From Zoogloea sp. (GTDB lineage: Bacteria > Pseudomonadota > Gammaproteobacteria > Burkholderiales > Rhodocyclaceae), in assembly GCF_028693495.1 (NCBI RefSeq), contig NZ_JAQUVG010000026.1, positions 1 through 37,073 on the forward strand: 37,073 nucleotides of DNA, in the 5' to 3' direction. The notes under the pieces were generated by a model. It worked only from the letters and a program-made list of their open reading frames with translations. It did not search any database and was not told the DNA's origin. Shown here piece by piece: positions 1 through 37,073 of this stretch (position 1 is the stretch's first letter; each line of letters begins with the position of its first letter). Made by a program: the position numbers and the translations under genes.

Positions 1-53
1 ATCGAGACGACGACACCTTCTTCCTTGAGTCCCTGGCGGATCGTCTCGATCAC
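1..53 (-). CDS. IS3-type transposase OrfB, N-terminal start only (partial)
   Basis: The reading frame opens at a GTG at 53-51, which overlaps the orfA TGA stop by 2 bp, and gives VIETIRQGLKEEGVVVS before the window edge. An OrfB beginning with M/V-IETIRQGL directly after OrfA is the usual arrangement in this IS3 subgroup. OrfB carries the DDE integrase core. Only 17 codons are visible, so it cannot be said whether the copy is intact. Confidence 0.6.
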   Translation of the reverse strand, partial: MIETIRQGLKEEGVVVS

Positions 54-364
54 TTCTCGTCCTCGCCCAGCAGGGACTGCAATTTTTTTCGGGCACGCAG
101 CTCCAGCATCGCTTCCCCGTAGGCTTCTTGCAGTTGCTTGATCTGCTTCTCGTACTGCTCCCGGATGTCCAATGGGTTGGCACGCAGCGCGTTCTCCATG
201 CCCCGCTTCGCCTCGTCGATCCAGGTCTCGATCTCGGACGGAGGCAGATCATAAGAACGGCTGGCCTCTGCTACCGTCGTCTTCCCCTGCAGGATTTCCA
301 TCACCAACGCGCTCTTGCGCTTGGCTGTCCAGCGTTTGATTTCGTCTTCCATGACCGTACTCAT
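50..364 (-). CDS. IS3-family transposase OrfA (helix-turn-helix)
   Basis: This 104-residue protein has the usual size and make-up of an IS3 OrfA. A basic N-terminal half carries a helix-turn-helix (about residues 18-50, with ALVMEILQGKTTVAEASRSY and the LPPSEIETWIDEA recognition region). A charged coiled-coil C-terminal half follows (DIREQYEKQIKQLQEAYGEA), which in this family mediates multimerisation with OrfB. The ATG at 364 is preceded on the minus strand by GAAAGGAACGACAG, a plausible ribosome binding site. OrfB follows with a small overlap, so translation is probably coupled or frameshifted. The frame is intact. It sits next to fragments of at least three other IS types and probably landed in an older orfB. 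Confidence 0.75.
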   Translation of the reverse strand: MSTVMEDEIKRWTAKRKSALVMEILQGKTTVAEASRSYDLPPSEIETWIDEAKRGMENALRANPLDIREQYEKQIKQLQEAYGEAMLELRARKKLQSLLGEDEK

Positions 365-416
365 CTGTCGTTCCTTTCAAGGTTAACACCTGAGCAGGAT
401 TTCACTGGGTCAATAC

Positions 417-974
417 AATGAGACCGATGCGGCCGAACACGCTGCCCATCTGGTTCGCCGGACCGCGCTGGCTGAAGGTATTGCCGCCCTGGCTGACAAG
501 CCTGTCCTCCACGGTGACAACGGCGCGACGCTCAAAGCCACCACGGTGCTGGCCATGCTGCACTGGCTGGGCATCAAACCCTCGTACTCGCGGCCTCGCG
601 TCAGCGACGACAACGCCTATGCCGAGGCGCTGTTCCGCACCGCCAAATACCGGCCCGAGTTTCCGGCAAGGGGCTTTGAGGATCTGGCGGCGGCGCGCGC
701 GTGGGCCAGTCACTTTGTGCACTGGTACAACGTCGAGCATCGTCACAGCGGCATGCGCTACGTGAGCCCGGCCCAGCGTCATGCCGGTGCCGACCAGGCC
801 ATTCTGGCCGCGCGTCACGCGCTGTATGTCGAGGCCCGCGAGCGCCACCCAGCGCGCTGGTCACGCCACACCCGAAACTGGTCTCCTGCCGGCCCGGTGA
901 CGCTCAATCCAGAGCGGGAATCCGTCGTCGCCATGGCAATCGGCACCACGAATAGACAGCCTTTGGCTTCATGA
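417..974 (+). pseudogene. IS3-family OrfB transposase, C-terminal fragment
   Basis: An open frame of about 185 codons without a start reads NETDAAEHAAHLVRRTALAEG, then PVLHGDNGATLKATTVLAM, then SDDNAYAEALFRTAKYRPEF, and near the end HWYNVEHRHSGMRYVSPAQR. These are the middle and end of an rve integrase core: HGDNG holds the second catalytic Asp, and the DNAYAEALFRT segment holds the Glu. The first Asp and the N-terminal half are missing. The fragment abuts the outer end of the minus-strand IS3 element at about 417, so that element probably inserted here or a deletion joined the two. The C-terminus looks complete (stop at 972-974). It is non-functional as it stands. Confidence 0.75.
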
Positions 975-996
975 CTCAGGTGGCAACTATCTTGAC

Positions 997-1159
997 GCGC
1001 GCCGGAATCCTTGCCTCCGCAATCTTCCCGCTCAACACCAGCGTCCTGGAGGGCGTGAATAACCGGACCAAGGTCATCAAGCGCATTGCCTACGGTTTCT
1101 GCGACGCAGCCTACTTCTTCCTGAAGATCAAGGCCGCCTTTCCCGGAAAGGTGCGATGA
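997..1159 (+). pseudogene. ISL3-family transposase, C-terminal fragment
   Basis: The frame ending at 1159 contains FPLNTSVLEGVNNRTKVIKR followed by IAYGFCDAAYFFLKIKAAFPG. This is the characteristic end of ISL3 (IS204/IS1001/IS1165) transposases, with the catalytic Glu in LEGVNN. Only about 53 codons remain. Homology starts at about 1000, directly after the 12-mer AACTATCTTGAC (985-996), which recurs at another IS-fragment junction at 4167-4178. The upstream ATG at 971 belongs to unrelated sequence. This is a relic with no function. Confidence 0.75.
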
Positions 1160-1177
1160 ACCTATTTAAGGGCCGGG

Positions 1178-2161
1178 TTAATAGGAAATTGTTTCACCTA
1201 CTGTTTCGAGTAGTTTTTCAAGTGCTTGTGCAAAGGCCTCTTTTTGATCTGGTTTCACTGTAATGGATAATTCGAAAAATTCGTCTTTTTGTTTTAAAAG
1301 ACCATTTTTATAAATTATTTTACGCAAATTTGTAGAGGAAGTTTTTTTTGTATTTGCACGGCCAAGACTTTGAACCTGACTAATAAGCCAAGCTTGTGTT
1401 TTTTCTTCTGATGCGAACTTAATTGCCAAGCTGGTGCATTTTCTGGGTCCAACAGCGAGCACTGCCTTATTTAAATGATATGCAACGGTCGCAGAGAATT
1501 TTCCTGGTTTTTCTTTGATTATATCAATAATATCTGGAGGTAATTTTGCAAATGATCGGTAAAAACTCATTTGTGTTTCACTGACTTTTGCATTTTTTGC
1601 AACAGCCGCCGCAGTCGTTCCTTTAGATATTATTTTTTCATAGAACATAGCTCGATCAAGATCAGAATGTTGTGCTCGCTCTTCATTTTGTTGATATCCA
1701 AACCATGCAGCCTCTTCAACATTAAGATTTTCATGAATTTCCGCAAGCAATTCTGAAGATACATCATAGAACTTGCATGCCTGAACTCGGGTCCAGCCAT
1801 CACAAATTATGAAACGCCCGGCTGATTCAGGATTTGGAATAACATGAATTGGGTCATGTTGTCCTTGTGTCCTTAAGGCTTCTGCTCGTTCCCGAATCAT
1901 CTCGCTGGTATAAATTGTACGAGGGGCTAAGGGATTGGAGTCAATCAGATTGATATCAATCATTCTGAGTAATCGTTGATGTTCGTCTTTTTTTATCGTC
2001 AATTCATCAACATATTTTTGATCTTTAAGAACTTCTTCCAAAGATTTGTTTGGGCCGGTAGGCGGTTTTGTCATGATCATGCCTACGTTCTGTTTTGACC
2101 TTTCTGCTCTCAATTGAGCTGCAAATTCCTCTTCAGAAATTGACTTTGAAGATTTTGTCAT
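1178..2161 (-). CDS. parB: ParB-family plasmid partition protein
   Basis: This 327-residue centromere-binding partition protein works with the ATPase encoded just upstream. The N-terminal 60 residues are charged and flexible. A ParB/Spo0J nuclease-like fold follows (about residues 70-170), with SNPLAPR, the GRFIICDGWTRVQACKFY segment in place of the classical GERR box, and NEERAQHSDLDRAMFYEKII. A helix-turn-helix (about residues 185-215, TTAAAVAKNAKVSETQMSFY) should bind parS. Its ATG shares one base with the parA stop (TGATG), so the two genes are translationally coupled. The gene is visibly AT-rich and poor in the GC-ending codons of the genes beyond 7 kb, which points to foreign origin. 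No parS was recognised with confidence; the 20-bp palindrome at 4417-4436 is one candidate. Confidence 0.85.
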   Translation of the reverse strand: MTKSSKSISEEEFAAQLRAERSKQNVGMIMTKPPTGPNKSLEEVLKDQKYVDELTIKKDEHQRLLRMIDINLIDSNPLAPRTIYTSEMIRERAEALRTQGQHDPIHVIPNPESAGRFIICDGWTRVQACKFYDVSSELLAEIHENLNVEEAAWFGYQQNEERAQHSDLDRAMFYEKIISKGTTAAAVAKNAKVSETQMSFYRSFAKLPPDIIDIIKEKPGKFSATVAYHLNKAVLAVGPRKCTSLAIKFASEEKTQAWLISQVQSLGRANTKKTSSTNLRKIIYKNGLLKQKDEFFELSITVKPDQKEAFAQALEKLLETVGETISY

Positions 2162-3237
2162 CAGATCATCTCCATTTTGTGCAAAATTTCTTTACCTACT
2201 TTATGAATTTGTTCTGCTGCAGTTCCAGTTGGTTTAGCCAGAACCAATGGAGGTTGTACATCTTCTTCAGAAAGTGTTTTTGGGAATTCTTCACTTCTAT
2301 GAATCATCACATTTAGAAGAGAACCTGGATATTCTGAAGAAAGTTTACTGACCTGGCTATAAACCCGAAGCCTGTTTGGAAGGTGGAAGTTACCTATCAT
2401 TATCATTTCTGGACTTCTTCCGAAGTCGTCACGCATATCTTGAAGGACTGATGAAAGATATGAAACTGCTTTTGTCGAATAACGTTCCAGTGATACCGGT
2501 GCTAGAACATAATCTGATGAAAGAAGAGCGCCCCGTGTCATTCTATTTTTAGCTGGAGCGGCATCAAAAATTACTATATCGTAATTCGAAATATTGAAGT
2601 ATTCATTTTTTGATGAAAGACCTTCTGAAATAAGTGCAGCGATTTTAAGATCACTTTTTTTTCCTTCAAGAGCATCATAAGTCAGGATTGTATCCAGCCT
2701 ATCAAGAGTTAAGTCTGATGGTATCAAGTGAGGTCCTGACGCACCGAAGGGCATTTTTAGAACGTCTTCCAGTTTCATCCGCCCACCCGGCCATCCAGGA
2801 ACCAGGTGCCCAAAGTGATGCTTAACTACTCTCTCAAAAGGTATTTCAAGTTCTTCTGCTTCTTCATCAGTGATTTCAGAATCGTATCCAAAAGATAGAG
2901 TCAGATTTGCTTGAAAGTCGAGATCTATTACTAATGTTTTCAAACCCATTAAAGAAAATACACACGCTAAGTTAGCTGCCAGTGTTGTTTTCCCTACACC
3001 CCCTTTTGGTGCGTACACAGTAATGACTCTCTTTTTTTTGATCTTTATTTTTGGTTTATTTTCTTGTCGCCAGGAAGCAATGTCAAAAATGTTCTCGATG
3101 GTGAATTGGCGAGTTTTTGGCCCGTTTGTCTGTCTTGCTACTTTTACACCAGCTTCGTCAACGTACCGTCTTACAGAATCTACTGTTGTCTCCAGTAGTT
3201 TGGCTGCAGCTTGAACCTTGTAAATTGTCTTGAACAT
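2161..3237 (-). CDS. parA: ParA-family partition ATPase with N-terminal HTH
   Basis: This 358-residue Walker-type ATPase moves plasmid copies over the nucleoid together with ParB. Residues about 1-60 form a MerR-like helix-turn-helix (YKVQAAAKLLETTVDSVRRY), the type Ia layout that lets ParA repress its own operon. The deviant Walker A box KGGVGKTT lies at about residues 78-85, VIDLDFQANLT (A' box) at about 103-113, and the IVIFDAAPAKN segment is the Walker B region. The length fits type Ia rather than the short type Ib. The leader reads AGAAAGACACAAA before the ATG. A TATACT box lies about 50 bp upstream. Codon use is AT-rich like parB and unlike the GC-rich flanks. Confidence 0.88.
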   Translation of the reverse strand: MFKTIYKVQAAAKLLETTVDSVRRYVDEAGVKVARQTNGPKTRQFTIENIFDIASWRQENKPKIKIKKKRVITVYAPKGGVGKTTLAANLACVFSLMGLKTLVIDLDFQANLTLSFGYDSEITDEEAEELEIPFERVVKHHFGHLVPGWPGGRMKLEDVLKMPFGASGPHLIPSDLTLDRLDTILTYDALEGKKSDLKIAALISEGLSSKNEYFNISNYDIVIFDAAPAKNRMTRGALLSSDYVLAPVSLERYSTKAVSYLSSVLQDMRDDFGRSPEMIMIGNFHLPNRLRVYSQVSKLSSEYPGSLLNVMIHRSEEFPKTLSEEDVQPPLVLAKPTGTAAEQIHKVGKEILHKMEMI

Positions 3238-3285
3238 TTTGTGTCTTTCTGAATTATTGTCAGCGTGCTTATGCTTGGGGACAAG

Positions 3286-3313
3286 AGTATATTTTGCTAG
3301 TTTTTTAACTTAA
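3286..3313 (-). promoter_or_regulatory. Candidate parAB promoter
   Basis: On the minus strand a TATACT -10 box (3291-3286) is preceded, after a 16-bp spacer, by TTAAGT (3313-3308), a weak -35 match. The -35 lies inside an imperfect inverted repeat of T- and A-runs (3300-3317), which could be where the ParA N-terminal HTH binds. The -10 box is good, the -35 poor. The surroundings are AT-rich, so chance matches are likely. Confidence 0.35.
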
Positions 3314-3444
3314 AAACAATTTTTTTCCTTGCAAATATATGGAAATCATAGATTGTCCGGACTTGTTGTATGTGATCTCTCCGGTTTCATTGCTCGGCGC
3401 GCTCTAGACTGAAGTGCAACACCCCGATTTGGTAGGGTGTACGC

Positions 3445-4080
3445 ATGGGACATCACTACAGTCAGTTGTCGATGGACGAACGCAATCAAATTCATCGGTG
3501 TAAGAACGAGGGATGGAGTCTTCGGGCAATTGCCCGAAGACTCCATCGGCCGACGTCCGCGGTGTCGCGCGAAGTAGCGCGCAACACGATTGGCAAGAGC
3601 TACGATGCCGCCCGTGCAGAGCGCGCGACGCTGGCGCGCAGGCGGCGCGGAACGATCAAACTGAAGATCGGCTCCGTGCTGCTGAACCGGGTTTGTGCCC
3701 TGATGGCAGAGAACTGGTCGCCGGAGCAGGTTGCGGGCAGACTGCGGCGGATGAACCCCGACAATCCGAGCTTGCATGTCTCGTACGAGACGATCTACTG
3801 CGCCATCTATGCCCTGCCACGGGGCGAGCTGCGCAGCGAACTGATTGCCCAATTGCGCTTCGCCCACAAGGCGCGAATGCCCCGCACACAGGGCCAGGAC
3901 AGGCGCGGCACCTTGCCGAACATGACCTCCATCCATCTACGCCCTATAGAGGTCGCGGCCCGCCTTGTGCCTGGGCACTGGGAAGGGGATCACATCAAGG
4001 GGCCGGGCAACCGCAGTGCCGTGGGCACCCTGGTGGAGCGCAAGAGCCGCTACCTGATGCTGGTCAAGCTGCGTGACGGT
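3445..4080 (+). pseudogene. IS30-family transposase, C-terminally truncated
   Basis: The protein starts MGHHYSQLSMDERNQIHR, typical of IS30 transposases. The N-terminal HTH (WSLRAIARRLHRPTSAVSRE) is followed by a second DNA-binding region (ENWSPEQVAGRL, then HVSYETIYCAIY) and the start of the DDE core with the first Asp in HWEGDHIKG. Homology stops after ERKSRYLMLVKL at about 4075, so the second Asp and the Glu are missing and the element must be inactive. The frame runs on to 4233 through unrelated sequence. A short inverted repeat (ACACCC/GGGTGT, 3419-3440) lies just before the ATG, and the sequence TGAAGTGCAACACCCCG probably belongs to the left end of the element. From 4079 to 4168 another frame gives an unrecognised C-terminal-like tail ending EGFFRAD. 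Confidence 0.8.
3512..3547 (+). repeat. Perfect 36-bp palindrome inside the IS30 transposase gene
   Basis: Two 18-base arms meet with no spacer. The left arm GATGGAGTCTTCGGGCAA is followed at once by its exact reverse complement. The bases just outside (G at 3511 and G at 3548) do not pair. The palindrome encodes part of the HTH (WSLRAIARRLHR), so it coexists with a normal protein sequence. In RNA it would form a strong hairpin about 70 bases into the coding region. Confidence 0.95.
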
Positions 4081-4179
4081 GCACCGGAAACTGGAAGATC
4101 AGGCAAGGGCTCAACCGCGCGCAGGCCGCGTGGGGAAAGGCTCCGAGGGGTTCTTCAGGGCCGACTAACTATCTTGACT

Positions 4180-4263
4180 GGTGCCAGAAGCTTCCGGGAT
4201 GTACTCAAGCATCTCCGAGATCTCTTTCCCTAGGAGCTTGAAGGCGCCGCGGGGTGTCGGCCG
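4180..4263 (-). pseudogene. IS66-family transposase scrap
   Basis: On the minus strand a short frame reads GAFKLLGKEISEMLEYIPE. It matches the pattern of the zinc-binding region of IS66 TnpC proteins (CGG-x-L-x-x-LGEDVSEMLEYVP). It loses homology on both sides within about 25 codons, so it is a small relic. The break on the left lies right after a second copy of the 12-mer AACTATCTTGAC (4167-4178). The call rests on one conserved stretch. Confidence 0.5.
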
Positions 4264-4416
4264 TCTTGGGGGTCTTTGGCCGTCAGACCGGTAGCAAGCG
4301 ACGACAAATTGAATATTTCAGAGTCGACTAATTTTACCAGGGGTGGGCGTGTGGGGTTTTTCGAGGCGCCGGATTGTTCAGGCCAGACTAGTTCGTTGTG
4401 ACGTTGTATACATATA

Positions 4417-4436
4417 GTAAACAAAGCTTTGTTTAC
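4417..4436 (+). promoter_or_regulatory. 20-bp perfect palindrome, operator- or parS-like
   Basis: GTAAACAAAGCTTTGTTTAC is its own reverse complement. It lies between the IS debris and the first iteron, next to another small palindrome (GTATAC, 4406-4411). Position and perfect symmetry suggest a binding site for a dimeric protein such as ParB, the HTH of ParA, or Rep. I found no second copy by eye. Confidence 0.45.
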
Positions 4437-4479
4437 CACTCCATTTTTTATTTTTAAATCAATTACTTAATCCTTTAAA

Positions 4480-5229
4480 GGTGACGCTTTTTGGGGGCTT
4501 CAATCATGGTTAGGTGATAGGTATTGGGGGTTTAAGGTGATGTTGTTTGGGGTTAACAGGTGATTGAAATTGGGGTTGTTTTTTTAAATCATTGAATTAA
4601 TTGTAAATTTTTACAAAAAGGTGATCTTTTTTGGGGTTTAAGGTGACATGTTTTGGTTACAGGCTTACATCGTTCGGTGATTGAAATTGGGGGTTGAATT
4701 TCAATTTTTTTGGTTGTTTTTTTTAAACAATTGATTTTACTGAAAAAATTATTTTTGGGTGACTGGTTTTGGTGATTCATCTAGGAGATGTTTGTCTCAC
4801 ATTGGTGATCTGTTTTGGGGGTTGCTGCATCTTGTCTTGTTTGCATTCTGTAGGTGAGTGATTTTGGGTGTTCACGATGACTTGTTTGGTGCTGTCAGTT
4901 GCCGAAAGGTGAGAGCTTTTGGGTGCTGATACTAGATAGCTGATTTTCTGGGGTTTTGTGTTTTCAGGGTGATTTCCGGCGTTATCGATCCTGTTCGTGA
5001 CTTGGTGCTCATTCTGTTCATACAGGTGTCTTGGTGAGTGATTTTGGGGGTTTGTTGAGAGTTCTTGGTGAGAAAATTTGGGGGTGGTTCCTGCCTGGAG
5101 TCCTTTGTTTAGGAATGTAAGGTGATCTATTTTGGGGGTTTTTTTATGTATTTGATTTAATTAAATTTTATATTTAAAACTTAAAAATATTGGTGTCCTT
5201 GACACAAAGGTGATCTCCGATAAATAAGT
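4480..5229 (+). repeat. Iteron array, probable replication origin (oriV)
   Basis: About 15 directly repeated 21-bp units follow GGTGAT-NNN-TTTTGGGGGTT. They start near 4480, 4513, 4536, 4559, 4620, 4642, 4676, 4758, 4804, 4853, 4908, 5033, 5067 and 5121. Weaker copies or half-sites lie near 4938, 4968 and 5209. Many start-to-start distances are about 22-23, 33-34, 46 or 55 bp, close to multiples of a helical turn; others are not. AT-rich tracts at 4573-4619, 4696-4756 and 5141-5190 could be the unwinding element. The plus strand is strongly biased to G and T. The array ends just before a Rep_3 initiator gene, the standard layout of iteron plasmids. There are no genes in this stretch. Confidence 0.88.
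5199..5227 (+). promoter_or_regulatory. Candidate rep promoter overlapping an iteron half-site
   Basis: A consensus TTGACA (5199-5204) is followed after 16-17 bp by an AT-rich -10 (TAAATA/AAATAA, 5221-5227). The spacer holds GGTGATCTCC (5209-5218), the first half of an iteron. Rep binding there would block the promoter, as in other iteron plasmids. The -35 is strong, the -10 weak. Confidence 0.5.
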
Positions 5230-5295
5230 TGTTGTCACCAAAACGCGATGCTACAGTACCGAGCATTAAATGTAGATTGGCGTATCGGAGGGCGG

Positions 5296-6720
5296 ATGGG
5301 TAGAAAGAAAGGGGTTCCGGACAATCTGACCGAAGAGTTGCCTGGTATGGCTAGCCTGGACTCTCATCCTCATCACGAGGAAGTGGATTTTCGTAAGGCT
5401 GTTGAGGCGCTGGCGATCAAACCTCGGGCTGGCAAGCTGCTCTTGCTTACCCGCAAGTTCTACAACGTGCTGTTGGCCGAGGCTCAAACCCAAGGGGCTG
5501 ATATCCAGATATACAGAGCACCCTTGTCCAGGGTGTGCAAGCTTACGGATTTTGACAGTAAGAACATGGACGTGGTCAAAGACCATTTCCGGCGTATGGC
5601 CAGCACCACAGTGGAGTGGAGCACGGGTGCAAAAGGCGCTCGTCGCTGGGGTACGACGCAGCTTGTTGGTATCGAAGTGATCGAGGAGGGTAACCGCTGT
5701 TGGGTTCAATGGGAGTTCCCCGCGATGATCAAGGACAAACTCCTTGCGCCCAACACTTACACACGCCTCTCCCTGAAAATGCAAAATGAGTACAGGACGA
5801 GTTCCGGACTTGCCTTGTATGAGATCTGCATGCGTTACGTAGACTCGCCAGGCAAGCTTACAATGCGTTTGCCTTGGGAAGAGTGGCGCCCGATACTGAC
5901 AGGCGTTCCCGACAGTGAGCTCGAAGGCAATGCGTACAAGGAGTACAAGTACTTCAAGCGTGATGTCCTCAAGCCTGCCTATGAGGAAGTAAACTCAAAG
6001 GGACACCTTCAAGTTGGCTTGATTGAGCACAAGATTGGCCGTGCGGTGAAGGAGGTTCAGTTTTCTGTAGAAAGGGCCAGGGATTTTGCGGTGCTTGAGG
6101 ATGCACGCCAAGTAGATGTCAGTCTGATTGTCCGGCTTCAGGAACTTGGGTTCACTCAAATTCAGGCAGAAAAAATCTACGAAGAAGCCGATGAGCAGAA
6201 AGTCAGGCGAACACTTGATTACGTAGAGGAGCGGATTCGTCAGTCCAAGCCGCCCATTGACAATCCCCTTGGTTATTTCAAGACTGCGCTCAAGAACAAC
6301 TATGCAGATGCTGCCAGGGTGACCGATGCGCCAAAGGTGGTCAAGCCTGCCGCACGCACTCGAAAAGCGGCACCAACAGCCCCTCCACGGGACCAGAAGC
6401 CTGTTGCAGCTCCCAGGCACGAAGAACTCATCAAGCGGCTCGAGGAGGCCTGGTGGGTGGAGCAGCGCCACAAGGCGCTAAATAACTACGAATCCATGGG
6501 GGTGGAAGAACAGGCCACCCGGAGAGCTGCCTTTGAAGCGAGTGGCCAGCTCACCCCTCTTCTGACCAAACACTGGAAGAAGGATGGCCTGAAAAACAAG
6601 TTGTGTGCGGTTTCCTTCCAGAAATGGCTGGTTCGCGATTTGAAGACCCCTCCCGAACTTGAGCTCGTTCATTTTGGTCTCCAGGCGGGTTTGCTTGGAG
6701 CAACCCAGGCGGCAGAGTGA
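5296..6720 (+). CDS. Rep_3-type plasmid replication initiator
   Basis: The product (474 residues from this start) resembles initiators of the RepB/Rep_3 (PF01051) type, which bind iterons and open the origin. The first winged-helix region spans about residues 30-200, with AGKLLLLTRKFYNVLLAEAQ, LSRVCKLTDFDSKNMDVVKD and SLKMQNEYRTSSGLALYEIC. The second winged helix includes EYKYFKRDVLKPAYEEVNSK. Beyond about residue 330 there is a long extension, rich in Pro and Ala then charged, not found in short Rep_3 proteins. I chose the ATG at 5296 because GGAGGG lies just before it. An in-frame ATG at 5248 has no ribosome binding site and lies very close to the predicted transcription start. An iteron half-site in the promoter suggests autorepression. 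Confidence 0.85.
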   Translation: MGRKKGVPDNLTEELPGMASLDSHPHHEEVDFRKAVEALAIKPRAGKLLLLTRKFYNVLLAEAQTQGADIQIYRAPLSRVCKLTDFDSKNMDVVKDHFRRMASTTVEWSTGAKGARRWGTTQLVGIEVIEEGNRCWVQWEFPAMIKDKLLAPNTYTRLSLKMQNEYRTSSGLALYEICMRYVDSPGKLTMRLPWEEWRPILTGVPDSELEGNAYKEYKYFKRDVLKPAYEEVNSKGHLQVGLIEHKIGRAVKEVQFSVERARDFAVLEDARQVDVSLIVRLQELGFTQIQAEKIYEEADEQKVRRTLDYVEERIRQSKPPIDNPLGYFKTALKNNYADAARVTDAPKVVKPAARTRKAAPTAPPRDQKPVAAPRHEELIKRLEEAWWVEQRHKALNNYESMGVEEQATRRAAFEASGQLTPLLTKHWKKDGLKNKLCAVSFQKWLVRDLKTPPELELVHFGLQAGLLGATQAAE

Positions 6721-6795
6721 AGGTAACCGGCTGGGCTGGATATTCTTGTCATTTTTTTCGCACCTGTTGTGACCCATGTGAAGCTTTTAAGCCTG

Positions 6796-6827
6796 CATCA
6801 GGTCAGGACTTCGGGTCCTTCCTGGTG
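6796..6827 (+). ncRNA. Hairpin between rep and the ProQ/FinO gene
   Basis: CATCAGG, a 2-base bulge, AGGAC, the loop TTCGG, GTCCT, one unpaired T and CCTGGTG form a two-part stem. No T-run follows, so it is not a classical terminator. It could end rep mRNA, protect its 3' end, or serve as a structured leader of the downstream ProQ/FinO gene, whose family binds such RNA stems. Confidence 0.5.
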
Positions 6828-6867
6828 CTAACATCCTCACGTTGAATCATTTCCCTCCCAATACATC

Positions 6868-7296
6868 ATGCAAGACCAGGCCTCATCATCCGTTTCGTCG
6901 CCGCCTTCTCCTCGGGCTGTCCTCAAGACCCTGTGCCAGGAGTATCCCGTTTTCAAGGCTTCCAAACCCCTTGCGATCGGGATCGACAAACAGCTTCAGG
7001 CCCAGCGTCCTGAGTTGAACAAGAAGGCGCTCAAGGTGGCGCTGCATCTCCATACCAAGTCCATCGCCTACCTCAAGCAACTTCAGTTGGTGGACAGTCG
7101 CTTCAATCTGGATGGCTCCCCGGCGGATCCTATCACTGAGGATCAACGACAGAGGGCAGCAGAAAGCCTCAAGGAACTCTTCCGCTCCAAGGCGGAGAAG
7201 CATCGGGCGGATAAGGCCGCTGAAGAGGCGGCCCGGGCTGAAGAAGAAAAGCAGCGCAAACTCAGGGAGCTTGCGGAAAAGTTTGGACGTAAGTGA
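6868..7296 (+). CDS. ProQ/FinO-domain RNA-binding protein
   Basis: This 142-residue protein has a ProQ/FinO domain at about residues 14-85, with YPVFKASKPLAIGIDKQLQA and KKALKVALHLHTKSIAYLKQ, followed by DSRFNLDGSPADPITEDQR. The rest is a highly charged Lys/Glu/Ala helix, as in minimal ProQ homologues. The family comprises RNA chaperones that bind structured 3' ends or stem-loops. FinO proteins on plasmids stabilise antisense RNAs that control transfer or copy number, and chromosomal ProQ acts globally. It lies 147 bp after rep in the same direction with a strong hairpin between, so a role in the replicon is possible but not shown. No clear ribosome binding site precedes the ATG. Confidence 0.85.
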   Translation: MQDQASSSVSSPPSPRAVLKTLCQEYPVFKASKPLAIGIDKQLQAQRPELNKKALKVALHLHTKSIAYLKQLQLVDSRFNLDGSPADPITEDQRQRAAESLKELFRSKAEKHRADKAAEEAARAEEEKQRKLRELAEKFGRK

Positions 7297-7450
7297 TCTG
7301 TTGTGGGGGCAGGCCTTCACGGGGCTCCAGTGCAGTTGTCTCTGCGGCTGACTGTAGCGTCTTTCTGCGATGGCAGTGGCAGTACTCCTCAAGGTTGCAG
7401 GCCGCACAAGACAGTCACACTTTCTCGGGGGCTGGCAACTGGAGATGGGG

Positions 7451-7891
7451 TTAGCGTGTTCGTTTCAGTGTTCCGGTGGACAGCACACGCCAGGTGGTGA
7501 AAGCGGCTACGCCGGGCGCAAGCCACAAGGAGAGCCAGACTCCTGCAAGCACCGCCAATGCCAGCGCGTTGAACCCTGAGCGGGTGATGGCATAAATGAT
7601 CGCCAAGGAGAGGCCCGTGATGGAGAACGCAGATGCTGCGTAAACGATCGCCAGCTGGCGCACGAAGAGGCGCAGGAAAGGCCACAGGGGTACCGCCTCC
7701 AGCCGCATCCTTCCTTTGCGGAACGCGATTAGGCAGAGCGCCGTGCTCAGAACTGCGGAAGTGCCCATCAGCTGAAGCCAGAATGTCTGGCTCCCTTCTG
7801 CCCGGCCGCGGATGAACAGCATGAGGATGACGGAACAGGCGAGCATGCTCAGGGCGAACACGACGCGGAGGGTGTGAGTGGGGGCGTTCAT
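7451..7891 (-). CDS. Small integral membrane protein, function unknown
   Basis: Starting at the ATG at 7891 the protein has 146 residues and four probable membrane segments: about residues 8-28 (LRVVFALSMLACSVILMLFI), 40-60, 75-102 and 115-138. The ATG overlaps the stop of the upstream GST gene (ATGA), which supports this start over an in-frame one at 7963 and implies translational coupling. No family was recognised and no conserved charged or catalytic motif stands out. Coupling to a YfcF-type GST suggests co-expression. It converges with the ProQ/FinO gene; the 154 bp between them hold nothing I can name. Confidence 0.65.
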   Translation of the reverse strand: MNAPTHTLRVVFALSMLACSVILMLFIRGRAEGSQTFWLQLMGTSAVLSTALCLIAFRKGRMRLEAVPLWPFLRLFVRQLAIVYAASAFSITGLSLAIIYAITRSGFNALALAVLAGVWLSLWLAPGVAAFTTWRVLSTGTLKRTR

Positions 7892-8526
7892 GGCGTCTGC
7901 CCGGGAAGCAGAGCGGAGGGTCTGGGCAGGCGGACCCATTCCTGAATGCTCGGACGCAGCCATTGGGTGCGAGCGAAGGACACGAGTCGTTCGGGCACCT
8001 TGTCGCCGGCCAGGATCAGCCGGTTGAGCATCAGGGCCAGGTCGGTGTCTGCGATCGACCAGGCGCCAAAAAGGTGGTCCTGGCCGGCAGGCAACAGTGC
8101 CTCGGCGGCAGAAAACAGCTTTTGTATTGCTGCTTCCGCTGCAGGAGAGAGGGGCGGTGGCGAGGATTTGAAAAAAACACCTGCGGTAGAGCGCTCCTCG
8201 CGAATGGGGAGGAGGTCACTGCGCAACCAGGCCTGAACTTCCCGCGCTTGCGCCCGAGCCTGCCTGTCCACGGGATAAAGGCGGTGGCCGGGATACTGCT
8301 CGTCGATGTACTCACAGATGGCCGACGATTCCGACAGGTGAAAGCCATGATCGTCGATGCAGGGAATGCGCCGGGTGCGGGATAGTCTGGCATGCCCGGC
8401 CGCCAGATGTTCGCCGTTCTGCAGATTCACCGGTGTCATCTCAAAGGGAATGTTTTTTTCCCGTAATGCCACGAAGACAGACAATGCGTAGGGAGACAGG
8501 TAGTTGGCGTCAACAAACAGCTTCAT
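7888..8526 (-). CDS. yfcF: Glutathione S-transferase, YfcF type
   Basis: The 212-residue protein has a thioredoxin-like N-terminal GST domain (about residues 1-80) and an all-helical C-terminal domain. It matches the remembered E. coli YfcF sequence closely: SPYALSVFVALREKNIPFEM, then GEHLAAGHARLSRTRRIPCI, LSESSAICEYIDEQYPGHR, LRSDLLPIREERST and SIADTDLALMLNRLILAGD. YfcF-type enzymes have glutathione transferase and peroxidase activity and help in oxidative stress. The SESSAI segment is the glutathione gamma-glutamyl binding site. It is the first gene of a two-gene operon with the membrane protein that overlaps its stop. The promoter must lie in the 180 bp upstream. Confidence 0.88.
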   Translation of the reverse strand: MKLFVDANYLSPYALSVFVALREKNIPFEMTPVNLQNGEHLAAGHARLSRTRRIPCIDDHGFHLSESSAICEYIDEQYPGHRLYPVDRQARAQAREVQAWLRSDLLPIREERSTAGVFFKSSPPPLSPAAEAAIQKLFSAAEALLPAGQDHLFGAWSIADTDLALMLNRLILAGDKVPERLVSFARTQWLRPSIQEWVRLPRPSALLPGQTP

Positions 8527-8708
8527 GGTGAGGCGCTCCTGATCGGGCCGGGGTTGGCTTTCCTGAGAGCATCATGCATTGTGTGGCGGTGGGTATGCAA
8601 TGGTCACCTGGGTCTCTACAGCGTCTCACATCTTGTTCACATGCTTGCCCAATCAGCAAGGGCATCAGCTTGGTATTGCGCCGATGAACCGCGTTGATCA
8701 TGGCTCCC

Positions 8709-9338
8709 TCAGCGACGGGTCACCAGCCATTCCAGCAGGGGTTGCCATTGCCGCTGGTCGGCCTGGCTGGCACCCGACCTGCGGTCAAACAAGGTTTCTC
8801 CGTTTTCGATGGCCTGCACATAGCGCTGGGCGCTACGGATACAGGTCACCAGAGGCAGATCGAACTGTTCCAAAAATTCGATCATCTGCTGGGTTGCGCT
8901 CGTGCGCGGGTCCACCCGCATGCCAACGAGGGCGATCCTGACCCTGTCCTTGCGGACGCTCTTGATTTCAGCCAACTCCTCGAAGAAGTCCCGGCTGGCC
9001 ATCAGATCGAACCGGGATGGAGCAACTGGCACGACAACCCGATCCACTTCCTTCAGCAATTGACGCAGGGGTCTGCCATGCAGACCGGCCGGTGTGTCCA
9101 GGATACCGATGTTGCACGTTTTGGGCGTTGGGCCGGGAACCCCGTCTTCGCTGCTCCAGCTGTGGATTTTTGGGAGACTGGCGGGACGGCGGGCCAGCCA
9201 CAGGGCGCTGGATTGCTGGCGATCCAGGTCTCCGAGGCACACCATGTCGTCCTGCTGGGCAAACCAGCTGGCCAGGTGAGTGGCGAGGGTGGATTTGCCG
9301 CAGCCTCCCTTGGGGTTGGCAAGCAGGATGGTATGCAC
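8709..9338 (-). CDS. Orphan ParA-like (Mrp/MinD-type) ATPase
   Basis: The 209-residue protein starts MHTILLANPKGGCGKSTLAT, with the deviant Walker A box KGGCGKST at residues 10-17. It continues with LGDLDRQQSSALW (A' box) and NIGILDTPAG (Walker B). It lacks an N-terminal HTH, so it is a short type Ib-like ParA. No ParB follows. Instead it is divergent from a small ribbon-helix-helix-like gene, with a perfect 15-bp inverted repeat between them. This layout recalls ParA-ParG/ParR-like cassettes, in which the small protein is both centromere binder and repressor, but the job may be something other than DNA partition. Codon use matches the GC-rich flanks, so it is not part of the AT-rich parAB module. 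Confidence 0.82.
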   Translation of the reverse strand: MHTILLANPKGGCGKSTLATHLASWFAQQDDMVCLGDLDRQQSSALWLARRPASLPKIHSWSSEDGVPGPTPKTCNIGILDTPAGLHGRPLRQLLKEVDRVVVPVAPSRFDLMASRDFFEELAEIKSVRKDRVRIALVGMRVDPRTSATQQMIEFLEQFDLPLVTCIRSAQRYVQAIENGETLFDRRSGASQADQRQWQPLLEWLVTRR

Positions 9339-9364
9339 TTGAGCTCGACGCTGGGTATTAATGA

Positions 9365-9379
9365 TATAAACAGTTTATA
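9365..9379 (+). promoter_or_regulatory. Operator-like inverted repeat TATAAACAGTTTATA
   Basis: Seven-base arms (TATAAAC and GTTTATA) flank a single A, in the short AT-rich gap between the divergent ParA-like and RHH-like genes. It lies 26 bp upstream of the ATPase ATG and 38 bp upstream of the other gene's GTG. It probably overlaps one or both promoters and is a good candidate site for the small RHH-like protein. Confidence 0.55.
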
Positions 9380-9417
9380 CCGTTTTGTATCTTCAGGCAG
9401 CGGGGAGGGAGAAGTAC

Positions 9418-9684
9418 GTGGGAAAGAAGGAAGCAGGCGGCAAGGCCGCACAGGGCAAGGCTCCCCTGATTCGGGACAGTTTCACCTTTCCCGAAGAGGA
9501 CTACGCCCTCATCGCTCAGTTGCGGGCCCGACTTCTAGACGCTGGGCGAGATGTGAAGAAGAGTGAGATCCTGCGTGGTGGCCTGGCGGTGCTGGCAGCC
9601 TTGCCTGTGGAGGATCTGTTGAATGCCCTGGATGGCGTTCGGCGCATCAAGACTGGCAGACCTCACAAGTCCGGGACACCATGA
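9418..9684 (+). CDS. Small ribbon-helix-helix-like protein, partner of the ParA-like ATPase
   Basis: From the GTG at 9418 the protein has 88 residues. GGAGG (9404-9408) lies 9 bases upstream, which supports this start over a TTG at 9385. A basic, disordered N-terminus (GKKEAGGKAAQGKA) is followed by RDSFTFPEEDYALIAQLRAR and VKKSEILRGGLAVLAALP. This is the strand-helix-helix pattern of MetJ/Arc-type proteins: a beta strand with alternating residues, then a helix ending in a K-S-E-I-L-R-x-G-L motif. Partition adaptors such as ParG share this build, with a flexible basic tail that stimulates ParA. The assignment is by pattern only. Its stop lies 17 bp from the stop of the convergent secreted protein gene. 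Confidence 0.6.
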   Translation: MGKKEAGGKAAQGKAPLIRDSFTFPEEDYALIAQLRARLLDAGRDVKKSEILRGGLAVLAALPVEDLLNALDGVRRIKTGRPHKSGTP

Positions 9685-9701
9685 CGGGCTACTCCAGGTT
9701 C

Positions 9702-10229
9702 TCAGTTTTTGCTGACGGCCACGATGTCACCGGAAGGAACCGATGCATTTTCAAGGCGTGCATAACTGTCTCCTTCGCAGGTGGTATGAGTCTTGATCTG
9801 CCCGTTCTTCAGCCGTCCAATGCCCCGGACCTGGCCATTCTTGCCGGTCAGGCTGTACACCACATAGCTGCTGCGTGACGCGTCGAAGCGCATGTAGATG
9901 CCGCTACCAGTCACCGATAAAAGCCTTCCCTTCACCACGCGGCCTGGATTCCGGCGGGATGCGGGTACTGCGACTTCGAGCTGATCACCTTCTGCAATGC
10001 GCAGCTGGATGTAGCCCTTTTTGCCCGAGAAGTTTGCCGATGCGCAGACCGAGGCAAGCCGACCCTTTCCGGCACAGGAAAAGTAGGTGGTCTCATGATC
10101 GTCGCAGAGGGTTTCGACCCCTTCCTCCGCAGCCAGGACAAGCATTGGATTGAGCGCGAGGAGTCCGCCAAGGGTGATATGCCGGACGAGGCTGGAGAAG
10201 ACTGTGCGGGACTGTGGATGACTGGACAT
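9702..10229 (-). CDS. Secreted hypothetical protein
   Basis: Starting at the ATG at 10229 the product is about 175 residues with a probable Sec signal peptide: a basic start, then HITLGGLLALNPMLVLA, and cleavage before AEEG. The mature part contains YFSCAGKGRLASVCASANFS followed by KKGYIQLRI, a pattern of paired Cys and a GY-x-Q-x-R strand seen in uncharacterised proteobacterial periplasmic proteins. No enzyme motif was seen. It lies 110 bp downstream of the large PBP gene on the same strand and may share its transcript. A longer in-frame start at 10373 would overlap the PBP gene and bury the signal peptide, so I reject it. Confidence 0.65.
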   Translation of the reverse strand: MSSHPQSRTVFSSLVRHITLGGLLALNPMLVLAAEEGVETLCDDHETTYFSCAGKGRLASVCASANFSGKKGYIQLRIAEGDQLEVAVPASRRNPGRVVKGRLLSVTGSGIYMRFDASRSSYVVYSLTGKNGQVRGIGRLKNGQIKTHTTCEGDSYARLENASVPSGDIVAVSKN

Positions 10230-10338
10230 GGCTGGCAGGTAAAGGGACGAGTGTGAAAGCATGCCTCGCTCAGGGTACACCTGCAACCCGATGTGTTCAG
10301 GCTGAAGTGCTACCGGCGCGTGGCCTTCGCTCGCCTGC

Positions 10339-13300
10339 TTACCTTGCACATTCGGCCTGGGGCTGGGGTGCAAGGTAGGGCAGCAGCGTTGGCCCCATGG
10401 CTTTCAGGATCTGCACAGGGAGGGCGGAGGTGAAGTAATAGCTGCCGGCTTCCGGCCCGATGACGTAGGCCGTCAGGGTGCCGAAATGCCGCGGGCCGAG
10501 ATAGAACACGAAGGTGGCCGTGCGGTTCTGCGCCACACCCCGGGTCTTGCCGCGCCCGATCACGATGCGGTTGTCACCCGTGCCAGTCTTGCCGCCCACT
10601 GACAGGGGGGCACCGTCGGGGAGCTTGAAGGCACCGGACAAGCGCCGGGCCGTTCCTCCTTCGACGACTTCCGACAAGGCGTTGCGCAGGGCGGCGGCAA
10701 CCTCCGGTGCCATCACCCGTTCGCCTTCACCGGTGACATGGGCGAAGCGTGTCTCGTAGGGCGTGCCCACACCGAAATCCAGCCGGTCGATGCGTAGTGT
10801 GGGCTGGCGCATTCCGTCATTCACGATGATGCCCATCAACTCGGCCAAGGCGGCCGGCCGGTCCCCGGAACTGCCGAGGGCCGTGGCCAGGGAAGGTACG
10901 AGATGGCCGAAGGGATAGCCCAGCCGTGCCCACCGTCGGTGGATCTCCACGAAGGCTTCGATCTCTAGCATGGTGTAGATGCGCGAGTCCTTGGCGCTTT
11001 TGTGGCGGGTGCGGAAGAGCCAGCGGTACACCTGCTGGCGCTCTTCCTGACTGGCTTGCACCACTTCGCTCCAGGGGGCGTCGGGCTTGCGGCTCAGGTG
11101 CCCGACCAGCCATAACTCGAGAGGGTGAATCCGGGCCACATAGCCTCGGTCTGGCAGGTCGTAGGCTTCCGGGGCATTGCGCAGATAGAGTTTGTTGACT
11201 GCTTCGCTGGACAGGGAGGCGTCTTTCAGACGCTCTCTCAGGAAGCTGCCCAGCGCCTCGGGCGATGCCGTGGGAGACAGGTAGCGGAACACGGCAGTCA
11301 GCCGGTCGGCGCTGGGGCGCAGGTCATCCAGAAAATCTTCGCGGATCACCTCGGGCGTCTTGCCCTGGTATTTATGCCAGAAGCGCCGCAGGAAGGCCTG
11401 ACCTTCCCGGTCGGCAAAGCGGGAGAGGTATTCCTGACGCAAGGGATCGCTTTCATCCTCGAGCAGGCGTGCGGTCTTGCTGGGGCCCTGATAGAGAGTG
11501 TGACGCAGGATGTCGCGCATCAGGCGCACGAAGGGCAGGTTGATCGAACCCTGCAGGGCTTCCCGCAGGGTAGGCTGGCGGCCATTGTCCTCGGCGCGGA
11601 AGTTGTTGAAGGTGTGCAGGCCGCCGCCGGTGAAAAAGCTCTCTCCGGGGCTGGCCGAGTAGCGTCGTTCGAGGGCCGCCTGCAGCATTGCTGTCAGGCT
11701 GCGGTCCGTGGCCTGAGTCAGGTGCTCAAGGGCCCACTGGGTGAGCCGGTCCTTGGGCTCGGCCTTCCGCTTGCGCAGTTCCGCCGGGCTGAGGCTGCCG
11801 TACTCCTGATGCAGTTCGGCGATGATTTCCAGATAGGTGGCCAGTACGCGCAGCTTGGCGGTCGAGCCCAGCTCCAGTTTGCTGCCTTCATTGATGTCCA
11901 GGGGCTGATCAGTGGTGTCCGTCTGCACGCGCACCCGGTTGCCGTCCGGAGTGTGCTCCACGAGATTGAAGCTGTAGTGAATGGCTTCGAGTTTTCCCGG
12001 TGTAAGCATCTGCCGGCCGATGAGGCCCTGTCGGGCGGCAAATTCGGCATCATGCAACTGGCTCAGGAAGTCGCTGACCTTGCGCTGCAACTCGCCGTTG
12101 AGGGGCGTCGTGACGGCCAGGTCGAAGCGGTCCAGCTCATAAAGGGAGGCGCTCAGGGTGCTTGCCAGTCGATTGCGCACGGTGGTCGCGCCCTTGCCCG
12201 ACTCGGCGGGATGAACGGGTGGATCCGCGGCGAAGTCCCGGAATTTCAGGGGCTCGGCCAGGGCTGCGTCCCGGAGTGCCGGACCGATCAGGCCGTTCTC
12301 GGCCAGGAGGCGCAGATAGCTGGCCGAGAGGATGGCGAGGCGTTCACGCCCCTTGCCTGGCAGATAGAAGCTGGGCCGGCGATGGGCGATCATCAGAGCT
12401 ACGACCTGATGCAGCGCACGACCCTGGGCGGCCAGCACCTCTCCCTGGCCTTCGGGGCTGGTCAGCAGGACATTGACCCGGTCGAAGTCGGCACCGAACC
12501 ACACCCACAGGCCATCCCCCAGTCCATTGACTTCCCCATGTCCTGCCGCTGCGGCCAGCGGTACGGTATTCAGGTAGTCGAGAATCAGACGACGCCGTGC
12601 GGGCAGGGTCTGCTCTCCGTCCAGATACGCGCGCACGCTGCCCGACATCATCTGACGGAGTTTTTCACCGGCACTGGCCGTGACGCCGTCGGGGGAGTGG
12701 CGGAATTTCTCCAGTTGGGTGGCCAGGGTGCTGCCGCCGGGTGCGTCCACGTCGGAGCCCACGACGCGCCCGAGGCGTCCCAGCACGGCACGGGCAAAGC
12801 GTACCCAGTCCACGGCCGGGTTCATGGTCGGTCGTGCTTCGTCCAGCAGGCCCCGGTTCTCGATGAACATCAGCGCTTCGGCAACCCGGGGCGGAATGGC
12901 GGCGAAGTCGGCGTAATGGCGGAAGGGGTAGCGGAACTGGTAGAGGGTGTCTCCGCGACAGTCGCTTACGTCGAGCCCAGTCCGGGTTTTTTCCTGGTAG
13001 GGCGCAAAATAGCCGCGCTCCGTGTAGTCCATCAGGGCATCGGAAAACCGCGCCTGGCGAGTGAGACGGAAGCCCTGGGCATCCATGCGTTCCAGGATGC
13101 CGGGCAGGCGGGTATAGCCGAGGCGTTCGTCAAAAGGCCCGTGGCTGGGGTAGCGCAGGGGCCCGCCGGGACCTTCCACGACTGTATAGGTGAGCTGGGT
13201 GGCGTAGCGGGATAACTCCCGGGCCTGCAGGGCCGAGGTCTCGATCTCATCGGCGATGAACATGCCTCCCGCGGTCAGGGCAATGCCCAGCAGGCCTCCG

Positions 13301-13431
13301 AGAAGCCAGCGCAGGCGCCGGGGAGTCCGGTGCGATGGAGGCACGGGCTCGGGGGAGGGGGCTTCGGGGGAGGCCGGCAGCGGGGCGTCGGAAGGCGGCG
13401 GGGGGGGCAGGAGCGAAGCGTCTTGAGGCAC
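10339..13431 (-). CDS. Bifunctional penicillin-binding protein (GT51 plus transpeptidase)
   Basis: The 1030-residue protein is a class A-like PBP that polymerises and cross-links peptidoglycan. A Pro-rich cytoplasmic tail and one membrane anchor (about residues 42-62, LLGGLLGIALTAGGMFIA) come first. The glycosyltransferase 51 domain (about 170-330) has the expected EN-x-G (EALMFIENRGLLDE, catalytic Glu) and GGSTLATQLEKF. The transpeptidase domain has the SxxK serine in LGSTAKLRV near residue 525 and the KTG motif in GGKTGTGDN near 946. It is longer than E. coli PBP1a/1b, with large insertions between the two domains. The start is a GTG at 13431 without an obvious ribosome binding site. I do not assign it to PBP1a, 1b or 1c. 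Confidence 0.85.
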   Translation of the reverse strand: MPQDASLLPPPPPSDAPLPASPEAPSPEPVPPSHRTPRRLRWLLGGLLGIALTAGGMFIADEIETSALQARELSRYATQLTYTVVEGPGGPLRYPSHGPFDERLGYTRLPGILERMDAQGFRLTRQARFSDALMDYTERGYFAPYQEKTRTGLDVSDCRGDTLYQFRYPFRHYADFAAIPPRVAEALMFIENRGLLDEARPTMNPAVDWVRFARAVLGRLGRVVGSDVDAPGGSTLATQLEKFRHSPDGVTASAGEKLRQMMSGSVRAYLDGEQTLPARRRLILDYLNTVPLAAAAGHGEVNGLGDGLWVWFGADFDRVNVLLTSPEGQGEVLAAQGRALHQVVALMIAHRRPSFYLPGKGRERLAILSASYLRLLAENGLIGPALRDAALAEPLKFRDFAADPPVHPAESGKGATTVRNRLASTLSASLYELDRFDLAVTTPLNGELQRKVSDFLSQLHDAEFAARQGLIGRQMLTPGKLEAIHYSFNLVEHTPDGNRVRVQTDTTDQPLDINEGSKLELGSTAKLRVLATYLEIIAELHQEYGSLSPAELRKRKAEPKDRLTQWALEHLTQATDRSLTAMLQAALERRYSASPGESFFTGGGLHTFNNFRAEDNGRQPTLREALQGSINLPFVRLMRDILRHTLYQGPSKTARLLEDESDPLRQEYLSRFADREGQAFLRRFWHKYQGKTPEVIREDFLDDLRPSADRLTAVFRYLSPTASPEALGSFLRERLKDASLSSEAVNKLYLRNAPEAYDLPDRGYVARIHPLELWLVGHLSRKPDAPWSEVVQASQEERQQVYRWLFRTRHKSAKDSRIYTMLEIEAFVEIHRRWARLGYPFGHLVPSLATALGSSGDRPAALAELMGIIVNDGMRQPTLRIDRLDFGVGTPYETRFAHVTGEGERVMAPEVAAALRNALSEVVEGGTARRLSGAFKLPDGAPLSVGGKTGTGDNRIVIGRGKTRGVAQNRTATFVFYLGPRHFGTLTAYVIGPEAGSYYFTSALPVQILKAMGPTLLPYLAPQPQAECAR

Positions 13432-13603
13432 GATGCGGCGTTGGATGGGCGTTGTACGAATTATCGCCCATAGTGCATGAACTCTTTGCGATATGGGGGA
13501 TGTTGGCAGCCATCCGCAAGGTGCCCTTGCGCCATGGCACGGGATGCCGCGACAGCATGGGCTTCCGAAGCTTAGAATTTGTATTCACGAATCTATTCAG
13601 ATC

Positions 13604-13962
13604 ATGTCACTACATGCTGATGCCGTGCGTCTTCATCTTTCTAAAGGTCCACTGTCCGCAAGGCAACTCTTTGACAAATGGGGGTTAGTCAGCCCACCAG
13701 GTCACGCGCCCTTCGGGATATCTGGGACGGGCGTTCGCTGCCCGTTACGGCCCCGGGCTTGGATTGCCGGCGAGCCTGTCCGACTGGACAGTTCATTACG
13801 CACAACTGGCCATGGATGCGGCGCGAGGGGACATGCCTGGTTCGTCTGTGGGGGGAGAGCAACCGAAGTTCACGATCTTCGCGGACATACCGCTGGGGCC
13901 GCGTCACATGATCGTCAAATTCACAGAGCCCGTGGACGAACCTGTAACCCAGCGCAAAGATC
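13604..13962 (+). pseudogene. Decayed YjjJ/HipA-like kinase gene
   Basis: Three frames must be joined. First, MSLHADAVRLHLSKGPLSAR then QLFDKWG (13604-13684). Second, GVSQPTRSRALRDIWDG (13681-13731), together an N-terminal winged helix as in YjjJ. Third, HYAQLAMDAARGDMPGSSVG then GEQPKFTIFAD and HMIVKFTEPVDEPVTQR (13797-13952), the start of a HipA-type kinase with its G-rich GSSxGGEQPKF loop and the conserved VKF lysine. A frameshift at about 13682 and a large deletion near 13740-13785 separate them, and the catalytic half is gone. YjjJ is a stand-alone HipA-family toxin. The remaining sequence between the PBP start (13431) and the next gene (14151) shows no other gene. Confidence 0.7.
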
Positions 13963-14041
13963 GACAGGCTTGGATGACGCGGTGTCTCCGGTTGCTCCCG
14001 CATAGGGTTGCAACCCAAGGATTTAGTTGTTTTTGTTGAAT

Positions 14042-14070
14042 TTGACAAAAATCACAAATAAATGTGATTT
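14042..14070 (+). promoter_or_regulatory. TTGACA box and perfect inverted repeat upstream of the chemoreceptor
   Basis: A consensus TTGACA (14042-14047) is followed at once by AAATCACA-N6-TGTGATTT (14049-14070), an inverted repeat with perfect 8-bp arms. The -10 expected around 14065-14071 (TGATTT) is poor. The arms are in the order TCACA-N6-TGTGA, the reverse of a CRP site, so this is not a standard CRP/FNR box. It may be an operator overlapping the promoter. Confidence 0.4.
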
Positions 14071-14150
14071 AGATGATTAAAATGGTTTCAGAGGCTTCGC
14101 CGTCACGGTTCGAAGCAGATTCCATTGGTCTGAATGAGCGTGCTTTCCCC

Positions 14151-15788
14151 ATGAAACGTACTTCCATCGCTACCAGGATCGTCTCCGGGTTTGGGCTCAT
14201 CGCCGCAATCTTCATGGTGGTCGCCATGATCGTGGTCTTCCAGTCCAGGCATATGGCGGCGGTCACGCAGAAGATCGAGGTCAGCTTCACGCCCCGGGTG
14301 GACGCCATCGTGGACCTCAACGATGCCATCCAGCGGATCCGGATTCACGTCCGGAGCGCCATCATCGAAACCGAGCCCGCTGCGCTGGCTGCCGTTGCCC
14401 GACATATCGACGAGAGCATCAGCGCTGCCGACGGGGCGCTCCAGCGCATCGAGGCCCTGGAGCAGACAACTGTACTGGGACAGGATGTGGTCCCCGAGTC
14501 CCGGAGCATCCGGGAGCAGCTCCAGCGTTTCGAGGGGGTGTCCCGCGATGTCACGCGCCTGGCGACCCAGGGGTCCCACGACGAGGCCAACCGCCTGTTC
14601 CATGAGATCCATGGGCCCTCGGCCTCCACGCTGAACGAAGCTACCCGGGCGTACATTGCCCAGGTGCGTGCTGCCAACCAGGCCGCCCTGGAGGCCCTCC
14701 AGACCAGTGCCGGCCAGATGAGCCGGGCGGTGATCGGCGGTGCCACCCTGTTTGTGCTGTGTGCGTCGGTGATCGGATTCGTCATCACCCGCAGCATCCG
14801 CAGGAAGCTGGCCGACACCCTGGCCGCGGTACAGCGGATTGCCAGTGGTGACCTGAGCACCGACCTTCATCCCTAGGGGGGGGACGAGATGGCGGCCCTG
14901 CAGCATGAGGTGCAGAGCATGCAGGCCTCCCTGCGGGACATGGTCCAGACCATCCGTCACGCCAACGTCCGCCTGCACGACGCCACCCTCCACATGTCCC
15001 ACGCAACCGATCAGGTCCGTCACGGATCGGAGTCCCAGGCTCGCCTTGCCGCCTCCATGGCCCAGTCGCTGGAAGCCTTGTCCGCTTCGATTGCCCATGT
15101 GAGCCGGCTGGGCACCGAAGCCAGCGAGACATCCTCGGTGGCCCGGGAGCATGCCTCCGTCGGCGCCCAGGGGATCGGCGCCATGGTGGAGCAGATTGTG
15201 GCGATCAGCGAGCGGATCGGGCAGAGCGCCCTGCACGCGGATCAGCTCGGGGAGGCGACGCTGCAGATCTCGGCGATCGTCAAGGTCATCCGTACCGTGG
15301 CTGAACAGACCAACCTCCTGTCCCTTAATGCAGCCATCGAGTCGGCCCGTGCGGGTGAAATGGGGCGCGGGTTTGCAGTCGTGGCTGACGAAGTGCGCAA
15401 GCTGGCCGAACAATCGGCCCATTCCGCCGTGGAGATCGCCAGCATGACGGATGCCATCCAGAGTGGTGCCCGGGAGGTTTCCGGGAAGATCCAGGCCACG
15501 GTCGTGGAGATGGAAACGGGGCTGACGGGCGCGCGCAAGGCAGGGCAGGAGATCGGTGAGATTGTGGCCAATGCCCAGACGGTCCTGAGCGTGATTACCG
15601 AGGTCTCCTCGGGTCTCAGCGAGCAGGCTACTTCCAGTCAGAAAATCGCGGGGCAGATCGAGGAGATTGTCCAGATGGTCGAAGAGCATGCGGAAGCTGC
15701 CGCCGAGGTGGCGACGGCGGCTGAAGACCTGACCAGCCTCTCTGCGGCATTGTCCACCTCGGTGGGGCGCTTCCGTCTCGCCGCTTGA
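14151..15788 (+). pseudogene. Methyl-accepting chemotaxis protein interrupted by an in-frame TAG
   Basis: The frame encodes a complete transmembrane chemoreceptor of about 545 codons but has one amber codon at 14874-14876, inside the HAMP domain. The first part (14151-14876) has a membrane segment (about residues 11-30), a helical-bundle ligand domain, a second membrane segment (about 194-214) and the start of HAMP, ending RIASGDLSTDLHP. After the stop the same frame continues with [15 protein letters not shown], the expected end of HAMP. The signalling domain follows with the hairpin tip [20 protein letters not shown] and [21 protein letters not shown] single CAG-to-TAG change would explain it. 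Both halves are otherwise well kept, so the mutation is recent, is a sequencing error, or is read through. The run of eight G's beside it does not shift the frame. Confidence 0.82.
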
Positions 15789-15882
15789 AGCCGTGTCGGA
15801 GGCCTTCGGCCAGCCGATGAAATTTCAGCCCATGTTGATTGGCTTGAGGAGGCACTCCTTCGCGAGGATGTCCGGAACCCCA

Positions 15883-15906
15883 TCACGACAGGCACGCCCG
15901 TCGTGA
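15883..15906. terminator. Hairpin between convergent chemoreceptor and azoR genes
   Basis: TCACGAC (15883-15889) pairs perfectly with GTCGTGA (15900-15906) around a 10-base loop. It lies between two convergent genes and could serve as a bidirectional terminator. There is no clear T-run on either side. Confidence 0.4.
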
Positions 15907-15921
15907 GGCGATTCCGCTGGG

Positions 15922-16521
15922 TCAGGCGATCAGGGCGTTGATGGTGGCGTCCGCGTCGGCAAAGGCCTTCTCGGCACTCTCTGCTCCCATGGCCAGACCT
16001 TCAGCGTAGATGAATTCCACGTCCGTCATACCCAGGAAGCCCAGGACGGTCTTCAGGTAGGGAACCTGGGAGTCGGTCGGGGTGTCCCGATACTTGCCGC
16101 CCCGGGCCAGGGCCACATACACCTTTTTGCCCTTGATCAGGCCTTCCGGGCCTGCCTCCGTGTACCGGAAGGTGATGCCGGCCTTGGCGATGGCATCAAT
16201 GAAGGCTTTCAGCTGGACCGAATTGCCGAAGTTGTACATGGGTACCCCCAGCACGATCACGTCGGCAGCCTGGACCTGGGCGATCAGTGCCTCGTCCAGG
16301 GCCACGCGGGCCGCCTGCTCGGGACTGCGTTGTTCGGCAGGGGTGAACAGCGCACCCAGGGCCGCTTCATCCAGGACGGGATGGGGGTGGGACGCCAGGT
16401 CGCGGAGTGCGAGGGTGGCGTCCGGGTTGCGCTCCATCAAGCGGGCGGTGACGGTATCGGCCAGGCGGGTCGAGCTGGCACCGGCGGAACGGCCGCTGGT
16501 ATTGATCTGCAGGATTTTCAT
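15922..16521 (-). CDS. azoR: FMN-dependent NADH-azoreductase
   Basis: The 199-residue flavodoxin-like protein matches AzoR. The N-terminal [20 protein letters not shown] forms the FMN phosphate loop, [20 protein letters not shown] the conserved P-M-Y-N-F flavin contact, and ALARGGKY the third FMN segment. The family reduces azo compounds and quinones with NADH by a ping-pong mechanism in the cytoplasm, and is linked to thiol and electrophile stress. It is the third gene of a compact minus-strand operon after yceI and the pirin gene (28-bp gap), so it is probably induced with them, perhaps by quinones or other electrophiles. The length is standard. Confidence 0.93.
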
Positions 16522-16549
16522 GGTTGTCCTCGGAGTTTGAAGGGGAAGA

Positions 16550-17269
16550 TCAGAATTCGGGTAATTCGTTGGGACGCAGATCGAAGAGCAGTACTTCGGC
16601 CTGCTGACCCCGGCAAAAGGTGATTTCGTCCACCTGGCGCAGGCGGGCCCCGTCGCCGGCCGAGAGGGGCTGTCCGTTGACCGTCAGCGTGCCCCTGGCC
16701 AGGTGCACGTAGGCGTGGCGGTTCGGGGGCAGGGTGATGGTCTGGGCCTCAGCGCCGTCGAAGAGCCCCGCATGGACACGGACATCCTGATAAACGGAGA
16801 GGGAGCCCTCGGCACCGTCCGGGGAGATGATCAGGCGCAGGCGACCGCGTTTTTCTCCGGCACTGAAGTGCTGCTGCTGATAACGGGGGGTGACCCCGTA
16901 ACGGTTGGGCATGATCCAGATCTGCAGGAAGTGGACCTGTTCGTCCCGGGATGCGTTGTATTCGCTGTGGCGGATGCCGGTGCCTGCGCTCATCATCTGC
17001 ACGTCGCCCGGGCGGATTACCGAGCCGCTACCCATGGAGTCCTTGTGTTCCAGTGCTCCGTCGAGCACGTAGGAAAAGATCTCCATGTCCTGATGGGGAT
17101 GGCTACCGAAACCCTGACCGGCAGCCACCAGGTCGTCGTTGATCACCAGCAGGTCGGAGAAGCCGATCTGCCTGGGGTCGTGGTAATGACCGAACGAAAA
17201 GGTGTGCTGCGAATAGAGCCAGCCGAAATTGGCGATGCCACGGGCTGCGGCGGGCCTCAGTTCCATCAT
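16550..17269 (-). CDS. Pirin family protein (YhhW-type, quercetinase-like)
   Basis: The 239-residue bicupin carries the metal ligands at the same positions as E. coli YhhW: His57 and His59 in [13 protein letters not shown], and His101 and Glu103 in [10 protein letters not shown]. Other conserved parts are [20 protein letters not shown] and [18 protein letters not shown]. YhhW has quercetin 2,3-dioxygenase activity in vitro; the natural substrate is unknown. AAGGAGGT lies just upstream of the ATG. It is the middle gene of the yceI-pirin-azoR operon (15-bp gap on the yceI side). This combination suggests handling of quinone-like or aromatic electrophiles, which is an inference. Confidence 0.92.
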
Positions 17270-17284
17270 GGGGACCTCCTTGGC

Positions 17285-17863
17285 TCAGCTCTTGATGGCT
17301 TCAAGGGCGACGCTGATGGTCACCCCGTCGCCCACGTGGGGAGCGTACTTGCCAGCGTTGAACTCACTGCGCTTGATCACGACCGTGGCGTCGGCACCGA
17401 TGGCGTCCTTCTTGAGCATCGGGTGAGGCATGGCCACGTAGTTCTGGATCTTGAAGGTCACCGGCTTGGTCACGCCCTTGATGGTCAGCTCGCCAGTCAC
17501 GGAAACCGGCTTCTCCCCCTTGAAGGTAACCTTGCTGGATTTGAAGGTGGCGGTGGGGTATTTGGCCGTATCCAGAAAATCTTCGCCCTGGATGTGATCG
17601 TTGAAGGTATCAAAACCGGTATCGACAGACCTGGTATCGATCACGATGTCCACCGTACCCGTCCGGGCGGCCTTGTCGAGGGTCACGGTCCCACTGGTCT
17701 TGTTGAAGCGTGACAGCTGGGTGGACATGCCGAAGTGGCTGTAGGAGAAGCGGGCGAAGCTGTGGCTGGCATCCACCGTGAAGGTGTCAGGCGCGGCGAA
17801 GGCCGGAGCGACTGCTGCAGCGGAGAGAACAATGGAGGCGGCGAAGTGGTTCAGCTTGATCAT
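17285..17863 (-). CDS. yceI: YceI-family periplasmic lipocalin-like protein
   Basis: The 192-residue protein has a clear signal peptide (MIKLNHFAASIVLSAAAVAP, cleavage after AFA). The mature part is a YceI beta-barrel: FTVDASHSFARFSYSHFGMS, then the repeated strand pattern ending YAPHVGDGVTISVALEA. The family binds long isoprenoids or amphiphiles in its cavity; the physiological ligand in bacteria is often unknown. AAAGGAGCTCACC precedes the ATG. It is the first gene of the operon with the pirin and azoR genes. An isoprenoid-quinone binder together with a quinone-reducing azoreductase would make a coherent set, but this is inference. Confidence 0.92.
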   Translation of the reverse strand: MIKLNHFAASIVLSAAAVAPAFAAPDTFTVDASHSFARFSYSHFGMSTQLSRFNKTSGTVTLDKAARTGTVDIVIDTRSVDTGFDTFNDHIQGEDFLDTAKYPTATFKSSKVTFKGEKPVSVTGELTIKGVTKPVTFKIQNYVAMPHPMLKKDAIGADATVVIKRSEFNAGKYAPHVGDGVTISVALEAIKS

Positions 17864-18279
17864 GGTGAGCTCCTTTGGGGGTTGGACGGGCAGTCATTGC
17901 CTGCCGGGCATTGGGTATGGCTGTACTGTAATCCCGTCTCCGTGTTCGAAATAGATGACAATAAGGAACTCTTGGTTGCGTTCAGTGCAACAATGCAGCT
18001 TCCGGGCAGTATGCTGACGTTTTTCCCCGTGATGGTGCTGGGGCGCTTCACTGCCGCGGCGGCACTGCTGCTGGGGAACCCGCTCCGCCGCTACCCGGCA
18101 GATTTGCTGTTTTTATGGATGGATGCACAAAAGAGGGAAAACCACCTGGCGTATTTTCACTCTTTTGGAGATATGATCATTTCCCTTGCTGCAAGCAGGG
18201 ATATAACCCTGCCCTGGCGCCTTTTGTTTGTTGCGCTGACAGCCCTTTTGACGAGCTTGATAAGCCGCGGGAAAGCTTG
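17864..18279. other. Intergenic region between divergent yceI operon and PAS chemoreceptor
   Basis: These 416 bp must hold both divergent promoters. I see a small inverted repeat GTTGC-N7-GCAAC (17975-17991), of the size a LysR-type regulator could use, but no regulator gene is next to it. An open frame on the plus strand covers the region but has no family features, and its codon use looks like a shadow. I could not place confident -35/-10 boxes. Confidence 0.4.
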
Positions 18280-19608
18280 ATGTTCTCCTCAAGATATAAA
18301 AAAAGAATCACCGAGCTCGAAGTGCAGCTTGCCGGACAGAAGGCGGTCCGTGAGGCCGTGGAGCGTTCCACCGCCGTGGTGGAGCTGGGCATCGATGGCA
18401 CGGTGCTCGATGCCAATGAAGCCTCCTGCGCCACGATGGGGTACGCCCGGGAGGCCCTGGTGGGCCAGAAACATGCGCTCCTCTGCGATCCCGCGTATGT
18501 GAATTCCGCTGCTTATCAGACGTTCTGGGGCGACCTGCGTGCCGGCCGGTTCTTTCAGGGACGCTTCCGGCGCCGGCATCATTCGGGGCGCGTGGTGTGG
18601 CTGGAGGCCACCTACAACCCGGTTCTGGATGCCGCGTCCGGAGCCGTTGCCCGGGTCTTCAAGTTTGCGACCGACATCACCGACCAGGTGGAGGAGGCCG
18701 CGAGGATGAGTGCCTTGGTGGCGGCCATCGAACGCTCCATGGCCGTCATCGAGTTTGCGCCGGATGGCACGATCCTGCGTGCCAATGACAACTTTCTCGC
18801 GACGATGGGTTATCGGCAGGAGGAGATCCTGGGGCGTCATCACCGGATGTTCTGTCTCCCGGAGCTGATTGGCAGCCCCGATTACGAAGCCTTCTGGAAC
18901 GACCTGCGCGCAGGGCGGTTCTTCAAGGGACAGTTCTGCCGCCTGAACAGGCGCGGTGGTCAGGTGTGGCTGGAGGCGGCCTACAACCCCGTTCTGGACC
19001 CCGAAGGGAAGGTTGCCCGGATCGTCAAGACGGCCTCCGACGTGACCGACCAGGTCCTCCGCCAGCAGGCCGAACGGGACAGCGCCAGCATGGCATCGGC
19101 CGCCGCCGTGGAGACCGAGCGGATCTCCGCCGAAGGTGAGGCGATCATTCTTGAAACAGTGGCAAAGATCCAGGTGATCGCCAGGGCGGTGGATGATGCG
19201 GCCCTGCAGGTCACCCGCTTGGGCGAGCGCAACGCCGAGATTTCCTCCATCACCAACACCATCAAGGAAATAGCCGACCAGACCAACCTGCTGGCCCTGA
19301 ATGCGGCCATCGAGGCGGCCCGGGCCGGCGAGTCCGGTCGTGGCTTTGCAGTGGTTGCCGACGAAGTACGCAAGCTGGCGGAGCGTACGGCCCAGTCCAC
19401 CGCAGAAATTACCCGGATGGTCTCTGCCATCGAGGCGGAAAGCCGGGCGGTCACGGCGAACATGAATGCCAGCCTGGTGCAGGTGTCGGAAGGCGTGGCC
19501 CTGGCTCACTCGGCTGGAGATGCGATCAAACTGATCCGTGAGGATGCCCATCGGGTTGTGGCCATGGTCAAGCAGATGTCCGATGCGGTGGACATGAAAA
19601 TCAGCTAA
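18280..19608 (+). CDS. Cytoplasmic double-PAS chemoreceptor (BdlA-like)
   Basis: The 442-residue protein has no membrane segment. Two PAS domains of near-identical design come first, at about residues 25-140 ([20 protein letters not shown] ... [12 protein letters not shown]) and 145-265 ([20 protein letters not shown] ... [12 protein letters not shown]). Each ends with VW-LEA-x-YNPVLD and a DITDQV/DVTDQV linker. The signalling domain follows, with [20 protein letters not shown] and [20 protein letters not shown]. This PAS-PAS-MCP layout is that of BdlA, a biofilm-dispersion regulator, and of Aer-like energy sensors. It has a short C-terminus and no CheR-docking pentapeptide. I chose the ATG at 18280; an in-frame upstream ATG at 18115 adds sequence without domain features. 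Confidence 0.88.
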
Positions 19609-19679
19609 GGCGCCTCTTGCCATCCACCCCATGGATGCAGGCCTGCCCCGCCGGGGGCATCGGGCGGGCCCAGTGCCAA

Positions 19680-21320
19680 TCAGTGGCCAGCACCACCTGG
19701 GGCTGGATCGATCCGGAAGCGGGCCACGATGGTGGTCAGTTCCCGGGAGATTTCCCGGATCCGGTCGGCCGCCACATTGGTGTGGCGAGCAGCCGTGTGG
19801 GCCTGATTCAGCAGGATGTCGATGGTGCCCACCTGTTCGACGATCTCGCTGCTGGAGCCCTGGCCGATCTGGACCAGGCGGGTGATCTCTCCCACCACCT
19901 GGATCACCTTCAGCGCCGACTGTTCGATGCTCTCGATGGCTTCGCCGGTGGAGCGGGCCAGGGTCGCGCTCTGTTCCATTTCCGTGCTGACCCGCTTCAT
20001 CAGGTCGGTGGATTCCCTGGAGGCGCCGTGGATGCTGCCGATACGCTGGTTGATCAACTCGGTGGCCGCCGCAGAACGTTCTGCCAGCTTGCGCACTTCA
20101 TCGGCCACTACGGCGAAGCCACGACCGGACTCGCCGGCCCGGGCTGCCTCGATGGCCGCGTTCAAGGCCAGCAGATTGGTCTGATCGGCGATCTGTCGAA
20201 TCTCCGACACAACGCTTTCGATTTCGCCCACCTCTCGGGCCAGGGTGAAGACTTGTCCGGAGGCGCTCTCGATATGCCTGGCGAGAGATCCGACCCGGCT
20301 GGCGGTTTCGCGGATCACCGCGCTGCGTGAGGTGGCGGTCTGGCTCGATTCCTCGGTGATCCGCCCGGCCTGACGGGTTTCCCGGTCGATTTCCAGGATG
20401 TGTTCCTGGATCGACTGGACCGCCTGCTGGATGCGCTTGGAGGAGTCGCTGCCCTCTGAGGCGATGTGTGCAACGATCTGAGCCGACTGGTGCATCTCGG
20501 CGGTCGCGTTCTCGTTGCTGCGGATGATCTGGACCATGCTGCCGAGGCTCCCCTGGAGGGTGTCGATCAGGGAGTTGAAAGCCCGCACGGACTGGCCGAT
20601 CTCATCATCCCGGGTGATCGGGACCCGCTGGGTGAAGTCCAGGGACGTGGCAATGGCGGCCATGGTGCCCTCCATCGAGCGGAGGGGGGTGACGATGTTG
20701 TGGTGGAGCCGGAAGACGAGTCCAGTCAGCACCAGCAGGGTCAGGCCTCCTGCACAGCCCAGGACCCAGATGGTTTCGGTGAGCCCCGCCTGGACCGCGT
20801 TCACCGAGCCATCCTTGTGCCGGCGTTTCTCGATCCGCAGGGTTTCGAGGATCTGTTGCAGTTCCTGCTGATATTCCGTCACGTTGGCATAGAGGCTGGC
20901 TTCGGCAAGGACCCGCTGGCCGTCCCGGGCGTGACGGACGGTTTCTGCGGTCGCCCCTTGATAGCCCTTGAGGCTCTCGGTTGCCTGATCAAGCAGGCCG
21001 ATTTCTGCTGTCGAGCTTGAAAGACTGCGGAGGGACTGAAGGGTTTCCCCCAGCTGGTCCTGCTGGGCCTGCAGCTTTTGCTCGGCCTTGGCGGCGATTT
21101 CCGGAGTGGGGGCAAAAACCAGTTCGATCAGATCAAGCTCGACCTGCTTGAGGTTGGAACCCAGGTCGGATGCCAGCAGGGCTCCGGGAATGGCGTCATC
21201 CGTGAGGTTCTGGATCAATTGTGTGTTGTGGCGGAAATGGCTGCCGCCCATGATGCCGATGGAGATCAGCAGGGTGGCCGTGATGGCAATGAGAAGGATG
21301 AGGTTGCGTCTGATGCTCAT
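19680..21320 (-). CDS. Methyl-accepting chemotaxis protein, transmembrane
   Basis: The 546-residue chemoreceptor is intact. The first membrane segment is at about residues 7-26 ([20 protein letters not shown]). A periplasmic helical domain of about 155 residues follows, resembling a four-helix bundle. The second membrane segment is at about 183-205 ([20 protein letters not shown]), then HAMP ([15 protein letters not shown] ... [12 protein letters not shown]). The signalling domain has [20 protein letters not shown] and [20 protein letters not shown] at the tip. The ligand cannot be told. Its end faces the double-PAS receptor (convergent, 71-bp gap). It is one of three receptor genes within 7 kb; no che genes are in the window, so it must feed an array encoded elsewhere. 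Confidence 0.92.
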
Positions 21321-21726
21321 GAAGAGGCTTCCACAGTCGGTTGCTAGGGTGGTCGGCGGGCGCAGGTCACCCGCTGCAGGAACCCGTTTATAGGCGTTGC
21401 TGCGCCCAAGCGGAAATGAAGTTTTTGTTAAGATGGCAGCTAGATGAATGCGGATTGACTGAAGATCGATGCTACTGGACCCAGCAAGGCTGTCCTCAAG
21501 CTGTAACGCCGCTCAGGCAGGCTTGCCGTGGATTGTTTACTTTCATGTGCCAGCCGGCGGCCTCCACGGACACTTGTGCCATCCCCCTCCAGCGCCCGGA
21601 TAGTTGCCGCGGCCGGATGCGTCACGAAACTGTCTGATGGTGGTCACGAAGATTTAATGCTACGCCGATAGCATTGGAAGATTATTGACCTGGTTCCCCC
21701 GTGGAGTGCGTCCGACAAGGCTTGAG
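21321..21726. other. Intergenic region between divergent chemoreceptor and ArsC-like genes
   Basis: These 406 bp lie upstream of two divergent genes. No gene, strong hairpin or confident promoter was seen. A GCCGATAG string at 21664-21671 resembles a sigma-28 -10 element, but no TAAA -35 lies at the required distance. Confidence 0.4.
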
Positions 21727-22140
21727 ATGGCGACTATCAAGAATGTATTGGTGCTGTGCAGGGAAAACGCCTGCCGTTCCCAGATGGCGGAAGCGATCCT
21801 CAATCATGATCTGGGGGATCAGGTGAGGGCGGTTTCGGCCGGGCTTCAGCCCCAATCGCGGATTTCCCAGGGTGCCCTCGATGCCCTGGCCGATGCGGGC
21901 CTGCCCACCATCGGCCTGAGCCCGAAGGCCCTCGAGCAGTTCCGGGGCCAGTCCTTCGATCTGGTGGTGACCGTCTGTGACATCGCCAAGGAACTCTGTC
22001 CCGTCTTCCCCCGCCCGACGCCGCGGATGCACATTCCCTACCCGGATCCCCGGGGAGAGCCTCTCGCAGGGTTTATCCGGGTCCGGGATGAGATCCGTGA
22101 AAGCCTCATCCCGATCGTCCGTACTGCCCTGGAGTTGTGA
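21727..22140 (+). CDS. ArsC/low-molecular-weight phosphatase family protein
   Basis: From the ATG at 21727 the product has 137 residues. It begins with the P-loop LVLCRENACRSQMAEA, a CX5R-S signature of LMW phosphatases and thioredoxin-type arsenate reductases (nucleophilic Cys at residue 10). It contains DLVVTVCDIAKELCPVFPRP and HIPYPDPRGEPLAGF, then IRVRDEIRESL, as in ArsC proteins, where VTVCD supplies a redox Cys. The loop C-R-E-N-A-C-R differs from the common C-x-G-N-S-C-R. The usual third Cys position of thioredoxin-coupled ArsC may be CP. It stands alone with no arsR, arsB or acr3 nearby, so arsenate may not be its real substrate. An in-frame start at 21685 lacks support. Confidence 0.8.
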   Translation: MATIKNVLVLCRENACRSQMAEAILNHDLGDQVRAVSAGLQPQSRISQGALDALADAGLPTIGLSPKALEQFRGQSFDLVVTVCDIAKELCPVFPRPTPRMHIPYPDPRGEPLAGFIRVRDEIRESLIPIVRTALEL

Positions 22141-22245
22141 CGGACGTCAGGGAATTGACATGAATTGATGCTCCCAGCCGCGGGGCGCCAGTGTGAAGGC
22201 CTGCACCACCATTGAGCCATTCCCGGACCCGTCGGGCTGCCGGCT

Positions 22246-22686
22246 TTACCTCTCGCAGGCCATGTGCAGCAGCCCCTGCTTGATGGCGATCTGGGTGGGG
22301 CGGTTGAAGCTTCTGGGCAGCCGGTTGCGCCGGAACCAGCGGAAGTGGGAGTGTTCCTGGTTGAGCCGGGGGGCGACCTCCCGTTCCACCTGGAGCAGGT
22401 AATAATGAAGCTGCCGCTGGCTGCCGGTCTTGCTCCCCGCCACCCGGTACAGCTTGATCAGCTGCTTCTGTTTGATCCGGATGCCCGCTTCCTCGGCCAG
22501 TTCCCGCACCAAGGCGTCCCGGGGCTCCTCACCCTCGTCGAGACGTCCCCCGAAAAAATTCCATGCGCCCGCCTTGTTCATCATGGGTGAGCGCTTGCCG
22601 AGCAGGAACTTGCCCGTTTCGGCGCAGTGGATGATTGCCCAGGCGCCCGCATCGGGAAGCCGTTTCTTCGCGCTGTCCTTGGCCAT
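22246..22686 (-). CDS. Nudix hydrolase
   Basis: The 146-residue protein has one Nudix fold with the full box at about residues 47-69: GGRLDEGEEPRDALVRELAE then EAGI, which fits G-x5-E-x7-R-E-U-x-E-E-x-G-U. Around it are AWAIIHCAETGKFLLGKRSP and FNRPTQIAIKQGL. Nudix enzymes cleave nucleoside diphosphates linked to another group, with Mg bound by the box glutamates. The substrate is not evident; the size fits mutator or Ap4A-type housecleaning enzymes. It is transcribed toward the ArsC-like gene and away from phaC. Confidence 0.9.
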   Translation of the reverse strand: MAKDSAKKRLPDAGAWAIIHCAETGKFLLGKRSPMMNKAGAWNFFGGRLDEGEEPRDALVRELAEEAGIRIKQKQLIKLYRVAGSKTGSQRQLHYYLLQVEREVAPRLNQEHSHFRWFRRNRLPRSFNRPTQIAIKQGLLHMACER

Positions 22687-23009
22687 GAATGTCTTGATTT
22701 CAGACTGAATGAGAATAAAAAGCCCTGTGCCCCCTCCCCGGGGGTCAGCTGATCGATATTACGTAATCCCCTGCTCCGGCGTTGTGACAATTGTGTGAAA
22801 GCTGTTGGGTGGGGATGGCCCCGTACCGTGCGGCATCCATTACAATGGACTGAATCATTTATCCGCCTTCTGGCGTGGCACCACCCGGTGTGACTCCGTT
22901 CTGTCACACGGCTGGCGTAGCCTGAAGGATCGACGTCTGCGCGGAATTTCAGAGCATCACGAGACGTGCGCCGGACGCCTGATGAACTCCGTTTACTGGG
23001 AGAACGAGC
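22687..23009. promoter_or_regulatory. Region between divergent Nudix and phaC genes
   Basis: These 323 bp hold the phaC leader. A 14-bp palindrome TCCATT-AC-AATGGA (22836-22849) contains TACAAT, a possible -10, but no good -35 lies before it. A small palindrome ACAATTGT lies around 22788-22795. No gene is evident here. Confidence 0.35.
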
Positions 23010-24785
23010 ATGAACAAGGCCTATACGCCTGCTCCAGACCGGCAGAGTCGCCGCCGGATTCACCGCCAGGGTCCTGATGTCGGCCGTGTCTATCGCAGCG
23101 TTCGCGACATGCAGCACGATCTGTCCACAACCCTTGACCCCCTGGGCATGATGGCACCCATCGTCCACGCCCAGATGGCCTGGCTGATGCATCCCCAGGA
23201 GCTGGCCGAGCGGAAGTCGGTACTCTATTCGGATCTGTTCCAGCTGCATTGGCACACCCTCAACCGGATGGCCGGTCTGGAGCATGATGAACCGATCAAG
23301 CCCAATCCGGATGACACCCGTTTCGCCGACCCGGTGTGGTCCGAGTCGCCGACCTGGGATATGGTCAAGGACTGGTACCTGACCTTTACTCACCGGGCCC
23401 AGGACATGTTGTACGACACTCCGGCCCTGTCGTCCCGGGAACGTCGTCGGGCGGCCTTCTGGTGGCGCAAGTGGCTCAATGCGGTGGCCCCCACCAACTT
23501 TCTCCTGACCAACCCGGTAGCCCAGCGCAAGGCCTTTGAAACCCGGGGTCAAAGCCTCCTGGATGGCTGGCAGAATTTCCTGGCGGATCTGCAGCATGGC
23601 AATGTCCGGATGACCACCCCCGACGATTTTCAGGTGGGCGTCAATCTGGCCACCACGGCCGGATCAGTGGTGTTCCGCAACCGTCTGGTCGAGCTCATCC
23701 ACTATGCACCCACCCAGCCCAAGGTGCACGCTGAGCCGGTGGTCATCATCACCCCCTGGATCAACAAGTTCTACGTGCTCGACCTCAACCCCAAGAAGAG
23801 CATGGTCAAGTACCTGCTGGACCAGGGGCTGGATGTCTTCATCACCAGCTGGAAGAACCCTGATGCCTCCATGGCCGACGTGGGTTTCGATGCCTACATG
23901 CTGGAAGGGGTGGATACGGCGGTCCGGGTGGCCCGCGAGATCTCCGGAGTGAAGCAGGTGCATGCGGCGGGCTACTGTATTGGCGGTACTGCGCTCAGCA
24001 TGTACATGGCCTGGGCCAACCGCCACTACGGCAAGGACGCCATACCAGTGGCTGATCTGACGCTGTTCACAACCCTGGTGGATTTCCACAAGCCGGGCGA
24101 TATCGAGGTCTTCATCGACGAGGGCAGTGTCAAGCACCTGTGCGATCAGATGTCCCGCAAGGGCTACCTGGACGGCAAGGACATGGCAATGGCATTCCGG
24201 CTGCTGCGTTCCAACAGCCTGATCTGGCATTACGTCGTCCACGGCTGGCTGTATGGCGAAACGCCCACGCCTTTCGATGTTCTGTACTGGAACATGGATT
24301 CCACCCGGATGCCCTACACCATGCACGCCTGGTACCTCAACGAGCTGTACCTGCATAACCGGCTGATCCAGCCCGGTGCGTTGACGATCGCCGGGGAGAG
24401 CATCGACTTGCGGGAAATCAGCCAGCCGGTCTATGCGGTGGCCGCGGTGGATGACCACATTGCCCCCTGGGCCCAGACTTTCCGGATTCTCAATTTCGTG
24501 ACTGGCGAGAAGCGCTATGTGCTGTCGAGCTCCGGTCATATCCTCGGCATCGTCAACCCGCCGGTCAACCCGCCCAAGCGCAGCTACCGTGTCGGCAGTG
24601 CCGAACCCAGTGACACTCCCGAACTCTGGCTGGAGCGCCATGGGGAACAGGCGGGCAGCTGGTGGGAAGACTGGATGGCCTGGCTCAAACCCCGGGCCGG
24701 GAAACTGGTGGATGCCCGTCCCGTCGCGACTGCGGATTACCCGGCCCTGGCTGCTGCTCCAGGCGAGTACGTGCGCGAGGCCTGA
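23010..24785 (+). CDS. phaC: Class I poly(3-hydroxyalkanoate) synthase
   Basis: The 591-residue PHA synthase polymerises hydroxyacyl-CoA into storage polyester at the granule surface. The N-terminal third is the PhaC_N region (NFLLTNPVAQRKAFETRGQS, LLDGWQNFLADL). The catalytic alpha/beta-hydrolase domain has the lipase-like box GYCIGG with Cys323, Asp482 in VDDHIAPW and His510 in SSGHILGIVNPP. These sit close to Cys319/Asp480/His508 of the Ralstonia enzyme, and the length fits class I (no PhaE or PhaR partner is visible). GGGAGAACGAGC precedes the ATG. It is monocistronic, ended by a strong hairpin, with no phaA, phaB or phasin gene next to it, so the pathway is split across the genome. Confidence 0.95.
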   Translation: MNKAYTPAPDRQSRRRIHRQGPDVGRVYRSVRDMQHDLSTTLDPLGMMAPIVHAQMAWLMHPQELAERKSVLYSDLFQLHWHTLNRMAGLEHDEPIKPNPDDTRFADPVWSESPTWDMVKDWYLTFTHRAQDMLYDTPALSSRERRRAAFWWRKWLNAVAPTNFLLTNPVAQRKAFETRGQSLLDGWQNFLADLQHGNVRMTTPDDFQVGVNLATTAGSVVFRNRLVELIHYAPTQPKVHAEPVVIITPWINKFYVLDLNPKKSMVKYLLDQGLDVFITSWKNPDASMADVGFDAYMLEGVDTAVRVAREISGVKQVHAAGYCIGGTALSMYMAWANRHYGKDAIPVADLTLFTTLVDFHKPGDIEVFIDEGSVKHLCDQMSRKGYLDGKDMAMAFRLLRSNSLIWHYVVHGWLYGETPTPFDVLYWNMDSTRMPYTMHAWYLNELYLHNRLIQPGALTIAGESIDLREISQPVYAVAAVDDHIAPWAQTFRILNFVTGEKRYVLSSSGHILGIVNPPVNPPKRSYRVGSAEPSDTPELWLERHGEQAGSWWEDWMAWLKPRAGKLVDARPVATADYPALAAAPGEYVREA

Positions 24786-24801
24786 TCCTGCAGGGTGGCT
24801 T

Positions 24802-24849
24802 GAAATGCCTGGGGAGCGCCGTTGAAAGGCGGAGCTCCCCAGGCATTTC
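24802..24849 (+). terminator. Strong hairpin after phaC
   Basis: A perfect 16-bp stem (GAAATGCCTGGGGAGC at 24802-24817 and its complement at 24834-24849) encloses a loop that itself has a small CGCC/GGCG stem. It starts 17 bp after the phaC stop and shields the following DUF262 operon from read-through. The T-run is short. Confidence 0.75.
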
Positions 24850-25011
24850 ATCGTTCACACCGGATCAGGCGGGCTGCCTTTTTGCCCATGGGGAGCCCTG
24901 ATTGATCCGGTTCTGCAGGAGGGCCTGGCGGGCAGTGTCATGGGACAAGGGAGTCAAAAACCGCCAGAATGGCCCTCCCGATCACCGCGCCCTTGAGGAA
25001 TACCCGAAATC

Positions 25012-26406
25012 ATGACGGACAGCAGCCTGGACAAGGGCATCCTGACGGTGGGGGAATTGCTGCTCGACCGGAGCCTGGCAATTCCCGTGTATCAACGCCC
25101 CTACAAATGGACGACCGCGCATGTGCACCAACTGCTGGGAGATCTCCTGACCCATCGTCACAAGGAGGCCTACCGCCTGGGCACCCTCGTGTTCCACCGG
25201 GAGACCGAAGACGGACGGCGCTACATCGTGGATGGCCAGCAGCGTACGGTCACCCTGATGCTCATCGTCCAGGCCCTGATCCAGGAGCACCTGGAGGGGC
25301 ACCGGCTCGAGCGCAATGACCTGAAGGTCAGGCTGGCGGAGCTGAAAACGGCTCTGGCGGCTTTCGATCATGATTTCGACAACCCGCTTTCCCAGCGCAA
25401 CATCCGCAACAACTATCTGGACATCGCCCGTTTTGTCGCTCGTCCGGAGTGCGATGAGGATCTGGTCGCCTTCCTGCTGGAGCGCTGCCAGCTGGTGACC
25501 TTCACCCTGGGTGACATCTCCGAGGCTTTCCAGTTCTTCGACTCCCAGAATGCCCGGGGGCGTGACCTGGATCCCCATGATCTCCTCAAGGCCTTCCACC
25601 TGCGGGCCTTCAGCCTCCAGGATGAGCCTCTCAAGGCGCGCACTGTCTCCGGCTGGGAGAACACCGACAGCGGGGAGCTGGTGACCCTGTTTGCTCAGTA
25701 CCTTTACCGCATCCGCCAGTGGGTCAAGGGCCGTTCTGCCCGCTACTTCAGCAAGGAGGACTGTGCCCTATTCAAGGGGATCAATATGGATGAGGTGGCC
25801 CATTACCCCTATGTGGAGGGCCTGCGCATCACCCACCATTTTGTGGACAACTACAACCGGCACTATGCCCGCAATATCGACGGGCAGCGGATGGCCTTTC
25901 CCTTCAGCCTTGATCAGATCATCCTCAATGGCCGCCGCTTCTTCGAGATGATCGCTCACTACCAGCTGACGGGCTTTCACAAAGGTGGCCTGACCCTCAA
26001 GGCGGAGAGCCTGGGGGGCTGCAGGCTCTCGGAGACGGCGGCTTGCATCACCGAGGTCCTGAACACCTATGAGGGTCGTCAGCGGACCGGTGATCGCTAT
26101 GTGCGCATGATGTTTGATTGCCTGCTGGTGTATTACCTGGATAAGTTCGGGACAGCAGAACTGTCCCGGGCCATCGAGAAAATCTTCATCTGGGCCTACA
26201 CCCTGCGCCTGCGCCTGCAGAGCGTGCACCTGGCGAGCGTGGACAACCATGTCCTGCAGAACAACCTCTTTGCGCTGCTGAGGGATGCCACCGCTCCTGA
26301 AGCCCTGCTGGATTACCCTCTCCCCATGCTGCGCCGGCCGGATCCCCGCTGGAATCCCGCCCCCGGACTGCTCGCCCTTTTCGAAAAAATGCACTATGTG
26401 GAATGA
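25012..26406 (+). CDS. DUF262 protein (GmrS-like, stand-alone)
   Basis: The 464-residue protein has an N-terminal DUF262 (ParB/sulfiredoxin-like NTPase) domain: IPVYQRPYKW at residues 24-33, IVDGQQRTVTLMLIVQAL with DGQQR at 74-78, and a third motif FQFFDSQNARGRDLDPHDLL near 175-195. In GmrSD and BrxU the DGQQR motif is needed for nucleotide use. The C-terminal half is helical and lacks the EH...N...K nuclease motif, so this subunit probably senses or binds rather than cuts. It overlaps the next gene by 11 bp, implying fixed stoichiometry. It is well separated from phaC by a terminator-like hairpin. It is most likely half of a modification-dependent anti-phage system. Confidence 0.85.
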   Translation: MTDSSLDKGILTVGELLLDRSLAIPVYQRPYKWTTAHVHQLLGDLLTHRHKEAYRLGTLVFHRETEDGRRYIVDGQQRTVTLMLIVQALIQEHLEGHRLERNDLKVRLAELKTALAAFDHDFDNPLSQRNIRNNYLDIARFVARPECDEDLVAFLLERCQLVTFTLGDISEAFQFFDSQNARGRDLDPHDLLKAFHLRAFSLQDEPLKARTVSGWENTDSGELVTLFAQYLYRIRQWVKGRSARYFSKEDCALFKGINMDEVAHYPYVEGLRITHHFVDNYNRHYARNIDGQRMAFPFSLDQIILNGRRFFEMIAHYQLTGFHKGGLTLKAESLGGCRLSETAACITEVLNTYEGRQRTGDRYVRMMFDCLLVYYLDKFGTAELSRAIEKIFIWAYTLRLRLQSVHLASVDNHVLQNNLFALLRDATAPEALLDYPLPMLRRPDPRWNPAPGLLALFEKMHYVE

Positions 26407-28435
26407 CCCGCCCATCACCCTGTCCGTCCGGCAGCTCCTGACGGATCCGGCACTCCACCGCATCCCCATGTATCAGCGCAACTATGCCTGGGGTGAGGGA
26501 GAGATCACCCAGCTGATCCGTGATGTGGTGGACTCGGTCCAGGAAGGGAGTGCCCAGGGTCACCCCTATTACCTGGGTACCCTGGTGGTTTTTGAACGGC
26601 AGGAAGACGCCCTCACGGTTTTTGAGGTCATCGACGGTCAGCAGCGCCTGACCACCTTGCTCCTGCTGTGTCTGTACCTGTGTGGCCAGGGAGACCGCCC
26701 CTCCGGATGGACGGCCCGATTGAACGTGGATTTCGAGAATCGTCCCCGGTCGCGCCGGACCCTTGAGGCGATTGCCCGCCTGGGCACCCATCCCGCCGCC
26801 CTGGACGGACTCGCGCCTCAGGACACCCATGAAGGCATCCGCCAGGGGTACGAAATCATCCGTCGTGTCTTGCCCAGGGCGCTCAAGGACACGGATCCGG
26901 CGTCCCCCCTATCCCGGGAAGCCTTTGCCCGTTTCCTGTACGAAAAGGTCCGGATCATGCGGGTCAAGGTTCCCCGCGACACGGACTTGAACCACTACTT
27001 CGAGATCATGAACAACCGGGGGGAGCAGCTTGAGAAGCATGAGGTGCTCAAGGCCCGTCTCATGGCGGTGTTTGCGGGCAACGACGAGGAGGCAAGGCAC
27101 AACCGCCAGTGCTTCAACCGGATCTGGGAAGCCTGTGCCAGCATGGACAGGTACGTTCAGGCCGGGTTTGTCCCCGGTCAGCGGGACCGGATCTTTGGTC
27201 CGAAGGACTGGGGATCCCTCCAGATGGCCGATTTTGACCAGCTCCGGGACTGCCTCTGCGGGGCCGAGGAGGCCGCTGGAGATCCGGGTGTCCGTGGGGC
27301 AACTCTGGCGGAGCTGACCCGCCCCGGCTGGCGGGGGCCCGGGGTGGCGCCACTGAAGGAGGCTCCCCCCGAGCGTTTCGGTGCTGTCATCAACTTCCCC
27401 AACTTCCTGCTCCAGGTGTTGCGGGTATTCCGCCAGGTGGAGCTACCCCTGGATGACAAACGTCTGATCCGAGTCTTCGAGGTGCACCTGCTGGCAAGCC
27501 GCAGCCCCCGGGAGGTGAAGGATTTTGCATTCACCCTGCTGCGCTGCCGTTTTCTGTTTGATCAGTACGTCCTCCGACGGGAGTCCCTCGGGGGTAGTGA
27601 CGCCTGGACTCTGCAGCGTCACATCTGGCGCGAGGGCAATGGTGCAGGGCAGGCCGACTACCTGAACACCTTCAGCACGGCGGGGGACAATCGCCGGATC
27701 CTGATGCTGCTCGCCGCCTTCCATGTGTCGGCTCCCGGCCAGGCTTACAAATACTGGCTCCAGGCGGCCCTGGACTGGCTCCACGCCCGCCATGCAGCGG
27801 GGGAGGCCATCACGGAAGAGAACTATCTGGCCCAGCTGGAATCGGTGGCCCGGGCATTCGTCTTCGACAGGCATCTGGGGGCAGGCCTGGGCTATGACCA
27901 GATCATCCGGCACAACGCCGGCGCCTGTCAGGCCCGCCGGGCCTCCTTCGACCTGATCCGCATGGATGACCAGCTGACGTTTGAAGGCCTCCAGAACAAT
28001 CTGGTCTTCAACTACCTGGATTATCTGCTCTGGCTTCGTCATGGGGCCCGCTGCGCGGCCATCCAGAAATTTGAATTCACTCCGCGCAGCTCGTTGGAGC
28101 ATTACTATCCCCGACAGCCCATGCCCGGTCACGATGCCTGGGTGGATGAGGACCTGGACTGTTTCGGTAATCTTTGCCTGATCAGCCACAGCAAAAACTC
28201 CCGCCTCAGCAACCATCCCCCCGAAGCCAAGAAATCCCATTACAAGGCAGGGAATCCCGACAGTATCAAGCAGTACCTGATGATGGAAATGACCACCGGG
28301 GAGACGCCCTGGACCCCTCAGACCATGCGTGCCCACTACGAAGAAATCAAGGGCGTCCTGCTGGACGCCCTTGACGAGGCTGCGCCACCGGTAGCCGGGT
28401 GCGCGGATGCACCCGGGACCGGAGCAGGCAGTTAG
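26396..28435 (+). CDS. DUF262-DUF1524 protein (GmrSD-like nuclease)
   Basis: From the ATG at 26396, which overlaps the previous stop by 11 bp, the protein has 679 residues. The N-terminal DUF262 domain shows IPMYQRNYAW at 23-32, VIDGQQRLTTLLLL with DGQQR at 80-84, and YFEIMNNRGEQLEKHEVLKA. After a long helical region the C-terminus carries a DUF1524 His-Me-finger nuclease: SLEHYYPRQ with His569, then CFGNLCLISHSKNSRLSN (Asn592 and Asn601) and KKSHYK. This is the fused GmrS-GmrD layout of type IV restriction enzymes, which cut DNA with modified bases. Another DUF262 gene directly upstream makes a two-sensor, one-nuclease system. A longer in-frame start at 26285 lies deep inside the previous gene. 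The last bases overlap the stop of the convergent PEP-CTERM gene. Confidence 0.87.
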   Translation: MWNDPPITLSVRQLLTDPALHRIPMYQRNYAWGEGEITQLIRDVVDSVQEGSAQGHPYYLGTLVVFERQEDALTVFEVIDGQQRLTTLLLLCLYLCGQGDRPSGWTARLNVDFENRPRSRRTLEAIARLGTHPAALDGLAPQDTHEGIRQGYEIIRRVLPRALKDTDPASPLSREAFARFLYEKVRIMRVKVPRDTDLNHYFEIMNNRGEQLEKHEVLKARLMAVFAGNDEEARHNRQCFNRIWEACASMDRYVQAGFVPGQRDRIFGPKDWGSLQMADFDQLRDCLCGAEEAAGDPGVRGATLAELTRPGWRGPGVAPLKEAPPERFGAVINFPNFLLQVLRVFRQVELPLDDKRLIRVFEVHLLASRSPREVKDFAFTLLRCRFLFDQYVLRRESLGGSDAWTLQRHIWREGNGAGQADYLNTFSTAGDNRRILMLLAAFHVSAPGQAYKYWLQAALDWLHARHAAGEAITEENYLAQLESVARAFVFDRHLGAGLGYDQIIRHNAGACQARRASFDLIRMDDQLTFEGLQNNLVFNYLDYLLWLRHGARCAAIQKFEFTPRSSLEHYYPRQPMPGHDAWVDEDLDCFGNLCLISHSKNSRLSNHPPEAKKSHYKAGNPDSIKQYLMMEMTTGETPWTPQTMRAHYEEIKGVLLDALDEAAPPVAGCADAPGTGAGS

Positions 28436-29100
28436 CCTTTCCGGCGCAGGGCGGCCAGCAGGCCCAGGGCGCCCAGACCCAGGGCCAGGCTGGTGGGCTC
28501 GGGCACGCTGCTGGCAGCGCTGCGCAGGCTGACCTGGTCGATGCTCAGGAATGAGGTGCCCACATAATCCCCTTCGTCGGCGACGCCGAACACCAGGTCA
28601 AAGCTGCCACCGTTCAGGAAGGTCTGGCTGAACAGGCCGCTGCCGGTGCCCCCCAGCACGTGGGCAAGAACGTTCACCTGGCCGTCCACCATCACGAAGG
28701 CGAAGTCGTTCATGAAGGTGTCCAGGGAGGAGAAGTCCCACGCAAAGGACAGGGTGTCGCCGGCCGCCACCGTGAGGGTCTGACGCAGGGCGGAGCCTTC
28801 GAAGGACCAGCTGTTCAGGTCCAGGGCGCCGAGGGGCAGGCCGGCAAAGCTTTCCAGACCACCCGGGACGCCCACTAGGGCGGCGGCCGTACCGGACAGG
28901 TTGCGGGCGGCCGGGCCGGCGCCGTCGTCATCCTCCAGGGATGCAGTGGTGAGCACGGCGCTGCCGTTGACCACCGCCACGTCACCCAGCGCCGACCAGC
29001 CACTCAGGTCGGTGTCGAAGGTGCCATTTACCAGGGCGGCGTGGGCGTTGCCGAAGGCGGCCAGCAGCAGCCCGGCGAGCAGATTCTTGGCGTGTTTCAT
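28432..29100 (-). CDS. PEP-CTERM sorted exported protein
   Basis: The 222-residue protein has a Sec signal peptide (MKHAKNLLAGLLLAAFGNAH, cleavage near AHA) and ends with a full PEP-CTERM sorting signal: VPEPTSLALGLGALGLLAAL then RRKG. The mature part is a beta-sandwich-like region beginning LVNGTFDTDLSGW and ending with FLSIDQVSLR, a layout common in PEP-CTERM proteins of floc-forming betaproteobacteria. Exosortase, encoded elsewhere, should process it. It lies 20 bp downstream of the extracellular nuclease gene on the same strand, so the two are probably one transcript. No Cys or catalytic motif was seen; a structural or carbohydrate-binding role in the matrix is possible. Confidence 0.88.
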   Translation of the reverse strand: MKHAKNLLAGLLLAAFGNAHAALVNGTFDTDLSGWSALGDVAVVNGSAVLTTASLEDDDGAGPAARNLSGTAAALVGVPGGLESFAGLPLGALDLNSWSFEGSALRQTLTVAAGDTLSFAWDFSSLDTFMNDFAFVMVDGQVNVLAHVLGGTGSGLFSQTFLNGGSFDLVFGVADEGDYVGTSFLSIDQVSLRSAASSVPEPTSLALGLGALGLLAALRRKG

Positions 29101-29120
29101 GATCTCGTTTTCCTTGGTTC

Positions 29121-32100
29121 TTACGGGGCGACGACGAAGTCGCGGCCGCTGTCGATGGCGCTGGAGGCAACCCCCTTCAGCAGTGCCAGCGGGCGGGCAA
29201 TGGCAGTACCGGCATTGCCGTCCGGGTCGATCTGGATACTGGTGCCGGCGCTGGTGGACACCAGCTTGAGGTAGCCGTCGGCGACCGGATTGGTGCCGGT
29301 GTAGCCGATGCTGACCAGCAGGGCGCGCAGGTCGATACGATCCGTGCCGGGCACGAAGTCGGTGATCGTGTCGCCCGCATCCCGCAGGCTCTGGTAGACA
29401 AAGGTGTCTGCACCACTGCCCCCGGTCAGGGTGTCGGCGCCCGCTCCTCCGCTGATCACGTCATCCCCGGCGGTGCCGGTCAGGGTGTCACGGCTACCGC
29501 TGCCCTCCACCTTCTTCACCAGGTTCAGGCCGATGAGGACCGGGTCGTGGTCAGAAGAACGGTAAGGCGTGGCGGAGTACAGGTCGGGAGTGCAGGTCGG
29601 GCAGACCGGCGTCTTGAACTCCAGGTTGTAGTCCAGGAAAGAGGGTTCGTCCGCGTTGATGTGCCAGTGGCCGATGCCGGCCACCTGGGCGTCCAGGGAG
29701 GCGCTGGTGAGGGCATGGTCCAGGTAGCCGATCTCCCCGTCGAAGACGTAGGAGTAGGGCTGGCTTTCCCGGGCGGCCAGCTGGTCCACCAGGCCGGCGC
29801 CGCTCAGGGCCAGGATCGGATCTTCCTTGCCGTAGGCGTTCAGGTCGCCGATCACGGCCACGTCCGGGTCAGCGGCGCTGGCCTTGACCTGCTCGATGAA
29901 GTTGAGGAGCTGGCGTGACTGGTCCACCCGCTGGGCGTTGTAGCAGCCCTGGCCGTCTCCCTGATCCTGGTTGGCTCCGGTGGCGTCCCCGCAGCCCTTG
30001 GACTTGAAGTGGTTTACCACCACCGAGAACTTTTCGCCGTTGGCGGCGGCAAAGGTCTGGGCCAGGGGCGGGCGGTTGTGGATGGCGGAGGTGTCGGACA
30101 GGGCGGCACCGATCCGGGTCAGCTTGCCGGGTTTGTAGATCATGGCGACCTTGATCTCGTCGCTGCCGGTTCCACCGGCCGGATCCGGTACCACGGCATA
30201 GGTGCCGGCACCCAGTGCGGCATTGAGGCCGTTCACCAGATCCTGGATCGCCGAGGTGGCCCCATGACCGTCGTTCTCGATCTCCATCAGGCCCACCACG
30301 TCGGCGTTGATGGCCTTGAGGGCGCCGATGATCTTGGTGCGCTGGCGCTCAAACTCGGTGATGCTGGAGGCGCCCCGGGAGGTGGGGAAGCCGCCGCCCG
30401 TGCCGTTGCCGTTGAAATAGTTGAGAACGTTGAAGCTGGCCACCTTGACGTTGCCGCCCACATCCAGCGGGGTGGTGGTGCGGGGGTGTGCCCGGCTGAA
30501 GCTCACCGCTTGGGTGGGATGGAGGCGGTAGTCGATGGCGGCCGGCGTGCTGGCATTGATGGCGCCCTGATCCAGGACCCCGACCAGCTCCCCATTCACC
30601 GTGTCACCACCACGGACGGTGTTGCCGGCGCCCAGATAGGGCGTCGGGCTCGGGTTCTGGCGGGTGGAGCCATCATCCAGCACCAGCAGGCGGCGCTGGT
30701 TCTCGTCGGCCAGGGCCAGGGCTTCCGGCGAGCCGGCGGGGAAGCGGTTGGTGGCCTTTTCGATGCGGCCGTTGGCCGACAGGGTCAGCTGACCGAAGCG
30801 GCCCAGGAAGAAATTCTGGGCGACGGTCATCGGGGAGACGATGCGCACCAGCATGCCTTCGTAGCGCTCCAGCTCGCCATTCACCGATTCCGGCAGGCTC
30901 ACATCCACCGGGGTGACGCTTTCGCCACTGGCCAGCAGGCTGATGCCGGTGGGGGCGGTGAGCTGGGTCTGGCCATTGAATTCGGCCACACTGCCCTTCA
31001 GGCTGATGCGCTGCCCTGCCGCCACGGTGGGCGGGGTGCTGGTGAACACATAGATCCCATCCGAGGTGGCCGGGTTGCCGTCGCCCACCGGATCCTGCAG
31101 GAAGAAGCCGTTGTTGGTCACCAGGGTGACCACGCCCGTCACGCTGACGCTCTGGCCCAGGCGCGGGCTGGTGGTGCCGCTCCCCTGAATTTCCCCGATC
31201 GGGGTGATGCTCGCCGCCGGGGTGACCGTCACATCCACGGTGCAGCTGGCGCTTTGCGCCCCGTTGTTGGCGAACAGCACGCTCACCGGATAGCTACCGG
31301 CCGCGACACTGGCGCTGGCCTGGAGGGTCACACTGGCAGAGCCGCCGTTGGTAGTGGCCGGGGTGGTGCTGCCGAGGCTGATGCCGGCCACGGCGCCGCT
31401 GGCGAGGGTGGCAGTGGTGACAATGCTGTCCGCATCGCTGGCGCTCAGGACCACGCTGCCGGCCGTGCCCTGCTGGACATTCAGCGGGCTGCAGCTCGCC
31501 ACGATGGGCGCGTTGACGGGGGCGCTGCCGCCGCCGCACTGATTGACAGGCGATCCGCTGTTGCGGGGAGAGGGCACGTCGGCTACAAAGTCGGCACCGT
31601 TCTGGTCGCTGTCGGTACAGCCGCCGGCGGCGCGGAACAGGGCGAGGCTGTTGCTGGGTGCCGGCGCAGCGGTGGTGCCTTCCTTGAAGTTGGCGCTCCC
31701 GAAGCCCACCAGGTCCACGATCTGGGCACTCTGTTCAGAGCTGCAGGGGGTGCTGCCACCGTTACAGGCGATGCCGGTCGCGGTGTTGGCCAGGATCACC
31801 TTGCCTGCGGTTGCCGCCATGGTAATGTTGCCGGACGCGTCGGGGCTGGGCAAGACGGCGCCGGTGCCGGCGCCGGGGGCGAGCTGGACCAGGAAATACT
31901 GGCCTGGCTGCAGGGTTCCGCTCAGGGGCGTCCTCGAGCTGGCGAAGTTGCCGGTGCCGGCAGCGCTGGCGTACTGGATGGACCAGCCCTCCAGGCTGAT
32001 GGGCGTGCTGCTCCGGTTGAAGAGCTCGACGTAATCGTTCTTGAAGGGGCTGAGGTTATTGCCACCGCCACCGAACAGCTGGCTGATGACGACATCGGAG

Positions 32101-32195
32101 GCGGCCAGGGCAAGGCCGCTGACGCTGAGCAGGCCGGCGGCGCAGAGGGCCGTGGCAAGGCGGTTGGGTAGGTGCATGGAGCGCATTCCGGGCAT
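29121..32195 (-). CDS. ExeM/NucH-type extracellular nuclease with RTX-like C-terminus
   Basis: The 1024-residue protein begins with a signal peptide (about residues 7-32, ending LALAAS). A lamin-tail domain follows (VVISQLFGGGGNN ... NDYVELFNRS). Then come Ig-like repeats and an OB-fold region (SITPIGEIQGSG ... VSVTGVVTLV). The endonuclease/exonuclease/phosphatase domain spans about residues 583-890, with VASFNVLNYF, VVGLMEIENDG (metal Glu), VIGDLNAYGKEDP and SSDHDPV. The last 120 residues hold Ca-binding nonapeptides (GGAGADTLTGGSGADTF) and a type I secretion-like tail. Homologues degrade extracellular DNA for nutrients or biofilm remodelling. Having both a Sec signal and an RTX tail is unusual. 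The exact start is uncertain: in-frame ATGs occur at 32195, 32186 and 32177. Confidence 0.9.
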   Translation of the reverse strand: MPGMRSMHLPNRLATALCAAGLLSVSGLALAASDVVISQLFGGGGNNLSPFKNDYVELFNRSSTPISLEGWSIQYASAAGTGNFASSRTPLSGTLQPGQYFLVQLAPGAGTGAVLPSPDASGNITMAATAGKVILANTATGIACNGGSTPCSSEQSAQIVDLVGFGSANFKEGTTAAPAPSNSLALFRAAGGCTDSDQNGADFVADVPSPRNSGSPVNQCGGGSAPVNAPIVASCSPLNVQQGTAGSVVLSASDADSIVTTATLASGAVAGISLGSTTPATTNGGSASVTLQASASVAAGSYPVSVLFANNGAQSASCTVDVTVTPAASITPIGEIQGSGTTSPRLGQSVSVTGVVTLVTNNGFFLQDPVGDGNPATSDGIYVFTSTPPTVAAGQRISLKGSVAEFNGQTQLTAPTGISLLASGESVTPVDVSLPESVNGELERYEGMLVRIVSPMTVAQNFFLGRFGQLTLSANGRIEKATNRFPAGSPEALALADENQRRLLVLDDGSTRQNPSPTPYLGAGNTVRGGDTVNGELVGVLDQGAINASTPAAIDYRLHPTQAVSFSRAHPRTTTPLDVGGNVKVASFNVLNYFNGNGTGGGFPTSRGASSITEFERQRTKIIGALKAINADVVGLMEIENDGHGATSAIQDLVNGLNAALGAGTYAVVPDPAGGTGSDEIKVAMIYKPGKLTRIGAALSDTSAIHNRPPLAQTFAAANGEKFSVVVNHFKSKGCGDATGANQDQGDGQGCYNAQRVDQSRQLLNFIEQVKASAADPDVAVIGDLNAYGKEDPILALSGAGLVDQLAARESQPYSYVFDGEIGYLDHALTSASLDAQVAGIGHWHINADEPSFLDYNLEFKTPVCPTCTPDLYSATPYRSSDHDPVLIGLNLVKKVEGSGSRDTLTGTAGDDVISGGAGADTLTGGSGADTFVYQSLRDAGDTITDFVPGTDRIDLRALLVSIGYTGTNPVADGYLKLVSTSAGTSIQIDPDGNAGTAIARPLALLKGVASSAIDSGRDFVVAP

Positions 32196-32281
32196 AGGGA
32201 AAGCCCGGGAATATAGTCAGCCGGAATTACACCACTCCTGGCCCAGTTTCACCGAAAACTCCTCCGATTGGAGGAGGCCTC

Positions 32282-32950
32282 TCAGTCCCAGCGCTCCTGA
32301 TAGTGGAAGGTGGGCAGCTTCCAGCCAAAGCGCAGTGCCAGCATCCGGAACACGAAGCCCAGCACGAAGCAGACCAGCATGTTGAGATCGGTGTCCACGC
32401 CGGCCGCCCTGAGTGCCAGGAACAGGGCGCAGACAACCAGGGAAACGCTGGCGTAGAGTTCCCGACGAAACACGATCGGGACCTGGTTGCACAGCACATC
32501 CCGCAGGATGCCGCCACAAATCCCCGTCAGCATGCCCGCCATGATGACCACCACGACCGGGTAGTTTAGCTGGAGCGCAACATTGCAGCCGATCAACGAA
32601 AAGGCGATCAGCCCCAGGGCGTCCAGGACCAGGAAGAGCCGCTTCATGTGATGCATGTGACGGGCGATCAGCGTGGTGAACAACCCGGCCAGCACCACCA
32701 GATAGACATACTCCGGATGCTGGGTCCAGCCGATCGGGTAATGGCCGAGCACCACGTCCCGTATGGTGCCACCGCCCAGGGCGGTGACAAAGGCGATCAC
32801 CACGACCCCGAAGACGTCCATGCTGCGGCGCCCGGCTGCCAGGGCGCCCGACATGGCTTCGGCAGTGATGGCGATGAGGTAGATGACCAGCAGCAGATCG
32901 AACTGCTTGGTGGCCAGGGGCTGAAAAACGTGGGCAAGGGTGTCCAGCAT
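32282..32950 (-). CDS. TRIC-family (UPF0126) membrane protein
   Basis: The 222-residue protein has about seven membrane segments in two repeats. Each repeat has the glycine-rich motif of the family: FVTALGGGTIRDVVLGHYPI in the first and MLTGICGGILRDVLCNQVPI in the second. Prokaryotic TRIC homologues form trimeric cation channels; for the riboswitch-linked branch a glycine-related transport role has been proposed. GGAG lies 8 bases before the ATG. A tandem glycine riboswitch lies about 50 bases upstream, so glycine should control expression. The gene is monocistronic and lies 86 bp upstream of the start of the nuclease gene. Confidence 0.9.
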   Translation of the reverse strand: MLDTLAHVFQPLATKQFDLLLVIYLIAITAEAMSGALAAGRRSMDVFGVVVIAFVTALGGGTIRDVVLGHYPIGWTQHPEYVYLVVLAGLFTTLIARHMHHMKRLFLVLDALGLIAFSLIGCNVALQLNYPVVVVIMAGMLTGICGGILRDVLCNQVPIVFRRELYASVSLVVCALFLALRAAGVDTDLNMLVCFVLGFVFRMLALRFGWKLPTFHYQERWD

Positions 32951-32971
32951 CAGGGAGGCTCCGTCTGAAAT

Positions 32972-32997
32972 CAGGATGCACTGTTGAAGTGCTCCTG
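32972..32997 (-). promoter_or_regulatory. Hairpin between glycine riboswitch and TRIC start
   Basis: On the minus strand CAGGA, G, CACT, loop TCAAC, AGTG, CA, TCCTG fold into a stem directly after the second aptamer. It is a candidate expression platform. No T-run follows, which suggests control of translation or of an alternative pairing rather than simple termination. Confidence 0.4.
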
Positions 32998-32998
32998 T

Positions 32999-33204
32999 GA
33001 CGCCTCTCCCCCTGTCCTTTTACCTGAGAGTTTCAACCCGCAAACGGGTCTGCCCCTTCGGTGAGCTGCCGGACGCAAGAGCGCCCGGCAACTTCTCTCC
33101 AGCCGGCGAAATATCTCTGCGGTTCCGTGTGCCTGAGCGATTATGGGAGTTTGCGCCTTCGGCGGGGCCCGGGGACCGGTGCCCTCTCTCCCGCAGAGCC
33201 CCGG
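32999..33204 (-). ncRNA. Tandem glycine riboswitch
   Basis: Reading the minus strand, aptamer 1 (about 33204-33108) has GCGGGAGAGAGGGCACCGG, then CCGCCGAAGGCGCAAACTCC and GCTCAGGCACACGGAACCGC. Aptamer 2 (about 33105-32999) has CTGGAGAGAAGTTGCCGG, CACCGAAGGGGCAGACCC, and AACTCTCAGGTAAAAGGACA followed by GGGGGAGAGG. GGAGAGA, CCGAAGGGGCAA and CTCTCAGGTA-(N)-GGACAG are the hallmark strings of the gcvT motif. Two aptamers in tandem joined by a short linker are typical of the glycine switch. Aptamer 2 is closer to consensus than aptamer 1. It controls the TRIC gene, a known regulon member besides gcvTHP. Confidence 0.9.
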
Positions 33205-33289
33205 ATTATGGTGAGTTGGCGTGGCAGGTGTCAATGCGCCGCTTGCTGGGGTGCGTCTGCGCCTGGGGGCTTCCTCATCCTTGCCCGCG

Positions 33290-33634
33290 TTACAGATGCA
33301 TGTCGATTTTTCCGGCCAGCCGGGTCACGGTGCGCCGGCGGATGGCCTCCTTCTCGTGGGCATGGGCGTTGGGCGGAAAGGGTTCGCTGAGGGCCTTGGA
33401 GTGGTAGAGCGGAGAGCTCACGATCACCTTGAGCGGTGTGACATGCACCGATGCCAGGATCGCAAACTCCAGTTCCCGGCAATCCTGCTGGGATCCCAGC
33501 GGGTTCCAGTCCTGGGTGGTGGGACGGGCCGCATGAAACCTGGCGATGCGCTGGGGGCGCCCGTTCTCGAAGGTAAAAACACTGCTGACGCTCCTGGCCA
33601 CTTTGGCCAGGAGTTCCCTGTCGTGGATGTTCAT
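33290..33634 (-). CDS. Conserved hypothetical protein
   Basis: The 114-residue protein begins MNIHDRELLAKVARSVSSVF and is basic and rich in Ala, Arg and His. No signal peptide, membrane segment or known motif was seen. A segment ELEFAILASVHVTPLKVIVS could form strands. A GAAAGGTCTCCC string precedes the ATG, a reasonable ribosome binding site. It lies upstream of the riboswitch on the same strand, 136 bp from the DUF2058 gene. The end (RRRTVTRLAGKIDMHL) is strongly basic. I do not recognise it. Confidence 0.55.
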   Translation of the reverse strand: MNIHDRELLAKVARSVSSVFTFENGRPQRIARFHAARPTTQDWNPLGSQQDCRELEFAILASVHVTPLKVIVSSPLYHSKALSEPFPPNAHAHEKEAIRRRTVTRLAGKIDMHL

Positions 33635-33770
33635 GGGAGACCTTTCAAGAAATGGGGTCTTCAGTGTTGCCTGCGCGGGTTACGGCGGTATTGAGGGCGC
33701 CGCTCATCCGTCCGGCTGCTTGCTGTGCCAGGACGGACGCGGGGTCCCGTCCCCGCCAGCGCACCCACCC

Positions 33771-34307
33771 TCACCACATCAGATCATCCGGCACCTGGAA
33801 CGCTGCGTAAGGATCGTCCTCCGCGATTTCGGTGCTGGTTTTCCTTACCTGCACCACGATGGACGGATCCCGCTCGGCGATCTTGTCCGCAATCACCTTT
33901 GGCACCAGTTCGGTAGCGTCGCCCAGGCAGACAATCATCAGATGCCCGGCCGCCAGATGGTCCTGCACTTTGGCCGACACGTGGATCCGCTTGATCTTGT
34001 TGTCGTGGGTGAAGTTGTAGGCAATGTCCCCATTGCCCCTGTGCTGGCGGTTCTGCTGGATCATCTGGACAATTTGTGCCGCGATGGCCTTCTGGGTCGC
34101 GGCTGCGTCCCGCTGGGCATTGAGTTCCCGGGCCCGTTCCGCGTTCCTGCGCTGCATTTCCAGCGCCGCCAGGCGTGCTTCATCCACGCTCTCGACGCCG
34201 CTCTTGCGCTCGATTTTCTTCTGCCGGGTTTTTTCGTGGCTGGTCTGCTTGAGTTTCTTCTTGTCGACCAGGCCGGATTTCAAAAACTGTTCTTGCAAGG
34301 AAGCCAT
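33771..34307 (-). CDS. DUF2058 (YaiL-type) protein
   Basis: From the ATG at 34307 (GGAG 8 bases upstream) the protein has 178 residues. It matches the YaiL/DUF2058 pattern: MASLQEQFLKSGLVDKKKLK at the start, a long basic helix with QKKIERK, a coiled-coil (AERARELNAQRDAAATQKAI), and a C-terminal globular part YNFTHDNKIKRIHVSAKVQ ... DDPYAAFQVPDDLMW. Members are called nucleoprotein- or polynucleotide-associated, but the function is unknown. The lysine-rich coil suggests binding to RNA or the nucleoid. A TTG start at 34325 is possible but less likely. Confidence 0.85.
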   Translation of the reverse strand: MASLQEQFLKSGLVDKKKLKQTSHEKTRQKKIERKSGVESVDEARLAALEMQRRNAERARELNAQRDAAATQKAIAAQIVQMIQQNRQHRGNGDIAYNFTHDNKIKRIHVSAKVQDHLAAGHLMIVCLGDATELVPKVIADKIAERDPSIVVQVRKTSTEIAEDDPYAAFQVPDDLMW

Positions 34308-34499
34308 GCGGGCCACTCCGACCAACTGAAAGGCGCCAGCATAACAAAAATGCCCAGGCCCGCCGCCGGGTTCTGCCCTGCTGCACTACCCGCGGCGGCC
34401 ACAGGGAGCTCAAGCCCTCAGGCCGAGATGGGTCGGTGGCCTGAGAGGCAGGCGGGTAAGGGCATCTTCGATCCTTCCTGCCCTGGCCCATGGACCCCA

Positions 34500-34814
34500 T
34501 CAGGTGGTCAGCTTGAGCCCCACAATGCCTGCAAAAATCAGCAGCAGGCTGAACAGGCGGGCGAAGTGGGCGGGTTCTCCAAACAGCAGGATGCCCAGGA
34601 GGGCGGTGCCGATGGCCCCGATCCCCACCCAAACCGCATAGGCAGTGCCCACGGGCAGGGATTTCATGGCGACACCCAGCAGGCCGAAACTCAGCATCAT
34701 GGAGAGGATCGTCCACACACTGGGCCACAGCCGGGTGAACCCCTCGGTGTATTTGAGACCAATTGCCCAAGCCACTTCCAGCAGCCCGGCAAGCGCCAGT
34801 ATTCCCCAGTTCAT
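34500..34814 (-). CDS. sugE: SugE/Gdx small multidrug resistance (guanidinium) exporter
   Basis: The 104-residue protein has four membrane helices and follows SugE/Gdx closely: [20 protein letters not shown] then KYTEGF, with the membrane Glu13 that binds protons and substrate; [20 protein letters not shown]; and a C-terminal IVGLKL. Gdx proteins export guanidinium ion in exchange for protons as antiparallel dimers. A guanidine-II riboswitch in the leader confirms the subgroup: guanidine exporter rather than quaternary-ammonium EmrE type. GAGGAG lies 6 bases before the ATG at 34814, which supports this start over one at 34856 lying inside the riboswitch. No partner SMR gene is adjacent, so it is probably a homodimer. 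Confidence 0.93.
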
Positions 34815-34834
34815 GGAGTGCTCCTCGATCAAAA

Positions 34835-34878
34835 GGGGCCGTCCCCGCAATGACATGGAGAGGTGAGGTCGTCCTCAC
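34835..34878 (-). ncRNA. Guanidine-II (mini-ykkC) riboswitch
   Basis: On the minus strand two hairpins carry ACGR tetraloops: GTGAGG-ACGA-CCTCAC (34878-34863) and GGGG-ACGG-CCCC (34846-34835), with a 16-base linker. The second hairpin lies just upstream of the GAGGAG ribosome binding site (34826-34821) of sugE. Two short stems with ACGR loops in front of an SMR gene define the mini-ykkC motif; guanidine binding joins the two loops and frees the ribosome site. Confidence 0.92.
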
Positions 34879-34896
34879 TTCCTGTGGAAACCCATC

Positions 34897-36939
34897 CTAG
34901 CACAGCCTTTCAGCAGAGGCCGCCAGGCACTGATTCCGCCCGCTTTCCTTCACCTGGTACATGGTATGGTCGGCCTGCCGGATGATGTCATCGGCCTTGG
35001 CCCCATGATCGAACACCGCGATCCCGATGCTCGCCGTGCAGCGATGCTCAAGGGGTTTGCCATGCTTGCTGCGCACGGCGTAGGGCTGGTTGAGCTGCTC
35101 GAGCACCTTTTCCCCGATCAATCTGGCCTGCTCGATGGCCCTCGGGTGCTGGGCATCGAGTCCGCTCAGCAGCACCACAAACTCATCTCCCCCGAAACGC
35201 GCCACCGTATCGCAGGCCCGCACGCAGTCCTGAATACGGCAGGCCACCTGCACCAGCAACTGATCGCCAGCCTCGTGACCGTAGCGGTCGTTGAGGGGCT
35301 TGAAATTGTCCAGATCGAGGAACAGCAGCGCCCCCAGCTGCCCGCTGCGGCGGGCGGCAGCCACCACCTGCTCGAAGCGGTCGTACAACAGCCGGCGGTT
35401 CGGCAGCCCGGTGAGGGCATCGTAGAAGGCCTGGTGACGGATCTGTTCCTCAAGGCGCTGCCGCTCGGTGATGTCCGTGGCCAGGGCGATGATGTGGCGC
35501 GGCTCGCCGGGCCGTTCGGGCAGCCAGGCATTGAACCACTCGCAGGTGATGCTGCGCCCGCTGCGGGTCAGGTTCTGATTGATGCTGTGGGGCAGCAGCG
35601 CCGAATCCGGTGCGTTGGCTTCCGGGGCCAGGCGGGGCAGCAGTTGGCTCTTCTCGTGTTCCGGGATCATGAACTCGTCAAAGCGCTTGCCCAGCACCTC
35701 TTCCCGCCGCCATCCGAACAGGGCTTCCGCCTGCCGGTTCCAGCCCACCACCACGAAGCCCGGCTGCCAGACGATGCCCGCCGAGGGGGAGGTTTCAAAA
35801 ATGATCCGATGCCAGCTCTCGCTTTTCTTGAGGGCCTCTTCCGTCCGGGTCTTTTCGGCAATGGCCGTGGCCAGGCGGCGGTTGGTGCGGTGAATGTAGA
35901 ATGCGATCCCGCCGATCAGCAGGGTGGCCCCGGCCAGGCTGCTCATCAGTCCGTACAGCCAGCCCGGCGGGCCGTCGCGGCGGGGCTTGTAGAAGAAGGC
36001 ATCGAGGGATTGCTCCGCATCCACCAGCCCGAAGTTGCCATAGGTGCGGGCAATGGCCTGCCAGCGTCCCGGGTTGTTGTGACCGATCTCGATCACTTCC
36101 GGATTGATCAGGTCGTGCAATGCCCGGGCCTCATACAGCAGATGCTCCCGGGATTTCCCCTGGCTGTTGTAGCGCTGGAGGATCAGGTCCGCGATCTCTT
36201 CGGGATGGGACAGGGCATATTCCCAGCCCCGCTTCGAGGCTGCATAGAAGGCGGCCACCACCTCGGGTTTCCGTTTTTCCAGATCCTGCCGGGTGAACAG
36301 CACATCCCCGTAGAAGTCGAGGCCATAGGTGGAGGGCTTGAGAATCGTGTACGGCACCTTCCGCAGGTCCAGCTGATAGGGCTCGTTTGAGGAGTAGGCA
36401 TTCACCGCCGCCACCCGCTCGCTCACCAGGTCGTCCAGATGACCTTCGTCCGGTACCGTCTTCAGGCGGTCCAGGGCGATGCCCTCATTGATGAACATGC
36501 TCTTGAGGTCCACATCCTGGTTGTCTCCCATCAGCGCGATCGGCTCGGCCTCGGGCTTGACCAGATCCACCAGGCGCTTGTCCTGTCCCCGCACGATCAG
36601 GATGTTGGGTGAATGCTGGAAGATGGGACCGAGCATCAGCACCGGCGCGCCCTGCAGGTAGCTGACCACCAGGCTCGAAAGCGCGATTCCGAATTCGCTC
36701 CGCCCGTTCAGCACGCCCTGCACCGGATTGGCGCCCGGCCCGCCCTCCCTGAGGGTCACGTCCAGCCCGGCGTCCCGATAGAAACCCTTCTCCAGGGCCG
36801 CGTAGTAGCCGGCAAACTGGAACTGGTGAAACCAGCGCAATTCCAGGCTGACGGGCTCCAGGGCCTGGGCCGGCAGGCTGATGCAGGACACAAACAGGAG
36901 AGCGGGGGACAGCAGCTTGCGCGTGAGACGTTGAATCAT
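34897..36939 (-). CDS. THI5/NMT1-like periplasmic sensor fused to PAS and GGDEF
   Basis: From the ATG at 36939 the protein has 680 residues. A signal peptide (MIQRLTRKLLSPALLFVSCI, ending AQALEP) is followed by a SsuA/THI5-like binding domain (about 30-320): LRWFHQFQFAGYYAALEKGF, VQGVLNGRSEFGI, HSPNILIVRG, and GYALSHPEEIADLIL-type helices. A membrane helix comes next (WLYGLMSSLAGATLLIGGIA), then a PAS domain (FETSPSAGIVWQPGFVVVGW). The C-terminal diguanylate cyclase has LPNRRLLYDRF, LDLDNFKPLNDRYGHEAGD and an intact active site RFGGDEFVVLL. The inhibitory site RxxD (RACD) lies five residues before GGDEF. The THI5 fold binds pyrimidine precursors or related small molecules; the ligand here is unknown. 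An upstream in-frame start at 37047 would put Arg/Cys-rich sequence before the signal peptide. Confidence 0.88.
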   Translation of the reverse strand: MIQRLTRKLLSPALLFVSCISLPAQALEPVSLELRWFHQFQFAGYYAALEKGFYRDAGLDVTLREGGPGANPVQGVLNGRSEFGIALSSLVVSYLQGAPVLMLGPIFQHSPNILIVRGQDKRLVDLVKPEAEPIALMGDNQDVDLKSMFINEGIALDRLKTVPDEGHLDDLVSERVAAVNAYSSNEPYQLDLRKVPYTILKPSTYGLDFYGDVLFTRQDLEKRKPEVVAAFYAASKRGWEYALSHPEEIADLILQRYNSQGKSREHLLYEARALHDLINPEVIEIGHNNPGRWQAIARTYGNFGLVDAEQSLDAFFYKPRRDGPPGWLYGLMSSLAGATLLIGGIAFYIHRTNRRLATAIAEKTRTEEALKKSESWHRIIFETSPSAGIVWQPGFVVVGWNRQAEALFGWRREEVLGKRFDEFMIPEHEKSQLLPRLAPEANAPDSALLPHSINQNLTRSGRSITCEWFNAWLPERPGEPRHIIALATDITERQRLEEQIRHQAFYDALTGLPNRRLLYDRFEQVVAAARRSGQLGALLFLDLDNFKPLNDRYGHEAGDQLLVQVACRIQDCVRACDTVARFGGDEFVVLLSGLDAQHPRAIEQARLIGEKVLEQLNQPYAVRSKHGKPLEHRCTASIGIAVFDHGAKADDIIRQADHTMYQVKESGRNQCLAASAERLC

Positions 36940-37073
36940 GTTGTTGTTCTGAGCATCCCATCCGCGCGTCCCGCACGCCCGGCGTTCCGGAAGAAACGAA
37001 TATGGCTTACAAGGAGAACGGCAGCGCCGCGATGACCGACACGTCATTGGTGCGAGCTCGCAGCGCTAGAGGA

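Follow-up and report, generated by a model that had tools for sequence, protein, structure and literature searches.

The closest described relatives of the locus analysed here are two-gene systems built on DUF262 proteins. TgvAB of Vibrio cholerae, published in 2024, is such a system, and the accessible parts of its description report that both of its proteins are required, as are the DGQQR motifs of the two and the nuclease residues (PMC11411939). Action on T-even phages has been shown among these relatives. Both proteins are likewise reported to be required in the GmrS1/GmrSD2 system of E. coli ECOR17, published in 2025 (available sections of PMC12373910). A third system of the same year, GrwAB from West African-South American V. 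cholerae, consists of two DUF262 proteins, one of them with DUF1524, and again both are needed; its GrwB, which carries several unknown domains, is set apart from TgvA by the authors (PMC12137116, as far as the available text goes). The same text characterises GmrSD, BrxU and SspE as typically single-protein systems (PMC12137116).

Genes A and B and their surroundings

The window, i.e. the whole stretch of 37,073 nucleotides of Zoogloea sp. DNA that was analysed, contains an adjacent pair of DUF262 genes, here called A and B:

24801..24850, no strand assigned: inverted repeat of 21 bp with 95% complementarity and a loop of 8 bases, in the interval from phaC to gene A
25012..26406, forward strand: gene A (TgvA/GmrS1-type), ATG start, 464 aa
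26396..28435, forward strand: gene B (TgvB/GmrSD2-type), ATG start at 26396, 679 aa
26396..26406, forward strand: A/B overlap, 11 bp common to the end of A and the start of B, read directly from the sequence

Direct reading also revealed no evident Shine-Dalgarno sequence ahead of the start of B, which together with the 11-bp overlap is in line with coupled translation of the two genes; we infer that A and B are translated in this way. The inverted repeat upstream of A is probably the terminator of phaC, and it was absent from the output of the terminator scan.

Both proteins carry an N-terminal GmrSD_N/DUF262 domain (PF03235), at residues 17-196 of A (E 1.2e-28) and 12-223 of B (E 4.1e-28). 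The GmrSD_C/DUF1524 His-Me nuclease (PF07510) occurs in B alone (residues 540-651, E 1.8e-7), where a helical middle part separates it from DUF262; the Pfam search found no nuclease domain in A. The HMM search proposed in an earlier note on this DNA thus bore out its assignment of DUF262 motifs to both genes and of the nuclease to the second one, as direct reading did its 11-bp overlap. The motifs concerned are YQR 27-29, DGQQR 74-78 and FxxxN 176-180 in A and YQR 26-28, DGQQR 80-84 and FxxxN 202-206 in B, which also has His569 within LEHYYP. Missed by the earlier note, which had taken A for a bare DUF262 protein, was a C-terminal domain of its own, DUF7834 (PF25202), at residues 208-442 (E 3.1e-71). 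Among aligned homologues, DUF7834 and GmrSD_N were present in 32 of 32 A proteins, GmrSD_N in 34 of 34 B proteins and GmrSD_C in 33 of these 34, and the motif residues were invariant or nearly so in both sets.

AlphaFold2 models of the two proteins had mean pLDDT values of 89.7 (A) and 85.7 (B). Foldseek matched the B model to structures of SspE, DndI and BrxU at TM-scores of 0.48 or less and the A model to SspE and DndI at 0.44 or less, while a sequence search against solved structures yielded only weak matches, which were DUF262 proteins, DndI and SspE among them.

As the earlier note had it, the pair is GmrSD-like and compact, preceded by phaC (PF07167) and followed by a PEP-CTERM gene (PF07589); unlike several relatives, it lies outside any type I restriction-modification (RM) operon. 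The accompanying claim that no other defence genes surround it stood for nine of the ten other window proteins scanned with PADLOC, which had no match; the tenth, a NUDIX protein, matched the candidate model PDC-S07 (E 2.1e-18). An insertion boundary around the pair could not be demonstrated in an empty-site comparison, for which phaC was sought in 30 other genomes and 13 phaC-homologue stretches of relatives were compared with 17 window genes (chemotaxis matches below 45% identity excluded). Flavodoxin- and pirin-like genes lay near phaC in four of these 13 stretches and a weak match to the gene at 34897 occurred in two; the genes directly flanking the pair on its far side, as well as the NUDIX and LMWPc genes, were found in none.

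Comparison with described systems

The pair shares with TgvAB of the V. cholerae island VPI-2 the order of adjacent genes with A first, DUF262 in both proteins, DUF1524 in the second alone and the same motifs (PMC11411939, PMC12409362). Unlike the window pair, TgvAB is embedded in a type I RM operon, where hsdS and hsdR flank it. According to the accessible parts of the TgvAB paper, a survey of 41,142 genomes yielded 1,341 tgvAB matches, and tgvAB homologues are 17 times commoner than the five-gene operon (PMC11411939), so that embedding between hsdS and hsdR is not a defining feature of the wider family. A further difference is that TgvAB has been assayed against Tevenvirinae, whereas the window pair is known here from its sequence alone.

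In two Vibrionaceae loci (L282 and L283), the B protein has the residues given in print for TgvB, H571 and N602, and A has DUF7834 by Pfam (E 2.5e-43 in L282). Their residue numbers, plus the gene layout HsdM-HsdS-A-B-HsdR that Pfam recovered in L282 and that is the one printed for TgvAB, suggest that both are TgvAB-type; L283 has the same run of gene sizes. Window and L282 proteins are 24% identical over 424 positions for A and 24% over 687 for B, and the catalytic His569 of the window B and its Asn601 align to H571 and N602 of L282.

The ECOR17 system, too, combines a GmrS-only gene with a GmrS-plus-nuclease gene. An enterobacterial pair (L200) has E582-H583, the numbering printed for GmrSD2 of ECOR17, and this residue numbering points to an ECOR17-type pair. 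The A and B proteins of L200 share about 53% and 42% identity, respectively, with those of the window, and its A carries DUF7834 (E 9.3e-77).

GrwAB is set apart by its available description: there, the nuclease-bearing GrwA comes first and the partner has an extended C-terminus, whereas in the window the partner precedes the nuclease gene and A has 464 aa. Single-chain GmrSD, BrxU, SspE and DndI share the DUF262-plus-nuclease architecture of B, yet B, unlike them, is paired with a second DUF262 protein bearing DUF7834. With TgvAB, GmrSD-ECOR17 and GrwAB already published as two-gene systems, the added stand-alone DUF262 protein is not the novelty for which it had been taken. The window pair is real and widespread, yet the type of system has already been described.

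Conservation of the pair

Whether the two genes travel together, a question raised by the earlier note, could be answered from 80 named-genome loci among the matches listed, 38 of which are DUF7834 loci. A B-like gene lies directly downstream on the same strand in 33 of these 38 (31 by the first profile count, plus L072 and L075); the remaining five are accounted for by contig ends (three), a masked locus and a decayed copy. Pairing was also seen in eight of nine class-genome loci and in all 20 Vibrionaceae stretches fetched. As a control, adjacent DUF262 genes occurred in one of 42 loci (L103), after L072 and L075 had proved to be true DUF7834 pairs; Pfam covered L073 and L103 in this set, which may thus hide further such pairs. 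Together, the curated-family matches above cut-off, the conserved pairing and the near-invariant motifs argue that the pair is not a chance observation.

In a tree of DUF262 domains, A and B fall into two separate supported branches (99/91 and 100/100), each spanning several phyla. The distances of A and B are correlated (r = 0.94, a value reached in none of 2000 permutations), although joint inheritance would produce such a correlation even if the proteins made no contact. Klebsiella plasmid records that match relatives of A number in the hundreds, and roughly 5% of the complete E. coli genomes carry one enterobacterial pair.

Likely action and putative role of DUF7834

Taken together, the pair very likely encodes a type IV, modification-dependent restriction enzyme with two subunits, of the TgvAB/GmrSD-ECOR17 kind. 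Domains, motifs, gene order, pair conservation and correlated descent are direct observations here; the need for both proteins is carried over from the published relatives, in line with the earlier proposal that A and B form one working unit. In this reading, A (DUF262 and DUF7834) and B (DUF262 and DUF1524 nuclease) would be made from one coupled message and would act jointly, most likely as a heteromeric complex whose subunits are presumed to bind each other. Both DUF262 domains would bind and hydrolyse NTP. The complex would recognise modified phage DNA, with sugar-modified hydroxymethylcytosine as the best guess from relatives, and recognition would free the His-Me nuclease of B to cut. 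A would be an obligatory partner in the form of a sensor half, an allosteric gate or a shield against phage inhibitors; a split into sensor and cutter, as first suggested, is a guess.

By itself, B shows the complete architecture of a single-chain GmrSD and resembles SspE, DndI and BrxU in Foldseek (TM-scores below 0.5), and GmrSD, BrxU and SspE typically act as single proteins (available text of PMC12137116), so one might take B for a complete enzyme and A for a separate or merely regulatory neighbour rather than a working subunit. We regard this as improbable: order and pairing are fixed in 33 of the 38 named loci among the matches listed, the descent of A and B is correlated and, in the accessible parts of both reports, neither gene alone protects in either published relative (PMC11411939, PMC12373910).

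Still less probable is that the pair serves abortive infection or the surveillance of self-DNA instead of classical restriction. The available sections on ECOR17 do describe gross toxicity on induced co-expression (PMC12373910), and those on TgvAB report that, at higher MOI, cultures exposed to three of four phages were inhibited in growth and partly lysed; yet with phage Bas35, TgvAB cultures kept pace with uninfected ones up to an MOI of 5, and the authors conclude that the system acts directly on the phage (PMC11411939).

That A arose as a duplicate of B and is now in decay, one of the refutations the earlier note had named, might be suggested by its missing nuclease and the 29% identity of the two DUF262 domains over 225 aligned positions, but this is ruled out for practical purposes by motifs that are intact in A and near-invariant in its 32 homologues, by hhalign, which relates DUF7834 to no part of B (probability below 1%), and by the separate, multi-phylum branches of the DUF262 tree. 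Nor did hhalign support the idea that DUF7834 is what remains of the middle or the nuclease region of B.

TgvAB and the ECOR17 system probably belong to one family marked by DUF7834, which is mildly new. It is proposed here as a family feature; the accessible portions of the papers on TgvAB-type systems do not name it, nor was it found in the literature searched, where titles and abstract openings likewise held no title announcing a heterodimer or complex structure for this family. More tentatively, and at slightly less than even chances, DUF7834 might mark a single ancient family whose members are obligate heteromers co-travelling across many phyla, with the domain serving as interface or modified-base reader.

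Systems known from few published cases may thus belong to one widespread family. For DUF7834, a Pfam domain without known function, a role is now likely, that of the partner domain in a type IV restriction enzyme with two subunits. The available text on TgvAB leaves open why TgvB alone is insufficient (PMC11411939), and the conserved residues of DUF7834 would be a place to probe this question.

Anatomy of the window pair

As the earlier note had read from the sequence, the window holds two adjacent genes that share 11 bases and both carry DUF262 (GmrSD_N) motifs, here YQR, DGQQR and FxxxN; the PF03235 and PF07510 profiles place GmrSD_N in both proteins and the nuclease domain GmrSD_C in the second, whose catalytic His is residue 569.

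25012-26406, + strand: gene A, GmrSD_N (PF03235) followed by DUF7834 (PF25202, E 3.1e-71)
26396-28435, + strand: gene B, GmrSD_N and GmrSD_C (PF07510)

The note's description of A as a stand-alone DUF262 protein was right about DUF262 but overlooked DUF7834 in the same chain, a domain for which our literature search found no naming. The DUF262 domains of A and B are ~29% identical over 225 aligned positions; the remaining local matches outside this alignment are insignificant, and profile comparison of the C-terminal part of A with every part of B found no relation. Among the PADLOC matches listed (25 per protein), only the Orf5, HEC-06 and SspE models appeared, joined by mREase_IV for B, and an NCBIfam search of A and B returned no match. 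Foldseek searches with the predicted structure of B (mean pLDDT 85.7, pTM 0.69) retrieved DndI (E 2.0e-10), SspE and BrxU (7p9k, E 4.2e-4) at TM-scores of up to 0.48, and those with A (mean pLDDT 89.7, pTM 0.75) SspE and DndI at up to 0.44.

In GC and GC3, A and B resemble the neighbouring phaC, so composition does not mark the pair as a recent arrival. Elsewhere in the window, a nearly perfect 21-bp inverted repeat 3′ of phaC (24801-24850) is probably the phaC terminator. A 1024-aa protein adjoining the PEP-CTERM gene (29121-32195, − strand) has a C-terminal part that by eye resembles RTX calcium-binding repeats and had no PADLOC match, and a NUDIX-domain protein (22246-22686, − strand) matches the PADLOC candidate model PDC-S07, weakly informative because NUDIX proteins are common.

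Conservation and joint descent of A and B

Searched for as a conserved pair, as the earlier note had suggested, A and B proved to occur together. Among the best 80 named-genome loci, our own profiles detected DUF7834 in 36, and at 31 of these the very next gene downstream, in the same orientation, is B-like; the nuclease part was found in 29 of these B-like genes, the other two being cut by a contig end, and in one pair (L045) A is split into two frames. Pfam adds two pairs (L072 and L075), bringing the paired DUF7834 loci to 33 of 38, and three of the remaining five lie at a contig edge (L043, L046, L069) while another contains a masked run (L079). At L071, A is broken into frames and B shortened, with the order A then B kept. 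The gap between the genes is -47 to +9 bases in 28 of the 31 first-found pairs and -304, -550 and +100 in the others, the two large overlaps being an effect of mechanical start codons. By comparison, two adjacent DUF262 genes were seen in one of the 42 named loci without DUF7834 among the same 80.

The pairing recurs in the class genomes (8/9 loci, the ninth at an edge), where at a tenth locus (L039) a partnerless single-chain GmrSD-like protein matches DUF7834 weakly and in part, and on viral contigs, where A is present in 7 of 79 loci (five paired, two at an edge). Of 247 Vibrionaceae genomes, 20 carry DUF7834, with 22 matches in all, and A followed by B with a nuclease match was found in all 20 stretches examined, a set that leaves out the L050 genome, whose pair was already counted, and a weak match in genome G581. 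Two variants may be mentioned: two adjacent DUF262 genes in Empedobacter (L103:9986-14007), with neither DUF7834 nor GmrSD_C found by Pfam (E 0.01), are perhaps another two-gene type, and a Neobacillus locus (L059) has two A copies ~7 kb apart (3180-4295 and 11678-12976), with B following the second only.

A and B also share their descent. Over 43 pairs, near-copy rows included, their distance matrices correlate with r = 0.94 (0 of 2000 permutations as high), and for 30 of the 43 the nearest neighbour of A and that of B come from one and the same pair (against a mean of 1.0 and a maximum of 8 in 1000 permutations), a correlation that would arise from joint inheritance alone. In a DUF262-domain tree of 122 of 139 rows (17, including B of the Vibrionaceae locus L282, were removed by a domain-length filter), 44 A domains and one other (L073) form one branch (support 99/91), and 40 B domains with two others (from L072 and L075, where the second gene is B-like and includes a nuclease part) form another (100/100). 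The hosts named in this tree belong, among others, to Pseudomonadota, Bacteroidota, Bacillota, Actinomycetota, Myxococcota and Kiritimatiellota.

Distribution and gene neighbourhoods

A sample of 369 genomes of the class yielded DUF7834 in 11, counting the genome of the window, and 14 control genomes yielded none. Within the genus, a search of 22 further genomes, some of them incomplete, gave matches to the DUF262 part alone and no full-length A. This patchy distribution is what one would expect of a mobile defence module. Comparison of phaC-homologue stretches of relatives did not demonstrate an empty site. DUF262 was matched three times in the Zoogloea genome itself, in A, in B and in a protein on another contig (C178, L040:2579-4696, − strand), a single-chain GmrSD that also contains DUF4357, so the genome probably holds both a one-gene and a two-gene type IV system.

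With A as tblastn query, 954 of 72,556 plasmid records matched (859 of them Klebsiella), at least 80% of A being covered in 874, as against 4 of 50,697 phage records, none over 80% of A. The single Klebsiella record inspected has the two genes overlapping, with A annotated as a DUF262 protein and B as a DUF262-HNH protein. Among 5,426 complete E. coli genomes, 272 contain DNA of this pair at ≥99% identity, with query coverage of at least 80% in 251. On a Picosynechococcus (cyanobacterial) plasmid (L201:5992-10138), A is present and an IS1 transposase gene interrupts B.

The window pair stands alone, and type I restriction-modification genes lie beside some relatives. Among 96 neighbouring ORFs (three per side at 16 named loci, six of a 17th, L081, being left out), HsdM_N, N6_Mtase and Methylase_S had seven matches each, and the PADLOC type I methyltransferase model matched eight. 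At the same threshold, 86 ORFs around phaC homologues of seven relatives (of 143 from 12 loci) gave three RtcR-type PADLOC models, one ORF each and probably the same one, a weak control because the ORFs were selected on length and probably include some that are not genes.

Relation to published two-gene systems

Two-gene systems of this kind have been described and reviewed (TgvAB and GrwAB; PMC12409362), and DUF262 enrichment beside GmrSD genes was noted earlier (PMC4619093). TgvAB, encoded within a five-gene type I RM operon, has DUF262 in both proteins and DUF1524 in TgvB, and is reported to require both proteins, the DGQQR of each, and H571 and N602 of TgvB (PMC11411939). In the Vibrionaceae loci L282 and L283, residues 571 and 602 of B are His and Asn; the gene order at L282 is HsdM-HsdS-A-B-HsdR, L283 shows the same run of gene sizes, and A carries DUF7834 at both, so that we take both loci to be TgvAB. 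For enterobacterial GmrSD, three two-gene systems are reported within the 20 commonest clusters, and the active-site residues of GmrS1/GmrSD2 from E. coli ECOR17 are E582 and H583 (PMC12373910). E582-H583 is present in B of L200, which by this numbering alone we take to be the ECOR17 pair or one very near it.

The results above concern anatomy, conservation and descent; by analogy with these relatives, A and B of the window would be active as a pair, most probably in a complex. Since they are nearer to the ECOR17-like than to the TgvAB-like pair, sugar-modified hydroxymethylcytosine is our best guess, though less likely right than wrong, at what the enzyme would recognize.
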